In this document: one piece after another, positions 1-58,630 of the stretch | Numbering within the stretch: the stretch's first letter is position 1 | Layout of the letters: every line of letters starts with the position of its first letter | DNA from: Actinobacteria bacterium 21-64-8 | GTDB lineage: Bacteria > Pseudomonadota > Alphaproteobacteria > Sphingomonadales > Sphingomonadaceae | Assembly (NCBI GenBank): GCA_903970225.1 | Contig: CAJCHR010000133.1 | Span: forward strand, 1 to 58,630 | Length of the DNA stretch: 58,630 bases | Reading direction: 5' to 3' | Translations under genes and position numbers: made by a program | The notes under the pieces: model-generated | Told to the model about the DNA's origin: nothing | Databases searched by the model: none | What the model saw: only the letters and a program-made list of their open reading frames with translations

Positions 1-15
1 CCCACCCCCGGCCCC

Positions 16-31
16 TCCCGCAAGCGGGAGG
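16..31. repeat. short GC-rich intergenic hairpin
   Basis: A perfect inverted repeat, CTCCCGC-AA-GCGGGAG, lies just beyond the stop of the minus-strand SDR gene. It could act as a terminator stem for that gene, but no T-run follows on the minus strand. It may equally be a member of the palindromic repeat families seen elsewhere in the window. Confidence 0.35.
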
Positions 32-71
32 AGCGAAGAAGCGTCGTCCCGGGTCGAGCCCCGTACGACGA

Positions 72-950
72 CTACATGCCGATCCCGGCCAGGATCGTCT
101 CGCTCTCGGTCCATAGCCGTGCCGCCGCGGCGTCGTCGGTCGCCTGCGGAGCCGGCTCGGCTTCGGCGCAATCGTGGAAATAGCGCCCGCCATCGATCCC
201 CGCTTCGGGCGCGGTCGCCAGCCACACCAGGGTGCGCGCTGGCTGTTCGGGTGCGACACCGTCGGCCGAGGCCATATATTGCTGCATGAAGTCGTCGCCG
301 TGATTGGCGAAGTTGCTGGCGACGAGGCCCGGGTGCATCGATTGCGCGACGATCCCGTCGGCCGTCACGCGGCGATTGAGTTCGCGGGTGAACAGGATGT
401 TCGCGAGCTTGGCCTCGCAGTAGACGGGCGTCGCCTTGAAATCGTTGATATTGTTGAGATCGTCCCAGTTCATGCCGGGCGAGATCTGATGCCCGCTCGA
501 TGACACTGCGATCACTCTCACCGTGCCCGGCGGGCTGTCGGCTGCCGTCGCCTTGAGGATCGGCAGCAACTCGCGTGTCAGCACGAACGGCGCCAGGTGA
601 TTGGCGGCGAACGTCGCCTCCAGTCCCTCGCCGGTGACATAGCGCTTGTCGCGCACGCCGCCCGCATTGTTGATCAGCGCGTCGATGCGCGCGGTGAGTG
701 CGGCAATCTCGCCGGCGATTCGCTTCACGTCGGCCATTTCGCAAAAGTCCCCGCGCAGCATGTGGACAGTGCCGCCGCCCTCGCGCGCGGCCTCTGCCAG
801 CTCGGCTTCGGCGGCGGCGGTGCGCGCCGGATCGCGCCCGGTGCCGATGACCGTCCAGCCCTGTTTCAGGAGCGCCGCGGCGGTCGCCTTGCCGATCCCC
901 GCGCTGGCACCGGTGATCACCGCGACCCGGTCGTTCGTGCTGTTGCTCAT
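72..950 (-). CDS. short-chain dehydrogenase/reductase
   Basis: A 292-residue protein of the NAD(P)-dependent SDR superfamily, predicted cytoplasmic. The Rossmann glycine motif TGASAGIG is at residues 13-20, NNAG at 94-97, and the catalytic set is a serine near 150 with Tyr177-x3-Lys181. The arginine in TGRDP after beta-2 favours NADP(H), as in retinol dehydrogenase/WW-domain oxidoreductase-like SDRs; this is inference. The gene is divergent from the PaaK-like ligase gene with about 110 bp between them. The substrate is unknown. The class assignment is secure. Confidence 0.9.
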   Translation of the reverse strand: MSNSTNDRVAVITGASAGIGKATAAALLKQGWTVIGTGRDPARTAAAEAELAEAAREGGGTVHMLRGDFCEMADVKRIAGEIAALTARIDALINNAGGVRDKRYVTGEGLEATFAANHLAPFVLTRELLPILKATAADSPPGTVRVIAVSSSGHQISPGMNWDDLNNINDFKATPVYCEAKLANILFTRELNRRVTADGIVAQSMHPGLVASNFANHGDDFMQQYMASADGVAPEQPARTLVWLATAPEAGIDGGRYFHDCAEAEPAPQATDDAAAARLWTESETILAGIGM

Positions 951-1059
951 GGCAATTCCTCTCTCCGGCAGCAGAATCGCTTGCTCTTGCGGCGCCGCTG
1001 CATAATGATACGCGGCGGTACCTTTAGGCGAAAAACGCGGGACCGTTCAAGGAGAGAGG

Positions 1060-2418
1060 ATGATGGGCGCAGCCGCCGATACGCTGACCGCGATGATCGA
1101 TGCCCCCGACCGTTTCACGCATTCGGCCGAGGCCCTGAAGACCGCGCAGATCGCCGCGCTCGATGAGCGGCTGCGCGAGAAGCGCGATCACATCAAGCTC
1201 GTGCGCCTGCGCGCCGATGATGAGGGTGTGGACTCGATCCGCAGCCTCGAGGAAGCGGTGCCGCTGCTGCTGCCGCACACCGCGTACAAGAGCTATCCCG
1301 AGACCTTTCTGACCGAGAAACGCTGGGACCGGCTGACCCGCTGGCTCGGAACCGTCTCGGCGTATCCGACCGACAACGTCGATCTCTCCAACATCACCGA
1401 GATCGATCAGTGGGTCGATGCCTGCGCCGCGGCCGGTCGGTTCGTCAGCTGTTCGAGCGGCACCACCGGCAAGTCGGCGATGCTGGTCGCTTCGCAGCAC
1501 GATCTCGATTTCTCCAGCAAGGACGGCGTGCTTGCGACCGAATGGGGCTCGGACATCCGGACCGGCGACATGCGCGTGCGCGCGGGGCCGGTGGGCGCAG
1601 TCGCCTATACCCCGCGCAACGCCGCGATGGGCCAGGCGCTTGCGGCGGCATTCAACGATCCCGCCAAGCCAGGCTACACCCCCGACATCAAGCCGCTGAC
1701 GGTCGGCTCGCTGACCGAGATGATCACGCTGCGCAAGGCGATCACCGACGGCACCGCGCGGCCCGACGAGATCGCGGCCTACGAAGCCGAAAGCACCGCC
1801 CGGGCCGAGGCGCTCGCCGCCGCGCAGATCGGTGCGGTCGACGATGTGATCGCCCGGCGCGGCGAGAAGCTCTATCTGATGGGCCTGTGGGGCTCGATGC
1901 ATCCGTTCGCAGTTGCTGTGCGCGAGCGCGGATACAGCGCAAAGGACTTCCATCCCCAGAACGGCCTCTACATCGGCGGCGGCCTCAAGCGCGCGAAGCT
2001 GCCCGCCGATTATCGCGAGTTCGTTTACGAGACCTTCAATATCCAGCCGACCTATCGATACCAGATGTACGGTATGCAGGAACTCGGCAGTTCGATGCCG
2101 CGCTGCCAGGAAGGCCAGCGTTACCACGTGCCGCCCTGGCTGGTGGTCCTGCCGCTCGACAAGGACGGCAGCACGCTCCAGCCGGGCTGGGGCAAGGGTC
2201 AGGTCGAAGGCCGCGCGGCGTTCTTCGATCTTTCGATGGACGGGCGCTGGGGCGGGGTGATCTCGGGCGATCACATCCATGTCGATTTCGAGCCTTGCGC
2301 ATGCGGCAATGCCTCGCCTTCGATCAGCGACGATATCTATCGCTACGCCGATCTCGAAGGCGACGACAAGATCGGTTGCGCGGGGACAGTGGACGCGTAC
2401 GTTCGCGGGATGTCCTGA
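1060..2418 (+). CDS. phenylacetate-CoA ligase-like (PaaK/LuxE family) AMP-forming enzyme
   Basis: A 452-residue protein of the ANL adenylating superfamily. The phosphate-binding loop SSGTTGKS is at residues 132-139 and YGMQELGSS resembles the aromatic/A5 region. The Cys pair in EPCACGNASP near the C-terminus is typical of PaaK-like C-terminal regions. It probably adenylates a carboxylic acid for CoA or protein thioesterification. The start follows a strong AGGAG-type ribosome site; ATG 1063 is an alternative. A DUF1330 gene follows after 11 bp and is probably co-transcribed. The substrate cannot be deduced; the family call is moderately firm. Confidence 0.8.
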   Translation: MMGAAADTLTAMIDAPDRFTHSAEALKTAQIAALDERLREKRDHIKLVRLRADDEGVDSIRSLEEAVPLLLPHTAYKSYPETFLTEKRWDRLTRWLGTVSAYPTDNVDLSNITEIDQWVDACAAAGRFVSCSSGTTGKSAMLVASQHDLDFSSKDGVLATEWGSDIRTGDMRVRAGPVGAVAYTPRNAAMGQALAAAFNDPAKPGYTPDIKPLTVGSLTEMITLRKAITDGTARPDEIAAYEAESTARAEALAAAQIGAVDDVIARRGEKLYLMGLWGSMHPFAVAVRERGYSAKDFHPQNGLYIGGGLKRAKLPADYREFVYETFNIQPTYRYQMYGMQELGSSMPRCQEGQRYHVPPWLVVLPLDKDGSTLQPGWGKGQVEGRAAFFDLSMDGRWGGVISGDHIHVDFEPCACGNASPSISDDIYRYADLEGDDKIGCAGTVDAYVRGMS

Positions 2419-2429
2419 GGGAGAAACCG

Positions 2430-2711
2430 ATGCCCGCGTACATGCTGTTTATCCGCGAGGGCGCAATCGTCGATCACGAGATGATGGCCGCATACAAGGC
2501 GAGCAGCACGCCGCCCCCTGCGGGAACGCGGCCGCTGGTGGTCTACGGCGAGATCGAGGCTCTGGAGGGCGAAGCGGCCGACGGCGTGGTGATCCTGGAG
2601 TTTCCCGACAAGGCGACCGCGAAGGAATGGTATTTCGGCGATTACCATGCTCGCGCCCAGCTGCGTCAGCAGGCGGCGCCTTATCGCTGCATGCTGCTCG
2701 AAGGGCTTTGA
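2430..2711 (+). CDS. DUF1330 family small protein
   Basis: A 93-residue protein beginning MPAYMLFIRE and containing VILEFPDKATAKEWY, the signature of the DUF1330 dimeric alpha-beta barrel family. These ferredoxin-like barrels often sit next to CoA-ligases and oxidoreductases, but their function is not established. It starts 11 bp after the ligase gene with a GGGAGAAA ribosome site, so the two probably form an operon. No signal peptide is visible. Confidence 0.85.
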   Translation: MPAYMLFIREGAIVDHEMMAAYKASSTPPPAGTRPLVVYGEIEALEGEAADGVVILEFPDKATAKEWYFGDYHARAQLRQQAAPYRCMLLEGL

Positions 2712-2770
2712 GCGATCGAACCGCGCGTGGTAGTCGCGGCTCCAACGCGGGGACGAGGAGCATCATAACA

Positions 2771-3313
2771 ATGCGCAAGATCATGATCGCGGCAGCCATG
2801 GCGGCCATTACGCTTTCCACGGGCGCCCATGCCCAGCTTCCGGTCGGCGCCAAGGCGCCGCAGTTCACCACCACGGGCGCACTCGCGGGCAAGCCTTACG
2901 CGTTCGATCTCGCCAAGGCGCTGCGCAAGGGGCCGGTGGTGCTGTATTTCTATCCCAAGGCGTTCACACAGGGCTGCACGCTCGAAGCACATGCCTTCGC
3001 CGAAGCCTCGGGCGATTTTGCGGCGCTGGGTGCGCAAGTGATCGGCATGTCGGCTGACGATCTGCCAACGCTGGAGAAGTTCTCGACCGCCGAATGCCGC
3101 GACAAGTTCGCGGTCGCGACCGCGACCCCGGCGATCATCAAGTCGTACGACGTCGCGCTGAACCGCCCGGGCATCCCGAGCGGTCTTACGGATCGCACGA
3201 GCTACGTGATCGCGCAGAACGGCAAGATCACGCTGGTCCATACCGATCTCGATTACAAAGACCACGTCAAGCTCACGCTGGATGCGGTGAAGGCGCTCAA
3301 AGCCAGGGGTTGA
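2771..3313 (+). CDS. exported peroxiredoxin (AhpC/TSA, Prx family)
   Basis: A 180-residue thiol peroxidase with an N-terminal signal peptide (about residues 1-21, ending AHA before Q), so it is predicted periplasmic. FYPKAFTQGCTLEAHAF holds the peroxidatic Cys69. The position five residues later, where BCP-type enzymes keep the resolving Cys, is not cysteine. A second Cys at about 109 (STAECRDKF) might resolve the sulfenate instead. It detoxifies peroxides using an unidentified thiol donor. A 59-bp gap separates it from the DUF1330 gene. Confidence 0.88.
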   Translation: MRKIMIAAAMAAITLSTGAHAQLPVGAKAPQFTTTGALAGKPYAFDLAKALRKGPVVLYFYPKAFTQGCTLEAHAFAEASGDFAALGAQVIGMSADDLPTLEKFSTAECRDKFAVATATPAIIKSYDVALNRPGIPSGLTDRTSYVIAQNGKITLVHTDLDYKDHVKLTLDAVKALKARG

Positions 3314-3664
3314 GGGAGAAGTTTCGCGCGCCGAGACGGCAAGAGGACGTACCCCGCGGCGAAGCCGCATTCCTCCTCGGGTGTTTGTGGGACAGGGTGG
3401 ACCGACCTTGGGCATGCCATCTTCGTGTCTTCGTGTGCGAAAAATGATCTCACACGAAGGCACGAATATCGCGTGCCATCCACCAGCGCCGGGCAATCCT
3501 GCCGAGTGACAGAGCGGCTTCGCGGCGGGGTACGCCCTCTTGGCCTCTTGGCGTGAGAAACAACTGCCCCAGCCACAGCGGCCGCAGTCCACATTTACAT
3601 TCCGGCCGCTTTCGCTAAGCGGTGGCGCCCCGGCGCGCGGTCGGTGCCAAGGAGTTGAGTCAGC
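3314..3664. other. intergenic region with interspersed-repeat remnant
   Basis: No credible gene is present in this 351-bp gap. It holds an inverted repeat, CTTCGTGTG (3429-3437) and CACACGAAG (3451-3459) around a 13-base spacer, in a stretch of lower GC than the flanks. Near 3538-3562 it has CTCTTGGCGTGAGAAAC text that looks like an intergenic repeat element. A ribosome site AAGGAG precedes prfB. Confidence 0.5.
3429..3459. repeat. imperfectly AT-rich stem-loop (9-bp inverted repeat)
   Basis: CTTCGTGTG and its exact reverse complement CACACGAAG flank a 13-base loop. It lies between the peroxiredoxin and prfB genes, which run in the same direction, so it may terminate the former or belong to an interspersed repeat family. 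No T-run follows. Confidence 0.45.
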
Positions 3665-4792
3665 ATGCGTGCGGAAGGCCAGGCCCACATCGATCGTATC
3701 GAGGCGGCGCTGGCGCTGGTCCGCAAGTCGCTCGACTGGGACCGCGCGCTGCGCCGGCTCGACGAGCTCAATGCGCGAGTCGAGGATCCCAGGCTGTGGG
3801 ACAATCCCAAGGCGGCCGAGGCGCTGATGCGCGAGCGGCGGCGGCTCGAAGCCTCGGTCGGCACGGTCAAGCAGATCACCGCCGAGATGAACGACGCGAT
3901 CGAATTCGTCGAAATGGGCGACGCGGAAGGCGATGACGGGATAGCGCAGGAGGGCCTCTCCAGCCTTGCCGCACTTGCCGCTCGCGCCGACTCGGACAAG
4001 GTGCAGGCGCTGCTTTCGGGCGAGGCCGATGCCAACGATGCCTACCTCGAAGTCCATGCCGGCGCAGGCGGCACCGAGAGCCAGGACTGGGCCGAGATGC
4101 TCCAGCGGATGTACACCCGCTGGGCCGAGCGCCACGGCTACAAGGTCGAGATGGTCGATTATCACGGCGGCGAGCAGGCCGGGATCAAGAGCTGCACGCT
4201 GCTGATCAAAGGCGAGAACGCCTATGGCTACGCCAAGACCGAAAGCGGCGTGCACCGGCTGGTGCGGATCAGCCCGTACGACAGCTCTGCGCGGCGGCAC
4301 ACCTCGTTCAGCTCGATCTGGGTCTATCCGGTGATCGACGACGACATCGACATCGACATCAAGGAATCCGATCTCAAGATTGACACCTATCGTGCCTCCG
4401 GCGCGGGTGGCCAGCACGTCAACACCACCGATTCCGCGGTGCGCATCACCCACGTGCCCACCGGGATCATCGTCGCCAGCCAGTCCGACCGCTCGCAGCA
4501 CAAGAACCGCGCAACCGCGATGGGCATGCTCAAGGCGCGGATGTACGAGGCCGAACTGGCCAAGCGTGAGGCGGCGGCTTCGGGCGAATACCAGGCCAAG
4601 AACGAGATCGGCTGGGGCCATCAGATCCGCTCCTACGTGCTGCAGCCCTACCAGCAGGTGAAGGACCTCCGCACCGGCACCGTCTCGACCGCGCCGGGCG
4701 ATGTGCTCGACGGCGATCTCGACCAGTTCATGGCCGCGGTGCTCGCGCAGAAGGTCACCGGCGAAGCGGTTTCGGTCGAGGACATCGATTGA
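3665..4792 (+). CDS. prfB: peptide chain release factor 2
   Basis: A 375-residue class I release factor recognising UGA and UAA in the ribosomal A site. The peptidyl-tRNA hydrolysis motif GGQ is at residues 248-250 in SGAGGQHVNTTDSAVRITH. The stop-recognition tripeptide corresponding to E. coli SPF reads SPY at 203-205, followed by DSSARRHTSFSS. Full length and in one frame: the LDWD region aligns with the E. coli frameshift site but has no internal UGA. Its own stop is TGA, overlapping the next gene's ATG by one base (TGATG), so beta-lactamase translation is probably coupled. Confidence 0.97.
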   Translation: MRAEGQAHIDRIEAALALVRKSLDWDRALRRLDELNARVEDPRLWDNPKAAEALMRERRRLEASVGTVKQITAEMNDAIEFVEMGDAEGDDGIAQEGLSSLAALAARADSDKVQALLSGEADANDAYLEVHAGAGGTESQDWAEMLQRMYTRWAERHGYKVEMVDYHGGEQAGIKSCTLLIKGENAYGYAKTESGVHRLVRISPYDSSARRHTSFSSIWVYPVIDDDIDIDIKESDLKIDTYRASGAGGQHVNTTDSAVRITHVPTGIIVASQSDRSQHKNRATAMGMLKARMYEAELAKREAAASGEYQAKNEIGWGHQIRSYVLQPYQQVKDLRTGTVSTAPGDVLDGDLDQFMAAVLAQKVTGEAVSVEDID

Positions 4793-5703
4793 TGCGCCTC
4801 GCGCGTCGTGGCTTTTGCGCCGGCGCCCTGGGGGTCGCTGGCGGCCTCGCCGTGCCAGCCTTCGCGCAGAAGGACACGCGCGACTGGGTCAACGCGCTGT
4901 CCGCGATCGAGCACAAGGCGCCCGGCGGCGCGCAGCTTGGCGCCTATATCTACGATGTCGGCGCGCATCGCGGCTTCGGCTGGCGTGCGGGGCAGCGCTT
5001 TGCGATGTGCTCCTCGTTCAAGCTTTCGCTCGCCGCCTTCGTGCTGCAGCGCGTCGCGCGCGGCCGCCTCAATCCGAACGAACGCATCCGCTATCGCGCA
5101 TCGGACCTCCTGTCCAATTCGCCCGTCACCACCGCGCACCTCGCCGAGGGCATGACCGTGATCGCGCTGGCCGAGGCGGCACAGACGGTCAGCGACAACA
5201 CCGCCGCAAACCTGCTGCTGCGCAAGCTCGGTGGGCCAGCCGCGTTGACGCAATTCTGGCGCGCACTTGGCGATACCGAGAGCCGGCTCGACGACATCGA
5301 ACCCGCGCTCAACCGCGTGCCCGAGGGCGATATCCGCAACACCACGAGCCCGCGCGCGATGGCGCTGACGGTGGCCAGGCTCCTCGCCGGCGGCGGCATC
5401 CCGGGCAAGGCCAGCGAGCGCCTCACCAGCTGGATGCACGCGACCGAGACCGGCAAGGCGCGCATCCGCGCAGGCCTGCCGCAGGACTGGTGGGCCGGCG
5501 ACAAGACCGGAACCGGCTATCCTACGGATGCACCGGCCAATACGGTCGATCTCGCGTTCGTGCGTCCGACGACCGGCGCGCCGTTCGTGGTCACCGCGTT
5601 CCTGCGCACCGCCGCGCCGCAGGATCACATCGATCCGGCCGCCGAGGCGACGCTCGCGCAAGTCGGTGCGCTCGCCGCGCGCTGGGCGGCTGAACGAACA
5701 TGA
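4792..5703 (+). CDS. bla: class A beta-lactamase with Tat-like signal
   Basis: A 303-residue serine beta-lactamase. The active-site motif S74-S-F-K77 is preceded by Cys73, SDN is at 134-136, the omega-loop E170-P-A-L-N174 and KTG at 238-240, so all class A catalytic elements are present. No partner Cys is seen just after KTG, so the carbapenemase-type disulfide is not supported. The N-terminus has RRGF followed by a hydrophobic stretch ending AFA-Q, a Tat-type export signal to the periplasm. ATG 4792 overlaps the prfB stop; a TTG at 4789 is less likely. It should hydrolyse penams or cephalosporins; the spectrum is unknown. Confidence 0.93.
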   Translation: MRLARRGFCAGALGVAGGLAVPAFAQKDTRDWVNALSAIEHKAPGGAQLGAYIYDVGAHRGFGWRAGQRFAMCSSFKLSLAAFVLQRVARGRLNPNERIRYRASDLLSNSPVTTAHLAEGMTVIALAEAAQTVSDNTAANLLLRKLGGPAALTQFWRALGDTESRLDDIEPALNRVPEGDIRNTTSPRAMALTVARLLAGGGIPGKASERLTSWMHATETGKARIRAGLPQDWWAGDKTGTGYPTDAPANTVDLAFVRPTTGAPFVVTAFLRTAAPQDHIDPAAEATLAQVGALAARWAAERT

Positions 5704-6437
5704 CGCGTGCGAGCGCCGCCTTGCTCCTCGCCGCTTTCGCGGCCGCGCTCGCCTCATGCCACGGCCAGGATTCCGAGGCCGATCGTCCCGAGGCCGCGCG
5801 CGGCTTCCCGAGTGCCGATCGCGCGATCTCCTCACGCAAGCAGGCGTTCTCCTCCGCCGAACCGCTGCGCGAAAGCCGCAACGAGGCCAGGCTGGTGATG
5901 GACCTCGCCGAAGTCGGGCCGGGCATGTCGGTGGCCGACGTCGGCGCGGGGGGCGGATATTACACCATCCAGCTCAGCGAGCGTGTCGGCGAAAAAGGCC
6001 GCGTGCTGGCCGAGGACATCGACCCGCACGTGATCGAGCAGCTCGGCATCCGCGTGCAGCATGACCGGCTCGACGACGTGTCGATCCGGCTCGGCACGCC
6101 CGAGGATCCCAAGCTTCCGGCAAACAGTTTCGACCGCGTGTTCCTGATTCACATGTACCACGAAGTCAGCGAGCCTTACGCGTTCCTGTGGTACATGCGA
6201 CCAGCGCTGCGGACGGGCGGCAAAGTGGTCGTCGTCGACGTCGATCGCGCGACCGACCAGCACGGAATTCCGCCCGCCTTGCTGTTCTGCGAGTTTTCAT
6301 CGGTGGGCTTCCGTTTGTCGCGTTTTGTGCGTAAGCCCGAGCTTCAGGGTTACTATGCGGAGTTCGAGGCGGTTGGGCCCCGCCCGGATCCGAAGGCGAT
6401 CTCGCCGTGCCGTGTCGCCAGCAACGCGAACGGCTGA
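5700..6437 (+). CDS. predicted lipoprotein with class I SAM-methyltransferase fold
   Basis: A 245-residue protein. The N-terminus is a short hydrophobic signal ending in the lipobox LASC with Cys20, which predicts a lipid-anchored exported protein. From about residue 70 it has a class I methyltransferase core, with motif I VADVGAGGGYYT and an acidic strand LAEDID. It resembles exported methyltransferase-like proteins of proteobacteria. SAM is not expected in the periplasm, so catalysis there is doubtful. It overlaps the beta-lactamase gene by four bases (ATGA), forming a prfB-bla-methyltransferase unit. The methyl acceptor is unknown. Confidence 0.8.
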   Translation: MTRASAALLLAAFAAALASCHGQDSEADRPEAARGFPSADRAISSRKQAFSSAEPLRESRNEARLVMDLAEVGPGMSVADVGAGGGYYTIQLSERVGEKGRVLAEDIDPHVIEQLGIRVQHDRLDDVSIRLGTPEDPKLPANSFDRVFLIHMYHEVSEPYAFLWYMRPALRTGGKVVVVDVDRATDQHGIPPALLFCEFSSVGFRLSRFVRKPELQGYYAEFEAVGPRPDPKAISPCRVASNANG

Positions 6438-6464
6438 GCAACTGGCTGGAAAGAGCACTTCTCC

Positions 6465-7871
6465 ATGAGTTTCAAAGGGTTGAAGCCCATCCTCTATGGA
6501 GGCCGCGAGGTTTGGCCGCTGATCGAAGGCGGCAAGGGCGTCGCTGCGACCAACCACATGAGCTCGGGTGCGTGGGCCGCCGCTGGCGGAATCGGCACCG
6601 TCAGCGCGGTCAACGCCGACAGCTACGACGCCGAGGGCAAGATCATCCCGCAGATATATCAGGCGCTGACCCGGCGTGAGCGGCATGAGGATCTGATCCG
6701 TTTCGCGATCGACGGTGCGGTCGAGCAGGTGCGCCGCGCCTACGATCTTGCGAGCGGAAGCGGCGCGATCAACATCAACGTGCTGTGGGAAATGGGCGGC
6801 GCGCAGGCGGTGCTCGAAGGTGTACTCGAGAAGACCAGGGGAATGGTTGCCGGCGTCACGTGCGGCGCGGGCATGCCGTACCGGCTCGCCGAGATCGCCG
6901 CGCGGTTCAACGTCAATTATCTGCCGATTGTCAGCTCGGGCCGGGCATTCCGCGCGCTGTGGAAGCGCGCGTATCACAAGGTCTCCGACCTGATGGCAGC
7001 GGTGGTCTACGAGGACCCGTGGCTCGCGGGCGGGCACAACGGGCTTTCCAATGCCGAGGATCCGCTGAGCCCCGAGGATCCGTACCCCCGCGTCAAGGCG
7101 CTGCGCGAGACGATGCGCACCGAGGGCGTGTCCGATGACGTGCCGATCATCATGGCCGGCGGCGTCTGGTACTTGCGCGAGTGGGACAACTGGATCGACA
7201 ATCCCGAGTTGGGCAATATCGCGTTCCAGTTCGGAACGCGGCCGCTGCTGACTCATGAGAGTCCGATCCCGCAAGGGTGGAAGGATGCGCTGCGCGAGAT
7301 CGAGCCGGGCGACGTGCTGCTTCACCGCTTCTCGCCTACGGGCTTCTATTCCTCGGCGGTGCGCAATCCGTTCCTGCGCAATCTCGAGGATCGCAGCCAC
7401 CGCCAGATCCCATACTCGAAGGTCGAGGCCGGCGAACACACCGTGCGGCTAGACGTCGGGGTCAAGGGCAAGAACTTCTGGGTCGCCCCGCGCGATCTCG
7501 ACCGCGCACGCGGCTGGGCCAACGAGGGCCACACCGATGGCCTGCGCACGCCCGACGACACGATCGTGTTCGTCAGTCCGCAGGAGCGCGATCTGATCCG
7601 CAAGGACCAGGCCGATTGCATGGGCTGCCTGTCGCACTGCGGCTTCTCGTCGTGGAAGGACCACGACGATTACACCACCGGCCGCCTCGCCGATCCGCGC
7701 AGCTTCTGCATCCAGAAGACGCTGCAGGACATCGCGCACGGCGCGCCGATCCAGGAGAACCTGATGTTCGCGGGCCACTCGGCATACCGCTTCAAGCAGG
7801 ACCCGTTCTATTCGAACAACTTCACGCCGACGGTGAAGCAGCTGGTCGACCGGATCTTGACGGGGGATTGA
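6465..7871 (+). CDS. nitronate monooxygenase / 2-nitropropane dioxygenase-like flavoprotein
   Basis: A 468-residue FMN-dependent TIM-barrel enzyme of the nitronate monooxygenase/enoyl reductase family. GVTCGAGMPYRLAEIA, VYEDPWLAGGHNG and IIMAGGVW correspond to flavin and phosphate-binding strands. It is longer than classical NMOs (about 320-360 residues). The extra C-terminal part carries a cysteine cluster CMGCLSHC plus a later FC, perhaps a metal or iron-sulfur site (inference). It follows the methyltransferase gene by 27 bp in the same direction. It probably oxidises alkyl nitronates or acts as a flavin reductase. Confidence 0.85.
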   Translation: MSFKGLKPILYGGREVWPLIEGGKGVAATNHMSSGAWAAAGGIGTVSAVNADSYDAEGKIIPQIYQALTRRERHEDLIRFAIDGAVEQVRRAYDLASGSGAININVLWEMGGAQAVLEGVLEKTRGMVAGVTCGAGMPYRLAEIAARFNVNYLPIVSSGRAFRALWKRAYHKVSDLMAAVVYEDPWLAGGHNGLSNAEDPLSPEDPYPRVKALRETMRTEGVSDDVPIIMAGGVWYLREWDNWIDNPELGNIAFQFGTRPLLTHESPIPQGWKDALREIEPGDVLLHRFSPTGFYSSAVRNPFLRNLEDRSHRQIPYSKVEAGEHTVRLDVGVKGKNFWVAPRDLDRARGWANEGHTDGLRTPDDTIVFVSPQERDLIRKDQADCMGCLSHCGFSSWKDHDDYTTGRLADPRSFCIQKTLQDIAHGAPIQENLMFAGHSAYRFKQDPFYSNNFTPTVKQLVDRILTGD

Positions 7872-7934
7872 GTCCCCGGTGTCTCGGTTTGAAAGCTGGC
7901 GCGGCGCCGAACGTGGCGCGCTCCGACTAAGCGG

Positions 7935-8303
7935 TCAGGCGCGCAGTTCGTATTCCTGGACCAGCCTCTCGGCCGGGATGTGCCAGGCCTTGTTGAGCTT
8001 GCGGATCATGCTGAGTGTCAACGGGCGTGTGCGGCGAAGGATTTCGGTCGCACGGCTCTTGCCGATCAGAGCCGCCAGATCGGATTGGGTACGGCCCTCG
8101 GCGGCCATGGCAGCTTCGATCGCCTGAACCGGGTCAAGATCCCTCCCGATCGGCCAGCGATGCTCCTCATAGTCATGGACGAGCGTGATCATGACGGCGA
8201 GCCGATCATAGTCCTCAGTTCCCTCAGCCGCGTTCCAGAGATCTTTCATGCCCTCCAGAGCGGCGGCGTGATCTTCATCATTCTTGATCGGGCGAATATC
8301 CAT
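7935..8303 (-). CDS. higA: HigA-type antitoxin, HTH domain protein
   Basis: A 122-residue protein. Its C-terminal half (about 65-115) has an Xre/HigA helix-turn-helix: RTQSDLAALIGKSRATEILR followed by PLTLSMIRKLNKAWHIPAE. The N-terminal half (KDLWNAAEGTEDYDRLAVM) matches long HigA antitoxins. It lies 12 bp downstream of the HigB-like toxin gene in the toxin-first order typical of higBA. It should neutralise the toxin and repress the operon through an upstream palindrome. Confidence 0.85.
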   Translation of the reverse strand: MDIRPIKNDEDHAAALEGMKDLWNAAEGTEDYDRLAVMITLVHDYEEHRWPIGRDLDPVQAIEAAMAAEGRTQSDLAALIGKSRATEILRRTRPLTLSMIRKLNKAWHIPAERLVQEYELRA

Positions 8304-8315
8304 GTCATGCGCCTT

Positions 8316-8618
8316 TCAGAATTGATCGACGCTCAGGGCGTCGACACGATCATATTCGGCGTGGGTGCCGATGAATTTTATCCATCCGGTTCTCAGTCCG
8401 TAGTGGAAAGCGACAATCAAACGATAATCGCCGCCCGCCACTTCGAAGCGTACTCTCTCACCATTCAAGACCTTGGCCTTGGAGAACGAGGCGATAACCT
8501 CACTGCCACCGCTCCATTCCGCGGCATTTGCGATGGAGTACCAATGTTCGAGGGAAGTCCGGGTGCCGGGATGCCTCGCGCAGAACGCGACCAGCTTGTT
8601 CCGCGCGATGATCCTCAC
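8316..8618 (-). CDS. higB: HigB-type mRNA interferase toxin
   Basis: A protein of about 100 residues of the RelE/HigB_toxin superfamily. It starts MRIIARNKLVAFCARHP and has RVRFEVAGGDYRLIV and IKFIGTHAEYDRVDA, which match the family's core and its C-terminal THAEYD signature. I chose the GTG at 8618 because the family normally begins M-R-(I/V)-I-(A/S)-R. An upstream TTG (8654) would add 12 unsupported residues. It is predicted to cleave mRNA on the ribosome. It forms an operon with higA. Confidence 0.85.
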   Translation of the reverse strand: MRIIARNKLVAFCARHPGTRTSLEHWYSIANAAEWSGGSEVIASFSKAKVLNGERVRFEVAGGDYRLIVAFHYGLRTGWIKFIGTHAEYDRVDALSVDQF

Positions 8619-8660
8619 CGATATCCGTTTATCGGTTCTCGGATCGGGAATCAATCAGAA

Positions 8661-8677
8661 GTTCCCAATACGGGAAC
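8661..8677. promoter_or_regulatory. candidate HigA operator upstream of higBA
   Basis: A perfect inverted repeat GTTCCC-AATAC-GGGAAC sits about 45 bp upstream of the chosen higB start, where an autoregulatory antitoxin would bind. Binding is inferred from position and symmetry only. Confidence 0.5.
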
Positions 8678-8695
8678 ATGTCCGGCATTCGTCAT

Positions 8696-8716
8696 GCCCG
8701 CCTGTAACAGGCGGGC
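8696..8716. repeat. REP-like hairpin between higBA and the MHS transporter
   Basis: GCCCGCCTG-TAA-CAGGCGGGC forms a 9-bp perfect stem with a 3-base loop. It lies between divergent genes, so it is not an obvious terminator. Its GTCATGCCCG context suggests a dispersed palindromic repeat. Confidence 0.5.
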
Positions 8717-8779
8717 AGCTTGCGCCCCGCGCAAACCGCATTAGACGCGAGATGGAGACAGGATCGCGGGGAGAGTTCG

Positions 8780-10441
8780 ATGGCTCAGGTACAGACGATG
8801 AGCCAGCCGCAACCGGCATCCTATCCGGCTGCGCATGGCGAGCCGAGCGCATCGGACATCCGACTGGTCATCGCCGCATCGTCGATGGGCACGATCTTCG
8901 AGTGGTACGATTTCTTCATCTACGGCACTCTGGCCGCGATCATCGGCAAGGCGTTCTTTCCCTCGGGCGATGCCACGCTGCAATTGTTGCTGGTCTGGGC
9001 GGGCTTCGCGGTGGGCTTCGGGTTTCGCCCGCTCGGCGCGGTGCTGTTCGGATTCCTGGGTGACCGGCAGGGGCGCAAATACACGTTCCTCGTCACCGTC
9101 ACGCTGATGGGTCTGGCCACGGCCGGCGTCGGCCTGATCCCGTCCGCGGCCTCGATCGGGTTCGCCGCGCCGGTAATCGTGCTCCTGCTGCGCGTGATGC
9201 AGGGCCTCGCGCTCGGCGGCGAATATGGCGGCGCGGCGATCTATGTCGCCGAGCATTCGCCGCCCGGACGGCGCGGGTTCTTCACCAGCTTCATCCAGGC
9301 GAGCGTGGTCGGCGGGTTCGTGCTGAGCCTGATCGTGGTGCTCGCGTGCAAATCCTCGATGAGCGAGGCGACCTGGAACGCCTGGGGCTGGCGCCTGCCG
9401 TTCGTGCTCAGTCTCGCGCTTCTTGCGGTGTCGCTGTGGATGCGGCTCAAGCTGTCCGAGAGCCCGGTGTTCAAGGCGATGCAGGAGCAGGGCGAACTGG
9501 CCAAGAACCCGTTCGTCGAGACGTTCACGTATCCCGGCAACAAGAAGCGCATCTTCGTGGCGCTGTTCGGCGTCGCGGCCGGGCTGACGGTGATCTGGTA
9601 CACCGCGATGTTCTCTGCGCTGAGTTTCCTCAAGGGCGCGATGCGCGTGGCCGACACGCAGGCGGAACTGATCGTCGGCGCGGCGGCACTGGTCGGCATG
9701 GTGCTGTTCATCGCCTGCGGCAGCCTGTCGGACCGGATCGGGCGCAAGAAGCCGATCGTGATCGGCTATGGGCTCACGCTGCTGCTGCTGTTCCCGGCGT
9801 ACTGGATGGTCGGCGCTGCGGCGAACCCCGCTCTCGCGCTCGCCGCGCAGCGTGCGCCCGTGGTCGTGGCCGGGCCCAATTGCAGCTACGATCCGTTCGC
9901 GCAGGAGCAGAAGAGCAACTGCGGCAAGCTCATCGCCGACCTCACCGGTGCCGGCGTGAGCTACAAGCTGCAGAAGGCCGATGCGCTGGCGATCGGCGTT
10001 GGCGGTACGCCGATCTCGCTCGAAACCTATCCATGGGCCGACAAGAAGGCGCGCGGGGCGAGGCTGCAGGAGTCGCTCGCGCCTGCGGGCTATGAGTTCG
10101 CCAAAATCAGCCTCTCGCTCGGGCAAGCGCTCGAGGTCTTCGGCGCGCTGGTGCTGCTGATGGCGCTTTCGGCCGCGACATACAGTCCGGTCGCCGCATT
10201 GCTCTCCGAGATGTTCCCGCCGCATGTGCGCTACAGCTCGATGTCGATCCCGTATCACATCGGCACCGGTTATTTCGGCGGGTTCCTGCCGCTGATCGCC
10301 AGCTTCATCGCGGCCAAGACCGGCAATCCCTACTCCGGCTTGTGGTACACCTGGGTCGTCGTGGCGGTGGCGTTCGTCGTCGCGCTGTGGGGCCTCAAGG
10401 GCGGAGTGCCGCGCGATTTCGCTGCCGATGCCGCTGACTGA
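8780..10441 (+). CDS. MHS-family MFS transporter with an extra extracytoplasmic insert
   Basis: A 553-residue metabolite:H+ symporter of the inner membrane. It starts near TM1 with the family signature GTIFEWYDFFIYG, has GFLGDRQGRKYTF between TM2 and TM3, and shows about twelve hydrophobic segments. MHS proteins are usually about 430-450 residues. Here a polar stretch of about 80 residues (roughly 370-450), with NCSYDPFAQEQKSNCGK and ISLETYPWADKK, interrupts the C-terminal half. It is predicted to be an external loop with a possible disulfide. The start has the ribosome site GGGGAGAG; an in-frame TTG at 8720 is less likely. It overlaps alr by 14 bp. Substrate: dicarboxylate or osmolyte-like, unknown. 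Confidence 0.88.
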   Translation: MAQVQTMSQPQPASYPAAHGEPSASDIRLVIAASSMGTIFEWYDFFIYGTLAAIIGKAFFPSGDATLQLLLVWAGFAVGFGFRPLGAVLFGFLGDRQGRKYTFLVTVTLMGLATAGVGLIPSAASIGFAAPVIVLLLRVMQGLALGGEYGGAAIYVAEHSPPGRRGFFTSFIQASVVGGFVLSLIVVLACKSSMSEATWNAWGWRLPFVLSLALLAVSLWMRLKLSESPVFKAMQEQGELAKNPFVETFTYPGNKKRIFVALFGVAAGLTVIWYTAMFSALSFLKGAMRVADTQAELIVGAAALVGMVLFIACGSLSDRIGRKKPIVIGYGLTLLLLFPAYWMVGAAANPALALAAQRAPVVVAGPNCSYDPFAQEQKSNCGKLIADLTGAGVSYKLQKADALAIGVGGTPISLETYPWADKKARGARLQESLAPAGYEFAKISLSLGQALEVFGALVLLMALSAATYSPVAALLSEMFPPHVRYSSMSIPYHIGTGYFGGFLPLIASFIAAKTGNPYSGLWYTWVVVAVAFVVALWGLKGGVPRDFAADAAD

Positions 10442-11492
10442 GCCGCAGCAGACCGAACGCCCTCGCGCGGCGCTCCGGCTGCGGATCGACGAGGCGGCTC
10501 TCGCCGCGAACTGGCGCGCGCTCGATCGCCTGTCGGGAGCCGCGCGCGCGGGCGCAGCGGTCAAGGCCGACGGTTATGGGCTTGGCGCGCGCCGCGTGGT
10601 GCCCTTGCTGCATGCCGCGGGATGCCGCGACTTTTTCGTCGCGCATTGGCGCGAGGCGGCGGCGCTGGTCGATCTGGTCGATCCCGCGGGCATCGCTGTG
10701 CTGCACGGCCCGCTGACCCCCGACGACGCCGCATTTGCCCGCGCGACCGGGATCCGCCCGGTGATCAATTCCCCGGCGCAGGCACGGCGCTGGCTGGAAG
10801 CGGGCGGGGGCCTTTGCGACCTGATGGTCGATACCGGAATCAACCGGCTGGGCGTGCCTCTGCCGGAGCTTGCGGACCCCGCAATCACCGGATTGTCGAT
10901 CGATGTGCTGCACTCGCACCTCGCGTCTGCGGAAGACCGCGCCAACCCTATGAATTCGCGCCAACTTTCGCGTTGGCAGGACGCTCGGCGCATCGTGCCT
11001 CATGCGCGCGGCAGCCTCTCCAACAGCGCCGGCATCGTTCTGGGCGAGGCATACCACGGCGACCTGACCCGGCCGGGCCTCGCGCTGTACGGCGGAATGC
11101 CGAACGACGCGCTCGCGCCGCATGTCGTGCAAGTCGCGCACCCCGAGGCCGCGCTGATCCAGGTCCGCCAGATCGCGGCGGGGGAGGCAATCGGCTATAA
11201 TTCGACCTTTTCCGCGCCCGCAGCCATGCGGATCGGTACCGTCGCGCTCGGTTACGCCGATGGATATCTGCGCGCATGGTCGGGCAGGGGAGCGATGCTT
11301 TCGCGGGGCCGCCGCCTGCCGGTACTCGGCCGCGTGAGCATGGACATGACCGTGATCGACCTTTCGCTCGCGCCCGAACTGGCAGAGGGCGACTGGCTCG
11401 AAGTGGCTTACGCACTGGCCGATGCGGCGCGTGTCAGCGGGCTCTCGCAGTACGAACTCCTGACCTCGCTCGGCAGCCGTTTCAAGCGCTGA
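10428..11492 (+). CDS. alr: alanine racemase
   Basis: A 354-residue PLP enzyme interconverting L- and D-alanine for peptidoglycan. The cofactor lysine is K46 in AAVKADGYGLGA. The second-domain signatures are GYADGYLRAW (catalytic Tyr from the partner subunit region) and RVSMDMTVIDL. Length matches the family. The start ATG lies inside the last codons of the transporter gene (14-bp overlap), suggesting coupled translation. The next gene is 123 bp away behind PhaR-type palindromes. Confidence 0.95.
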   Translation: MPLTEPQQTERPRAALRLRIDEAALAANWRALDRLSGAARAGAAVKADGYGLGARRVVPLLHAAGCRDFFVAHWREAAALVDLVDPAGIAVLHGPLTPDDAAFARATGIRPVINSPAQARRWLEAGGGLCDLMVDTGINRLGVPLPELADPAITGLSIDVLHSHLASAEDRANPMNSRQLSRWQDARRIVPHARGSLSNSAGIVLGEAYHGDLTRPGLALYGGMPNDALAPHVVQVAHPEAALIQVRQIAAGEAIGYNSTFSAPAAMRIGTVALGYADGYLRAWSGRGAMLSRGRRLPVLGRVSMDMTVIDLSLAPELAEGDWLEVAYALADAARVSGLSQYELLTSLGSRFKR

Positions 11493-11513
11493 AAACCGCC
11501 CAATTCCGAGATT

Positions 11514-11561
11514 TGCTGCGCAGCATGACCGCGCAGCATTGTGTTGCAGCAATTTGCTGCA
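11514..11561. promoter_or_regulatory. candidate PhaR operators upstream of phaR
   Basis: Two TGC-rich palindromes precede phaR: TGCTGCGCAGCA at 11514-11525, and TGCAGCA-ATT-TGCTGCA at 11545-11561. Paracoccus PhaR is known to bind TGC-rich sites built from CTGC and GCAG half-sites, and PhaR proteins repress their own genes. The arrangement therefore fits autoregulation. Binding itself is inferred. Confidence 0.65.
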
Positions 11562-11615
11562 GGTGCTAATCCGGCAGCAATCCCAAAAGGGAAATTGCGG
11601 GAGACAGGAGACACC

Positions 11616-12173
11616 ATGGCAACCGAGTCCAAGGACGGCGATACCGTCATCATCAAGAAGTACGCGAACCGGCGTTTGTACAACACGCGCTCGTCGAGCT
11701 ATATCACGCTCGATCACCTTTCGAAGATGACCCGCGAAGGGGTCGAGTATAAAGTGCTCGATGCCAAGACCGGCGTTGACATCACGCACCAGATCCTGAC
11801 CCAGATCATCATGGAAGAGGAATCGAGCGGCGAGCAGATGCTGCCGGTCAGCTTCCTGCGCCAGCTGATCTCGATGTACGGCAACTCGATGCAGTCGCTG
11901 GTGCCGCATTACCTCGAGGCGTCGATGGACAGCTTCCGCGCCAACCAGACCAAGCTCAGCAAGGCGTTCGAGGACAGCCTTGGCAACAACCCGCTCGCCC
12001 GCCTCGCCGAGCAGAACATGGCGATGTTCAAGGTCGCCGCCAGCGCGTTCATGCCCGGCGCCGAGAAGGCGGAAAGCCCGCCAGCTCCGGTCGAGGCTGC
12101 GAATGACGAGTTCTCGGTGCTGCGCGACCAGATGGCCGAGATGCAGAAGAAGCTCGACGCGCTCACCAAGTAA
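11616..12173 (+). CDS. phaR: polyhydroxyalkanoate synthesis repressor PhaR
   Basis: A 185-residue regulator. The N-terminal PhaR DNA-binding domain (about 12-75) is recognisable by IIKKYANRRLYNTRSSSYIT and KVLDAKTGVDITHQILTQII, followed by the PHB-accumulation regulatory domain (EEESSGEQMLPVSFLRQLIS). PhaR represses phasin and PHA genes until it is titrated by polymer granules. The C-terminus is helical (LRDQMAEMQKKLDALTK), perhaps for oligomerisation. The ATG has a good ribosome site (GACAGGAG). No PHA synthase is present in the window. Confidence 0.95.
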   Translation: MATESKDGDTVIIKKYANRRLYNTRSSSYITLDHLSKMTREGVEYKVLDAKTGVDITHQILTQIIMEEESSGEQMLPVSFLRQLISMYGNSMQSLVPHYLEASMDSFRANQTKLSKAFEDSLGNNPLARLAEQNMAMFKVAASAFMPGAEKAESPPAPVEAANDEFSVLRDQMAEMQKKLDALTK

Positions 12174-12181
12174 GGTTTCCC

Positions 12182-12655
12182 ATGCCTGCCCAACCCGTCG
12201 CTGCGCCGCGAACACCGCGGCCCGCCGCGCGGATCCTGCTGATCGACAGTTCCGGCCGCGCGCTGCTGTTCCGCTTCGATCCGGCCGACCGTCCTCCGTT
12301 CTGGTGTACGCCCGGCGGGGCGCTCGATCCGGGCGAGACCTATGCGCAGGCCGCGCGGCGCGAATTGCTCGAGGAGACCGGGATCGAGGCTGACCCCGGC
12401 CCGGAGGTCGAGCAGCGCACCGCCGATTTCATCACGATCGAAGGCGTGCCGGTCACGTCGGACGAGCGCTATTTCCTGATCCGCGTCGAGGGTGACGAGC
12501 CCGCTCTCGACACCAGCCGCCACACGCCGCTCGAACGCAGCGTGATGCGCAGCTGGCGCTGGTTCGATCGCGAGAGCCTGGCCGCGGTGGGTGAGCTGGT
12601 TTTCCCGGAAGACCTGTTCGATCTGATTGGGCGGGTGTCGTCCGCGCGGAGCTAA
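12182..12655 (+). CDS. Nudix hydrolase
   Basis: A 157-residue protein with a complete Nudix box (G-x5-E-x7-REUxEExGU) at residues 46-68, beginning GALDPGETYAQAARRELLEE. It hydrolyses a nucleoside diphosphate linked to another moiety, using Mg2+ bound by the box glutamates. The flanking strands (RILLIDSSGRALLFRF, PFWCTPGG) fit MutT/ADP-ribose pyrophosphatase-like enzymes. It starts 8 bp after phaR, probably in the same transcript. The substrate is undetermined. Confidence 0.92.
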   Translation: MPAQPVAAPRTPRPAARILLIDSSGRALLFRFDPADRPPFWCTPGGALDPGETYAQAARRELLEETGIEADPGPEVEQRTADFITIEGVPVTSDERYFLIRVEGDEPALDTSRHTPLERSVMRSWRWFDRESLAAVGELVFPEDLFDLIGRVSSARS

Positions 12656-12793
12656 CGAAGAGTTTTCGTTCGGCAATAAAACTGCATTCCAACCGCAACG
12701 GAATAGAATTTTTACAGCCATAAAATTGCCAGACCGCTGAAACATGCCGGCTCTATTGGCCCCCCTCGACACACCATGAGGGGTTTTCGTCAC

Positions 12794-15283
12794 ATGAATG
12801 CGAAGTTGGTTTCCGCACACCGTTTGCTCAGCGCCACCGCGCTCTGCGCCAGCCTCGCGGCCATGCCGGCTTACGCCGCGGCTGAGCCGGCGCCCTCACC
12901 GGCGGATACGGCTCCCGCCGCCGCCGCCGAACAGGGCCAGGACGCCAGCGGCGCTCTATCGGAGATCATCGTCACCGCGCAGAAGCGTTCGGAAAATCTC
13001 CAGAAGACGCCGATCTCGATCTCGGTGCTGAAATCGGAAGACCTTCAGAACCGCCACATCCAGTCGCTGCTCGATCTGCAGGACGGTTCGATCCCCAGCC
13101 TTCGCGTGCTGCCGTTCTCGGGCCGCAACTTCAGCCTGATCCTGAACATCCGCGGCGTCGGCGTGCTGGGCGATTCCAACCAGCCGGCGCGCGACGCGGG
13201 CGTGGGCGTCTACATCGACGGCGTCTATCTCGGCCGTCCGCAGGGCCTCAACGGCGCGCTCTATGATCTGGAGAGCGTCGAAGTCCTGAAGGGCCCGCAA
13301 GGCACGCTGTTCGGCCGCAACACCGAAGGCGGCGCGCTCAACATCACCACCAAGAAGCCCACGGGCCAGTTCGGCCTCTCGGTCACCGGCGGCCTCGGCA
13401 ATTACGGCAGCTACGAGAGCGAGATCCACCTCAACCTGCCCGAGTACCACAACTTCTCGCTGAAGGTGGACGGGATGATCACCTCGCGCGACGGTACGGT
13501 GAAGAACCCGTATCCGGGCGCCTCCAATTTCGGCCAGTTCAACCGCCGCGGCGTGCGCGCGCAGCTGCAGTGGAAGCCGTCGCCCGATTTCACCGCGCTC
13601 TACGCGTATGACGTCATCCGCGACGCATCGACGGTCGGCTACATGCAGCGCATCCAGGCGGGCACCGCCGGGTACCAGCCCGCCGCCGCAGTCCAGCCGG
13701 ACCGGGCCGACACGGTCGATTACGCGGTGCCGCTGCAGCCCAGCATGGGCCACCAGCATGGTCACACGCTGACCCTGACGTGGCAGGCCGCGCCGCACCT
13801 GACGCTGAAATCGATCTCGTCGTACCGCGACCTGACCCAGACCCAGTTCGACGGCGGCGGCCTCAACGGCTCCGCCTTCGTGCAGCTGCTGACGACGCCG
13901 ACCGGCCTCGCCGCGAGCGACAACAAGGACGATCGCTACAGCCTCGCCGCGTTCTACCAGTATCAGTACAGCGAGGAACTTCAGGCGATCGGCGAGATCG
14001 GGCGGGTCAAGTTCGTGGTCGGCGGCCTCGCTTATCACGAGCACGTCCGCGATCAGGCGCAGGCCTTCAACACCGGCTACTTCAACGCGGCCGGCCAGCT
14101 GATCATCACCCCGCCGGGCCAGGGCAATGTGATCAACGCCAACGGCGTTCCGATCACCACCGTCGTGACTCCGCTGTTTCCGTACGCCGGCGTCGATCGC
14201 GCCAGCATCGCGAGCACGACGAGCTATGGCATCTTCGGCCAGGCGACCTGGACCCCGGCTTTCTTCGAGGACCGCTTCCACCTGACCGGCGGCCTGCGCT
14301 GGACCGACGATCACAAGAAGGGCACGCTGCTGCTCACCAACAACAACTTCCCGGTGAACACCAACGGCACCTTCGCGCCGATCGGCTTCGACCACACGTG
14401 GAAGCGGGTCGATCCGATGGTCAACCTCGCGGTCGATCTGGCCCGTGATATCCAGGCTTACGGCAAGTGGAGCACCGGCTACAAATCGGGCGGCGCCAAC
14501 TCGCGCTCGCTCAATTATCGCGCGTTCGATCCCGAATCGGTCTCGATGTTCGAAGTGGGCCTGAAGAGCGAATTCTTCGATCACCACGCGCGCTTCAACA
14601 TCGCCGGTTACACGGGGGTCTACAAGGACCAGCAGGTCGACTTCAGCGTTCCCTATTACTGCTACAGTTCGACCGGCGCGGTTGTCTCGTGTCCCGGTGC
14701 CGCGGTCACGACCCGGACCACGACCAACACCTACAACACGCCAAACCATGGGAAGGTCAGCGGCATCGAGACCGAGCTCACGCTCGCGCCCGTCCGCGGT
14801 TTGACCCTCAACGCATCTTATACCTATGCTTATGCGCGCGTGGGCGCCGCGCTCGATCCGTTCTGCGAGCCGCTGGCGACCGGCGGTTGTGCGGTCAATC
14901 CGGTGGCCACGCCCCAGCAGGCCGTTCTCACCCCGAAGCACAGTGCGTCGGGCCAGATCGACTACGAGACCGCGCTCGCCGACTACACGCTGCACGCTCA
15001 CCTGGACGGCGCGTGGGATTCGGGCTCGTTCAACAGCAGCACCCCCAACATTTCCACGCTGCCCAATCCGAAGAGCCAGCCGGGTCTGGTGGTCAACGCG
15101 CGGCTCTCGCTGGGTGACATCCACCTGTCGAGTTCGGGCGGCGATCTGACGGTCGCGTTCTGGGTGCGCAACCTGTTCAACGAGCAGCACCTGGTCCAGC
15201 AGAGCTACTCGCCGGGCGCGGGCTATTACGGGTACTTCAACGATCCGCGCACGTTCGGCGGACAAGCCACGATCAAGTTCTGA
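12794..15283 (+). CDS. TonB-dependent outer-membrane receptor
   Basis: An 829-residue receptor with a signal peptide (ending about AYAAAEP), a TonB-box-like LSEIIVTAQKRSENLQ, a plug domain with VEVLKGPQGTLFGRNTEGGALNI, and a beta-barrel ending in aromatic-rich strands and a terminal phenylalanine (TIKF). It imports a scarce nutrient with TonB/ExbBD energy. The type resembles sphingomonad receptors for organic substrates rather than classic siderophore receptors. I chose ATG 12794, preceded by GAGGGG; ATG 12776 would add six residues. It is probably co-transcribed with the downstream phosphatase, 25 bp away. Confidence 0.93.
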   Translation: MNAKLVSAHRLLSATALCASLAAMPAYAAAEPAPSPADTAPAAAAEQGQDASGALSEIIVTAQKRSENLQKTPISISVLKSEDLQNRHIQSLLDLQDGSIPSLRVLPFSGRNFSLILNIRGVGVLGDSNQPARDAGVGVYIDGVYLGRPQGLNGALYDLESVEVLKGPQGTLFGRNTEGGALNITTKKPTGQFGLSVTGGLGNYGSYESEIHLNLPEYHNFSLKVDGMITSRDGTVKNPYPGASNFGQFNRRGVRAQLQWKPSPDFTALYAYDVIRDASTVGYMQRIQAGTAGYQPAAAVQPDRADTVDYAVPLQPSMGHQHGHTLTLTWQAAPHLTLKSISSYRDLTQTQFDGGGLNGSAFVQLLTTPTGLAASDNKDDRYSLAAFYQYQYSEELQAIGEIGRVKFVVGGLAYHEHVRDQAQAFNTGYFNAAGQLIITPPGQGNVINANGVPITTVVTPLFPYAGVDRASIASTTSYGIFGQATWTPAFFEDRFHLTGGLRWTDDHKKGTLLLTNNNFPVNTNGTFAPIGFDHTWKRVDPMVNLAVDLARDIQAYGKWSTGYKSGGANSRSLNYRAFDPESVSMFEVGLKSEFFDHHARFNIAGYTGVYKDQQVDFSVPYYCYSSTGAVVSCPGAAVTTRTTTNTYNTPNHGKVSGIETELTLAPVRGLTLNASYTYAYARVGAALDPFCEPLATGGCAVNPVATPQQAVLTPKHSASGQIDYETALADYTLHAHLDGAWDSGSFNSSTPNISTLPNPKSQPGLVVNARLSLGDIHLSSSGGDLTVAFWVRNLFNEQHLVQQSYSPGAGYYGYFNDPRTFGGQATIKF

Positions 15284-15308
15284 TCGCACTCTGAGAGAAA
15301 GCCCGCCC

Positions 15309-16364
15309 ATGCGCTATCATGCCCTCATAATAGCCCTTGCGGCGGGCCTTCTCGCCACTGCCGCCGATGCCCGGATCATCCACGCCGAAGCCGAACGCAG
15401 CGGCGCGGATGCGCTGACGATCTCATGGGAAGATGCCGCTCCGGTCGACATCTACGAGGGCGATCATCAGGGTTTCGCGCTCAAGGATGCGCACCTCGTG
15501 GCCCGCGCCGACCATGCGGGCCGCCGGGTTGTTACGCAGCCCGGCGCCCAGCGCCAATACTTCGCGCTCGTCGATACGCGCGATCACCAGCGGATCGACA
15601 TCGCCGAGCGGCTGGTCCCGCTCGCGCAGGGTTCCAATTTCCGCGACGTCGGCGGCTACACCGGCGCCGGCGGCAAGCATGTCCGCTGGGGGCTGATCTA
15701 CCGCTCGGGCGGCCAGCCGCTGCTGACACCCGGCGATCTCGATCAGGTCAGGAGCCTCGGCATCGGCCAGATCGTCGACCTGCGATCCAATGAGGAGCGT
15801 GTGCTCGCGCCCACGAAGATCGTCGGCGTGCCCTATTCGGCGGTGGGCTATCCGATGGCCGACCTGTTCCGCGACACAAGCTCGCCCGCGATGCACAACG
15901 GCGCCGACATCTACCGCCAGTTCCCGACGCTGCTCGCGCCGCAGCTGCGGCTGATCTTCGACCACCTGCTGCACCGCTCGACCCCGATCGTCTACAACTG
16001 CTCGGCCGGCCAGGACCGCACTGGCTTCGTCACCGCGATCGTGCTGTCGGCGCTGGGTGTGCCGCGCGACCAGATCGAGGCCGATTACTATCTCTCGACC
16101 AAATATCGCCGCCCCGAGTTCGAGATGCCGCGCCTCGACCCGGCTGCGCATCCGAGCGATACCGCGGTGCGCCTCTTCGTGGCCCAGCAGCAGCGCCCGG
16201 ACTGGAAGACGCCCCAGCCGCTTCACGACGATCAGGGGCCGTTCCTTCGCGGGGCATATGCCGAGATCGACGCGAAATGGGGCTCGGTCGATCAGTATCT
16301 GGCCAAGGAGATCGGCGTGAGAGCGGCGGATCTGGTTACGTTGCGGCGGGTTTACTTGCAGTAG
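15309..16364 (+). CDS. secreted tyrosine-protein phosphatase (PTP-like)
   Basis: A 351-residue protein with an N-terminal signal peptide (about 1-21). An N-terminal beta-sandwich-like part (25-95) precedes a dual-specificity/tyrosine phosphatase domain. The domain contains NFRDVGGY (110-117), IYRSGG, and the P-loop C231-S-A-G-Q-D-R237-TG (CX5R). This is the family often annotated as tyrosine phosphatase/dual-specificity phosphatase, acting in the periplasm or outside. Its position after a TonB receptor suggests phosphate release from an imported phosphoester (inference). Confidence 0.88.
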   Translation: MRYHALIIALAAGLLATAADARIIHAEAERSGADALTISWEDAAPVDIYEGDHQGFALKDAHLVARADHAGRRVVTQPGAQRQYFALVDTRDHQRIDIAERLVPLAQGSNFRDVGGYTGAGGKHVRWGLIYRSGGQPLLTPGDLDQVRSLGIGQIVDLRSNEERVLAPTKIVGVPYSAVGYPMADLFRDTSSPAMHNGADIYRQFPTLLAPQLRLIFDHLLHRSTPIVYNCSAGQDRTGFVTAIVLSALGVPRDQIEADYYLSTKYRRPEFEMPRLDPAAHPSDTAVRLFVAQQQRPDWKTPQPLHDDQGPFLRGAYAEIDAKWGSVDQYLAKEIGVRAADLVTLRRVYLQ

Positions 16365-16400
16365 GGGCTGGTGGGGACAATCCGCCCGGTTCGCCTCTTT

Positions 16401-16503
16401 CGTCACCCCGGGTTTGATCCGGGGTCCCGCTGCCTTTCCGGCCTCGCATCTCGTCCCGACACTGCAGAGGAAAGCGGGACCCCGGGTCAAGCCCGGGGCG
16501 ACG
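16401..16503. repeat. pair of inverted REP-like palindromes
   Basis: The element CGTCACCCCGGGTTTGATCC (starting 16401, continuing to about 16431) reappears inverted at 16474-16503. Each copy is itself a palindrome (CCCCGGG...CCGGGG core). The pair forms a larger inverted repeat around a 42-base centre, as in BIME-type elements. A third copy lies at 16982-17012. Confidence 0.7.
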
Positions 16504-16603
16504 AGGGGTGGGGACGTAGGAATGTCGGGTAAGGCCCAATCCTTGCCGTTCCCGGTCTGAAGACCCACTTGCGGACATAGAAAATTGGCTACAAGATCAT
16601 CCC

Positions 16604-16906
16604 ATGCTTCGGATCGCCGCAAGAACGACGTCCATTGCGGTCGCGGGCTTCTCAATCTTGCTGGCTGGATTCTTCTTCATCAATGCGTGGGGCGAGTGGA
16701 ACTGCGGCCTAAGCCGCTTTCAGATAACGCTTGCCGATCTTATCGGAGCAATAGGCCTATCCGTCGCGATGATCTTCTGGCGACAAACCGCTCCTGCTTA
16801 TCGGCGCTTTAGCCTCATGATGGTGCTGCTGCCTTGGGTCGCATTGGGGGGCGTAACGGCCTTTGTCTTCACGCTGGCACCCGCTTGCCCTTTTCAGTCC
16901 CGGTAA
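16604..16906 (+). CDS. small predicted membrane protein
   Basis: A 100-residue protein with about three hydrophobic segments: IAVAGFSILLAGFFFINAW, LIGAIGLSVAMIFW, and MVLLPWVALGGVTAFVF. No family was recognised. Its composition is less GC-rich than the surrounding genes and it is bracketed by REP-like repeats, so it may have been acquired. No strong ribosome site is seen, which lowers confidence that it is expressed. Confidence 0.5.
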   Translation: MLRIAARTTSIAVAGFSILLAGFFFINAWGEWNCGLSRFQITLADLIGAIGLSVAMIFWRQTAPAYRRFSLMMVLLPWVALGGVTAFVFTLAPACPFQSR

Positions 16907-16981
16907 ATCTAAGACCGCAATCCACCAAAGTCAGCCGCGTCCGATCAACGGCGTTGGAGACTAACCACAACTCACCCCACT

Positions 16982-17012
16982 CGTCACCCCGGGCTTGACC
17001 CGGGGTCCCGCT
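16982..17012. repeat. REP-like palindrome, third copy
   Basis: CGTCACCCCGGGCTTGACCC followed by GGGGTCCCGCTG matches the 16401-16431 element in the same orientation, with a few substitutions. Confidence 0.7.
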
Positions 17013-17019
17013 GTTCTTC

Positions 17020-17127
17020 TCCGACCAAGGCGAAGACGTCGAGCCATTCGGGGTTGTGCCGCTCGATCAGCGCGAACTTCCACTCGCGGCGCCAGCGCTT
17101 CAGCCGTTTCTCGTGCGCGATCCTGAA
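17020..17127 (-). pseudogene. GIY-YIG endonuclease family C-terminal fragment
   Basis: The minus-strand translation contains EKRLKRWRREWKFALIERHN followed by PEWLDVF, the C-terminal signature of small bacterial GIY-YIG domain proteins (UPF0213/YhbQ-like). The catalytic GIY-YIG N-terminus is absent: upstream sequence on the same strand runs directly into an interspersed repeat. It is therefore a decayed remnant, not a gene. Confidence 0.65.
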
Positions 17128-17147
17128 ACTCGCGCCCCGCAGTGATG

Positions 17148-17300
17148 CGCCGTTTCCCGCTCTCTGACATCGTTGGCCCCACACCAAAGCGCGCGCGCGA
17201 ACTCGCCATGTTTCCTATGGGCGAGGATCGTGAAATCAATATTCCAACATCGTGCAAGAACAACAGGTTAGGCGATTTCGGGCGACTTAGGCGCCTTGCC
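17148..17300 (-). repeat. interspersed repeat copy A (inverted relative to 28.1 kb copy)
   Basis: The reverse complement reads ATTTCACGATCCTCGC, then GAGTTCGCGCGCGCG, then CGATGTCAGAGAGCGGG. It matches 28070-28165 with scattered substitutions. Both copies give the pseudo-peptide SSRARF-x-VGPTMS-x-SG. The likeness is higher than chance and the copies are in opposite orientation. Confidence 0.7.
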
Positions 17301-17312
17301 GTCTTTGCCCCG

Positions 17313-17954
17313 CTACCACCGCAGCAACCGGGGCCCCACCAGCGCCCCGAAACCGGCCGCCAGCAGGATGCCGAGCGAATACCAGGTCAGCACGAAGATC
17401 GCCGAGAACTCCGGGCAATGCAGGCAATAGATCGTCGCGGCAAACGCGCCCGCCGATAGCCCCGCCGCGGCGCCGGCCGCGCGCAGACGCGTCGGCGCGA
17501 GCTTGCGGAACGACCACAGCAGCCCGACGAAGATCGGCATGGCCAGCACCAGCACGATCCACGGACACACCAGCCAGCTGCGGCCCAGCCACATCGCCGG
17601 CCACGCGGCGCGCGGCGCCTGAGTCAGTTCGAGCACGCCGATCCCCGCGAGCAGCAGCACCGGGATCGCCGCCAGCCACAACAGGCGCAGCCTGCCGCCG
17701 TCGGGGCGCGCCAGCTGCGCTGTCATCGACAATGCGAGGACCGTGAGCGAAAGCGTATATCCCCACTTCATCCAGAACGGATAGCCGCGCGCCGCCTCGG
17801 CGAAATCGGGCCGCACGCCCAGCACTGCGATCACCAGCAAGGCCGTGACCGGTGCGCCCAACGCGATTCCGACCGCCAGCCGGCGGCCCAATGCATGGCG
17901 GCTGACGGGCTTGAGCTCGCTCGATAGCTGCGCGATCAACTCGTCGGTGTTCAT
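17313..17954 (-). CDS. nrsF: NrsF-like anti-sigma factor (DUF1109 membrane protein)
   Basis: A 213-residue inner-membrane protein. A short cytoplasmic N-terminus (MNTDELIAQLSSELKPV) is followed by about six transmembrane segments. This is the architecture of DUF1109 proteins such as Caulobacter NrsF, which sequesters the ECF sigma factor SigF until copper or oxidative stress. Cysteines near the membrane face (WLVCPW, YCLHCPEF) could be sensing residues (inference). The gene overlaps the sigma factor gene by four bases (ATGA), giving a coupled sigma/anti-sigma pair. Confidence 0.88.
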   Translation of the reverse strand: MNTDELIAQLSSELKPVSRHALGRRLAVGIALGAPVTALLVIAVLGVRPDFAEAARGYPFWMKWGYTLSLTVLALSMTAQLARPDGGRLRLLWLAAIPVLLLAGIGVLELTQAPRAAWPAMWLGRSWLVCPWIVLVLAMPIFVGLLWSFRKLAPTRLRAAGAAAGLSAGAFAATIYCLHCPEFSAIFVLTWYSLGILLAAGFGALVGPRLLRW

Positions 17955-18490
17955 CGTCCGCCTCCCTGGAAGCGCGCGGCGAGCGCCTTGAGGCCGCGGT
18001 GCACCGATATTTTGACGTCGGACTCGCCGATCCGGGCCGCCCTGGCGGCCTCGGCGATGCTCAGCCCGTCTATCCGCGTGGCGCGGATCATCTGCGCCTG
18101 CTTGTCGGGCAGGGTCTCGAGCATATCGTCGATGTCCATGCGGGCGCCGGATTCGTCCTCGAACCCCTCGACGATCAACACGTCCTCGAAATTCTCGATC
18201 GGCTCGAGCCGGCGCGTGCGGCGGAAATGGTCGATCATCTTGTAGCGCGCGATCGCGAACAGCCATGCGGTGAACACGCGGTCGCGATCGTACGTCGCGC
18301 GGCGCACGTGCACCGCGATCAGCGTCTCCTGGACCAGATCCTCGATATCGTCCTCGGCCCCGTTCGCCCGGCGCCGGTAGAACCCGCGCAGCAAGGGCAC
18401 GAGCAGGCGCAGCAGCGTCGCGTGATCGCCGGCGACGCCGTCCAGTCCGCTGATCATCAATCGGCGCAATTCGTCCTCGCTTGCTCGCAT
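17951..18490 (-). CDS. sigF: ECF RNA polymerase sigma factor, SigF type
   Basis: A 179-residue ECF sigma factor. Region 2 is visible as LVQETLIAVHVRRATYDRDR followed by VFTAWLFAIARYKMIDHFRR, and region 4 as LPDKQAQMIRATRIDGLSIA then EAARAARIGESDVKISVHRG. I chose the ATG 18490 (MRASEDEL); upstream codons overlap its promoter. It is preceded by GTAACC-N16-CGAA on the same strand, the SigF-type promoter known from Caulobacter, implying positive autoregulation. It is divergent from bufA1, which carries the same promoter motif. Confidence 0.92.
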   Translation of the reverse strand: MRASEDELRRLMISGLDGVAGDHATLLRLLVPLLRGFYRRRANGAEDDIEDLVQETLIAVHVRRATYDRDRVFTAWLFAIARYKMIDHFRRTRRLEPIENFEDVLIVEGFEDESGARMDIDDMLETLPDKQAQMIRATRIDGLSIAEAARAARIGESDVKISVHRGLKALAARFQGGGR

Positions 18491-18510
18491 ACGCGCTCCC
18501 CGCGAGGATG

Positions 18511-18536
18511 TTCGTGACCAGAGCATGTTTGGTTAC
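18511..18536 (-). promoter_or_regulatory. SigF-type promoter of sigF-nrsF
   Basis: Read on the minus strand: GTAACC (18536-18531), 16 bases, then CGAA (18514-18511), about 20 bp before the sigF ATG. It is identical in elements and spacing to the two bufA promoters. Confidence 0.85.
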
Positions 18537-18581
18537 AACCAGCCCGGTCCGCCTGCGAACAAAAAAGATCGCGACGACACT

Positions 18582-18607
18582 GTAACCTGCCGGGAGGTCC
18601 GGGCGAA
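18582..18607 (+). promoter_or_regulatory. SigF-type promoter of bufA1
   Basis: GTAACC (18582-18587), 16-base spacer, CGAA (18604-18607). An A-tract in GAACAAAAAA begins at 18557, and a similar GAACAAAAA lies upstream of the bufA2 promoter. The leader to the bufA1 ATG is about 100 bases. Confidence 0.85.
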
Positions 18608-18649
18608 ATACCCATCGTGACCGGGCTTTTCGCCTCCCTCCCCGGCCAC

Positions 18650-18681
18650 CGCGCGGCGCCGCTTCATCAGCGGGCCGCGCG
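18650..18681 (+). promoter_or_regulatory. stable hairpin in the bufA1 5' leader
   Basis: CGCGCGGC-g-CCGC pairs with GCGG-GCCGCGCG around the loop TTCATCA, giving 12 base pairs with one bulged G. It lies between the promoter and the ribosome site of bufA1. It may stabilise the mRNA or control translation; function is inferred. Confidence 0.55.
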
Positions 18682-18716
18682 ACTCCCGGGGGCATCCCTT
18701 TCGAAGGACAACCCTC

Positions 18717-18998
18717 ATGCGTTCCACTCATGCCACCATTGCCGCCACCCTCGCGCTGGCCATTGCCGGCGCTGCAATCACCGTTCCGGCCTCCGCTGCC
18801 GATCAGAAGCCCGGCATGGAAAAGTGCTTCGGCGTCGCTCTCGCCGGCAAGAACGACTGCAAGGCGGGCGCCGGCACCAGCTGCGCCGGAACCTCGGCCG
18901 CGAATTACCAGGGCAACGCCTGGAAGCTGGTGAAGGCCGGCACGTGCACGAAGATCAAGACGCCCAAGGGCTTCGGCTCGCTCACCCCCAAGACCTGA
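18717..18998 (+). CDS. bufA1: bufferin precursor peptide (DUF2282 family)
   Basis: A 93-residue protein with an export signal (about 1-27, ending VPASA) and a mature part carrying four cysteines, Cys37, Cys48, Cys56 and Cys77 (EKCFGV, KNDCKAG, GTSCAGT, AGTCTKI). This is the DUF2282/BufA1 pattern. Bufferins are copper-binding RiPPs in which cysteines are oxidatively modified by a BufB MNIO enzyme with BufC. No bufB or bufC lies here; the next gene is doxX. The SigF-type promoter upstream predicts induction with sigF and the bufA2 operon 12 kb away. Confidence 0.9.
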
Positions 18999-19007
18999 TG
19001 CCGTCTG

Positions 19008-19033
19008 GGCCGGGGCTCCTGCGAGCCCCGGCC
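19008..19033 (+). terminator. strong hairpin between bufA1 and doxX
   Basis: GGCCGGGGCTC-CTGC-GAGCCCCGGCC is a perfect 11-bp stem with a 4-base loop, 10 bp after the bufA1 stop. No long T-run follows, so it may attenuate transcription or protect the bufA1 message rather than terminate fully. Confidence 0.6.
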
Positions 19034-19053
19034 GACTTTCCTGGAGCCAAGCC

Positions 19054-19503
19054 ATGACCCAGATCCCCGCGCTGTATGAGCGCGCAACCACCCGTCTGTC
19101 GGCGCTCGTGCCCGACTCTTTCCTCCTGCTCGTCAATCGCCTCGGCATCGCGGCGGTGTTCTTCATGTCGGGCCGGACCAAGGTCGACGGCATCCTGCAC
19201 ATCACCGACGGCACATACGATCTGTTCCGCACCGAATATGCGCTGCCGCTGGTCCCGCCCGAGATCGCCGCTGTCGCCGCAACCTATTCGGAGCACATCT
19301 TCTCGATCCTGCTCGTGCTTGGTCTGGCCACGCGGTTTTCGGCATTTGCGCTGTTCATGATGACGCTGACGATCGAGATCTTCGTCTATCCCGACGCCTG
19401 GCCAACGCATCTGAGCTGGGCCGCGATCCTGCTGCCCCTGATATTCCGCGGTGGCGGCGCGTTTTCGATCGACCATGGGTTGAAGCGAATGCTGGCCGCA
19501 TGA
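19054..19503 (+). CDS. DoxX family membrane protein (BufD-like)
   Basis: A 149-residue integral membrane protein with four hydrophobic segments. Family features are RLGIAAVFFMSGRTKVDG near residue 30, YSEHIFSILLVLGLATRFSA and DAWPTHLSWAAILL. DoxX-type proteins accompany bufferin loci (often called BufD), probably in membrane redox. The ribosome site is CTGGAGCC. It is separated from bufA1 by the hairpin. Role in copper handling is inferred from neighbourhood. Confidence 0.88.
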   Translation: MTQIPALYERATTRLSALVPDSFLLLVNRLGIAAVFFMSGRTKVDGILHITDGTYDLFRTEYALPLVPPEIAAVAATYSEHIFSILLVLGLATRFSAFALFMMTLTIEIFVYPDAWPTHLSWAAILLPLIFRGGGAFSIDHGLKRMLAA

Positions 19504-19620
19504 CCTCGGAATGGTCCATAGCGAGGTCTCTCGACGCGGCCTGACCTGGTCCGTCGCCGATTCCGGCGCCGCCTTTTCGCGGCGCCTGTCCTCGCCAGGA
19601 GTAAAGCGCAGACGGCAACG

Positions 19621-20613
19621 ATGCAAGCGCTGGTGCTCGATGCGGTCAATGCACCCTTTCGCCTCGCCTCGCCTCGCCTCGCCGCGCTGCCCCGGCCCGT
19701 GCCGCAATCGGGCGAAGGGCTGGTGCGGATCGTTGCGAGCGGGATTAATCCGCTCGACACCAAGATCCGCGCCGGCAAGGCCGCCCATGCGCGGCACCCC
19801 CTGCCCGCGATCCTCGGCATCGACATGGCCGGGGTCATCGAGAGCGTTGGCCCTGACGTGCCAGGCTTCCGCGTCGGCGACGAGGTGTTCGGGATGACCG
19901 GCGGGGTCGGCGGCGTTCAGGGCTCGCTCGCCGCACACGCTGCCGTCGATGCCCGGCTGATCGCGCATAAACCGCAAGCATTGACCATGCGCGAGGCCGC
20001 CGCGCTGCCGCTGATCTTCATCACGGCCTGGGAAGGACTGGTCGATCGCGCGGGCGTGACGGCCGGACAGCGCGTGCTTATCCATGGCGGCGCGGGCGGC
20101 GTCGGCCATGTCGCGGTGCAGATCGCGCTGGCTGCCGGGGCGCAGGTGTTCGCCACCGTCTCAACGCGGGACTTCGGCTATATCGAATCGCTCGGCGCCG
20201 TCCCGATCGATCGCGCCGAGGATGTCGCCGCATATGCCGATCGGCTGACCGGCGGCGCCGGTTTCGATCTGGTCTACGATACCGTCGGTGGCACGCTGCT
20301 CGACGCCTCGTTCGCCGCGGTCGGGCGGTTCGGCCATGTGGTGAGTTGCCTCGGCTGGGGAACGCACGCGCTGGCGCCGCTGTCGTTCAAGGCAGCGACG
20401 TATTCAGGCGTGTTTACTCTGCTGCCTCTGATCACGGGGGTTGGTCGTGAGCATCATGGCGCAATCCTTGCCGAAGCCTCCCGACTGGCCGCCGCCGGCG
20501 CATTGCATCCGCGCCTTGATCGGGAGGGCGTCGGCTTCGACGCTGTCGAGCAAGCTTATGCGGCGATCGAAGCTGGCACCGCCAGGCGTGTCATCGTCGA
20601 CACGCCCGCCTGA
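19621..20613 (+). CDS. zinc-type/quinone oxidoreductase-like MDR dehydrogenase
   Basis: A 330-residue medium-chain dehydrogenase/reductase. The GroES-like N-terminal half contains GINPLDTKIRAGKAA and GIDMAGVIESVG. The Rossmann half has LIHGGAGGVGHVAVQIA, a typical NADPH motif of quinone oxidoreductases. No structural-zinc cysteines are visible, so it is the zinc-free QOR type. Near residues 14-21 the coding DNA is a run of pentanucleotide GCCTC repeats. It follows doxX by 117 bp; a link to the bufferin locus is possible but unproven. Confidence 0.88.
   Translation: MQALVLDAVNAPFRLASPRLAALPRPVPQSGEGLVRIVASGINPLDTKIRAGKAAHARHPLPAILGIDMAGVIESVGPDVPGFRVGDEVFGMTGGVGGVQGSLAAHAAVDARLIAHKPQALTMREAAALPLIFITAWEGLVDRAGVTAGQRVLIHGGAGGVGHVAVQIALAAGAQVFATVSTRDFGYIESLGAVPIDRAEDVAAYADRLTGGAGFDLVYDTVGGTLLDASFAAVGRFGHVVSCLGWGTHALAPLSFKAATYSGVFTLLPLITGVGREHHGAILAEASRLAAAGALHPRLDREGVGFDAVEQAYAAIEAGTARRVIVDTPA
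19660..19683 (+). repeat. pentanucleotide tandem repeat in the MDR gene
   Basis: Four full copies of GCCTC (19661-19680) plus partial units encode the RLASPRLA stretch of the dehydrogenase. Loss or gain of one 5-base unit would shift the frame close to the start codon. Confidence 0.75.
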
Positions 20614-20633
20614 CGTTCTTGGCCTTGCGGGAC

Positions 20634-21290
20634 TTACGCGGCCTTGCTCTGGGTGTTGGCGGGCTTTGCGCGTGGCGCCCGTTTGGCAGGCACCGCGGCA
20701 GACGGACGTTCGGGCTCGGTCTGCAGCATGCGCGTCATCGCCATCGTGCGCGCGGCCTGTTCATAAAGTCCCGAGATCTGCCAAAGCGCCCGCGTCAGCG
20801 CGGACACGTCCTCTACCGATCCTGCCAAGCGGTCGATCGAGGGCAACAGGACTTCGCGGCGCATCGCGGCATAGCGGTCTGTCACGTCACGGCCGAGGTC
20901 GGTAACCTGGTAGGTCGTCTGCCGTGAGGATCCCCCGCTTTTCCGGATCAGCCCAGCCTTGTCGAGCTTGCGCAGCGAATAGAGTATGTTGGAGCTGTCA
21001 TCGCGATTGAGGAACTTGCCGATCTCCGCCGCGCTCTTCGGGCGCTCGTTCATGCGCACGGTCTGCAGCACCGAGACGTCCTGAACCGGCAGTGTTTCCC
21101 CGCTGACATAGTCGTGCAGCGTGGAAGACCAGCGGCCGAACGATTCCGCGATATGGTGGAGCGCGAACTCGAACTCGATGAACGCATCTTCGGACGACGT
21201 CTGCGCCAGGTGCGAATGGTGCAGAAGCGAGCGCGCGGAATCGATGTCCGCACCGTCCTGCCCATTCGCGCCGGCCTTGCGTGTCGTCAT
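20634..21290 (-). CDS. MarR-type winged-helix transcriptional regulator
   Basis: A 218-residue DNA-binding protein. The winged-helix core spans about residues 70-150: VLQTVRMNERPKSAAEIGKF, then LNRDDSSNILYSLRKLDKAG, then LIRKSGGSSRQTTYQVT. This fits the predicted MarR-like regulators of Alphaproteobacteria. The tail (about 185-218) is basic and Ala/Pro-rich (VPAKRAPRAKPANTQSKAA). I chose ATG 21290 because AAAGGAAAG precedes it; a start at 21329 is possible. It lies 148 bp downstream of, and co-directional with, the dioxygenase operon. Confidence 0.82.
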   Translation of the reverse strand: MTTRKAGANGQDGADIDSARSLLHHSHLAQTSSEDAFIEFEFALHHIAESFGRWSSTLHDYVSGETLPVQDVSVLQTVRMNERPKSAAEIGKFLNRDDSSNILYSLRKLDKAGLIRKSGGSSRQTTYQVTDLGRDVTDRYAAMRREVLLPSIDRLAGSVEDVSALTRALWQISGLYEQAARTMAMTRMLQTEPERPSAAVPAKRAPRAKPANTQSKAA

Positions 21291-21438
21291 GAACTTTCCT
21301 TTCTGGCCGCTCTCCGATCGAGCGCTCACACGAAATTACCCGATGATTCGCATCGGAGTAGACGCATTCCGAGTACAGAAGAAGACTACCGCGATGGACC
21401 TTCCAGCAATGCGGAAGGGTTGTCCGGCGCCACACCCA

Positions 21439-22290
21439 TCAGAACGGCCGATCGCCCTTGACCCACATCCGATGCATTTCGCGGACATAACGCGTGTCGT
21501 CGAACAGCGTGCCGGTGTGCAGCGTACAGCGGTTGTCCCACACCAGCACATCACCCACGCGCCACTTGTGGCGAAACACGAAGCGGTCCTGCGTGACATA
21601 TTCGATCAGTTCGTCGATCCGGCGGAAACTCTCCTCCTGATCCCAACCGACGAACCCGCGCGTTCCGCCCGAGACCCACAGCGCCTTGCGACCATCGGCG
21701 GGGTGCGTGCGGATCAGCGGGTGGATAACGTCCGGGTTGGCGGCCAGGACCTCGGCCGAGATCGTCTTGCGGCCATGTTCGCGCATCTGCGCCAGAAACG
21801 CGTAGCTATGGCATAGCTGCAGCGGGTCGAGCCGCGCCTGCTCCTCCGCGCTCAGCGCCTCGTAAGCCGCCACGCCGTCGGCCAGCAGCGTGTCGCTGCC
21901 CTCCGGAGGCACGATCCGCGCATGGAGCATCGTGCACATCACCGGCTCGGCCTTGAAGTTGTGATCGGTGTGCCACCCGATTCCGTCGTTGTGCGCACCA
22001 ACCGGGCGGCCATCCTCGATCCGGTTCGACAGAACATAAATGTCGGGATGCTCGGGCAGCACGAAGTCCTGCACCGTGTGGCCTTCCAACGGCCCGAACG
22101 CGCGGCCGAAGCGGACAAGGTCGGCGGGCGGCATGTGCTGATCGCGCAGCAGGATCGCGCCATGACGATGGAACGCGGAGACCACTTCCGCCAGCAACGC
22201 ATTATCCGCCGCCGCCAGATCGACATCGTGGATTTCGACGCCGAAGCCGGGCTTGAGCTCGCTGGTGGCGAGTGCGTTTGTCACGGGCAC
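21439..22290 (-). CDS. TauD/TfdA-family Fe(II)/2-oxoglutarate dioxygenase
   Basis: A 283-residue dioxygenase. The facial triad is His107-x-Asp109 (GIGWHTDHNF) and a distal His in DNRCTLHTG, with a 2-oxoglutarate-binding Arg region in TRYVREMHRM. Such enzymes hydroxylate or cleave sulfonates, aryloxy acids or related carboxylates using O2 and 2-oxoglutarate. Its start overlaps the stop of the SnoaL-CDGSH gene by 10 bp, so it is the last gene of the Rieske oxygenase operon before marR. The substrate is unknown. Confidence 0.9.
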   Translation of the reverse strand: MPVTNALATSELKPGFGVEIHDVDLAAADNALLAEVVSAFHRHGAILLRDQHMPPADLVRFGRAFGPLEGHTVQDFVLPEHPDIYVLSNRIEDGRPVGAHNDGIGWHTDHNFKAEPVMCTMLHARIVPPEGSDTLLADGVAAYEALSAEEQARLDPLQLCHSYAFLAQMREHGRKTISAEVLAANPDVIHPLIRTHPADGRKALWVSGGTRGFVGWDQEESFRRIDELIEYVTQDRFVFRHKWRVGDVLVWDNRCTLHTGTLFDDTRYVREMHRMWVKGDRPF

Positions 22291-23069
22291 GCCGAGCCGT
22301 CTTTGCCGAGCAGGGCGTAATCGAATTTGAGATTAAGATGCGACCCGTCGCACAGCGGCTTGGTCTTGGAATACCTGCAGCCGCAAACCGCCTGCAACCC
22401 AGTCTCCTCGACCGCAAACGCGGTCGGCTCGACCTTGGTGCCAGCATGAGAGCCATCGCAGAACGGCTGGCTCGCGGACTTGCCGCATTTGCACCAGTAA
22501 TAGGTCTCGCCGGCTTTCAGATCGAGGAAGTAGGGCTGCTTGCGCGTGCCATCGGGAAAGCGCTTCCTGACCCAGTTCTCGCTCGCCGGCGTCGCCATGT
22601 TGAGCTTGAGCTCGACCTTGGTGAACAGCCAGCGCCCGGCCTCACGGCGCACGCGCACGTCGTAAGTCCCGCCGATCCAGTACGCTTCCGGCTCGCCCGA
22701 ATGCTCGTTCGGCAGCGTCGCAGCTTCCCACAGATACCAGAACACCGTCGCCTCATCCGCCCCGGGCGCGTCGAACGTGACTTGCGGCGAGATCATGTTG
22801 TGGAGCGACCACCAGATCTTCTCGCCAGCCACCGCCTTCAGGCCAAGCGCGCACTCGTCGCCGCCGGTGAACGTGCCGAAGCCCTTGCAGGTCCAGGTCG
22901 CATCGTTGGTGAACAGCGGGCGTAGCAGGACTGGATCGTTGCCGGCGTCGCAGGCGCGCGCATACGTGACGATAAGCTCGGCGATATCGGACTTGGCCTT
23001 GAGCTCGGCAAATTCGCCGCGCAGGACGCGCAGGTCCTCGCTCAGCTTTGTCAGCAGATCCGCGCTCAT
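22281..23069 (-). CDS. SnoaL/NTF2-like domain fused to two CDGSH iron-sulfur domains
   Basis: A 262-residue two-part protein. Residues about 20-155 look like a SnoaL_4/NTF2-like fold (IAELIVTYARACDAGNDPVL, RWLFTKVELKL). Residues 190-262 carry two complete CDGSH [2Fe-2S] sites: Cys193-x-Cys195-x8-Cys204-x3-His208 and Cys229-x-Cys231-x8-Cys240-x3-His244. The beta subunits of ring-hydroxylating oxygenases have the NTF2 fold. The gene overlaps the Rieske alpha-subunit gene by four bases (ATGA), so it may be a beta-like partner with built-in electron carriers (inference). The start is ATG 23069; upstream codons lie in the preceding gene. Confidence 0.85.
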   Translation of the reverse strand: MSADLLTKLSEDLRVLRGEFAELKAKSDIAELIVTYARACDAGNDPVLLRPLFTNDATWTCKGFGTFTGGDECALGLKAVAGEKIWWSLHNMISPQVTFDAPGADEATVFWYLWEAATLPNEHSGEPEAYWIGGTYDVRVRREAGRWLFTKVELKLNMATPASENWVRKRFPDGTRKQPYFLDLKAGETYYWCKCGKSASQPFCDGSHAGTKVEPTAFAVEETGLQAVCGCRYSKTKPLCDGSHLNLKFDYALLGKDGSACP

Positions 23070-24301
23070 TCCGCGGCCTCCGCGATCGGGATGAGGCTCT
23101 GCGCATAGGATTTGTAGCGCTTGATCAGCCACGCGTTGAGCTGGGCGAGGGTCTTTTCGGCGGGCGCCCAGCGGCTACGCGGCGCGAGGCGCGAACGCAT
23201 GCCGCGCGCGGTCTGCGTGTTGGCGACGACATCCTGATCGTTGAAGATACCGATCCCTTCCAGCGTGCCCCGAAGCAACGCCGGCGCATTGGGATGAGCG
23301 AGATTGTCCCAAGTCGTCAGCAGCCCGACGCGCAACGTGATGGTCCCCGCCGATTGCGGCAGGATCACGTAGTAGAAGACCACGTCCCCCTGCGCGCCCA
23401 GGAACAGGTTGGGCATGACCGCGGCGAACACGATGCGGCTGCGCTCGGCCTCGGTCAGCGTCGGGATCGGCGGAAACAGCGCTTTCGCGGCGACATTGAA
23501 GCCGCCGTCGAGGTGGGTGAAACGCACCTCGCGATAGATCGCGGCATCGTCGCTATCGTCCCACTCGGTGAAGTCGCAGTTATGAGCGGGCGCGAAATCG
23601 TGAATGCCGGAATGCAGGTAGCTCGTGTGGTACGGCTCCATCGCGTTTTCCTGCATGAACTTCCAGTTCCAAGGGTTGCCGGCCCAGTCGACCGTCGAAA
23701 TCGCGCCGAGTTCGCTCATGCCATGGTTGGCAAGGAGCGCGCTGAGGCCCTGAAGGCGCGGCGCCAACGGCGGCGCCTCACCATCGAGATTGACGAACAC
23801 GAAGCCGTTCCAGGTCTCACTGCGAAAGCGCGGCAGGCAGGCGGTCTTCTTGAGGTCTTCGAACGGCAGCGTACCGTTCATCTCGGGCGCGGCGGTGAGG
23901 TTGCCTTCGAGGTCGTAGCTCCAGGCATGGAACGGACAGGTGAAGTTCTTCGCATTGCCCGCAGCATCGCCCAGCACATGGCCTCGATGGCGACAGACCG
24001 AAGACAGCACCCGCACTTCGCCGTCGCGCCCGCGCACCACCAGCATCGGCTCGCCATTGATCTCGACGGAGACGTAGTCGCCGTTGTCAGGGATCGTGCC
24101 CACGTGCGCAAGCACCATCCAATCACGGTCGAACACCGCACGGCGCTCGAACTCGTACCATTCGGGTGATGTGTAGCACTCGGGCGGCAGCGCCAGCGCG
24201 TCCTTCACATCGCCCAGCGATGCGTCGAGCCGGCCGAGCAGATCTGCCACTATGCCGGTGATTGGCATCTCCGGCAAGGCAGCGTTCACGGTATTCGGCA
24301 T
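23066..24301 (-). CDS. Rieske non-heme iron oxygenase, alpha subunit
   Basis: A 411-residue aromatic-ring-hydroxylating type oxygenase. The Rieske [2Fe-2S] ligands are Cys103-x-His105 and Cys122-x2-His125 (SVCRHRGH, FTCPFHAWSYD). The mononuclear iron site is in ENAMEPYHTSYLH (His225, His230), with a later Asp in the NDQD region. It hydroxylates or demethylates an aromatic or alicyclic substrate. ATG 24301 has AGGAG six bases upstream; GTG 24307 is an alternative. It is the first gene of a coupled operon with the CDGSH fusion and TauD genes, and is divergent from a Rieske ferredoxin. Confidence 0.93.
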   Translation of the reverse strand: MPNTVNAALPEMPITGIVADLLGRLDASLGDVKDALALPPECYTSPEWYEFERRAVFDRDWMVLAHVGTIPDNGDYVSVEINGEPMLVVRGRDGEVRVLSSVCRHRGHVLGDAAGNAKNFTCPFHAWSYDLEGNLTAAPEMNGTLPFEDLKKTACLPRFRSETWNGFVFVNLDGEAPPLAPRLQGLSALLANHGMSELGAISTVDWAGNPWNWKFMQENAMEPYHTSYLHSGIHDFAPAHNCDFTEWDDSDDAAIYREVRFTHLDGGFNVAAKALFPPIPTLTEAERSRIVFAAVMPNLFLGAQGDVVFYYVILPQSAGTITLRVGLLTTWDNLAHPNAPALLRGTLEGIGIFNDQDVVANTQTARGMRSRLAPRSRWAPAEKTLAQLNAWLIKRYKSYAQSLIPIAEAAE

Positions 24302-24347
24302 GGTCACTCCTGAGCAGGACGCTCGCTATGCAGCGAATGAATCATTG

Positions 24348-24365
24348 TGTAAATTACAGTGTAAT
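24348..24365. promoter_or_regulatory. overlapping palindromic operator between Rieske oxygenase and ferredoxin
   Basis: TGTAA-A-TTACA (24348-24358) overlaps ATTACA-G-TGTAAT (24353-24365), both perfect palindromes. They lie in the 118-bp divergent promoter region, an AT-rich island in GC-rich DNA. The shape suits a TetR- or MarR-type dimer; the nearby MarR-like gene is a candidate regulator. Confidence 0.6.
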
Positions 24366-24419
24366 CTATTCGTCAGTTAGACCGCGTGCAAGCGCGATGT
24401 GATCGGAGCCGCGCACGTG

Positions 24420-24731
24420 ATGTTTCTTTGCCCTGCGTCCGATGTGCCCCTCAACGGGTGCAAGCGCCACGCGCGGGGCCGTGCCGGGGCGCTCGCGCTG
24501 TTCAACCTGGATGGACGGTTTCTCGCCCTCGACGATCGCTGCTCGCACGGGGATGCGTCGCTGTCGGGCGGCGATATCGACGACGGCGTAATCTTCTGTC
24601 CGCTTCACGCCGGCGGCTTCGATATCGCCAGCGGCGCGCCGGTTCATCCTCCGTGCGACGAGCCCGTTAGGGCCTACACGGTCGTCGAACGCGATGGCGG
24701 CCTGTGGCTGGAAAGCGATCCCGAACATTGA
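24420..24731 (+). CDS. Rieske-type [2Fe-2S] ferredoxin
   Basis: A 103-residue single-domain Rieske ferredoxin, with ligands Cys41-x-His43 (DRCSHGDASL) and Cys60-x2-His63 (FCPLHAGGFD). It carries electrons from a reductase to a Rieske oxygenase, very likely the divergently encoded alpha subunit. The start is uncertain: ATG 24420 was chosen, while GTG 24399 in frame would add seven residues. No ferredoxin reductase gene is nearby. It is convergent with the MFS gene (13-bp gap). Confidence 0.9.
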   Translation: MFLCPASDVPLNGCKRHARGRAGALALFNLDGRFLALDDRCSHGDASLSGGDIDDGVIFCPLHAGGFDIASGAPVHPPCDEPVRAYTVVERDGGLWLESDPEH

Positions 24732-24744
24732 GTGCGCGCGCCGT

Positions 24745-25989
24745 TCAGGCAGCCCCATTTGCTCGAACGAAATCGGAGGGATAAGGCTTGATCCAAAGGA
24801 ACAACACCGCGTTGTAAAGCAGCATCGCCGCGACGATCCACAGCATCGGCGTATACGTCCCGACCCGATCGAACGCGAAGTTCAGCAGCACCGGCACGAT
24901 CGCGTTGGCCGACAACACCACGGTATATGCGACGCCTGTGATCGTCCCCATCGCGCGCAACCCGAAGTATCGCGAGAGCACATAAGGCAGGACGCTGAAC
25001 TCCGAACCCAGGCCAATCCCGGTCAGCACCCCGGCGAACGTCAGCATGCCGACGCCGTGCACCTGTGTCAGCCCGATCAGGCCCAGCGCCGCGCAGAAGT
25101 AGAACGGCGCCACCGCGCGCGGCCGGTCCGAACGATCGAGCAGCCAGCCGACCAGCGGCTCCCACAAAGTGCAGATCATCGCGAACGCCACGATCACGCC
25201 AGTTGCCTGCCCGAGCGTGAGCCCGCGCGCGATCAGGATCGGCACGGTGGTCGAAAACACGCCGGTCAGCGCGCCGCCGCCCAGCGCGACGCTGCTCAGG
25301 ATCAACCAGAGCAGCGGAGATCGAAACGCTTCCCCCGCGGTCATGCCCGGCAACACGTCCTCTTCGTGTTCCGCTTTGGCGAGCGCGGGCGGTGGCCGCA
25401 GCGTGAACCAGGCCACCGGCAGCGCGACCAGCAGCACGATCGCGCCGATGATCGCCAGCGATCCGCGCCAGCCATGCGTCGCGAGCAACGTCGCCGCGAC
25501 GACCGGCATGATCGTCGAGCCGAGCCCGTTGCCGATCCCGCCCGTCAGCCCCATCCAGAAACCACGGGTCTCGTTCAGCCATTCGGAGATCAGCTTGCTG
25601 AGCACCATCGTGCTGGGCAACGATCCGACCGCGCCGGTCAGCGCGAACAAGGCGTAGAAGCCAAGCACGGTCGGCGGCGCGGCCGAGAGCGCGAGGATCG
25701 ACAGGCCGAGCAGCAGGAAACCCACGAGCAGCACCGGCCGGGTGCCGTACCGATCGGCCAAGCGCCCCGTGATCGGGAACGTCGCCGCCGTCGCCAGCGA
25801 CATCGCGGTGAAACCGCCCGCCACCGCGGTGCGGCTCCAGCCGAACTCGTGCGCGATGGGGACCAGGAACGTCCCGAACGTCGCCGCGACGGTGGGCGTG
25901 ATCCCGAGCATGTTGCCGATCGTCGCGCCGGTTGCGAGGACCGCGATCTGGCTCGCGCGGGGTTTGGGTCTCGCTTGCAGTGCGTGCAT
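24745..25989 (-). CDS. MFS transporter (monocarboxylate / oxalate-formate antiporter-like)
   Basis: A 414-residue carrier with twelve predicted membrane segments. The MFS loop signature is GRLADRYGTRPVLL between TM2 and TM3, and a second is GWLLDRSDRPRAV after TM8. The pattern, including GWSRTAVAGGFTAMSLA, fits the MCT/OFA group that moves small organic acids. I chose ATG 25989 (MHALQARPK); the open frame continues upstream without homology. It is divergent from the PfkB kinase gene and probably serves the local oxygenase pathway. Confidence 0.87.
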   Translation of the reverse strand: MHALQARPKPRASQIAVLATGATIGNMLGITPTVAATFGTFLVPIAHEFGWSRTAVAGGFTAMSLATAATFPITGRLADRYGTRPVLLVGFLLLGLSILALSAAPPTVLGFYALFALTGAVGSLPSTMVLSKLISEWLNETRGFWMGLTGGIGNGLGSTIMPVVAATLLATHGWRGSLAIIGAIVLLVALPVAWFTLRPPPALAKAEHEEDVLPGMTAGEAFRSPLLWLILSSVALGGGALTGVFSTTVPILIARGLTLGQATGVIVAFAMICTLWEPLVGWLLDRSDRPRAVAPFYFCAALGLIGLTQVHGVGMLTFAGVLTGIGLGSEFSVLPYVLSRYFGLRAMGTITGVAYTVVLSANAIVPVLLNFAFDRVGTYTPMLWIVAAMLLYNAVLFLWIKPYPSDFVRANGAA

Positions 25990-26161
25990 GCCGGCGCTCC
26001 AATGTGGTAAGCCGCGAATGTTGCATGCGCCAAAATGCCTGTCTATCGTGATTGGAAGTACACCGCATTTTACAGGGCATTCCGCAGAGATTCGGGCGTT
26101 CACCGACAAGTGGGAACAAGCGAACCATGCGAATGAAGAGCGAAGGTTCGGCAGGAGCATC

Positions 26162-27079
26162 ATGAGCGTCATCGTTTTCGGCTCCCTCAATCTCGACATC
26201 GTCCTCCGGTTGCCGGCACGGGCGGCGTGGGGCGAAACGCTGCTCGTCGATGCGCAAGCGACGCACGTCGGCGGCAAGGGACTCAATCAGGCCGTCGCCG
26301 CGGCGCGGTTCGGATCGGTCACGGCGATGGCGGGCGCAACCGGCGACGACAGTGCCGGCGAGACATTGCGCGCCGCACTCGGCGAAGAGCAGATCGCGCT
26401 CGGCAGCGTCGAAGTGCTGGCTGGCGTTCCCAGCGGGCGTGCGACGATCCTCGTCGAGCCCGGCGGCGACAACATGATCGCAGTCGAGCCCGGCGCCAAC
26501 CGGCTTGCGCGCGCGGCAGGCGCCGCATCGCTGCTGGCCGGGGACTCGCGGGTCATCCTCGCGCAGTTCGAAACCGACCTCGACGAGACCGCGGCGCTGT
26601 TCGCCCGGCCCGAGGCGCAGGCTCTCCGCAAGATCGTGAACCTCGCGCCAGCCATCCCGGGCGGCGAGCGGTTCTTCGATCTCGCCGACATGCTGATCTT
26701 CAACCAGACCGAGTTCGCCACCTACCTCGCGCTCGATCGCGAGCCCGAAAGTGTCGAGGATCTGCTCGTGGTGCAGCGTAAGCTGACCCGGCCGAACCAG
26801 GCCGCGGTGGTGACGCTAGGAGCGGCAGGCGCGGTCGCGGTGTGGGCCGACCGGACGATCGTTTCGGCCGGCTTTCCGGCATCCGATATCGTGGATACCG
26901 CCGGCGCCGGCGACTGCTTTTGCGGGGTGGTCGCGGCCTGCGTCGATCAGGGCATCGGCCCCGAAGAGGCGCTGCGCTACGCCAACGCGGCCGCATCGCT
27001 TTCGGTCAGGAGCGCGGGCGCGGCTCCGTCGATCCCGCGCCGCGACGCGATCGAGGCGTTCCTGGCCGCTTCCGGCTGA
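26162..27079 (+). CDS. PfkB-family sugar kinase (ribokinase-like)
   Basis: A 305-residue kinase. The N-terminal motif is FGSLNLDIVLRLP, followed by the substrate loop GGKGLNQAVAAARFG and the ATP/anion-hole motif DTAGAGDCFCG with its catalytic Asp. It phosphorylates a furanose sugar or nucleoside. The GGKGLNQA loop is closest to ribokinases, where GGKGANQA is typical. The start ATG 26162 follows GGCAGGAGC. It sits 51 bp before a TauD-type gene in the same direction. The reason for a sugar kinase here is unclear. Confidence 0.88.
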   Translation: MSVIVFGSLNLDIVLRLPARAAWGETLLVDAQATHVGGKGLNQAVAAARFGSVTAMAGATGDDSAGETLRAALGEEQIALGSVEVLAGVPSGRATILVEPGGDNMIAVEPGANRLARAAGAASLLAGDSRVILAQFETDLDETAALFARPEAQALRKIVNLAPAIPGGERFFDLADMLIFNQTEFATYLALDREPESVEDLLVVQRKLTRPNQAAVVTLGAAGAVAVWADRTIVSAGFPASDIVDTAGAGDCFCGVVAACVDQGIGPEEALRYANAAASLSVRSAGAAPSIPRRDAIEAFLAASG

Positions 27080-27130
27080 GGCGCCGAAAGCGTCGCGTCA
27101 ATTCAAGGACTTAACGAGGAGCGTTCCGAG

Positions 27131-27988
27131 ATGCTGCAGACTACGACGATCGAGACCGCCCCCAGGGGCGAAACCGGCCCCCGCACGATCGGGGTCAAGC
27201 CGCTCAATCCCACGATCGGCGCGGAGATCTCGGGCGTGGACCCGAGCCAGCCGATCCCCGAGCAGACCGCCACCGAGCTGCGGCAGGCGATCGCCGATCA
27301 CATCGTGATCTTCCTGCGCGACACACCGCTCGATTTCGCCGCGCATCAGCGTCTCGCCGCAGTATTCGGCGAAGCACACATTGCGCCGAGCACGGCCGCG
27401 TGGCGGGTCGAAGGCTTTCCCGAGATCACCAAGATGCACGCCGACGGTACCTCGAAGTACGTCGCGGGCGAGAACTGGCATTCGGACATGAGCGCCGATC
27501 CCGAGCCGCCGATGGGCTCGGTCCTGTACCTCCACACGATCCCGACGCTCGGCGGCGATACCGTGTTCGCGAACATGTACGCCGCGTGGGACGCCTTGTC
27601 GGACACCATGCGCGCGATGCTCGATGGGCTGACCGCGACTCACGATGCGGTGAAGGCGTTCGGCGCGATCGTCGCGCGCGACATGGAACTGCCCTGCACC
27701 TCGCACCCGATCGCGCGCATCCATCCGGTGACCGGTCGCAAGGCGCTTTACGTCAACCCCGGCTACACCACGAAGATCGACGGCATGGCCGAGGCGGAAA
27801 GCGACGCGCTGCTACGGTTCCTCTACGAGCATATCAAGGATCCGCGCTTTCAGTGCCGCTTCACCTGGAGCCCGCATGCGACCGCGATCTGGGACAACCG
27901 CTGCAGCCAGCACGTCGCGATCTGGGATTATTTCCCGCAAGTCCGCTCGGGCTTCCGCATCCAGGTCAAGGGTGAGCGACCCGCCTGA
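27131..27988 (+). CDS. TauD/TfdA-family dioxygenase (taurine dioxygenase-like)
   Basis: A 285-residue Fe(II)/2-oxoglutarate dioxygenase. It has IGAEISGVD near the N-terminus, the metal motif His117-x-Asp119 (ENWHSDMSAD), a distal His in RCSQHVAIWDY, and a C-terminal Arg segment RSGFRIQVKGERP. Compared with the other TauD-like genes here, it is closest in layout to true TauD (GGDTVFANMYAAWDAL). The substrate may be a sulfonate or carboxylate. It follows the kinase gene by 51 bp and may be co-transcribed. Confidence 0.92.
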   Translation: MLQTTTIETAPRGETGPRTIGVKPLNPTIGAEISGVDPSQPIPEQTATELRQAIADHIVIFLRDTPLDFAAHQRLAAVFGEAHIAPSTAAWRVEGFPEITKMHADGTSKYVAGENWHSDMSADPEPPMGSVLYLHTIPTLGGDTVFANMYAAWDALSDTMRAMLDGLTATHDAVKAFGAIVARDMELPCTSHPIARIHPVTGRKALYVNPGYTTKIDGMAEAESDALLRFLYEHIKDPRFQCRFTWSPHATAIWDNRCSQHVAIWDYFPQVRSGFRIQVKGERPA

Positions 27989-28040
27989 AGCGGGCGAGCG
28001 ACGCGGGAACGACAGTCTGTCGCCAGTTGGCTCCCGAAGT

Positions 28041-28180
28041 TCCCTAAGTCATTGCTTTCGCGACGATTTGGGATTTTAATTTCACTATCCTCGCGCAGAG
28101 GAGGCATGGTGAGTTCGCGCGCGCGTTTCCGTGTGGGACCGACGATGTCAAAGAGCGGGGAGCCGCGCATCCTGCGGTGC
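28041..28180 (+). repeat. interspersed repeat copy B
   Basis: It matches the reverse complement of 17148-17300. Shared blocks include ATCCTCGC, GAGTTCGCGCGCGCG and ACGATGTCA-A/G-AGAGCGGG. The pseudo-peptide SSRARFRVGPTMSKSG differs from copy A at a few sites. The 3' side continues into GTGCGAGTGTCGGGATGACA, typical of short dispersed repeats. Confidence 0.7.
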
Positions 28181-28309
28181 GCGAGTGTCGGGATGACATG
28201 CCCGCCCGATATAGGAAAATGGAGATTGTCGGCGGAGCTGGGATGAGTGGCCGGATGGTAACTCCGGGACGAGACCACGGGATTGCGGTCGTCTCCCGCC
28301 GCCATGCGA

Positions 28310-28381
28310 AACTTGTTTCAGCATCGATCGTGCCCCACTCACCAAACTGCGCGAGAGCAGAAATGGACGCTGAAACAAGTT
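28310..28381. repeat. 13-bp inverted repeat pair
   Basis: AACTTGTTTCAGC (28310-28322) and GCTGAAACAAGTT (28369-28381) are exact reverse complements separated by 46 bases. The surrounding text (CACTCACC...GGTGAGTGAG) adds partial symmetry outside the arms. It looks like a non-coding mobile or dispersed palindromic element. Confidence 0.65.
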
Positions 28382-28695
28382 CAGGGTGAGTGAGCTGAGG
28401 GTGTCCGGAGGTGGTGTGGTTTCCTTCCAGTCCGGTTCCGGGGCCGAGCAAAGCGATAGCTGCCGTCCCGGAAACGATGGTAAATGGAAATGGGCCAATC
28501 GCCCATTGAGCCGCGATCTTGCCGAAGTTGGCCAAGCGCTTTATTCACCGATCGTCGCGAAAAACGGCTTCACGCGGGTCATGCACTAGCTCCGCAGGTT
28601 GCCGCGTACACGCCTCCCTGTGCGATCGCATGGTTGGCCAGCGTCTCCAAACTATCCGCCGGCATGAGCGATGCCGCGATCAACGGAGCGCGTTC

Positions 28696-29841
28696 ATGCG
28701 AAAGAATATAGCTATCATCGGTGCCGGCCTTGGCGGCCTCATGCTCGCGCGTGTCCTTCATTGGTACGGATTGGACGCGACGATCTACGAAGCGGAAGCC
28801 TCGCCGACTGCTAGGAGACAGGGCGGGCTGCTCGACATTCACGCCGAGACCGGTCAGCGCGCGATCGCCGCCGCCGGGCTGTATGACGAATTTCTCGCGC
28901 TCGTCCGGCCGGGCGAGGACGCTAAGCGCGTCATGGACAGGAATGGAACCATCCTGTTCGACTACGCCGGCGACCCGTCGTCATCGAGGCCGGAGGTCGA
29001 CCGGGGAGCGTTGCGCGCGATGCTCATGAGTTCGCTCCCCGACGGTGTGATCCAATGGGGGCGCAAGGTCGCCGCTCTCACGCCGCTGGGCCAGGAGCGG
29101 CACGCAATCGACTTCGCCGATGGCACCGTGGCTACGGCCGACCTGCTCGTCGGCGCTGACGGAGCATGGTCGAAGGTGAGGCCGCTCCTGACCGATGTGA
29201 AGCCCGTCTATTCGGGCACATGCTTCCTCGAGATTGGGCTTGCCGCGGACGACCAGCATCACGCGGCAACTATCGCGACCATCGGCACCGGGACGCTGAT
29301 GGCAGTGGCACCTGGAAAGGGCATTCTGGCGCATCGGAACGCCGATGGCAGCATGTCGGGCTATGTCGCTCTGAACCGGGAGGAGGAATGGATCGGCGCC
29401 ATCGACTTCACGGAGGTCCGTGCCGGCCTGGGCGTGGTCGCGGAACAGTTCGCCGGTTGGGCGAGCCATCTCGTTCGGTTCATCACCGACAGCATCGCCG
29501 AACCGACGCCCCGACCGATCTACGCGCTTCCCGCCGATCTGCGATGGTCGCCGCGTCCCGGCGTGACGCTAATCGGGGATGCGGCGCATCTTATGTCACC
29601 ATTCGCCGGGGAAGGGGCCAATCTAGCCATGCTGGACGGCGCCGAACTGGCCCGATGGATCGCCGCGAATCCCGACAGCCCCAGCTCCGTCCTCGCCACC
29701 TATGAGGCGGCGCTGTTCGCCCGAAGCAGCACCATCGCACACCAGTCCTCTCGGAACCTAGAAGTGTTCTTCGGCGCTGCTGCTCCCGCCAGCGTCGTTG
29801 AGCTTTTCAAACCGGTGCGCAGGCAGGCCGATAACAGTTGA
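28696..29841 (+). CDS. FAD-dependent monooxygenase, TetX-like
   Basis: A 381-residue class A flavoprotein monooxygenase. The FAD motif GAGLGG is at residues 9-14 (MRKNIAIIGAGLGGLMLAR). The second flavin/NADPH region contains DLLVGADGAWSKVRP, and the third is GDAAHLMSPFAGEGANLAM. The layout with PEVDRGALRAML resembles Tet(X)-type tetracycline-inactivating enzymes and related hydroxylases. Tetracycline as substrate is only a possibility. I chose ATG 28696 because upstream sequence is repeat DNA. It appears isolated, with repeats on its left and non-coding sequence on its right. Confidence 0.85.
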   Translation: MRKNIAIIGAGLGGLMLARVLHWYGLDATIYEAEASPTARRQGGLLDIHAETGQRAIAAAGLYDEFLALVRPGEDAKRVMDRNGTILFDYAGDPSSSRPEVDRGALRAMLMSSLPDGVIQWGRKVAALTPLGQERHAIDFADGTVATADLLVGADGAWSKVRPLLTDVKPVYSGTCFLEIGLAADDQHHAATIATIGTGTLMAVAPGKGILAHRNADGSMSGYVALNREEEWIGAIDFTEVRAGLGVVAEQFAGWASHLVRFITDSIAEPTPRPIYALPADLRWSPRPGVTLIGDAAHLMSPFAGEGANLAMLDGAELARWIAANPDSPSSVLATYEAALFARSSTIAHQSSRNLEVFFGAAAPASVVELFKPVRRQADNS

Positions 29842-30062
29842 GCTGCCCCCTTTCCGATTGGGAAGCTCAGCGGAATGCCTAGGCCAGATCACGCGCTCAA
29901 ACGAGTTTGGCTAAGCGTGGTGTCTCAAAACCTGTTCATTTCTCGAAACGGCCTGTGGGAGATGGGAAAATGGGATTACCGAGTGTCCCTAAATGAACGG
30001 TTTCGGGATGTCGTGCCGATCTACTGAAGGTCCACGTTTGGGCGAAAGCTGCCCATCATCGA

Positions 30063-30437
30063 TCAGCCACGCGGCGCAGCAGCAAGCCCGCTGTTGATCT
30101 CGACGATATTCCCGCCCGGATCGACAACGAGCAGCTTGCCGCGCGGGCTTCCGGACAATCCCGGCTCCACGCATCGCACAATGGTCCGGGACGATGTCTC
30201 CAGGCGGCTGCGGATCGCGAACCAGTCCTCGGTCGTCACGACGTGGCCGAAATGCACCGCGCTGCGCTGTGCGGGGCCGATCGGGCTGTCGGGATCGTCA
30301 TGGAGCGTCAGCTGGCCGCCAAAGACGATAAGATTGGCCGCCCGGTCGCCCAGCATGACCACTTCGGCGTCGAAACACGCCTGGTAGAAAGCCACGCACT
30401 CAGCGAAGGCAGGGACCGGCAATGACAGGTGGAACAT
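30063..30437 (-). CDS. VOC-superfamily (glyoxalase/bleomycin-resistance-like) protein
   Basis: A 124-residue protein. It begins MFHLSLPVPAFAECVAFYQA, the standard first beta-alpha-beta unit of VOC domains. The metal-site strand VHFGHVVT lies in the middle and VVDPGGNIVEI near the C-terminus. It is a metal-dependent isomerase, lyase, dioxygenase or drug-binding protein; which of these cannot be told. It is divergent from bufA2, so the 175-bp gap carries the SigF-type promoter. Confidence 0.82.
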   Translation of the reverse strand: MFHLSLPVPAFAECVAFYQACFDAEVVMLGDRAANLIVFGGQLTLHDDPDSPIGPAQRSAVHFGHVVTTEDWFAIRSRLETSSRTIVRCVEPGLSGSPRGKLLVVDPGGNIVEINSGLAAAPRG

Positions 30438-30540
30438 GCGAAGCGCCTCGGCTGGTCGGGGCAGATAGTCTCGTGCGGCGGACGATCGCAAGCGGTCGCC
30501 GCTCCATCGCGGCTTGACGAACAAAAACTTTCGCGATGCT

Positions 30541-30566
30541 GTAACCACCTGCCCGGCTCTGGCGAA
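30541..30566 (+). promoter_or_regulatory. SigF-type promoter of the bufA2-bufB-bufC operon
   Basis: GTAACC (30541-30546), 16-base spacer, CGAA (30563-30566), 47 bp before the bufA2 ATG. GAACAAAAA at 30519 and a TCGCGA block just upstream are shared in kind with the bufA1 promoter. Confidence 0.87.
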
Positions 30567-30612
30567 CTGGAGAGGCCAACCCGGCAAAACCTTACTCTTC
30601 GGGAGACTTCGC

Positions 30613-30876
30613 ATGACCCTTCTTCGTACCAGCGTCAGCTTCGCCGCATCCGCCGCCGTCGTCGCGCTCGCCGCGGCCGGCGCCCCCACTGTCGTGTTCG
30701 CCAAGAGCGGCGCCTCGGTTCACTGTTACGGCGTCAACACCTGCAAGGGCACCTCGGACTGCAAGTCGGGCAAGCACGACTGCAAGGGCATGAACGACTG
30801 CAAGGGCCAGGGCTTCAAGGAATTGACCAAGGGCGCCTGCAAGAAGGCCGGCGGCAGCCTCACCGCGCCGAACTGA
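30613..30876 (+). CDS. bufA2: bufferin precursor peptide, Cys-rich (BufA2 type)
   Basis: An 87-residue protein with an export signal (about 1-30, ending VVFA-K). The mature peptide has six cysteines at 38, 44, 50, 57, 63 and 76, five of them in a near-periodic pattern (VHCYGVNTCKGTSDCKSG, HDCKG, NDCKG). This is the BufA2-like DUF2282 pattern of bufferins, exported copper-binding RiPPs. The ribosome site is CGGGAG. The modifying enzyme bufB and partner bufC follow. Regulation by SigF is predicted from the promoter 47 bp upstream. Confidence 0.88.
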   Translation: MTLLRTSVSFAASAAVVALAAAGAPTVVFAKSGASVHCYGVNTCKGTSDCKSGKHDCKGMNDCKGQGFKELTKGACKKAGGSLTAPN

Positions 30877-30883
30877 GCACGCT

Positions 30884-30914
30884 CGGCCCGGACGTCTTCG
30901 CGGCGGCCGGGCCG
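30884..30914 (+). terminator. hairpin between bufA2 and bufB
   Basis: CGGCCCGG (30884-30891) and CCGGGCCG (30907-30914) form an 8-bp stem 7 bp after the bufA2 stop. As at the bufA1 locus, it could make precursor mRNA more abundant than downstream genes. No T-run follows, so read-through is expected. Confidence 0.55.
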
Positions 30915-30936
30915 GCTCTTCCTGAGGGATTTCACG

Positions 30937-31767
30937 ATGATCGCCCCGTTCTCAGGCTACGGCCTCGGCCTTCGCAAACCGCATTACGCCGATTTTCTCG
31001 GCGCGCGGGTCGACGTCGATTTCGTCGAGGTGATCTCGGAGAATTTCATGGTCGACGGCGGCAGGCCGCGCCAGATCCTGCGCGACGTGCGCGCGCGCCA
31101 CCCGGTCGCGCTGCACGGCGTGTCGATGTCGCTCGGCTCCGCCGATGGCCTCGACGGCGCCTATCTTGCACGGCTGCGCGCGCTGGTCGACGAGATCGAG
31201 CCGTTGTTCGTCTCCGATCACCTGAGCTGGTCGCGGATCGAGGGCTTCAATTCGCACGACCTGCTGCCGCTGCCTTACACCAACGAGGCGCTCGATCTGG
31301 TTTGCGACAATGTCGCGCGCGCGCAGGATGCGCTGGGGCGCGAGATGCTGGTCGAGAACCCCTCGACTTATATCGACTTCGTTCCCGCCGACATGACCGA
31401 GTGGCAGTTCCTCGGCGCGCTGTCAGAGCGCACCGGCTGCGGGCTCTTGCTCGACGTCAACAACGTGTTCGTCAGCGCGACCAACCACGGCTTCGATCCG
31501 CTCGCCTATCTCGACGGGGTTCCGCACGACCGCGTCCGTCAGATCCATCTCGCCGGGCACAGCCAGGGCCGGGAACTGCTGATCGATACGCACGACCAGC
31601 CGGTTCCCGCGTCGGTCTGGGACCTTTACGCGCACGTCATGCCCCGGCTCGGCCCGGTCGCGACGATGATCGAGCGCGACGACGATATTCCCCCGCTGGG
31701 TGAACTGCTCGCAGAGCTGTCGATAGCGCGGAATCTGGGCGATCAGGCACTGGCGCAAGCGGCATGA
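30937..31767 (+). CDS. bufB: BufB, MNIO-family (DUF692) peptide-modifying iron enzyme
   Basis: A 276-residue multinuclear non-heme iron oxidative enzyme with a TIM-barrel fold. Probable metal ligands are His60 (ALHGVS), His95 (SDHLSW), Glu140 (LVENPSTY), Asp173/Asn175 (LLDVNN), His204 and His208 (IHLAGH), Asp217/His219 (DTHDQP) and Glu246 (MIERDD). In characterised bufferin systems this enzyme converts core cysteines of BufA to thiooxazole-type groups. It acts in the cytoplasm before export. Translation of bufC is coupled through an ATGA overlap. Confidence 0.93.
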   Translation: MIAPFSGYGLGLRKPHYADFLGARVDVDFVEVISENFMVDGGRPRQILRDVRARHPVALHGVSMSLGSADGLDGAYLARLRALVDEIEPLFVSDHLSWSRIEGFNSHDLLPLPYTNEALDLVCDNVARAQDALGREMLVENPSTYIDFVPADMTEWQFLGALSERTGCGLLLDVNNVFVSATNHGFDPLAYLDGVPHDRVRQIHLAGHSQGRELLIDTHDQPVPASVWDLYAHVMPRLGPVATMIERDDDIPPLGELLAELSIARNLGDQALAQAA

Positions 31768-32519
31768 GCCTGCTCGCACTCCAGCGCGATGTCCGCTCAT
31801 GGCTCATCGACGAAGACGCGGCCGCCGCGATCCGCATCGGCGAAGGGGCCGCGCCGGGCCTGCGCGTTCACCAGAACAATTATCGCTCCCAGCTCGTGGC
31901 CTGTCTCGAGGAAAGCTTTGGTCGCACCCGCGACTGGATCGGCGGCGAGGCCTTCCACGAAGCGGTCGTCGCGCATATCGATCGCGTGCCGCCGAGCAGC
32001 TGGACGCTCGACGCCTATCCGCGCGATTTCCCCGCGACGCTGGCGATGCTCTATCCCGATGACGCCGAAGTCGCCGAGCTGGCGTGGCTCGACTGTGCCT
32101 TGGGGGAAGCGTTCGTCGGGCCCGATGCCGAGGCGCTGACCGCGGACAGCCTCGCCGATGTCGACTGGGATCGTGCGATCCTGCGCTTCTCGCCGACTCT
32201 CGATATCGCCGATCTCACCACCAATGCGACCGCGATCTGGTCCGCGCTCACCGCCGACGAAGTGCCGCCCGCGGTGGAGCTCCTTCCCGAAGCCGGGGCG
32301 ATTCTGGTCTGGCGGCAAGGGATGGCCGCGCAGTTCCGCGCGATCGATCGGTCGGAGCAACGCATACTGCTGTCGGCGCGCGCCGGATTGTCATTCGCGG
32401 ATCTCTGTCTCGCGACGGTCGATGCGCATGGCGAGGAGGAAGGCATCGCCCGCGCGGGCGCGATGCTGGGGCAGTGGATACGCGACGGCCTGATCAGCGC
32501 TATCGACATCGCCGAGTGA
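31764..32519 (+). CDS. bufC: BufC, DUF2063-family partner of the MNIO enzyme
   Basis: A 251-residue protein. The N-terminal DUF2063 domain (about 1-95) starts MSLLALQRDVRSWLID and contains VHQNNYRSQLVACLEESFGR and a motif near YPRDFPATL. The rest is a less conserved C-terminal domain. BufC-type proteins act as recognition partners that bring the precursor to BufB; the old label of DNA-binding domain is not supported by function. It overlaps bufB by four bases and ends 21 bp before the convergent TetR gene. Confidence 0.9.
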   Translation: MSLLALQRDVRSWLIDEDAAAAIRIGEGAAPGLRVHQNNYRSQLVACLEESFGRTRDWIGGEAFHEAVVAHIDRVPPSSWTLDAYPRDFPATLAMLYPDDAEVAELAWLDCALGEAFVGPDAEALTADSLADVDWDRAILRFSPTLDIADLTTNATAIWSALTADEVPPAVELLPEAGAILVWRQGMAAQFRAIDRSEQRILLSARAGLSFADLCLATVDAHGEEEGIARAGAMLGQWIRDGLISAIDIAE

Positions 32520-32540
32520 AGCGATGACGCGTGCGCTGGC

Positions 32541-33116
32541 TCAACGGATCGCGTGCCGGCTCGTGGCCGGCGTGAGCACCAGCAACTCCAGATATTGGGC
32601 GACCAGCTCGATCGGGTAGTCGCGGTCCTGGCGCAGCCACCACGCCAGGATCTCGAACATCGAACTCACCACGAACGATGCGACCATGTCGGCAGGCAGC
32701 TTTGGATTGATCCGCTCCTGCCGACCGGCCCATTCCTGAGTCAGCTTGATGAACTCATCGCGCATCACCCCCGAGGCGCCGGTGGTGAGAAGCGCGGTCC
32801 AGAGCGTACGATGCGCCTCCACATGATCGCAGATCGCCCTGGCGGAAGCGGCTGCGTTGTTCCGATCGCTGCGCAGGCTCATCAGCGATGCCATCCGCGC
32901 AAGCTCGTCCCTCGCGACATCGGCCAGAAGCTCGTCCCGGGTGGCGAACTGCCGGTAGAAAGTGGGAAACGTGACGCCGGCCCGCAGCGCGATCTCACGC
33001 ACTGGGATCTGCTCGAACGGCTTTTCCTCGATCAACAGCAGCAGCGCGTGTCGCAAGGCCGCACGAGACCGCAGCGACCGCGCATCGCTCGATCTTGACG
33101 CTCTCGGTTCGGTCAA
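32541..33116 (-). CDS. TetR-family transcriptional regulator
   Basis: A 191-residue regulator. The helix-turn-helix is at about residues 37-60 (VREIALRAGVTFPTFYRQFA), followed by an all-helical ligand domain. The C-terminal part (ALLTTGASGVMRDEFI, EILAWWLRQDRDYPIE) is clearly paralogous to the TetR gene at 43.6-44.2 kb. The only start compatible with the frame is TTG 33116: a stop codon precedes it. The gene is divergent from the molybdopterin oxidoreductase, with TTACG/CGTAA half-sites between them that it may bind. Confidence 0.88.
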   Translation of the reverse strand: MTEPRASRSSDARSLRSRAALRHALLLLIEEKPFEQIPVREIALRAGVTFPTFYRQFATRDELLADVARDELARMASLMSLRSDRNNAAASARAICDHVEAHRTLWTALLTTGASGVMRDEFIKLTQEWAGRQERINPKLPADMVASFVVSSMFEILAWWLRQDRDYPIELVAQYLELLVLTPATSRHAIR

Positions 33117-33133
33117 TTACGTTACGCCCGTAA
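33117..33133. promoter_or_regulatory. candidate TetR operator
   Basis: TTACG-CC-CGTAA (33122-33133) is a perfect palindrome, preceded by a third half-site TTACG (33117-33121). It abuts the TetR start codon and lies about 85 bp upstream of the oxidoreductase start, so it could control both genes. Binding is inferred. Confidence 0.55.
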
Positions 33134-33216
33134 AGAAAATAGAAGCAGTCCCTCCGATGCCTGCGCTCGCTTTCGAACACAAGCACGCGAGAAGGTCACG
33201 ATCCGGGAGAATGGGC

Positions 33217-35388
33217 ATGGAAGTCAAACCGTCGGTCTGCCGCAACTGTCCGTCGATGTGCCCGATCCTGGTGACGCTCGATGACGGTGTCGTCGTGAAG
33301 GCGGAGGGCGATCGCGACGCTCCGCTCTACCAGGGCTATATCTGTCCCAAGGGCCGCGCCATTCCGCAGCAGTACGGGCGTCCGGGCCGCCTCCTGCACA
33401 GCCTTAAGCGTCTGCCCGACGGATCGCGCGTTCCGATCTCCAGCGAGGCTCTTGTGGAGGAGATCGCCGATCGGCTGTCGGGCATGCTGGCGCGGTACGG
33501 CCCGCAGGCGGTCGCGATATTCATGGGGATGTCGGCGCTCGAGCAGCCGGCGGTGTCGGGCATGCTGTTCGCCTTCGCCGGGGCGATCAAGACGCCGCTC
33601 ATCTTCACCAATGCGACGATCGACCAGCCAGGGCTGTCGATGGCGCAGGCGCTTCACGGATCGTGGGGCGGGGGGCGTGTTCATCCCGACCAGTGGGACA
33701 CGCTGCTGCTGGTTGGCGGCAATCCCGTGATCTCCAAGCAGCATCTGATCCAGAACCCCAGCCACCAGCTGAAGGCGCTGACGCGGGCGGGCGCGAGGCT
33801 GGTGGTCATCGATCCGCGCCGCAGCGAGACCGCGCGCCGGGCCGCGGTGCACCTGCAGCTCATTCCCGGCGAAGATCCCACCGTGCTGGCCGGGCTGATC
33901 AACCTGATCTTCGAACTGGACGGCGTCGATCACGATTTCGCGCGGACTCATGCGGAGGGCATCGACGCGCTGCGTGAAGCAACGCGCCGATTCACGCCCG
34001 ATTACGTCGCCGCCCGCGCCGGCATCGACGCCGATGACCTGCTGGCCGCGGCCCGCATCCTCGTCGAAGCGCGGACCGGCGATACCGCGCTCGGCGTCGG
34101 GCCGAGCATGGCGACGCGCGGCACGCTGTCGAGTTATCTTGCGCTGTGCATCCAGACGTTGCGCGGGTTCTGGGCGCGAGAGGGCGATCCGGTGTCGCGG
34201 CCGCGCGTGCTGATGCCGCCCGCCGACGCCAGGGCGCAGGCATACGCGCCGCGCCCGGCATGGGGGTTTGGTCTGAAGACATCGGTCAGGGGCTTGCAGC
34301 AGACCGCGGCGGGCATGCCGGCCGGCGCCTTGCCCGAATTGATGCTCACCGCGGGCGATGACCGTGTGCGCGCGCTCTTTTCGCATGGCGGGCCGATGTA
34401 TTCCTGGCCGCAGCAGAGCCGCACGATCGAGGCGCTGAGCGCGCTCGATCTGTTCGTCACGCACGACATCGAGCTTTCGGCGACCTCGGCGATGGCGGAT
34501 TACGTGGTCGCGACCAGGCTGCCGCTCGAAGTTCCTGCGTTTTCCCAGGTCAACGAGATCTCGGGGCTGGTCCATCCGGGCTACAGCTGGACCGAGCCTT
34601 ACGCGATCTATCAACCAGCCATTCTGGAGCCTCCCGAAGGTTCGGATCTCATGGAATCGTGGCAGCTCTATTACCGGCTGGCACAGAAGCTGGGCCTGAC
34701 GCTCCAGATGGTCGATTTCGCGGGTGCCAACCCGCCGATCGCGCTCGACATGACAATCGAGCCCACGACCGACGATCTTTACGAGATCATCTGCACGGGC
34801 TCCACGGTGCCGCTCTCCCAGGTAAAGGATCACCCTCACGGCGGGCTGTTCGATGAAGCGCGAAAGACCGTTCTTCCCGGCGAACCCGGCCACGATGCGA
34901 AACTTCAGCTGGCCGATCCCGCGATGCTCGCGGAGCTCGGCGGCGTGCGCGACGAGGATGTGCTGGAGCGCCGCAAGACCGATGCGGACTACCCGTTTCT
35001 GCTCATTCCGAAGCGCATGCAGAACAGCACCAACTCCATGCCGCGCGTCGATGGCATCGTCCGGACCGGGTACAACCCCTTGTTCATGCATCCCGACGAC
35101 ATGGCGCGATCGAAGCTCGAACCGGGCGCGATGGTCCGGTTGAAGACGCGCCACGGAACCGCCGTCGGCTTCGTGGAAGCGGATCCCGATCTTCGCCCCC
35201 GCGTGGTGGCGATGACTCACGGCTTCGGCGCCAGGCACGGCGTTGCCTACGAGCCGAGGCTACACGGTACCAACGTCAATCAGTTGCTCAGCTGGGAGGA
35301 CGACAACGATCCCTATCACGGCATGCCGCGTATGGGTGCAGTCCCGATCTCGGTTCTTTCCGCGGAATTGCAGGCGGTCGAGCGATAG
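33217..35388 (+). CDS. molybdopterin-dependent oxidoreductase (DMSO reductase family)
   Basis: A 723-residue enzyme. An N-terminal [4Fe-4S] motif Cys8-x2-Cys11-x3-Cys15...Cys43 (VCRNCPSMC, YICPKG) precedes the bis-MGD domains, with LLVGGNPVISKQH and VIDPRRSETARRA. A C-terminal dinucleotide-binding domain contains LKTRHGTAVGFV. No Tat signal is present, so it is cytoplasmic. ATG 33217 has GGGAGA seven bases upstream; ATG 33157 would add 20 unsupported residues. No partner ferredoxin, cytochrome or chaperone gene is adjacent. The reaction is unknown, perhaps a hydroxylation or hydration of a catabolic substrate. Confidence 0.9.
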   Translation: MEVKPSVCRNCPSMCPILVTLDDGVVVKAEGDRDAPLYQGYICPKGRAIPQQYGRPGRLLHSLKRLPDGSRVPISSEALVEEIADRLSGMLARYGPQAVAIFMGMSALEQPAVSGMLFAFAGAIKTPLIFTNATIDQPGLSMAQALHGSWGGGRVHPDQWDTLLLVGGNPVISKQHLIQNPSHQLKALTRAGARLVVIDPRRSETARRAAVHLQLIPGEDPTVLAGLINLIFELDGVDHDFARTHAEGIDALREATRRFTPDYVAARAGIDADDLLAAARILVEARTGDTALGVGPSMATRGTLSSYLALCIQTLRGFWAREGDPVSRPRVLMPPADARAQAYAPRPAWGFGLKTSVRGLQQTAAGMPAGALPELMLTAGDDRVRALFSHGGPMYSWPQQSRTIEALSALDLFVTHDIELSATSAMADYVVATRLPLEVPAFSQVNEISGLVHPGYSWTEPYAIYQPAILEPPEGSDLMESWQLYYRLAQKLGLTLQMVDFAGANPPIALDMTIEPTTDDLYEIICTGSTVPLSQVKDHPHGGLFDEARKTVLPGEPGHDAKLQLADPAMLAELGGVRDEDVLERRKTDADYPFLLIPKRMQNSTNSMPRVDGIVRTGYNPLFMHPDDMARSKLEPGAMVRLKTRHGTAVGFVEADPDLRPRVVAMTHGFGARHGVAYEPRLHGTNVNQLLSWEDDNDPYHGMPRMGAVPISVLSAELQAVER

Positions 35389-35417
35389 CGGGTGCGGTTG
35401 CGCCGTGCCGCCGGAAG

Positions 35418-35461
35418 GATCGGGGTTCGCGCTGACCCGAGCCGCGAACGCGAACCCGATC
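35418..35461. terminator. long stem-loop between convergent genes
   Basis: GATCGGGGTTCGCG and CGCGAACCCGATC are reverse complements apart from one bulged G and enclose 17 bases. It lies between the stop codons of the molybdopterin enzyme (+) and the small protein (-), so a bidirectional terminator is plausible. No T-run is present. Confidence 0.5.
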
Positions 35462-35470
35462 GGGCGATCG

Positions 35471-35671
35471 CTATTCGACCAGGACCCTGATCTTGGCGAT
35501 CAGACTTTCGATCCGCTGGGCTGCCTCGCTGAACGTCTTCACATCGGCCCGGTTGTTGTTTCCGCGGGCTTCCTTGGTCGACTCCACATACCCTTCCATG
35601 TCCGCCTCGAGAGCGTCCAAAAGCATCTCGGCTTCGTCCTCGGTGAGCGTCAATTTGATCGTCTTTGCCAC
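35471..35671 (-). CDS. small acidic helical protein, unknown function
   Basis: A protein of about 66 residues reading MAKTIKLTLTEDEAEMLLDA at its start and then acidic helices (EADMEGYVESTKEA, FSEAAQRIESLIAKIRVL). Regular heptad-like spacing and a GAGG ribosome site before the GTG at 35671 support a real gene; a TTG at 35677 is an alternative. No known family is recognised with confidence. It is reminiscent of small ribbon/helix adaptor-like proteins, but this is weak. It lies between two regulators and the oxidoreductase. Confidence 0.6.
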   Translation of the reverse strand: MAKTIKLTLTEDEAEMLLDALEADMEGYVESTKEARGNNNRADVKTFSEAAQRIESLIAKIRVLVE

Positions 35672-35781
35672 GTGCAAACCTCGTCGTTGGTCGAACCGCC
35701 CCTATGCACGTGAGCGCGCAGAGGTCCAGATTCGACCGCGAGTACCCAGCAATCGTCTGATCTTTCCGCTGCAACCGGACC

Positions 35782-36489
35782 CTAGTCGAGCGCCGATCCG
35801 CGATAGCTCCCGGGCCAGGGCACGGTCTCGTCGATCCGCGCCGGCGTCCGGACGACACGCAGGACCAGGTTGACGTAAAAGGCGCTGAGCTCTTCACGAG
35901 AGACGATTCCGGCCGCGTCGTGCGTTGCGGGATCGTCGTGGACGAACCAGTCGGCGCCGGTGTTGAACATCCTGATGAATGTCGACAGCGTCAGGAACAG
36001 ATTGATATCCTTGCTGAAATAGCCCTGCGCAATGCCGTCCTCGAGCAGCGATCGCCACACCAGGTAATGCTCGCGGCGTGCGTTCACGACATAATCGAAA
36101 TCGGGATCGCGGCGGAAATAGGCGCGTTCCTGATGAAGGATGGCGTGGACGTCCTGATCGGAGGTGCGCTGCTCGACATCGAAGAAGATCAGCGCGACGA
36201 GCCTGGCCTCCGGATCGGCATCACGCTGATGGATACTCACCGCTCCGTCGCGAAGCCGGACGACGACATCGCGCACGGTCTCGTGGAGCAACTGCTCCTT
36301 GTTCGCGAAATGGTAATAGAGGCTGCCTGCGAGCAGGCCGACATCGTCCGCGATCTCGCGGACGGTCGTCAGCTCGAAACCGGACGCCGCAAATCGATGG
36401 CGCGCAGCCTCCAGGATACGGTGTCGCCGATCGCTGCCTTTTTCCGTCGGCGCGGCGGGCAACGGCACTTTCTTCGCTTTGGCGCTCAT
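35782..36489 (-). CDS. TetR-family transcriptional regulator
   Basis: A 235-residue regulator. The helix-turn-helix (about 38-60) reads VREIADDVGLLAGSLYYHFA, preceded by ILEAARHRFAASGFELTT. This sequence type matches TetR regulators of fatty-acid and aromatic-acyl-CoA catabolism. ATG 36489 has GGGGGC upstream. It is divergent from the CoA transferase gene, and a partial palindrome at 36640-36657 sits before that gene, so it probably represses the CoA-transferase/thiolase operon in the absence of an acyl-CoA ligand. Confidence 0.9.
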   Translation of the reverse strand: MSAKAKKVPLPAAPTEKGSDRRHRILEAARHRFAASGFELTTVREIADDVGLLAGSLYYHFANKEQLLHETVRDVVVRLRDGAVSIHQRDADPEARLVALIFFDVEQRTSDQDVHAILHQERAYFRRDPDFDYVVNARREHYLVWRSLLEDGIAQGYFSKDINLFLTLSTFIRMFNTGADWFVHDDPATHDAAGIVSREELSAFYVNLVLRVVRTPARIDETVPWPGSYRGSALD

Positions 36490-36639
36490 GCTTGCCCCCG
36501 GCATTCAAGACAGAACCACGGCGACGGCAGGTTCAAACCGCTGGAATACGATCGTCGGCCCGCAGTCTATAGCGGCCAGGCGGGCTACGCCATCCGATGG
36601 TCGCATCCGGCGTCCCGACGATATCCTACGCTTGCAAAA

Positions 36640-36657
36640 ATCTAACGCTTGTTTGAT
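36640..36657. promoter_or_regulatory. candidate TetR operator before the CoA-transferase operon
   Basis: ATCTAACGCTTGTTTGAT is an imperfect palindrome (ATC-x-AAC...GTT-x-GAT), of a kind common for TetR regulators of acyl-CoA metabolism. It lies 39 bp upstream of the chosen CoA-transferase start, in the divergent gap. Confidence 0.5.
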
Positions 36658-36695
36658 ATGGGGGATACACAGCCGGAATGACAGAGGGTAGCGGG

Positions 36696-37910
36696 ATGAA
36701 AGAGGTTTTTTCCGGAGTTCGGATCATCGAGCTTGCCCAGTTCGTGTTCGTTCCCGCGGCCGGCGCGCTGCTCGCCGATCATGGCGCCGAAGTGATCCAT
36801 GTCGAGACGGTCGACAGAGGCGATCCCTATCGCTCGCTCAAGGTCGGCGATGGCCGCGAGACCGGCTCGGCCAACCTTTCGCTGGAGCAGAACAACCGCG
36901 GCAAGAAGTCGATCGCCGTCGATCTCAAGACCGAGGCCGGCCGCGAAGTGCTGCTGCGCCTGATCGACACGGCGGATGTGTTCCTGACGAGCCTGCGTCC
37001 AAAGGCGATCAAGGCCCTGGGCCTCACGCCCGAGGAGCTTCAGGCGCGCAACCCGCGGCTGATCTACGTTCGCGGCAACGGTTTCGGCTTCAAGGGCGCG
37101 GAGACCGATAAGGCCGGTTACGATGCGACAGCCTTCTGGGCGCGTGGCGGTTTTGCCCATTCGCTGCGGCCCACCGGCATGATCGAGCCGCTCAAGCCGC
37201 GCCCGGCACTGGGCGACCATATCGGCGGCATCTCGGTCGCCTATGGGATCGCCGGAGCGCTGTTCAAGCGCGCGGCGACAGGCGAGGCGGCGGTGGTCGA
37301 CGTGTCGCTGCTGTCGACCGCGGTCTGGGCGTTGTCGGCCGATGTCGTCGTCAGCCAGACGCAGACGCCCGAGCAGCATGCCCGCACCGGCAGCGCTGCG
37401 CGCGCGCCACTGCGCTACCCTTACAAGACCGCCGACGACCGCTTCATCCAGCTGATGTTCCTCGATTCCGACCGCTACTGGCCCGCGCTCTGCAAGCATA
37501 TCGGACGTCTCGATCTGTTGCAGGATCCGCGATTCACAACCGATCCCGATCGTGCCACCAATGGCGCCGCGCTGATCGAGAACATCCAGAGCACGATCGG
37601 CGCGCGCGACTGGATCGAGTGGAAGCCGATCTTCGATGCCTGGGACGCGCCCTGGGAACTGGTGCGCACGATCCACGACGTTGCGGTCGACCCGCAGGTC
37701 GAGGCCAACGGCCTGCTGTTCGAGATCGAGGTTCAGGACGGCAGCAAGGTGAAGCTCGCCGCCGGGCCGGTCGGCTTCGACGGCCGTTATGCGCCTTCCG
37801 CGCCGCTGCGCGCGCCGTTCCTGGGCGAACATACCGAAAAGCTGCTGGTGGAGGCCGGGTATTCGCAAGACGAGGTCGCTGGTCTGAAAATCGGGGCGAT
37901 CGTGCGCTGA
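36696..37910 (+). CDS. CaiB/BaiF-type (family III) CoA transferase
   Basis: A 404-residue transferase. It has VRIIELAQFVFVPAAGALLA near the N-terminus, HGAEVIHVETVDRGDP, and NRGKKSIAVDLKTEAGREV. The catalytic Asp is expected around residues 160-180, in a YDATAFWARGG-type region. It moves CoA from an acyl-CoA donor to a carboxylic acid substrate. ATG 36696 was chosen after GAGGG; ATG 36678 is an alternative. It is the first gene of an operon with thiolase-like, DUF35 and PhyH genes (overlaps of 1 and 4 bp). Confidence 0.9.
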   Translation: MKEVFSGVRIIELAQFVFVPAAGALLADHGAEVIHVETVDRGDPYRSLKVGDGRETGSANLSLEQNNRGKKSIAVDLKTEAGREVLLRLIDTADVFLTSLRPKAIKALGLTPEELQARNPRLIYVRGNGFGFKGAETDKAGYDATAFWARGGFAHSLRPTGMIEPLKPRPALGDHIGGISVAYGIAGALFKRAATGEAAVVDVSLLSTAVWALSADVVVSQTQTPEQHARTGSAARAPLRYPYKTADDRFIQLMFLDSDRYWPALCKHIGRLDLLQDPRFTTDPDRATNGAALIENIQSTIGARDWIEWKPIFDAWDAPWELVRTIHDVAVDPQVEANGLLFEIEVQDGSKVKLAAGPVGFDGRYAPSAPLRAPFLGEHTEKLLVEAGYSQDEVAGLKIGAIVR

Positions 37911-39133
37911 TGTCCGAGTTTTCGTTTCAGCCGATGCCGAGAGCGGATGCGGGCCTGTCCCGCAAGGCCGCGATCGTCGGCATTGGCGAAACGGACTACC
38001 CTGCGCTGTACAAGGCGGCCCGGGCGAAGGCGCCCGGCCTCGAGCCCGCCACACCCGAGGCGCTGGCCAGGACCGCGTTCGAGCACGCGCTGGCCGATGC
38101 CGGGCTGGAGCGCGGCGATATCGACGGACTGTCGCTCTCGCTGATCTACGGCGGTCCGACGCCCGGGGCGCTTTCGGCCGAACTCGGTATCGAACCGGCG
38201 TTCCAGATCGCCTGCTCCGGGTTGTTCGCAGGACCGCTGCCGATCGTCTGCGAAGCGATCGCGTCGGGGAAGGCGGACACGGTGGCGATGATCTATGCTG
38301 CGGCGTCTCGCAGCATCAGCCGCAAGTACGGCGGCGGCACGTATTCGGGATCGGAGGCGGGCACGCCGACCTCCTACTATTACTACCATCCGTGGGGCTG
38401 GAGCAGCCAGGCCGCGCACTGGGCGCTGATCGCGCAGCGCTATCTCGATCTCTACGGCTACGACGAGGCCGATCTGGGCGCGGTGGCGATGCAACTGCGC
38501 CGCAACGCGATCGCCAGCCCGCAGGCGATCATGAAGGCACCGATGTCGACCGAGGATTACCTAGCCTCGCGCTATATCGTTCGCCCGATGCACCTGTTCG
38601 ACATGTGCCTTGTCAACGACGGCGCGGTCTGCCTGATCGTTCGCCGCGCGGACCTGGCGCGCGACGGCGCCAGGCCGCCGGTCCATGTCGCCGGCTGGGG
38701 CGAAGCCAAGGCCAGGGGAAGCAAGTTCGACACTCTGGTGCGTCAGCGACTGGCGCCGCAACTGCAGGATGCCGGCGCGCAGGCGCTCGCCATGGCGGGG
38801 CTGGACCTTGCCGCGATCGGGCATTTCGAAGGCTACCATCCGGCCTCGATCCACCTCGTCAATCAGATCGAGGGCTACGGCTTCGTCGATCCCGGCGACG
38901 GCCTGCGCGCGTTTCGCGAGGGGGAGATGGCGGTCGGCGGCAGGCTGCCGGTCAATGTCGGCGGCGGCATGATGTCGGGCGCCTACATGCACGGCTGGAA
39001 CCTCGCCGCCGAAGCGGTGCGCCAGCTTCGCGGCGAGGCGGGGGCGCAGCAGATCGCCGATCTCGAAGCGTCGATGGTCTCGGTCGCGCAGACCGATCAG
39101 GCGCATCCCGTCATTCTGGCGCGCGCGGCATGA
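37910..39133 (+). CDS. thiolase-fold lipid-transfer-like protein, possible retro-aldolase subunit
   Basis: A 407-residue thiolase-superfamily protein. Cys102 (QIACSGLFAG) is at the usual nucleophile position. The second catalytic His motif of thiolases (NEAF/HPxG) is replaced: GYHPASIH at about 309 and GGGMMSGAYMHGWN at 351-364. Tyr in that last loop is used by Ltp2-type aldolases, which pair with a DUF35 protein to cleave side chains. It is followed immediately by a DUF35 gene (four-base overlap). An aldolase role is therefore favoured over acyltransfer, but not proven. Confidence 0.85.
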   Translation: MSEFSFQPMPRADAGLSRKAAIVGIGETDYPALYKAARAKAPGLEPATPEALARTAFEHALADAGLERGDIDGLSLSLIYGGPTPGALSAELGIEPAFQIACSGLFAGPLPIVCEAIASGKADTVAMIYAAASRSISRKYGGGTYSGSEAGTPTSYYYYHPWGWSSQAAHWALIAQRYLDLYGYDEADLGAVAMQLRRNAIASPQAIMKAPMSTEDYLASRYIVRPMHLFDMCLVNDGAVCLIVRRADLARDGARPPVHVAGWGEAKARGSKFDTLVRQRLAPQLQDAGAQALAMAGLDLAAIGHFEGYHPASIHLVNQIEGYGFVDPGDGLRAFREGEMAVGGRLPVNVGGGMMSGAYMHGWNLAAEAVRQLRGEAGAQQIADLEASMVSVAQTDQAHPVILARAA

Positions 39134-39597
39134 CCTTGCTCGAGAAACGCCCCGACCGCACGCTCGGCCCCGGCCATGACACCTTCTGGACGTGGTGCGA
39201 CCAGGACGAACTGCACCTGCCGCGCTGCACCGCCTGCGCGGTGCTGATGTGGCCGATCGAGGCCGCGTGCACCACTTGCGGCGCCACCGACTTCGCGTGG
39301 GAGGAACTCTCCGGGCGCGGTACGATCGTCAGCTGGTGCACGTTCGAGCATGACTATTACCAGGGTCAGCTGCCGATCCCGTGGGAAACCATCCTCGTCG
39401 AACTGGCGGAAGGGCCGCTGTTCCTGAGCAATCCCCAGGGCATGAGCCGGCACGACATGCGCATCGGCCTGCCAGTGCGCGCAGCATTCCTGCCTTGTGA
39501 AGACGGTGCCGGCCCGTTCAAGCTGCCGGTTTTCCAGGCCGATGGGGTTAGCGCCCCGCAATCGCGCGAGCGCATCGTGCCGAACATGAAAGGGTAA
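39130..39597 (+). CDS. DUF35 Zn-ribbon/OB-fold protein
   Basis: A 155-residue protein. The zinc ribbon ligands are Cys33-x2-Cys36 and Cys47-x2-Cys50 (RCTACAVLM, CTTCGATDF), followed by an OB-fold with GTIVSWCTFEHDYY. DUF35 proteins bind thiolase-like partners. In ChsH2-Ltp2 the pair does a retro-aldol step on steroid side-chain CoA esters. It overlaps the thiolase-like gene by four bases, so the two are probably made in equal amounts as a complex. It also precedes a PhyH gene by only 3 bp. Confidence 0.92.
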   Translation: MTLLEKRPDRTLGPGHDTFWTWCDQDELHLPRCTACAVLMWPIEAACTTCGATDFAWEELSGRGTIVSWCTFEHDYYQGQLPIPWETILVELAEGPLFLSNPQGMSRHDMRIGLPVRAAFLPCEDGAGPFKLPVFQADGVSAPQSRERIVPNMKG

Positions 39598-39600
39598 GAC

Positions 39601-40635
39601 ATGGCCAGCTTGATCGATAGGGTGAGGCCCGCGGAAATAGAGGAACTTCCGGATTCGGTGCCGCTGCTGGCGGAGCCCGAGAAGCTGCGCGAACGCTGGC
39701 GCCAGGACGGCGTGTTGTTCTTCAAGAACGTGATCGGCCAATCCTCGATCGAACTGGTGCGCAACGAATACCTGACGCGGCTCAAGGAAATGGGCGTGGT
39801 CGACGAGAGCGAGACCGCGTCCAACTGGAACGGCAACGACCGTCTCGACGGTGCGCTCGCGCGTCCGATCAGCGACGATGTCTGGCGCACGCTGGTGGCC
39901 GACCCCTCGCTCGATCGGGTGGTCCGCACGTTTCTCGGCGAAGCGCCGATCTGGCTGCCGATCGTCGTCCATCGCACCGCGCCGCCGCTTGCCAAGGGGA
40001 CGACCGCAGAAACCTTCGGCGGACGCCATCAGGACGGCATCTACAACTTCGGCATCGACTTCGTCACATGCTGGGTTCCGCTGATGGACATCGACGAGGA
40101 CGTCGGCGGGCTCGCCGTGGCGCCGGGTTCGCACAAGGGCAGCCTCTATCCGCCCGACGTGTTCAAGGATCCGAACACCCGCGTGGGTATCCCTGCCGGT
40201 GCGATCCCCGATGCCGCCTGGCGCCGGCCGAACTACAAGGCCGGCGACCTGCTGATGTTCCACAGCATGACCGCGCATGCCGGCATCCCCAACACATCGA
40301 ACAAGCTGCGGCTGTCGATGGACATCCGCTTCCTGCCGGCATCGGCTGCGCCGTCTGTCGGCAAGGTGGTCAGGACGACCGGCACGCTCGTCGAAATGCG
40401 TGCGGATTCGGGCGACACGATGATCTTCGAGATCGACGATCGCACGATCGTGCGCGGACCGAAGGGTCATCCGGTCACGGGCGCCGACCGGGACGGGATC
40501 CTGTTTCCCGAGGCCGACATCATCGTCATGCCCGACGAGGACGGCCATGCGAAGCTCATCCGCTCGGTCTCGCGCAAGTTCGTCGACCTGCCGGCGACCT
40601 GGTACGAGACCCTGCCGGCCGGCTGGGTGAAGTGA
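39601..40635 (+). CDS. phytanoyl-CoA dioxygenase (PhyH) family protein
   Basis: A 344-residue Fe(II)/2-oxoglutarate-type oxygenase. Metal motif His143-x-Asp145 (GGRHQDGIYNFG), distal His in MTAHAGIPNTSN with an Arg/Lys-rich strand LRLSMDIRF. It hydroxylates next to a carbonyl in acyl-CoA or free-acid substrates. Three bases separate it from the DUF35 gene, so it belongs to the same operon as the CoA transferase and thiolase-like genes. An alpha-hydroxylation feeding the retro-aldol step is a reasonable model (inference). Confidence 0.88.
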   Translation: MASLIDRVRPAEIEELPDSVPLLAEPEKLRERWRQDGVLFFKNVIGQSSIELVRNEYLTRLKEMGVVDESETASNWNGNDRLDGALARPISDDVWRTLVADPSLDRVVRTFLGEAPIWLPIVVHRTAPPLAKGTTAETFGGRHQDGIYNFGIDFVTCWVPLMDIDEDVGGLAVAPGSHKGSLYPPDVFKDPNTRVGIPAGAIPDAAWRRPNYKAGDLLMFHSMTAHAGIPNTSNKLRLSMDIRFLPASAAPSVGKVVRTTGTLVEMRADSGDTMIFEIDDRTIVRGPKGHPVTGADRDGILFPEADIIVMPDEDGHAKLIRSVSRKFVDLPATWYETLPAGWVK

Positions 40636-40718
40636 CGGGCTGAGTGCCCCCCTTATCCCTGTGAAGCCGCACCGGCGCGCCGCCGCATCGAAACTGAACG
40701 AAAGTGTCTGGGACAACA

Positions 40719-42050
40719 ATGGCTAGCAACGGCAGGAAAATGAAACTGGGCGGCTTCTGCGGCGGCAGCTATCATCAGGCTGGCTGGCGGCACCCTGCTG
40801 CCGACACCGCTTTCGCGCAGGACATCAACGCCTGGATCGCGCTGGCAAAGAAGCTGGAAGCGGCCAAGTTCGACATGATCTTCGTGGCCGACACGGCCTC
40901 GCCGAGCGACGCCGAGATACCCGAGGTGTTTCGCTATTCGAGCGCCGGCAACAATCTGGAGCCGATGACGCTGCTCGCCGCGATCTCGCAGCACACCACA
41001 CATCTCGGCCTCGGGGCGACGATCCCGACCTCCTACCGCCCGCCGTACGATGCGGCGCGCGAGGTGCTGTCGCTCGACGTGATCAGCGGCGGCCGGGTCG
41101 GCTGGAACATCGTCACCGGCATCTCGCCCGACGACGCCGCGCAGTACGCCGATCAGGCGTTCGTGCCGCAGGAAGAGCGCTATGCCCGCGGCGAGGAGTT
41201 CATCGACGTCGTCCTGAAGCTGTGGGCGGCGCTGGAGCCCGGCGCCTATCCCCGCGACAAGGACGGCGGCATCTACAAGGACACCGACAAGATCCGGATG
41301 ATCCACCACGCGGGCAAATACTATAACGTGCGCGGGCCGCTGAAGGGTATCGCCTCGCCGCAGGAACGCCCGCTGCTGATCCAGGCCGGCCAGTCGCCCG
41401 AGGGCCGCGCGATGGCTTCGCGGGTGGCGGAGGCGATCTTCACCGCACAGTCGAATTTCGAGCCTGCCAAGGCGTTCCGTGACGATATCCGCGCCCGCGC
41501 CGCCGTCTGGGGCCGCGATCCCGAGCACGTCAAGGTGATGCCGGGCGTGGTCATCGTTGTCGGTGAGAGCCGCCAGGAGGCGGAGGACAAGTGGGCCGAA
41601 CTGGAAGGCCTGATCGATCTGAGGTCCGCGCGCGCGCGCCTGGAGCTTGCCCTCAAGGGCTTCGATCTCAGCGGCTACGATCTCGATGCGCCGTTCCCCG
41701 AAGTGCCCGAAGAATCGATCGTCAGCCGGGGCCGCACCCATGTCGAGGCCGCCAAGCGCGAGGGGCTGACGCTGCGTCAGGTGCTGATCCGCTCGTCGGG
41801 CTCCAACGCGCACTTGTCCGCGGTCGGCACCGCCAGGGATATCGCCGATGTGATCCAGCACTGGTTCGAGGACGGTGCCTGCGACGGGTTCAACCTGATG
41901 CCCGCGATCAACCCGCTGTCGCTGGAAGAGGCGATCGATAAGGTCGTCCCCGAACTGCAACGCCGCGGCATCTTCCGGACCGAGTACGAAGGCAAGACCC
42001 TGCGCGAGAACTTCGGCGTGCCTATGGCGCCCATCCCGCTGCTCGGGTGA
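40719..42050 (+). CDS. LLM-class flavin-dependent monooxygenase (NtaA/SnaA/DszA type)
   Basis: A 443-residue member of the FMN-dependent class C monooxygenases. MKLGGFCGGSYHQAGWRHPA near the N-terminus, GLGATIPTSYRPPYDAAREV, the motif ISGGRVGWNIVTGISPD and LLIQAGQSPEGRAMA are typical of the nitrilotriacetate monooxygenase/DszA/SnaA group. It works with a separate flavin reductase supplying FMNH2; none is seen in the window. The ATG at 40719 was preferred over the GTG at 40704. It lies 83 bp after the PhyH gene. Confidence 0.92.
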   Translation: MASNGRKMKLGGFCGGSYHQAGWRHPAADTAFAQDINAWIALAKKLEAAKFDMIFVADTASPSDAEIPEVFRYSSAGNNLEPMTLLAAISQHTTHLGLGATIPTSYRPPYDAAREVLSLDVISGGRVGWNIVTGISPDDAAQYADQAFVPQEERYARGEEFIDVVLKLWAALEPGAYPRDKDGGIYKDTDKIRMIHHAGKYYNVRGPLKGIASPQERPLLIQAGQSPEGRAMASRVAEAIFTAQSNFEPAKAFRDDIRARAAVWGRDPEHVKVMPGVVIVVGESRQEAEDKWAELEGLIDLRSARARLELALKGFDLSGYDLDAPFPEVPEESIVSRGRTHVEAAKREGLTLRQVLIRSSGSNAHLSAVGTARDIADVIQHWFEDGACDGFNLMPAINPLSLEEAIDKVVPELQRRGIFRTEYEGKTLRENFGVPMAPIPLLG

Positions 42051-42147
42051 GGTCATTCGAGCTCGAGCATATCCGCACGATACGCGCGATCGGTCCGCAG
42101 CTCCCGTCGCCGCGCTGTTTCGATGAACCGAGGAAGGAGCGCTTCTG

Positions 42148-43005
42148 ATGTGCGACGAATATACTGCCGCCGAGGCACTTGCCGACCGGGATTCGAAGCC
42201 GGGCGGATCGGCGACGTTGAGCGGCATTGACGGGACGGCCAGCGATACGGCCGCACCGTCGGCGGCGGGACCGCTAATGGAAGCGGCGACCGAAGTTCGG
42301 ACGCCGGACGGTGCCTGCGATGCCTTTTTCGTCCACCCGGCCAGCGGGCGTCATCCGGGGATCGTGTTCTGGCCCGACGCGCTGGGCCTGCGCGATGCGA
42401 CGAAGGCCATGGCACGCCGGCTGGCCGGCGAAGGCTTCGCGGTGCTCGCGGTCAATCCCTACTACCGCAATGTCCGCGCGCCGCTCGATATCGATTTCGC
42501 CGCGATGCTCACGCCGGAAGGCCGCGCGAAAGTGGTGCCTTACATGCCGGCGCTGACCCCCGAGGCGATTTCCCGCGACGGTGCGGCGTATGTCGCGTTT
42601 CTCGACGCACAGCCTGCGGTGGACACCGCGCGCGGCGTTGGTGTTCAGGGCTACTGTTTTGCCGGACCGTTCGCGGTGCGCACCGCGGTCGCGGTTCCCG
42701 CGCGGGTCAAGGCGGCGGCGACGTTCCATGGCGGCGGCCTCGTGGGCGACACGCCTGACAGCCCGCATAACCTTCTCGGTTCCACGCAGGCAGCCTTCCT
42801 GTTCGCGATCGCCCGCAATGACGATGCGCGCTCGCCGCTCGATAAGGACGAGCTCCGCGCGGCTGCCGAGGGTGCGGGGCGGCTGGCCGAAATCGAAGTG
42901 TACCCCGCGGATCACGGCTGGTGCGTACCGGACGCGCCTTCGTTCGATCACGGCGAAGCGGACCGGGCCTGGCAGCGGTTGCTCGCGCTCTACGGGGAAT
43001 TGTGA
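42148..43005 (+). CDS. dienelactone hydrolase family protein
   Basis: A 285-residue alpha/beta hydrolase. Nucleophile Cys170 in GVQGYCFAGPFAV (the family GxCxGG-like elbow), an Asp near 225, and His256 (PADHGWCV) complete the triad of dienelactone hydrolases. An extra, low-complexity N-terminus of about 45 residues (from SKPGGSATLSGIDGT) is not part of the fold. It opens lactone or related esters, plausibly after a Baeyer-Villiger type step by the upstream LLM enzyme. It is the last intact gene before a decayed TonB receptor. Confidence 0.88.
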   Translation: MCDEYTAAEALADRDSKPGGSATLSGIDGTASDTAAPSAAGPLMEAATEVRTPDGACDAFFVHPASGRHPGIVFWPDALGLRDATKAMARRLAGEGFAVLAVNPYYRNVRAPLDIDFAAMLTPEGRAKVVPYMPALTPEAISRDGAAYVAFLDAQPAVDTARGVGVQGYCFAGPFAVRTAVAVPARVKAAATFHGGGLVGDTPDSPHNLLGSTQAAFLFAIARNDDARSPLDKDELRAAAEGAGRLAEIEVYPADHGWCVPDAPSFDHGEADRAWQRLLALYGEL

Positions 43006-43009
43006 GTCT

Positions 43010-43490
43010 TCAACATTTCGCGGCGCACGTGGCCAGTTCGCCGATGTAGCGCTCGATCGTCCCCGGCGAATCGAACGCTCCTTCCGGCCTGCCCAGCCTG
43101 CCCACCGCGACCGCGTGGTTCGTGACGTCGGCCAGCAAGCGCGGCATCGATCCGCAAGCGGCGTAGGGCGCCCCGCAGGCCATCGCTGCGAGCTGTTCGA
43201 GGAAAGGAACACTCGCCCGTGTTGCTGATCCCTTGTGCGGGCGACGAAAACGCCGATGCGGGAATGCCGGCGCAAGCAGGGAAGATGATCGTGTAGTTCG
43301 GAATGGCGGCCATATTGCCGCAGCTGATCGTGTTCGTTGCGATCTGCTGATTCTTGAACCTGTTGTAGAAAGCCGAGGCATTGAATGTGCCGCTGACGCC
43401 TTCGCCGCGGAAGCCGGTCTTGAACCCGATCTCGTAGGTCTCGAGCTTCTCGGGCTTCCGGGTCTCAAGGCCGTAGCTCGAGACGTTCAC
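43010..43490 (-). pseudogene. TonB-dependent receptor fragment, frameshifted and truncated
   Basis: From 43490 the minus strand encodes a barrel segment of a TonB receptor (KLETYEIGFKTGFRG, GTFNASAFYNRFKNQQIATN), matching an internal region of such proteins. After ISNTGECSF (about 43210) homology stops and the open frame shifts; an adjacent frame continues to a stop near 43010 as ACGAPYAACGSMPRLLADVT and PGTIERYIGELATC. I cannot assign that tail. Signal peptide, plug and C-terminal strands are absent, so it is a relic. Confidence 0.8.
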
Positions 43491-43576
43491 GCCGCCCGCC
43501 CGCGCGCACCCCTGTCAACGGCCGTCGTGCGTGGCCGATAAATGCCTCCACGCGTCATCTTTCGCACCCGTCGGCG

Positions 43577-44215
43577 TCAGTCCCGCAGCCCTTTCCTGCT
43601 GGTGAATGTGGCGGGGGGCAGACCCAGCGCGGGCTCGATCACGAGCGTCTCCAGCATGTTTGCGATGGGTTCGACGGGATAGTCGGCATCCTGCGCAAGC
43701 CACCATGCGATGACTTCAAAGGTGCCGCTCGCGATCACCCCGGAAATAACATCGAAAGGATAGCCGTGAGCCAGAGTGGGGCGATCGCCCGTCAGGTCAT
43801 GCCCGCGGCGGATGAACTCCGTCCGCATTGCCTCGCTTGCTCCTGCCGTGAGCAATGTCCGCCAAAGCTCGCGGCGCTTGACTATGTGAAAACACATGCC
43901 CTCTCCGGGCCGCCACTGGGATGAACCGTTCCCCTGCCGGAATGCGTCCAGCAGTTCAACGATCTCCTTGCGGGCGATATCCTGGAACAGGTCGTCTTTG
44001 CTGTCATAGTGCTTGAAGAACGTCGGGTAACTCAGTCCGGCCTCCTGAGTGATCTGAAGCAATGTTATCGTGTCGAAAAGATGGGTTTCGATCAGTCTTA
44101 GCAGGGCGCCGCGCAGCGCTTCTTGTGAGCGAACCGATCGTACGTCGTTAAGTCGTGCTGTCGTGCGCGGCGTACGCCCCCCGCGCGCCCTCGCTGAAGG
44201 TTCGGAGTTCGACAC
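43577..44215 (-). CDS. TetR-family transcriptional regulator
   Basis: A 212-residue regulator. The helix-turn-helix is LLQITQEAGLSYPTFFKHYD, followed by SKDDLFQDIARKEI. The C-terminal part (LLTAGASEAMRTEFIRRG, FEVIAWWLAQDADYPVE) is a close paralogue of the 32.5-33.1 kb TetR. GTG 44215 was chosen for its GGGAG ribosome site; the frame runs upstream to 44251 without better signals. It lies next to the decayed TonB receptor, whose uptake function it may once have controlled. Confidence 0.88.
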   Translation of the reverse strand: MSNSEPSARARGGRTPRTTARLNDVRSVRSQEALRGALLRLIETHLFDTITLLQITQEAGLSYPTFFKHYDSKDDLFQDIARKEIVELLDAFRQGNGSSQWRPGEGMCFHIVKRRELWRTLLTAGASEAMRTEFIRRGHDLTGDRPTLAHGYPFDVISGVIASGTFEVIAWWLAQDADYPVEPIANMLETLVIEPALGLPPATFTSRKGLRD

Positions 44216-44433
44216 TGATGAGAGCTCCCGCTGAGACGACCGAACGACCACAGGCCTGAATCGTGCCGGGTCCGCCGAAGACCGGCCGGTTCAGGTTACG
44301 CGGGCATGCGGCCGTCGTCGAGCGGGCGTCATATCGGTCCTCGGCTTCGGAGCGGGGCCGCCTTGGAGGGGCGCACCGGATCGATCGGGGTGTTCGTCCC
44401 GTATTCCCTGTGGCATCAGGCAAATGGCTGATT

Positions 44434-45195
44434 TCAAGGCTTTGGAGGAACGTCCAACGTTTCGATCGAGCGCAAGATCGACGCAGCGATCGATTTGGCT
44501 TCGCGCGGATCGAAAACGCTGGCGACCGCGGAAACGGTGATGGCCGAGACCGCGCTTGCTCGGCCTTTCGGAATGAGCACGCCGATCCCGATGACCCCTT
44601 TGGCGACAGTTCCGCTGCTGATCGAGAAGCCGGCGCGCCGTGTTTGTCGCACGCGCTGCAGGATCGTCGCCTCGTCCTGGTCTCCTCCGGGAAACAGCCC
44701 GTAGCGACCGAGATGGAGGCTCACGATCGCGCGAACCTCGTCGTCGCCGAGTGACGCGAGAATGGCCAGGCTGCCGGCGCCAATCCCCAATGGCACGCGT
44801 TGCCCGATCTCCATCGGCATCGCCCGGATGGCGGCCGCGCCTTGCGCACAGTCGAGGCATACGGCCTCGTTGTCGGAACGCGCCATGAAGCAGCTTGTCA
44901 GGCGGGTACGGCGAGCGACGTCGGCTATGACATGCGCCCAGTTCGCCTGAACCCGAAGTTCGGGATACGTGGCCAGCCCCAGTTCGAATGCGAGTGGTCC
45001 GATCTGATAGGTGCGAGCGCTGTCGTTGAAGACGATCAGCCGCTCGTCGGTCAGCGTGCGCAGAAGACGGTACGTCGTCGGCACGCTGAGACTTGTGCCG
45101 CTTGCGATCCGCGTCAGGCTGGCCCCGGACCGCTGCATCTGGGCGACCGTGCGCACGATTTCGAGTGATCTTCGAACCGACTGGACTCCGGGCAT
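44434..45195 (-). CDS. IclR-family transcriptional regulator
   Basis: A 253-residue regulator. The N-terminal winged helix (about 5-65) includes VRRSLEIVRTVAQ and LTRIASGTSLSVPTTYRLLR. The effector domain has PLGIGAGSLAILASL and GVIGIGVLIP, both typical of IclR. ATG 45195 is preceded by GAGGAAA at good spacing; ATG 45216 is also in frame. It is divergent from a nitronate monooxygenase/enoyl-CoA hydratase operon with a palindrome at 45261-45270 between them, so it probably controls that operon. Confidence 0.9.
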   Translation of the reverse strand: MPGVQSVRRSLEIVRTVAQMQRSGASLTRIASGTSLSVPTTYRLLRTLTDERLIVFNDSARTYQIGPLAFELGLATYPELRVQANWAHVIADVARRTRLTSCFMARSDNEAVCLDCAQGAAAIRAMPMEIGQRVPLGIGAGSLAILASLGDDEVRAIVSLHLGRYGLFPGGDQDEATILQRVRQTRRAGFSISSGTVAKGVIGIGVLIPKGRASAVSAITVSAVASVFDPREAKSIAASILRSIETLDVPPKP

Positions 45196-45260
45196 GAGCT
45201 TGGTTTCCTCGCGCATCGCCGCATGTTTTCGATCCGATATCGATTTCACGATACGAGAAG

Positions 45261-45270
45261 AATTCGAATT
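45261..45270. promoter_or_regulatory. candidate IclR operator palindrome
   Basis: AATTCGAATT is a perfect 10-bp palindrome in an AT-rich island of the 183-bp divergent gap. It is 66 bp from the IclR start and about 109 bp from the operon start. It is short, so the call rests mainly on position. Confidence 0.4.
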
Positions 45271-45378
45271 TGGCTTTGACCATCTTCCGCCCGCGTCCGA
45301 CGAGACTCCGGAAGATTGCCCGCGCGGTCTTGCGGTAGGAGCGACGGGGCAAGGCCCCGTGGATGGGAAAGTTTGCCG

Positions 45379-46347
45379 ATGTCGTTGCCTGCTTCGCTGC
45401 GAACCGCCCTGACGCTTCCGGCCTTCTGCGCACCGATGTTTCTGTGCAGCAGCGTCGATCTCGCGGTGGAATGCTGCAAGGCGGGGATCGTCGGGTCGCT
45501 GACGGCAAACCATTGCCGCGATCTTGCTGAACTCGAACAACAGCTTCGCGCAGTGCGCGAGGCGCTGACCCGGTTCGCCGAGGCCTATCCAGAGCGGTGC
45601 GTGGGGCCGCTGGCGGTCAACATTTCCCCCAGCAAGGACAGCGCCGAGTTTCGCGACTATCTGGCGGCATGCCGGCGATACGGCGCGGCGATCATCGTCA
45701 CGTCGGTCGGCAATCCGACGCAGAACGCGCCGCTCGTGCGCGAATTCGGTATGCTGCATTTCCACGATGTGACCAACCTGCGCTTCGCCGAGAAAGCCGC
45801 GGCGGCGGGCGTCGACGGGATGATCGCGATCGGCGCGGGCGGCGGGGGTCACGCCGGAACGATCAGCCATCTCGCCTTCATTCCGAAGATCCGCGAGATG
45901 TTCAGCGGCGTCGTGGTGATGGCCGGCGCCGTGACGACCGGCGCGGCGATCCGGGCAGCGGAAGTGCTCGGCGCGGATATGGCCTACCTCGGCACGCGGT
46001 TCATCGCCACGCGGGAGTCGGGCGCACCCGACGCCTACAAGGCGATGCTTCTCGAAGGCGGGGTCGAGGACGTGATCTACACGCGCGGAGTCAATGGCCT
46101 TCCGGCGAGCTGGCTCAAGAGCTCGCTGCGCTCGATCGGTCTCGATCCGGACAATCTGTTCCTTCCGGAAGGGCGCTCGATCGCGCATCTTCCAGAGGAC
46201 AAGACGCCATGGCGGGACATCTGGTCGGGCGGCCAGGGCATCGGGCTGATCGGCGATCTGCCGACGGTGGAGAAACTGGTGCTGCGCCTGCGCCGCGAAT
46301 ATGCCGCCGCCTGCGCGATCCCGACGTTCGCAGGAGCAGGCGTTTGA
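45379..46347 (+). CDS. nitronate monooxygenase (2-nitropropane dioxygenase family)
   Basis: A 322-residue FMN enzyme of classical NMO length. Family strands are PAFCAPMFLCSSVDLAVECC, AVNISPS, GVDGMIAIGAGGGGHAG and AGAVTTGAAIRAAEVLGADM. The last includes the phosphate-binding GxVxxG region. It oxidises propionate-3-nitronate or alkyl nitronates, or works as an enoyl/flavin reductase. The translation stop overlaps the TTG start of the enoyl-CoA hydratase gene, suggesting a functional unit controlled by IclR. Confidence 0.88.
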   Translation: MSLPASLRTALTLPAFCAPMFLCSSVDLAVECCKAGIVGSLTANHCRDLAELEQQLRAVREALTRFAEAYPERCVGPLAVNISPSKDSAEFRDYLAACRRYGAAIIVTSVGNPTQNAPLVREFGMLHFHDVTNLRFAEKAAAAGVDGMIAIGAGGGGHAGTISHLAFIPKIREMFSGVVVMAGAVTTGAAIRAAEVLGADMAYLGTRFIATRESGAPDAYKAMLLEGGVEDVIYTRGVNGLPASWLKSSLRSIGLDPDNLFLPEGRSIAHLPEDKTPWRDIWSGGQGIGLIGDLPTVEKLVLRLRREYAAACAIPTFAGAGV

Positions 46348-47069
46348 GCGCCCGCATCACACGTAGCGACGAAGGCGCGCTGGCGACGCTCACGCTTGAT
46401 CGGCCTGACAAGTTGAATGCGCTCGACACCCAGGCGTTCGAGGAACTCGATGCGCAACTGGCGGCGCTGGAAGGCCAGACCGATAAGATTGGCTGCGTCG
46501 TGCTCAGGGGCAGCGGGCGCGGGTTCTGCGCCGGGGCTGACCTGGGCGCGATCGGCAAGGTTCCGATCGATCCTCGCTTCAAGCCCGGTGTGATCGACCG
46601 TCTTGCGCGGTTGCCTCAGCCCGTCGTCGCGGTCGCTCACGGGGTCTGTTACACCGGCGGTCTCGAACTCGCGCTGGCCTGCGATTTCATCGTGGCGGAC
46701 GCGGCGGCGCGGTTTGCCGACACCCACGGCAAGTGGGGCTTCGTCGGGGCGTGGGGCATGGGACAACGACTCTCGCGTCGGATCGGCCAGAGCGCCGCCA
46801 AGCGGATGATGATGACCTCGCGCACGGTAACGGCGGCGGAAGCGCATGCGATCGGCCTGGTCGATCTGCTGGCGGTGGAGGGCGCGCTCGATGAAGCGGC
46901 GGCAGGTTTCATCGCCGAAATCCTGGCCAACTCCTGGCACACCAACTTCGCCGTCAAGCGGTTCATGAGCGAGACCGACGGCATTCCCCTCGGAGACGCA
47001 CTCGCCCACGAACGCGATCACTATCCCGGCTTCGCGCCGGACCACGAGGATCGCATCGCGCGCCGATAA
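46344..47069 (+). CDS. enoyl-CoA hydratase/isomerase (crotonase family)
   Basis: A 241-residue crotonase. It begins MSARITRSDEGALATLTLDR from a TTG start that overlaps the previous stop by four bases (TTGA); the ribosome site CAGGAGCAGG supports it. GRGFCAGADLGAIG is the first oxyanion-hole segment and VCYTGGLELALACDFIVA the second. The second catalytic Glu position near GKWGFVGAWG is not clearly conserved, so hydration versus isomerisation is undecided. It may complete a beta-oxidation step with the nitronate monooxygenase-like flavoprotein. Confidence 0.88.
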   Translation: MSARITRSDEGALATLTLDRPDKLNALDTQAFEELDAQLAALEGQTDKIGCVVLRGSGRGFCAGADLGAIGKVPIDPRFKPGVIDRLARLPQPVVAVAHGVCYTGGLELALACDFIVADAAARFADTHGKWGFVGAWGMGQRLSRRIGQSAAKRMMMTSRTVTAAEAHAIGLVDLLAVEGALDEAAAGFIAEILANSWHTNFAVKRFMSETDGIPLGDALAHERDHYPGFAPDHEDRIARR

Positions 47070-47168
47070 GGAGACCCCATTCGGACCATGATCCGGGTGT
47101 GGTCATGGCGTGGTCCTGCCCATCGGCGGCGGCTTCGTGCCCAGGCTGGCCAGGATGATGGCCGAGCC

Positions 47169-47186
47169 CAGGCGGGAGTCCGCCTG
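47169..47186. terminator. hairpin between convergent genes
   Basis: CAGGCGG-GAGT-CCGCCTG is a 7-bp stem in the 148-bp gap between the convergent crotonase (+) and TauD-like (-) genes. A terminator role is plausible; no T-run is present. Confidence 0.4.
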
Positions 47187-47217
47187 AGCTTGCGGCCACC
47201 GCCGACGAGGGTCGGGA

Positions 47218-48060
47218 TCAGCCCTCGAACGGTTCGTCACCCTTCAGCTTCGTTCGGTGCATCATCCGGCCGCACTCGGAATCATAAGCCTCGGCACGGT
47301 GCATCGTGCCCGTGTTGTCCCACATCACCAGATCGCCGACCGACCATTCGTGGCTGTAGCTGAACTGCTCGCTGGTCGCCCATTCGCGCAAGCCGTGGAT
47401 GATCTGAGCGCTTTCCATCGCGGTCTTGCCGAGCACCCGCTGGGTGGTGCAGCCGATCACCAGCGACTTGCGGCCGGACTTGTGCTTCCAGACGAGCGGC
47501 AGCTCGTTTTCGCCCACGCTCTGCATGCCCTTGAGCTTCGCGAGGCTGGGCTCCGGATCGTAATACATCACCGTTGGCCAGACACCGTGAACGGTGCGCA
47601 GGTTTTCGAGCTCGGCCTTGCGGTCGTCGGGCAGATCGTCCCAGGCCGCGTAAGTGTTGCAGAAACCGGTGTTGCCGCCCCAGGTCGCGGGGACCTTGCA
47701 GGAGAGCAGCGACGCGAGGATCGGGACCTGGTTCATCGTGCCGTCGATATGCCAGTAGAGTGAGCCCTTGAGGTACTCGGCGGCGCCTGGATTGGCCTTG
47801 GTGTCCAGCGTGATCTTCGTGATGTTTTCGCCGTCGGTCGCCTCGGGCGCGAACGTGCCGAGAGTCTTGGTAAAGGCGATCTGTTCGGCATCCGAGAAGT
47901 TGATCTGCGGGAAGACCAGGATCCCGCGCTGCTCGAGCAGCTCCCGGATCTCGCCCGCCAGAACACCGCTCAGCAGCTCTTCCTTCGAATTGAGGATGCG
48001 GCTGCCGATCCGCGGCTTGAGGTCCTCGGCGGCGAGCTTGAATTTCAGGACGGTAGCCAT
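47218..48060 (-). CDS. TauD/TfdA-family dioxygenase
   Basis: A 280-residue Fe(II)/2-oxoglutarate dioxygenase. His104-x-Asp106 (LYWHIDGTM), a distal His in GTMHRAEAYD, and the Arg/Lys-rich end RMMHRTKLKGDEP make up the active-site set. It differs from the two other TauD-like proteins here, so the three are diverged paralogues rather than copies. ATG 48060 was chosen; frames upstream lie in the 280-bp divergent gap before a PhyH gene. That gap holds no other gene and presumably both promoters. Confidence 0.9.
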   Translation of the reverse strand: MATVLKFKLAAEDLKPRIGSRILNSKEELLSGVLAGEIRELLEQRGILVFPQINFSDAEQIAFTKTLGTFAPEATDGENITKITLDTKANPGAAEYLKGSLYWHIDGTMNQVPILASLLSCKVPATWGGNTGFCNTYAAWDDLPDDRKAELENLRTVHGVWPTVMYYDPEPSLAKLKGMQSVGENELPLVWKHKSGRKSLVIGCTTQRVLGKTAMESAQIIHGLREWATSEQFSYSHEWSVGDLVMWDNTGTMHRAEAYDSECGRMMHRTKLKGDEPFEG

Positions 48061-48340
48061 GCGAAAGTGTTCCGATAATTCGAGAATGTGCAGATGCAGC
48101 ATTCTATGAGAACGGGGCGTTCAGGTAAAGTGCGTGCGCATTGCGTCTGGGCTGAACTGGCAGACACGATGCCGCGATGCGGTGTGGGTCCACGCGGAGG
48201 CGCGGGGCCGCCCATCCGGTCCCCGCTGCCATCTTGAGAACGCCGCCTCGATCCGTTCCACGCTCGCTTTGCCCGGTCCATCGTCGCTCTGGCATCTTCC
48301 GGCGGGATGCGGATTATCGGGGGCGGATCAGGGAGCAGAC

Positions 48341-49156
48341 ATGCTGGATACGCCTCAAACGACCGAGCCCGCTTGCCGTGCGGTAACCGCAGACGAAGTC
48401 GCGCATTACCGCGAACTGGGATGGGTAAAGCTCAAGCGCTTCGTGCAGCCGGAATACCTGGCCCGGCTGATGGAAATCGCCCATCGCCGCATGGGCGAGG
48501 ACGGTGACAGCAACGCCGCATTCGGCATCAGCATCCCTTATTTCAACGCCGAGGCAGGTGAGGGGCTGGTCGATCCGGTCGTTCGCGCGATGATCGGTGA
48601 TATCGGCAAGGCCGGCAAAGCCTTGCTGGCGCGCAAGGACGAGACGGTCGAGGCGCGGTATTTCCAGGATTTCTTCGCGCCGAAGCTGCCTTCGGGCAAG
48701 CAGACGAAGAATGCCGGCAACGGGCCGACCAGCTTTCACCAGGACTTCATTACGTTCGCGGTCGATCGGACGGGGGGAATGACCTTCTGGATTCCGCTGG
48801 AAGCCTACACGCCAGAGGCCGGCACGATGGCCTTCATCAACAAGTCCCATACGCTGGGCGGCCTCGGCAATTACACGAACTATCGCGGCCGGGACATGCT
48901 CGATGTCTACCCGGAACTGCGCGATCTCGAAACCAGCGCCCAGATGGTCTACGAACTGGGCGACATCACCGTACACTCGCACCTGACCGTGCACGGCGCG
49001 GGGACGAACCGGATGGACCGCCCGCGCTGGGCGTATATCGTGCTGGTGCAGCCGTCGGACGCGTGCTGGAACGGCGCGATGCCCGAGGCATTCGATCCGA
49101 CCGGAATGGTCCAGAACCAGCGGCTGCCTGACGATCGCTTCCCGATCATCAGCTGA
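48341..49156 (+). CDS. phytanoyl-CoA dioxygenase (PhyH) family protein
   Basis: A 271-residue oxygenase. Metal motif His133-x-Asp135 (SFHQDFITFA), distal His in LTVHGAGTNRM, and an Arg-containing strand RWAYIVLVQPSD. It starts with VTADEVAHYRELGWVKLKRF, the normal PhyH N-terminus. ATG 48341 follows AGGGAGC. It is followed after 20 bp by an EthD-like gene. The substrate is unknown; with the divergent TauD-like enzyme it forms a pair of 2OG oxygenases. Confidence 0.88.
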   Translation: MLDTPQTTEPACRAVTADEVAHYRELGWVKLKRFVQPEYLARLMEIAHRRMGEDGDSNAAFGISIPYFNAEAGEGLVDPVVRAMIGDIGKAGKALLARKDETVEARYFQDFFAPKLPSGKQTKNAGNGPTSFHQDFITFAVDRTGGMTFWIPLEAYTPEAGTMAFINKSHTLGGLGNYTNYRGRDMLDVYPELRDLETSAQMVYELGDITVHSHLTVHGAGTNRMDRPRWAYIVLVQPSDACWNGAMPEAFDPTGMVQNQRLPDDRFPIIS

Positions 49157-49176
49157 GGGCGAACCTGAAAGGGCGA

Positions 49177-49929
49177 ATGGCGTACAAGCTCATCTACCTC
49201 GCGCGCCGGGCGGGGACGGTGTCGTGGGCTGACTGGCCGCGCACCTGGAAGTCGCACGCGGTCTTCGCCAGCCAATTTCCGGCGATGGCAGGGACGATCG
49301 ACTGGATGCGTTATACCGTACGGGTCGACGATCCGCGCTTCGCGGCGCTGCCCGTTTCGGCGGCGCACGACGGGGTTTGCGTGGCGCAGGCGCATGATCT
49401 CGCGACGTTGCGCGGCGAGGGATTCCTGCCCGATCAACGCGCGCGGATCGATGCCGACGAGCTGCGCGTGTTCGATCGCCATACGCCCGAGTTCACGTTC
49501 TGGTGCACCGAGACACCGGTACGTGACGGTCCGCTCGGCGAGGCGGTGGTGTTCCGGTTCCTGCGCCGCCGCGCCGAGGTCTCGCGCGGCGCGTTCGATC
49601 TGGCCCTGCGGAACACGTATCATGAGACGGCAGCCAGCGAGCCATTTGCCAGCCTGCGCTGGGTGCTCAACACCGCGATCGAGCCGCCGCCTTTGGATTT
49701 CCCGTTCGAAGCCATCGAGGAATGCTGGTTCAGCGATGTCGAAGAGGCGGCGCGCGCACTCGGCGGAGCTGGCAGGGCCGGGCTCATCCAACGCCTTTCA
49801 GGCGTTTGCGATCCCGATTCCATCGTCACGATGCTGACTCACCCGACACATCGCTGGCCCAGAGACGAGGGCAGCGATCTGCGCGGGGCGCCCGGCGGCG
49901 GGCCTGCTGCTAGGCCGCATAGTCCCTGA
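49177..49929 (+). CDS. EthD-domain protein
   Basis: A 250-residue protein with probable EthD-type alpha/beta-barrel repeats. YKLIYLARRAGTVSWADWPR near the start resembles EthD N-termini, and a second barrel-like segment follows around 105-200. EthD proteins bind or process aromatic or ether substrates in oxygenase clusters. The C-terminus overlaps the convergent CMD gene by 20 bp. No catalytic residues can be assigned. Confidence 0.72.
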   Translation: MAYKLIYLARRAGTVSWADWPRTWKSHAVFASQFPAMAGTIDWMRYTVRVDDPRFAALPVSAAHDGVCVAQAHDLATLRGEGFLPDQRARIDADELRVFDRHTPEFTFWCTETPVRDGPLGEAVVFRFLRRRAEVSRGAFDLALRNTYHETAASEPFASLRWVLNTAIEPPPLDFPFEAIEECWFSDVEEAARALGGAGRAGLIQRLSGVCDPDSIVTMLTHPTHRWPRDEGSDLRGAPGGGPAARPHSP

Positions 49930-50497
49930 GGGCGTTGAAGCTCTCCAGATCGGGTTCGAGCTGAATGCCGAAGCTTTTCGTCAGCATCCCCATCGTCAGG
50001 TAGCAGCCCGCTAGGAACACCAGTTCCATCAGCTCTTCCTGAGAGTACCGCTCGGCCAGCGCGGCCCAGGTCGTGTCCGAGACGAACTGGTCGCGGTGCA
50101 ATTCGTCGACCGCCTTTATCACCACGCGGTCGAAGTCGGTCAGCGCATCGCCCTCGCCCGCGATCATTGCCGCGATCTCATCGTCTTCCAGCCCGCACTT
50201 GCGCGAGATGACGACGTGGTGCGTCTGCTCGTAGACGTCGCCGCAATCCTCGAGCATCCGCAGGCACACGATCTGCCGGTCGCGCACCGGCAGTTTCGAA
50301 CGCGCGACCAGCTCTTCGAGATGCCCGACGAAACTGCGGTACATGCGCGGCGCGTTTACCAGCACGCGCGAGAAGATCAGGTGAGTCCAGGCGCCGATCG
50401 CGTCGGACTGCTCGGCCGTGAGCTGGTCGACCCCGACGGGCGGAATGCGCACGGCCGCGGGGGTCATCGCCTGCCTGGTAGGGGCATGGGTCGTCAT
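49910..50497 (-). CDS. carboxymuconolactone decarboxylase (AhpD-like) family protein
   Basis: A 195-residue helical protein of the CMD family, with RDRQIVCLRMLEDCGDVYEQ followed by THHVVISRKCGL. The usual CxxC of AhpD peroxidases is not present; the pattern is the non-redox E-x-x-H type, seen in proteins of catabolic clusters. A second segment (MELVFLAGCYLTMGMLTKSF) completes the fold. ATG 50497 is 8 bp from the TonB receptor stop, so it is probably the distal gene of that operon. Confidence 0.85.
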   Translation of the reverse strand: MTTHAPTRQAMTPAAVRIPPVGVDQLTAEQSDAIGAWTHLIFSRVLVNAPRMYRSFVGHLEELVARSKLPVRDRQIVCLRMLEDCGDVYEQTHHVVISRKCGLEDDEIAAMIAGEGDALTDFDRVVIKAVDELHRDQFVSDTTWAALAERYSQEELMELVFLAGCYLTMGMLTKSFGIQLEPDLESFNALRDYAA

Positions 50498-50505
50498 GGT
50501 GCCGG

Positions 50506-52995
50506 TTATCCTTTCATGGTGACGCGCAGCCACAGCTCGCGGCCCTGTGAGTAAGAGCAGTAAACCTCGTCCGAACCCGCCGGACCCTGCGTCGGGCCGC
50601 CGTGCATCTCTCCCGGGAACAGGATGCCGCCGGCATAATTGGCGTTGAAGCAGGTGCCGGTGGTGAGCTTGTCGGTCAGGTTGTTGCCGATGAACGCCAG
50701 CTCCCAATGATCCTCGGGACCAACCAGCGTGATGCTCGAGTTGAACTTGGCGAACGCGGGCTGGAAGTAATCCGCGCGCGTGCCGAGGTTGGTGTCGTAG
50801 CGCGACGAATATTGCGCGCTCAGACCGAGCTTGAGCGTGTCGTGGCCGAGCGGGAGGTCATAGTCGACGCCGCCGGTCAGCTGCCACTTGGGCGCACGGC
50901 TCAGCGGCGTACCGGTCAGATCCTGCGCCGCGTACTGGAACTTGCTGCCGTCAGAGCCGGTGAAATAGTTTCCGATCTCGACCGCGATGGCATCGCTGCT
51001 TCCCGGAGTCGGATTGAGGGTGCGCGGCGTGAGATCGCAGCCCTGCGCGGCGGTCTGCCCTCCGGCGCAGGGCGCGCCTACGAATGAGGTGAACTTGGCG
51101 ACGTTCCAGTTCGCCGCGGCATAGAGTGACAGCCCGGGCACGGAGGCCGGGTGGAAATTGAAGTCGAAATCGATCCCATAGATCCGCGCGGAACCGGCGT
51201 TGAGCGTGCTGAGGGTCGGGATGCCGTTCACCGCAGGCTCGTTGATGCCCACCTGAAGGCCGGTGTAGTCGTAATAATAGCCGGCCAGATTGACGTAAAG
51301 CTGGCGGTCGGCGAGCCGGGTCTTGATGCCGACTTCTCCGCCCTTGATCTTCTCGTCGCCATAGGAGTTGTTCGTGCCGGGGAAGATGGGCTGGACGATG
51401 TTGTACGAGCCCGACTTGTAGGCCTGCTTGAACGAGCCGAACAATGTCACGTCGTCGGTCGGTTCGTATGTCAGCGTGACTTCTGGCGACCAGTTCTTCG
51501 AATGCAGCTTGGGCGCGGTCGGGACCAGATCCGCGCCGCCGTATTGCGTGGTCATGTCCACCGACCGCTTCTCGTCGGTGTAACGTGCGCCGGCGGACAG
51601 TTCGAGTTCGGGCGTGAATTTGAAGCGCGCTTGCGCGAACGCCGAGAGCGAGCGGATGTGGATGTCGAACGTGCCGGCCAGGATCTGGGCGGGGAAGCCG
51701 AGCAGTGTGTCGCCTTTGAGCTGAGCGCCGTCGAACACATTGCCGCTCTGATAGAACCCGCCGGCCAGGAAATTGAGCGGGCTGGTGAAGTCGGAGGCGA
51801 GCCGCACTTCTTCGGTCAGGTCGTGCCGGTGGTAATCCTTGATCGCGGCAAAATCGGAGTAGGCGCCGAAATAGGAGCCGTTGATCATCGACTTGCTCTT
51901 GATGTCATAATAGCCGGTCACCGACGTCAGCGTCAGGTGCGGATGCAGCTCGTAGTTCATCTCGAGGCTGCCGAACGCCTGCCGGATCCGGGTGTACGGC
52001 ACGCCGCCGTTGGGGAGGCCGTCGAACGCGGCGGGATCCATGTAGGCGATATCGACCGTGTGGTTCGCCTTGCAGTCTTCCTTCGCGCTGTAGAACGAAG
52101 GCACCGGAATCCCGATCGAGGGCAGATAGTTAGTGAAGCCGTCGGGACAGCCGGTCAGCTGGAACGCGCCGCCGCCGTTGTACTTCTCGTCAGTATAGTT
52201 GAGCTTGAGCCGCGCGCTGAAGTTGGAGGCCGGCTTGTACACCGCGGTGCCGCGTAGGTAGACGCCGTGGCCCTTGCCGAAGTGCGATCCGGGTTGCTGC
52301 GCGCCAACGCCCTGCGCGATGACCGATTGGTTGTCGAAGTAATCGCCGGCGGAGTGTGTGTAAGCGGCAGCGAGGCGCAGGCCCAGCGTATCGGTGACCG
52401 GCCCCGACAAGGAGCCTTCGAGCCGGGTGCGCCCGTCTTCGAATTCATAGCCCGCGCGCGCGATCGCCTCGAGCTTGTCGCCGGGATCGGCGGTGCGGAT
52501 CGAGACGACCCCGCCGGGGCTGTTCTTGCCGAAGAACAGCGCCTGCGGGCCCTTGAGCACCTCGACCTGCTGCATATCGAACAGGCCCGAGGAATAGGCA
52601 TTTCCCTGCGTGAACTGCACCCCGTCGATCACCAGCGAGACCGACTGGTCGATGCCCGGATCGAGCGACGTCGTTCCCACGCCGCGGATCGAGACCTGCA
52701 TGCCGTTCTCGAGCACCGACTGGCCGATCACGAAGCCCGGCGCGGACTTGGTCACGTCCTCCAGCGTGGTGACCTGGAATTCCGCGAGCTTGGCGGCGGT
52801 GAGAACGTTCGCGATCACCGGGACCTTAAGGCTCGATTCCTCCCGCTTGCGCGCGGTGACGACGATCTCTCCGCTCGAATCGCCTATCCGCTGCGAACCC
52901 GGCGTCGCATCGGCGATCTCCTGCGCAAACGAAGGCGAAGCGCTGAGCGAGCAGGCAATGGCGGTCGCCGCCAGCAGAAATCTCTTGTGAACCAT
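50506..52995 (-). CDS. TonB-dependent outer-membrane receptor
   Basis: An 829-residue receptor. A signal peptide (ending SFAQ), a TonB-box-like EIVVTARKREESS, a plug with VEVLKGPQALFFGKNSPGGV, and a barrel ending in LWLRVTMKG. The plug lacks the arginine seen in LFGRNT-type plugs (it has FFGKNS). It probably imports the substrate of the local oxygenase and ligase enzymes, with the acyl-CoA ligase upstream in the same direction (141-bp gap) and CMD downstream. Confidence 0.92.
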   Translation of the reverse strand: MVHKRFLLAATAIACSLSASPSFAQEIADATPGSQRIGDSSGEIVVTARKREESSLKVPVIANVLTAAKLAEFQVTTLEDVTKSAPGFVIGQSVLENGMQVSIRGVGTTSLDPGIDQSVSLVIDGVQFTQGNAYSSGLFDMQQVEVLKGPQALFFGKNSPGGVVSIRTADPGDKLEAIARAGYEFEDGRTRLEGSLSGPVTDTLGLRLAAAYTHSAGDYFDNQSVIAQGVGAQQPGSHFGKGHGVYLRGTAVYKPASNFSARLKLNYTDEKYNGGGAFQLTGCPDGFTNYLPSIGIPVPSFYSAKEDCKANHTVDIAYMDPAAFDGLPNGGVPYTRIRQAFGSLEMNYELHPHLTLTSVTGYYDIKSKSMINGSYFGAYSDFAAIKDYHRHDLTEEVRLASDFTSPLNFLAGGFYQSGNVFDGAQLKGDTLLGFPAQILAGTFDIHIRSLSAFAQARFKFTPELELSAGARYTDEKRSVDMTTQYGGADLVPTAPKLHSKNWSPEVTLTYEPTDDVTLFGSFKQAYKSGSYNIVQPIFPGTNNSYGDEKIKGGEVGIKTRLADRQLYVNLAGYYYDYTGLQVGINEPAVNGIPTLSTLNAGSARIYGIDFDFNFHPASVPGLSLYAAANWNVAKFTSFVGAPCAGGQTAAQGCDLTPRTLNPTPGSSDAIAVEIGNYFTGSDGSKFQYAAQDLTGTPLSRAPKWQLTGGVDYDLPLGHDTLKLGLSAQYSSRYDTNLGTRADYFQPAFAKFNSSITLVGPEDHWELAFIGNNLTDKLTTGTCFNANYAGGILFPGEMHGGPTQGPAGSDEVYCSYSQGRELWLRVTMKG

Positions 52996-53136
52996 CTCTC
53001 TCTCCCCCGACCGACTTTTGTGTTGAGTCTTCGAGGAGTTCCCGGAGCAACCCGGCGTTCCTCTTCGCTCACGATGCGGTTCCGGGGTATGATTAGGATC
53101 AGACGAATTGACGCGCAGCCCTCGCCGCGCACAAGT

Positions 53137-54789
53137 CTAGGACATCTCAGGGCGACGTTCTCGTGATTGCTCGTCCGCCAGCCGGGCCGCGATGAGGGTG
53201 CCGAGTTCGTGGAGCCTGAGTTTCCCCGTCGCGGTGCGCGGAATATCGCGGTCGGCGACGAAGACGATGCGGCGCGGAACCTTGAAGCTGGAAAGCGTCT
53301 CGCGCAGCGCGGAGCGAAGCGATTCCTCGTCCGGTGTCGCTCCTTCGGCAGGGACGACCGCAGCGGCGACGATTTCCCCGAATGTCTCGTCCGGCAGGCC
53401 GGCGACCACCCCGAGCGCTACGTCAGGCAACGCATTGAGCGCCGCTTCGACCTCCAGTCGCGAGACGTTGGCGGCGCGGGTCTTGATCATGTCACCGCGC
53501 CGCGCGACGAAGGTGAGATAGCCGTCCGCGTCGATCCGCACGAGATCGCCCGTCGGGTAGAAGCCATCGGGGGTGAACACGTCCTTGCGCCGCTTCTTGT
53601 AGAACCCGCTCATCAGTCCGCCGCCGCGCAGTTGCAGCTCGCCGATCGCACCCGTGGGCAGAACCGCGCCGCTGTCGGGATCGACCACGCGGCGTTCATA
53701 GGCGTTGACCGCGCGGCCGGATGCACCCGGCTTGTCATCGGGGAGCCGGGTGTTGATCGGCTCCGCGCTGTGCGGGGCGAAGGACTCGCTCATCCCCAGC
53801 ATGTTGCTTTGCAGCGGCGGCGGGATGACTTCGCCGTTCGCGTCGCGAAACACGCCGAGACCGACGATCGTGTCGACATTGACTCCGCGTGCCGAGGCCG
53901 CCGCACGCAGTCGCACCAGGCCGTCACCCCAGCCGTTCACGCGGTTCGCGCGGGCACCGAGCATCGTCTCGAGCACGAGGTCGATCTCGGGGGAGGCAGG
54001 ATAGACCAGCGTTGCGCCCTGGCTCAGCACCTGCATAGCCATCGCCAGCCCGCCGAGCCAGAAGGCCGGCAGCATCGGCAGCATCCGATCATCGGGCGCG
54101 ACCAGAAACAGCCTGGCCAGTTCGGGCGGATGCCGCGTGAGGCTCCAGTGGCTGTGCACGACCGCCTTGGGCTCGGACGTGCTCCCCGAAGTATAGACGA
54201 TGACCGCGTCTTCGCCCGGGGTGACCTGTTGCTCGATCGCGGCGAGGATTGCGGGACCGGGCGCATCGGCGCGATCGGCCTGTGCGAGCAAGCCATCGAC
54301 AGGTGCGGCCCAACCGGCCTCCGATGCATCGTCGAACCAGACCGCGCGCAAGTACGGCGCTTCTTCGAGGCGGACCCGTCCGGCGGGCTGGCCGACGATC
54401 CCGGGGAATGCGGCCTCGACGGCTTCCGCGTAATCGTGACGCAGGAAGCGCCGAGCGGCGATCAGCATCTGGACGTCACTGGTACGCAGGATGTGCGCAA
54501 GCTCGCGCGGGGTCGAAAGCGTGCTGACCAGCGTCAGCAGCGCGCCGATGCGCAGCGCCGCCAGGAACGCCGTGATCCAGGAGATCCCGTCGGGCGCGAG
54601 CAGCGCGATCCGCGTGCCTTTCCCGGCCCCGCTCGCCAGCAGCGCGCGCGCCATTCGCGCCGAGCGGGCGTCGAGATCGGCATAGCTGATCGTCTCGCCG
54701 AGAGTCGCCACCGCATCCCGGTCGCCCCGCGCCGCCACGACGGCCCGCAGGAGCGCGGGCAAGGTCGAGGGTGGTTGTGCGTCGGGCAT
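53137..54789 (-). CDS. class I adenylate-forming acyl-CoA ligase
   Basis: A 550-residue AMP-binding enzyme. The P-loop is IVYTSGSTSEPKAVVHSH, A5-A7 include GELQLRGGGLMSGFYKKRR and FYPTGDLVRIDADGY, and the C-terminal lysine motif is DIPRTATGKLRLHEL. It activates an organic acid to its CoA ester via acyl-AMP. ATG 54789 was preferred for its upstream GGGAA; ATG 54801 is an alternative. It is divergent from the bicupin gene and upstream of the TonB receptor, suggesting uptake followed by activation. Confidence 0.9.
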   Translation of the reverse strand: MPDAQPPSTLPALLRAVVAARGDRDAVATLGETISYADLDARSARMARALLASGAGKGTRIALLAPDGISWITAFLAALRIGALLTLVSTLSTPRELAHILRTSDVQMLIAARRFLRHDYAEAVEAAFPGIVGQPAGRVRLEEAPYLRAVWFDDASEAGWAAPVDGLLAQADRADAPGPAILAAIEQQVTPGEDAVIVYTSGSTSEPKAVVHSHWSLTRHPPELARLFLVAPDDRMLPMLPAFWLGGLAMAMQVLSQGATLVYPASPEIDLVLETMLGARANRVNGWGDGLVRLRAAASARGVNVDTIVGLGVFRDANGEVIPPPLQSNMLGMSESFAPHSAEPINTRLPDDKPGASGRAVNAYERRVVDPDSGAVLPTGAIGELQLRGGGLMSGFYKKRRKDVFTPDGFYPTGDLVRIDADGYLTFVARRGDMIKTRAANVSRLEVEAALNALPDVALGVVAGLPDETFGEIVAAAVVPAEGATPDEESLRSALRETLSSFKVPRRIVFVADRDIPRTATGKLRLHELGTLIAARLADEQSRERRPEMS

Positions 54790-54969
54790 CTGTGTTCCCA
54801 TCGTCGGTGGACGGAAGCCTTGGTGCGCATTTGCATCGGTGGGTTCCAGAGCAATCTGTGGAACAGCGGGCGGGCTCGTTCTCAGACCCGCGACACGGAC
54901 GCCGCGCCGGACTCGAACTCGCGCCCGTCCGTGCTTAAGCCCGGCACATCGCAACCGAGGAAACCCCGC

Positions 54970-55659
54970 TTGAAGTGGATCGCGCTATCGCCGGAACTGC
55001 TCGCGGGCAACGGCCTCGAGCCTTACCCTCCGGCCGAGATCGGTGGGCTGTTCGACTGGGCCGAGAATCCCGGCGCCGGATCGACTCATGCGATGCCGCA
55101 TGCAGGTGACTTTCTCGCCGATATCGTGCGGATCGAGGCGAATGCGGTCCACCAGCCCAACAAGCCTGATGATGAAGTGGTCGTCGTGCTCCACGGCGTG
55201 CTCGAACTGACCGACGATGGGACCGGGATCGTGCAAGCCTTCGGGGAGGGCGAGGTCGTGCTCATACCGAGGGGCTGGGCCGGCCTTTACCGCTGCGTGC
55301 CCGCGGCAGACGATTTCCTCGAACTGGCGATCGTGCCGCATGACTACTTCGCGCCGCGTGATCCCGATCCGACCGGCGCGTCCCCGCGGCGGATCGTCAT
55401 GCCCGCCGCGGGAACGCAGGCGTTCCATCGCGGCCGCTTCATGGTCGAGGCGCAGGGCAGCGGAGCGGCGTGGAGCGATCGGTTCGATCAGGCGGGCGAC
55501 GAGGTCCTTCTGGTCAAGCAGGGCGCGCTGACGCTGACGGCCGGCGGCGCACGCGAGACATTCGGCCCGGGCGCGGTGGTGATCATACCGCGGGGCCTCG
55601 AAGGCCACGGCGAGACCAGCGACGATTATCGCGCTCTGGCGATCACCTGGCTTGGCTGA
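54970..55659 (+). CDS. bicupin protein
   Basis: A 229-residue two-domain cupin. Each half has a cupin strand set: DEVVVVLHGVLELTDDG with EVVLIPRGWAGLYRC, and DEVLLVKQGALTLTAGG with VVIIPRGLEGHGE. Metal-binding His are few, so an enzymatic role is uncertain. The only well placed start is TTG 54970, with GAGGAAA six bases upstream; no ATG fits. It is convergent with the crotonase gene (3-bp gap). It may be an isomerase, a dioxygenase or a sensor. Confidence 0.75.
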   Translation: MKWIALSPELLAGNGLEPYPPAEIGGLFDWAENPGAGSTHAMPHAGDFLADIVRIEANAVHQPNKPDDEVVVVLHGVLELTDDGTGIVQAFGEGEVVLIPRGWAGLYRCVPAADDFLELAIVPHDYFAPRDPDPTGASPRRIVMPAAGTQAFHRGRFMVEAQGSGAAWSDRFDQAGDEVLLVKQGALTLTAGGARETFGPGAVVIIPRGLEGHGETSDDYRALAITWLG

Positions 55660-55662
55660 AGG

Positions 55663-56649
55663 CTATTCCTTCGCTGCGCGGCCCTTGTAGCTGAGCCGCC
55701 ACTCGGGCGGGAAACGGTTGTCGTTGTCTTTGACCGCTGCCGCCAGCCCCTTCTCGAACGTCGCGCCGTCCACACCGAGCCCGCCCGGGACGTCGGGCTT
55801 GACCATCGGCAGCATCGCTTCGAGCCAGCCCGACAGCTTGCTGCCCATGTATTCGCCCTGCTGCTGTTTGAAGATCTCGAAGAACGTCTTCTGCAGGTAG
55901 ATCGTGTCGGTCGGATGGTTTCGCGCGCAGGCCAGCGCGTATTTCATCGTCTCCGCCTCCAACTGGTCACGCGGGACGACGCGGTTGACGAAGTTGAGCT
56001 CCTTCATCTCCTGAGCAGTGAACGGCCGGCCGGTGAACACCATCTCCTGAAACTTGCGCAGCCCCATCATCAGCGCCCACTGCCACATCCGCGCGGCCCA
56101 GCCGACGTAGCGAAAGGCGGAGTGGCCGAACAATGTCTCCTCCGAGCAGATCACCAGGTCCGCGTCGCAGGCCTGATAGAAGTGCCAGCCGTAGCAATAG
56201 CCCTTCGCCTCGATGATCGAGATCTTCTTGAAGTCCTGCAGGCTGCGCAGCCCGAAGTTGGAATTGGCGTAAAGGTCGGTGACGCCCGCAAGATAGCGGT
56301 ACGATTCGCGCGGCGGGTAGCGGACGCCCCCATCCCTGCCTTCATCGTCCTCGCCGATCTTGAATTCGGGCAGCACCGAATAGTCCGGGTCGCCGTTGAA
56401 CATGCCGGCCATCTCGGGAAGGTCCGCGCCGCTGCCGAAATGCTCGCCCACGCCGCGTATGATCAGCACTTTGACATCGTCGTCGACATTGGCCCGCATC
56501 ACGAGATCGGCGAAGCGATGGCGCGCCGCGATCGTCGGCGCATTAAGCGCCTCGGGTCGGTCGAGCGTGATCGTCGCGATCTTGGTCTGCGGATCCTTGT
56601 CATAGAGCATGATCTGCTCGGGGCCCGGTACGCCGTCCGCTTCGGTCAT
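55663..56649 (-). CDS. enoyl-CoA hydratase/isomerase family protein (long form)
   Basis: A 328-residue crotonase, about 70 residues longer than typical. ITLDRPEALNAPTIAARHRF near residues 27-47, GEHFGSGADLPEMAG and KGYCYGWHFYQACDADLVIC are the family landmarks. The extra length is a segment after the oxyanion motif (PDYSVLPEFKIGEDDEGRDG) and the C-terminus (KPDVPGGLGVDGATFEKGLA). It could hydrate, cleave or isomerise an unsaturated acyl-CoA. It is divergent from the TetR gene to its right. Confidence 0.85.
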   Translation of the reverse strand: MTEADGVPGPEQIMLYDKDPQTKIATITLDRPEALNAPTIAARHRFADLVMRANVDDDVKVLIIRGVGEHFGSGADLPEMAGMFNGDPDYSVLPEFKIGEDDEGRDGGVRYPPRESYRYLAGVTDLYANSNFGLRSLQDFKKISIIEAKGYCYGWHFYQACDADLVICSEETLFGHSAFRYVGWAARMWQWALMMGLRKFQEMVFTGRPFTAQEMKELNFVNRVVPRDQLEAETMKYALACARNHPTDTIYLQKTFFEIFKQQQGEYMGSKLSGWLEAMLPMVKPDVPGGLGVDGATFEKGLAAAVKDNDNRFPPEWRLSYKGRAAKE

Positions 56650-56819
56650 CGTTTCTTTCCGTCCTGTGAGCCTGGCGAAGCCCTAATGCGCGCCTCCGGG
56701 CATGCCACCGATCACCATGGAACAGCCAAGCTTATTGTTCTCGAACGCCGGATTGCCTAGTCTGCCGGCTACAAGAAGGTCCGCGCAAGAACGTGGGCGA
56801 GCATGAGAGAGGGTCTTGC

Positions 56820-57557
56820 ATGACGATGGCTCTGGCCGCGAACCCGGCGTTCGGCATACTTCCATTCGGCCTGGAATACGATGCGAATGCACCCGTCCCG
56901 GCGTTGCCGAACGCGATCGATCCGGCCTGCGTCACCTCGCGCATCAACCAGCGCGCGCGCCGCGCCGCGATCCTGGCCGCGATCCGCAAGCTCATCGCCA
57001 CCGAGGGCTGCGACGGGGTGACCGTGCGCCGCATCGCCGAATGCTCGGGCCATGCGGTGCAGACGATCTACAACCTCGTCGGCCCGCGCGAGACCGCGAT
57101 CACAGAGGCGATCCGCGAGTATTCGGCTTACGTCGGCATGAACTTCTTCGATCCCAGCAATCCTCAGGCCGCCGCCGACATCATCGATCACCAGTTGCTG
57201 TCGATCGAGCACAACCCCGAGTTCTGCCGCCAGGTCTGCCTGATGTACTTCACCGACTCCCGCCACATCTACTACACCTTCCGCGACAGCCAGATCCGGC
57301 GGCTGGACACGCTGCTGCGCCGCCAGCAAAGTCTCGGCGTGCTGCGCAAGAACGTCGACCTGCGCATGACCGCCTCGCAGCTCATGGTCTATTCGGGCGC
57401 GCTGATGGTCGAGTGGGCGGACCGGGACTTCCCGCTCGGGGAACTGCGCCAGCGGCTCTACGCCGGATACTACAACATCTTTGCCGGCGTCATCGACGCG
57501 ATGGGAGAGCCGCTGCGATCCGCGCTCGCAAGCCGGGGCGTGATGAAGCTGAATTAG
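56820..57557 (+). CDS. TetR-family transcriptional regulator
   Basis: A 245-residue regulator. The helix-turn-helix is VTVRRIAECSGHAVQTIYNL followed by VGPRETAITEAI. It has an unusual 45-residue N-terminal arm before the DNA-binding domain (with LAANPAFGILPFGLEYDANA), and is less similar to the other TetR proteins here. ATG 56820 follows GAGAGGG; 56793 would add nine residues. It is divergent from the long crotonase gene and may repress it. Confidence 0.87.
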   Translation: MTMALAANPAFGILPFGLEYDANAPVPALPNAIDPACVTSRINQRARRAAILAAIRKLIATEGCDGVTVRRIAECSGHAVQTIYNLVGPRETAITEAIREYSAYVGMNFFDPSNPQAAADIIDHQLLSIEHNPEFCRQVCLMYFTDSRHIYYTFRDSQIRRLDTLLRRQQSLGVLRKNVDLRMTASQLMVYSGALMVEWADRDFPLGELRQRLYAGYYNIFAGVIDAMGEPLRSALASRGVMKLN

Positions 57558-57604
57558 GCGGCTGGCTGACGAAGGATTCGGCCGCTGTAATACCAATTCC
57601 AGTC

Positions 57605-58000
57605 CTAGTCCGAGATGGTCAACAGCGAAGAAATCGCCACCACGACCTGGGCCGCGACGAACGGCTTGCTGATCATGACACTGCCGGGAACGCCTCTGGA
57701 GGTCCACTCATGTTCGCTGGCTGCGCTGACATAGACGACAGGAAGACCGCTGGTTATCTCGCGCGCGCGGCGTGAAATATCCCAGCCGTCCGGGCCATCG
57801 CCGAGATTGATGTCGGTGATGAGGCCGTCCAGCGCCTGTTCCGGCGATTCGAGGATCTCCATTGCCTGGCGGCCATCGTTGGCCACCACGACATGGAAGC
57901 CGGCGTCTTCGAGCGCCGTCACCAGCATGTCCTGGATCAGAAATTCGTCTTCCACGTAAAGCAGGACGGGTGCCGCCGGATCGCTGGCCATAGGTTGCAT
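57605..58000 (-). CDS. single-domain response regulator
   Basis: A 131-residue receiver-only protein. Acidic residues Glu17/Asp18 (LLYVEDEFLIQ), the phospho-acceptor Asp63 (GLITDINLGDG), Ser92 (VVYVSAAS) and Lys112 (VMISKPF) are all in place. No output domain follows, so it works as a CheY-like/FixJ receiver in a phosphorelay. No kinase is in the window. GAGGAAGC precedes the ATG 58000. It is convergent with the TetR gene across a 47-bp gap. Confidence 0.9.
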   Translation of the reverse strand: MQPMASDPAAPVLLYVEDEFLIQDMLVTALEDAGFHVVVANDGRQAMEILESPEQALDGLITDINLGDGPDGWDISRRAREITSGLPVVYVSAASEHEWTSRGVPGSVMISKPFVAAQVVVAISSLLTISD

Positions 58001-58356
58001 TGCTTCCTCTGAGAGCCACGTGCGCTAAGGTAGGTCGTGCTCGTCAACGCTCAGCAAGTGCAAATGTGCCGGTGCGGTATTGTGAATTATCGCAACGAAC
58101 GCTCCGGGATGCGCGTCACTCCGTCGTCGTATCAATCCGAGATGGCGTGAAGGCGCCTTTCTGTCGTCTTGCCATCGAGCAATGGCTGCTTGCGGCGTGA
58201 AGCATCTCGCCGTCGGCCCGACAGGCTCAGGAACGACGGGTGGGTGCTCAGCGCCCCCAAGTTGGAACACCCCAGCCCAACCGTTCTGCACTTGCCCCGC
58301 GCGCCGCCGGCCCAGCCGCTATAGCCCTGAGCCTCTCGGCAATCAGGACACCGCCC
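58001..58356. other. intergenic region upstream of the terminal SDR
   Basis: This 356-bp gap has no credible gene. It must contain the promoter of the response regulator (reading left) and that of the SDR at its right edge. A GGAAC...CCGTT pair near 58264-58285 was examined as a general-stress promoter but its spacing is too short. Confidence 0.5.
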
Positions 58357-58630
58357 GTGCTGCGCTTCGATGGACGCACCGCTATCGTTACGGGGGCAGG
58401 GGGCAACCCCGGCCTCGGCCGCGCGCATGCGATGCTGCTTGCCGCACGCGGGGCCACCGTCGTGATCAACGATATCGGCTTCGATCCGGAGGCGAGCGGG
58501 TTCGCCGGCTCGGCCAGCGCCGAGGCCGTCGCCGATGAGATCAACGCTGCCGGCGGACGGGCCATCGCCAGTACCGCGTCGGTGGCCTCGCCGGAGGGCG
58601 CCGCCGCGATCGTCGAGGCGGCGCTCGATG
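58357..58630 (+). CDS. short-chain dehydrogenase, truncated by the window edge
   Basis: Only the first 91 codons are visible. The start is GTG 58357 (MLRFDGRTAIVTGAGGNPGL), with AGGA upstream. TGAGGNPGLG is a multifunctional-enzyme type-2/FabG-like glycine motif, and VVINDIGFD after beta-2 has the Asp that favours NAD(H). It could be the hydroxyacyl-CoA dehydrogenase of a peroxisomal-type beta-oxidation pathway. The remaining catalytic Tyr and Lys lie beyond the window. Confidence 0.82.
   Translation, partial: MLRFDGRTAIVTGAGGNPGLGRAHAMLLAARGATVVINDIGFDPEASGFAGSASAEAVADEINAAGGRAIASTASVASPEGAAAIVEAALD

Follow-up and report, generated by a model that had tools for sequence, protein, structure and literature searches.

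The window, the whole 58,630-nucleotide stretch of DNA analysed here, encodes on its reverse strand a 411-residue Rieske non-heme iron oxygenase alpha subunit (23066..24301; Pfam Rieske 4.6e-20, Ring_hydroxyl_A 2.5e-23) and a 262-residue protein (22281..23069) in which a SnoaL_4 domain is fused to a type 6 CDGSH domain, as judged by Pfam, a PDB match, and an alignment of 14 members. The alpha stop and the fusion start share the bases ATGA, a 4-base overlap, and the start of a TauD/TfdA-family Fe/2-oxoglutarate dioxygenase gene (21439..22290, reverse strand; Pfam 1.1e-62) overlaps the fusion stop. Seven of the 14 loci, the window among them, have such a dioxygenase gene next to the fusion. The alpha subunit carries both the CxH..CxxH motif and the Ring_hydroxyl_A domain that define Rieske oxygenase alpha subunits, and its residues C103, H105, C122, H125, H225, and H230 are invariant in eight aligned rows. 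Its closest solved relative is the carnitine monooxygenase CntA, with a match over the N-terminal half only, and its structure model is weak (mean pLDDT 63).

Upstream of the alpha gene lies an intergenic region (24302..24419) with a 9-nt inverted repeat (24350-24368, 89% complementary) that is a possible operator, followed by a divergent gene for a Rieske-type ferredoxin (24420..24731, forward strand; Pfam Rieske 6.9e-15 in a scan from an upstream GTG at 24399). The initial annotation had proposed this ferredoxin as a potential electron source for the fusion protein. The ferredoxin gene is present in the window and beside the fusion in 8 of the 14 loci overall, but none was found in the five gammaproteobacterial stretches (L006, L007, L008, L125, and L126), and L102 shows no more than a weak match (25%) within a different oxygenase-like stretch. 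The remaining neighbours are a winged-helix regulator (HTH_27 by Pfam, MarR-like; 20634..21329, reverse strand), for which L004, L005, L102, and L105 have relatives in their stretches; an MFS transporter ORF (24745..26286, reverse strand; Pfam MFS_1), whose true start is probably internal and whose relatives (44-61%) occur in six other Sphingomonadaceae fusion loci; a PfkB-family carbohydrate kinase (26168..27079, forward strand; Pfam 7.4e-43), with relatives in L003, L004, L005, L105, L106, and L108; and a second TauD-family dioxygenase (27131..27988, forward strand; Pfam 8.9e-63), with relatives (61-77%) in L003, L004, L105, L106, and L108. At L006 the neighbours include a VAO-type oxidase, a cytochrome c, and UbiD, and neighbours such as these suggest that the substrate is an aromatic or phenolic compound.

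Flavoprotein reductases and ferredoxins supply Rieske oxygenases with electrons, and it had been suggested that the CDGSH part replaces a missing reductase. This was not borne out, as the genome of the window (525 contigs, 5.5% contamination) has 20 Rieske places against one detected reductase (one Reductase_C match, no FAD_binding_6 match); its CDGSH matches are confined to the two sites within the fusion. A study of Sphingobium yanoikuyae B1 describes one donor set common to several oxygenases (PMC1847435). The lack of a local reductase is ordinary and corresponds to the usual case of shared donors. Both the reductase count and this donor sharing weaken the idea that the CDGSH domain is there to make up for an absent reductase.

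Recurrence of the fusion and its linkage to the Rieske alpha gene

We found 14 fusion genes in 12 genomes, the window included, spanning two bacterial classes. Thirteen are complete, while that of L009 is truncated by its contig end where the CDGSH part begins; the pairs L011/L003, L109/L004, and L107/L005, whose contigs are of equal length within each pair, were each counted as one locus. A Rieske alpha gene adjoins the fusion at all 14 loci in three gene orders: alpha then fusion in 12, fusion then alpha in L126, and head-to-head in L125. With the start codons chosen here, L003, L004, and L005 show the same 4-base overlap, making four loci with the window. Because 13 further fusion genes were found and the overlap recurs in three of them, an assembly error or chance is unlikely. 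Scans of 397, 296, 339, and 369 genomes, sets that overlap and of which the last three had only the best candidates per genome scored, revealed no full fusion apart from a Rieske alpha gene. The neighbourhood counts leave out seven matches of one genome scan (three SnoaL-only and four CDGSH-only), weak SnoaL matches, and most further matches of two later scans, one of them with a truncated match list; for three other genomes, larger stretches of the L163 and L164 type were used. All fused SnoaL domains fall into a single clade with full support (100/100). The initial annotation had coupled the fusion to the alpha subunit and had called for a survey of genomes for the same fusion next to Rieske genes; this coupling is supported, as none of the 14 loci has the fusion beside unrelated genes without a Rieske gene. 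The two genes are very likely tied functionally, and we regard the partnership of alpha subunit and fusion as well supported.

A Rieske alpha gene lies within the stretch of 25 of 26 unfused SnoaL relatives, and eight CDGSH-only control loci (L023-L030) had neither a SnoaL nor a Rieske alpha gene in their stretches of ~3.2 kb. No fusion was found near the alpha paralogues L101 (56%) and L103 (47%) or near the alpha2 group (36-40%; 14 loci were sampled for the 37 genus genomes with only an alpha of this level), so the chemistry of the alpha subunit does not need the fusion. For the alpha tree, 78 rows were found and 9 removed as truncated or as duplicates of other loci; the alphas of L012-L022, which lie partly inside their stretches, were left out.

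A plasmid search matched 15 records, none covering 80% of the query. We found no literature on CDGSH proteins with Rieske oxygenases in a search that had most subscription papers outside its reach, and the three papers on SnoaL with Rieske proteins, judged by titles and the starts of abstracts, gave no description of the fusion. Broader searches likewise had nothing on it among the matches listed (the best 20 of 235 and the best 15 of 174).

The SnoaL and CDGSH domains

The SnoaL_4 domain covers residues 22-152 of the fusion (Pfam 4.4e-19). Its profile matches are LdpA (5.4e-11), LinA (5.8e-10), and BaiE (9.9e-10), and its structural neighbours by Foldseek and VIA-align are LinA, LdpA, ketosteroid isomerase, and BaiE; by both profile and fold it is nearest to the lyases/dehydratases LdpA, LinA, and BaiE. 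Residues Y36, D41, and H90 are present in all 14 fused domains, and in the unfused relatives the Asp and His occur in 26 of 26 and the Tyr in 17 of 26 (L091 was scanned and contributed no row). In the alignment these three residues fall on a Tyr, Asp, and His of BaiE, which we take to be its catalytic Y30/D35/H83. The domain is probably still catalytic, as a putative lyase.

The tail (residues ~175-246) gives a zf-CDGSH match in two stretches (Pfam 3.4e-18), and its best PDB match is the type 6 protein MmCISD (3tbn, 3.3e-23), followed by CISD3; with two CDGSH sites per chain and homology to MmCISD, it belongs by sequence to the type 6 CISDs and is predicted to bind [2Fe-2S] clusters. The model of this part is of low confidence. 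Site 1 (C193/C195/C204/H208; 22446..22493) and site 2 (C229/C231/C240/H244; 22338..22385), both on the reverse strand with coordinates derived from the residue numbers, have every ligand where the initial annotation had placed it, and Pfam and the alignment confirm its account of an alpha gene overlapping by four bases a gene for a SnoaL domain with two CDGSH sites. The sites differ in conservation across the family, with site 2 ligands present in all 13 complete members and site 1 ligands in 10. The three exceptions are L003, in which C204 is lost with no obvious frameshift behind the change, and L105 and L106, in which all four ligands are gone; L108 retains four ligands that can be aligned, with one residue deleted (spacing one shorter) and CDPAH instead of CDGSH. 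Since site 1 lacks ligands in these members, two relays are not required, which weakens the proposal of two CDGSH relays acting in series. An electron relay through the predicted site 2 cluster is possible.

Roles considered for the fusion protein

Oxygenase beta subunits in general have an NTF2/SnoaL-like fold, and the fusion had been read as the beta, or small, subunit in an oxygenase of the alpha3beta3 type, with two CDGSH relays fed by the divergent ferredoxin. A shared fold is not enough to class this domain as a beta subunit. The 1:1 adjacency to alpha and the overlap in four loci would fit such a role, as would the docking of ferredoxin at the alpha/beta boundary of cumene dioxygenase, at alpha K117, reported in PMC9361823. 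K117 aligns with K118 of the window alpha, but a Lys of CntA aligns there too, so this residue does not discriminate. Pfam searches at E up to 10, whose filters remove most matches above about 0.1, listed no Ring_hydroxyl_B (PF00866) match for five fusion proteins and one unfused relative and listed SnoaL_4 instead, and we reject membership in that family. No beta subunit is among the best 60 of 64 PDB matches. The best 50 VIA-align rows (best-ranked chains only) contain none either, which we do not take as proof. With related alphas that have no SnoaL partner nearby and the site 1 losses described above, we consider a beta subunit improbable.

The SnoaL domain could instead be a pathway lyase that acts on the oxygenase product, with the CDGSH part sensing redox state, O2, or NO and passing no electrons to the oxygenase. 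The lyase lineage and invariant Tyr/Asp/His agree with this, unfused relatives and alpha genes do not always occur 1:1 (L127 and L129; L162, however, has two of each), and CISD3 is described in PMC10937110 as a two-state redox-switched protein. Such a sensor would by itself leave unexplained that the fusion is found beside this alpha subfamily only, and we rate it as rather unlikely. The same paper reports that oxidised NEET clusters can be transferred to apo-proteins, which raises the prospect that the tail supplies or mends the Rieske cluster in the adjoining alpha subunit; this role has no need for a SnoaL lyase and sits poorly with 20 Rieske places in a genome whose CDGSH matches lie in this fusion only, and it has little likelihood in our view. 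That the fusion is just an operon neighbour, acting elsewhere in the pathway with a structural CDGSH part, is in keeping with alpha relatives that exist without it, but the complete linkage across two classes and three gene orders, with no unlinked copy seen in the scans, makes this very improbable.

We tentatively prefer, at somewhat under an even chance, that the fusion is a dedicated accessory protein of the Rieske oxygenase, combining a putative lyase domain with a NEET cluster that exchanges electrons with the oxygenase or gates it. The observations that support this are the domains and their ligands, the adjacency at 14 of 14 loci, the four overlapping starts, the single clade, and the constancy of Y36/D41/H90 and site 2; the physical complex, the electron exchange, and the lyase activity are our inference, unlike the partnership. 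The accessory protein would sit on or near the oxygenase, where the SnoaL domain may take the substrate or its hydroxylated product through an elimination step. The NEET cluster would swap single electrons with the oxygenase or ferredoxin, or gate the step by its redox state, and the second, C-terminal [2Fe-2S] cluster of the tail would be the essential one. MitoNEET can carry electrons from FMNH2 (PMC9490426).

The alpha paralogues without a fusion, the low-confidence CDGSH model, and the lyases of the SnoaL fold, which are not known to need electrons, count against the accessory role. The Rieske clusters of oxygenases have potentials of about -100 to -150 mV. As NEET potentials are higher, at about -30 mV (PMC9490426, PMC10937110), donation to the alpha subunit would be uphill unless tuned. 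A more specific form, in which a NEET-type (3Cys-1His) cluster, held in place through a lyase domain, serves a Rieske oxygenase with mononuclear iron as its physiological electron donor or gate and couples hydroxylation to the subsequent elimination in one complex, we regard as doubtful. If true, bacterial type 6 CISDs would gain a defined electron partner. The fused partner was found beside a single Rieske alpha subfamily in two classes, with one cluster constant and the second missing from some lineages. This opens the questions of the Rieske donor and of CDGSH function to experiment with just two genes, for which Novosphingobium profundi F72 and Novosphingobium sp. Rr 2-17 are named source strains.

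Comparison with known systems

We know of no Fe-S tail in LdpA, LinA, or BaiE. The tail of the fusion has tandem CDGSH sites in common with MmCISD (3tbn) and human CISD3; unlike these tandem-site CISDs, 3 of 13 complete members here are without site 1 ligands. CntA works with a reductase and is not known to have a SnoaL or CDGSH partner, and the Glu of its E-x-Y-H motif aligns in the window alpha. In the part of the CISD classification available in PMC3174974, type 6 consists of tandem motifs alone and type 5 of a fusion to a glutamate synthase domain, and the seven types given there include no SnoaL fusion.

The alpha3beta3 oxygenases (cumene, biphenyl, and naphthalene dioxygenase) match the alpha by sequence and also have an adjoining NTF2-fold partner, whereas the SnoaL partner here has no listed Ring_hydroxyl_B match. 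Separate-SnoaL clusters of sphingomonads and gammaproteobacteria (L012-L022, L127-L132, and L162-L164) have, in those checked, an extra ~112-aa protein, which we did not find in the 14 fusion loci. These clusters likewise place a SnoaL_4-like gene beside a Rieske alpha gene, in many cases with a Rieske ferredoxin, but their SnoaL is unfused, and the 15 of their alphas included in the tree lie on a separate branch.

Pairing of the fusion gene with a Rieske alpha gene

In the window, the gene for a Rieske oxygenase alpha subunit of 411 aa (23066-24301, minus strand) overlaps by four bases the gene for a 262-aa fusion protein (22281-23069, minus strand) that joins a SnoaL_4 domain (residues 22-152) to two CDGSH stretches. 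The residue numbers that the initial annotation gave for the two CDGSH sites (site 1, C193/C195/C204/H208; site 2, C229/C231/C240/H244) were exact, and these are the only CDGSH matches in the window's whole genome. A TauD-family dioxygenase gene overlaps the 3' end of the fusion gene, while a Rieske ferredoxin gene (24420-24731) is divergently oriented to alpha; an inverted repeat of nine bases (89% complementary, 24350-24368) between the two genes is a possible operator. Surrounding genes encode an MFS transporter, a winged-helix regulator, a PfkB kinase, and a second TauD protein. The window also encodes a RiPP-modifying enzyme of the MbnB/TglH/ChrH family followed by a DUF2063 protein (30937-32519), as well as a molybdopterin oxidoreductase (32962-35388).

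A scan of genome contigs recovered seven relatives of the fusion, from one Sphingomonadaceae MAG, Novosphingobium profundi F72, Novosphingobium sp. Rr 2-17, three gammaproteobacterial MAGs, and one alphaproteobacterial record that is cut by the contig end. Whole-genome searches added fusions in four genomes (G509, G451, G456, and G718) and second copies in G962 and G964, giving, with the window, 14 fusion genes in 12 genomes when duplicates are counted once. Thirteen are complete; locus L009 breaks off where the CDGSH part begins, and its tail is presumed. The fusion is rare: it was found in full in 2 of 397 genomes of the family, in 1 of 296 of the order and 1 of 339 of the phylum (the window's own in both cases), and in 1 of 369 of the class of G962 (G962 itself, with two copies), where the sets overlap and only the best candidates per genome were scored in the last three. 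Most of the matches listed in the G962-class scan were CDGSH-only.

The initial annotation suggested surveying genomes for the same fusion beside Rieske genes, and a Rieske alpha gene adjoins it in all 14 cases. In 12, alpha precedes the fusion on one strand, the two genes being -4 to +166 bp apart; the genes are reversed in L126 and head-to-head in L125, and both of these alphas were verified by Pfam. At eight CDGSH-only control loci (L023-L030), neither a SnoaL nor a Rieske alpha match was present in the fetched stretches. Of 195 genomes in the window's genus, 43 carry an alpha match (E up to 1e-50). Six of these, including the window, carry an alpha of at least 69% identity, each with the fusion beside it; the other 37 have only alphas of 36-40% identity, and no SnoaL or CDGSH match lay within ~1.5 kb at the 14 such loci examined. 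In G718, a third alpha has the fusion, and two paralogues (56% and 47%) have none nearby. The pair is real and conserved, and its members are very likely functionally tied.

On an alpha tree of 69 rows built by a quick method, the label "fused" requires at least three changes, two of them forced by starred branches, which implies one gain with losses or several gains. On the SnoaL tree, the fused domains group as a single, fully supported clade, which makes one origin of the fusion itself probable. Among the 36-40% alphas, four without the fusion (L110, L112, L113, and L114) lie near LigB-type ring-cleavage dioxygenase genes, and proteins closely related (57-62%) to the window's TauD protein are also encoded in L112 and L113. 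In two gammaproteobacterial MAGs, alpha and fusion are followed (L006:6879-10482, by Pfam; L008:6766-10292, by similarity) by genes for a VAO-type FAD oxidase, a cytochrome c, and a UbiD decarboxylase, which suggests phenolic substrates.

The SnoaL domain and its unfused relatives

The fusion was initially read as the small (beta) subunit of the oxygenase, which our comparisons did not bear out. Six proteins, five fusions and an unfused relative, matched SnoaL_4, with no Ring_hydroxyl_B match listed for any of them at E up to 10. In the PDB, a profile of the SnoaL part from 13 members matched LdpA (5.4e-11), LinA (5.8e-10), BaiE (9.9e-10), and, more weakly, a putative scytalone dehydratase (2.1e-5); a separate whole-protein profile had no oxygenase beta subunit among the 60 of 64 matches listed. 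In the AlphaFold model (mean pLDDT 68.5), confidence is mostly good over the SnoaL part and poor over the CDGSH part; the best-ranked structural matches of the model also include LdpA, LinA, ketosteroid isomerase, and BaiE. Residues Y36, D41, and H90 are kept in all 14 fused members, and in the 26 unfused relatives the equivalents of D41 and H90 are universal and that of Y36 occurs in 17. They align with a Tyr, an Asp, and a His of BaiE (4l8o), which we take to be its catalytic Y30, D35, and H83. The kept triad, the lyase matches, and the missing Ring_hydroxyl_B match together favour a lyase-type role over that of a purely structural beta subunit. LdpA itself is described as an NTF2-family deformylase, with a quinone methide intermediate proposed (PMC12997858).

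The 26 unfused relatives were picked by similarity to the fusion and are not a SnoaL_4 census; a Rieske alpha lies in the fetched stretch of 25, and the 26th (L131) is cut off where its stretch ends. The fifteen of their alphas placed in the alpha tree form a separate branch (94). A Rieske ferredoxin gene follows the SnoaL gene in 11 of 11 loci (L012-L022). The gene ratio is compatible with both an enzyme and a subunit and does not decide between them, as L127 and L129 have one SnoaL gene for two alphas and L162 has two of each. A gene for a ~112-aa protein follows alpha in the unfused-SnoaL loci checked (L013, L127-L130, L132, and L162-L164). This family, often 1:1 with Rieske alphas in such clusters, includes L129:3278-3616 and 4968-5339, L128:8524-8865 and 11741-12082, and L101:5499-5861, as well as members in L162, L163, and L164. 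Two members scanned had no Pfam match, and no member was detected at any of the 14 fusion loci; the protein is possibly an unrecognised oxygenase partner.

The CDGSH part and electron supply

The best solved match of the CDGSH part is 3tbn, followed by human CISD3, and by this homology it is a type 6 CISD. Each of the 13 full-length members has an intact site 2. At site 1, 10 of them keep the full ligand set: 9 are canonical, and L108 has a spacing shorter by one residue and CDPAH replacing CDGSH. All four ligands are lost in L105 and L106, and C204 is missing in L003. This amounts to two changes on the SnoaL tree if L108 is scored as kept, or three if altered. One cluster, the C-terminal one, would thus suffice in some members. 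Degeneracy of one of the two motifs is reported for 17% of type 5 and 6 proteins (Lin et al., PMC3174974).

The CDGSH sites had also been proposed to stand in for a missing reductase, but its absence can be explained without them. The window's genome has 20 Rieske places against one detected GR-type reductase (Reductase_C), so many of its oxygenases probably share a donor and a local reductase is not expected; FAD_binding_6 had no match in this draft of 525 contigs, where a miss is possible. Of the 14 fusion loci, 8 have the divergent ferredoxin gene. In cumene dioxygenase, the Rieske ferredoxin is reported to bind where alpha and beta meet, close to K117 of alpha (PMC9361823). The window's K118 aligns with this residue, but it does not discriminate, as CntA also has Lys there and K or R occurs in 7 of 8 aligned alphas, including loci without a local ferredoxin.

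Oxygenase Rieske clusters have lower potentials than the NEET proteins considered here. CISD3 is reported to give a single cooperative wave near -31 mV (PMC10937110), and mitoNEET lies at about -30 mV at pH 7.4 (PMC9490426). Simple downhill donation from a NEET cluster to the oxygenase is therefore doubtful unless potentials are tuned.

Overall, we read the fusion as an accessory protein of the oxygenase whose SnoaL domain is probably a lyase and whose site 2 would carry a redox-active NEET cluster. We hold the partnership with the oxygenase with considerable confidence, lean slightly towards a lyase role, and regard electron exchange with the oxygenase, or its gating, as a tentative suggestion. 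Among the papers listed in literature searches, none described the fusion, and prior annotation under generic names is possible. In the passages considered, the seven CISD types that Lin et al. distinguish do not include a SnoaL fusion (PMC3174974).
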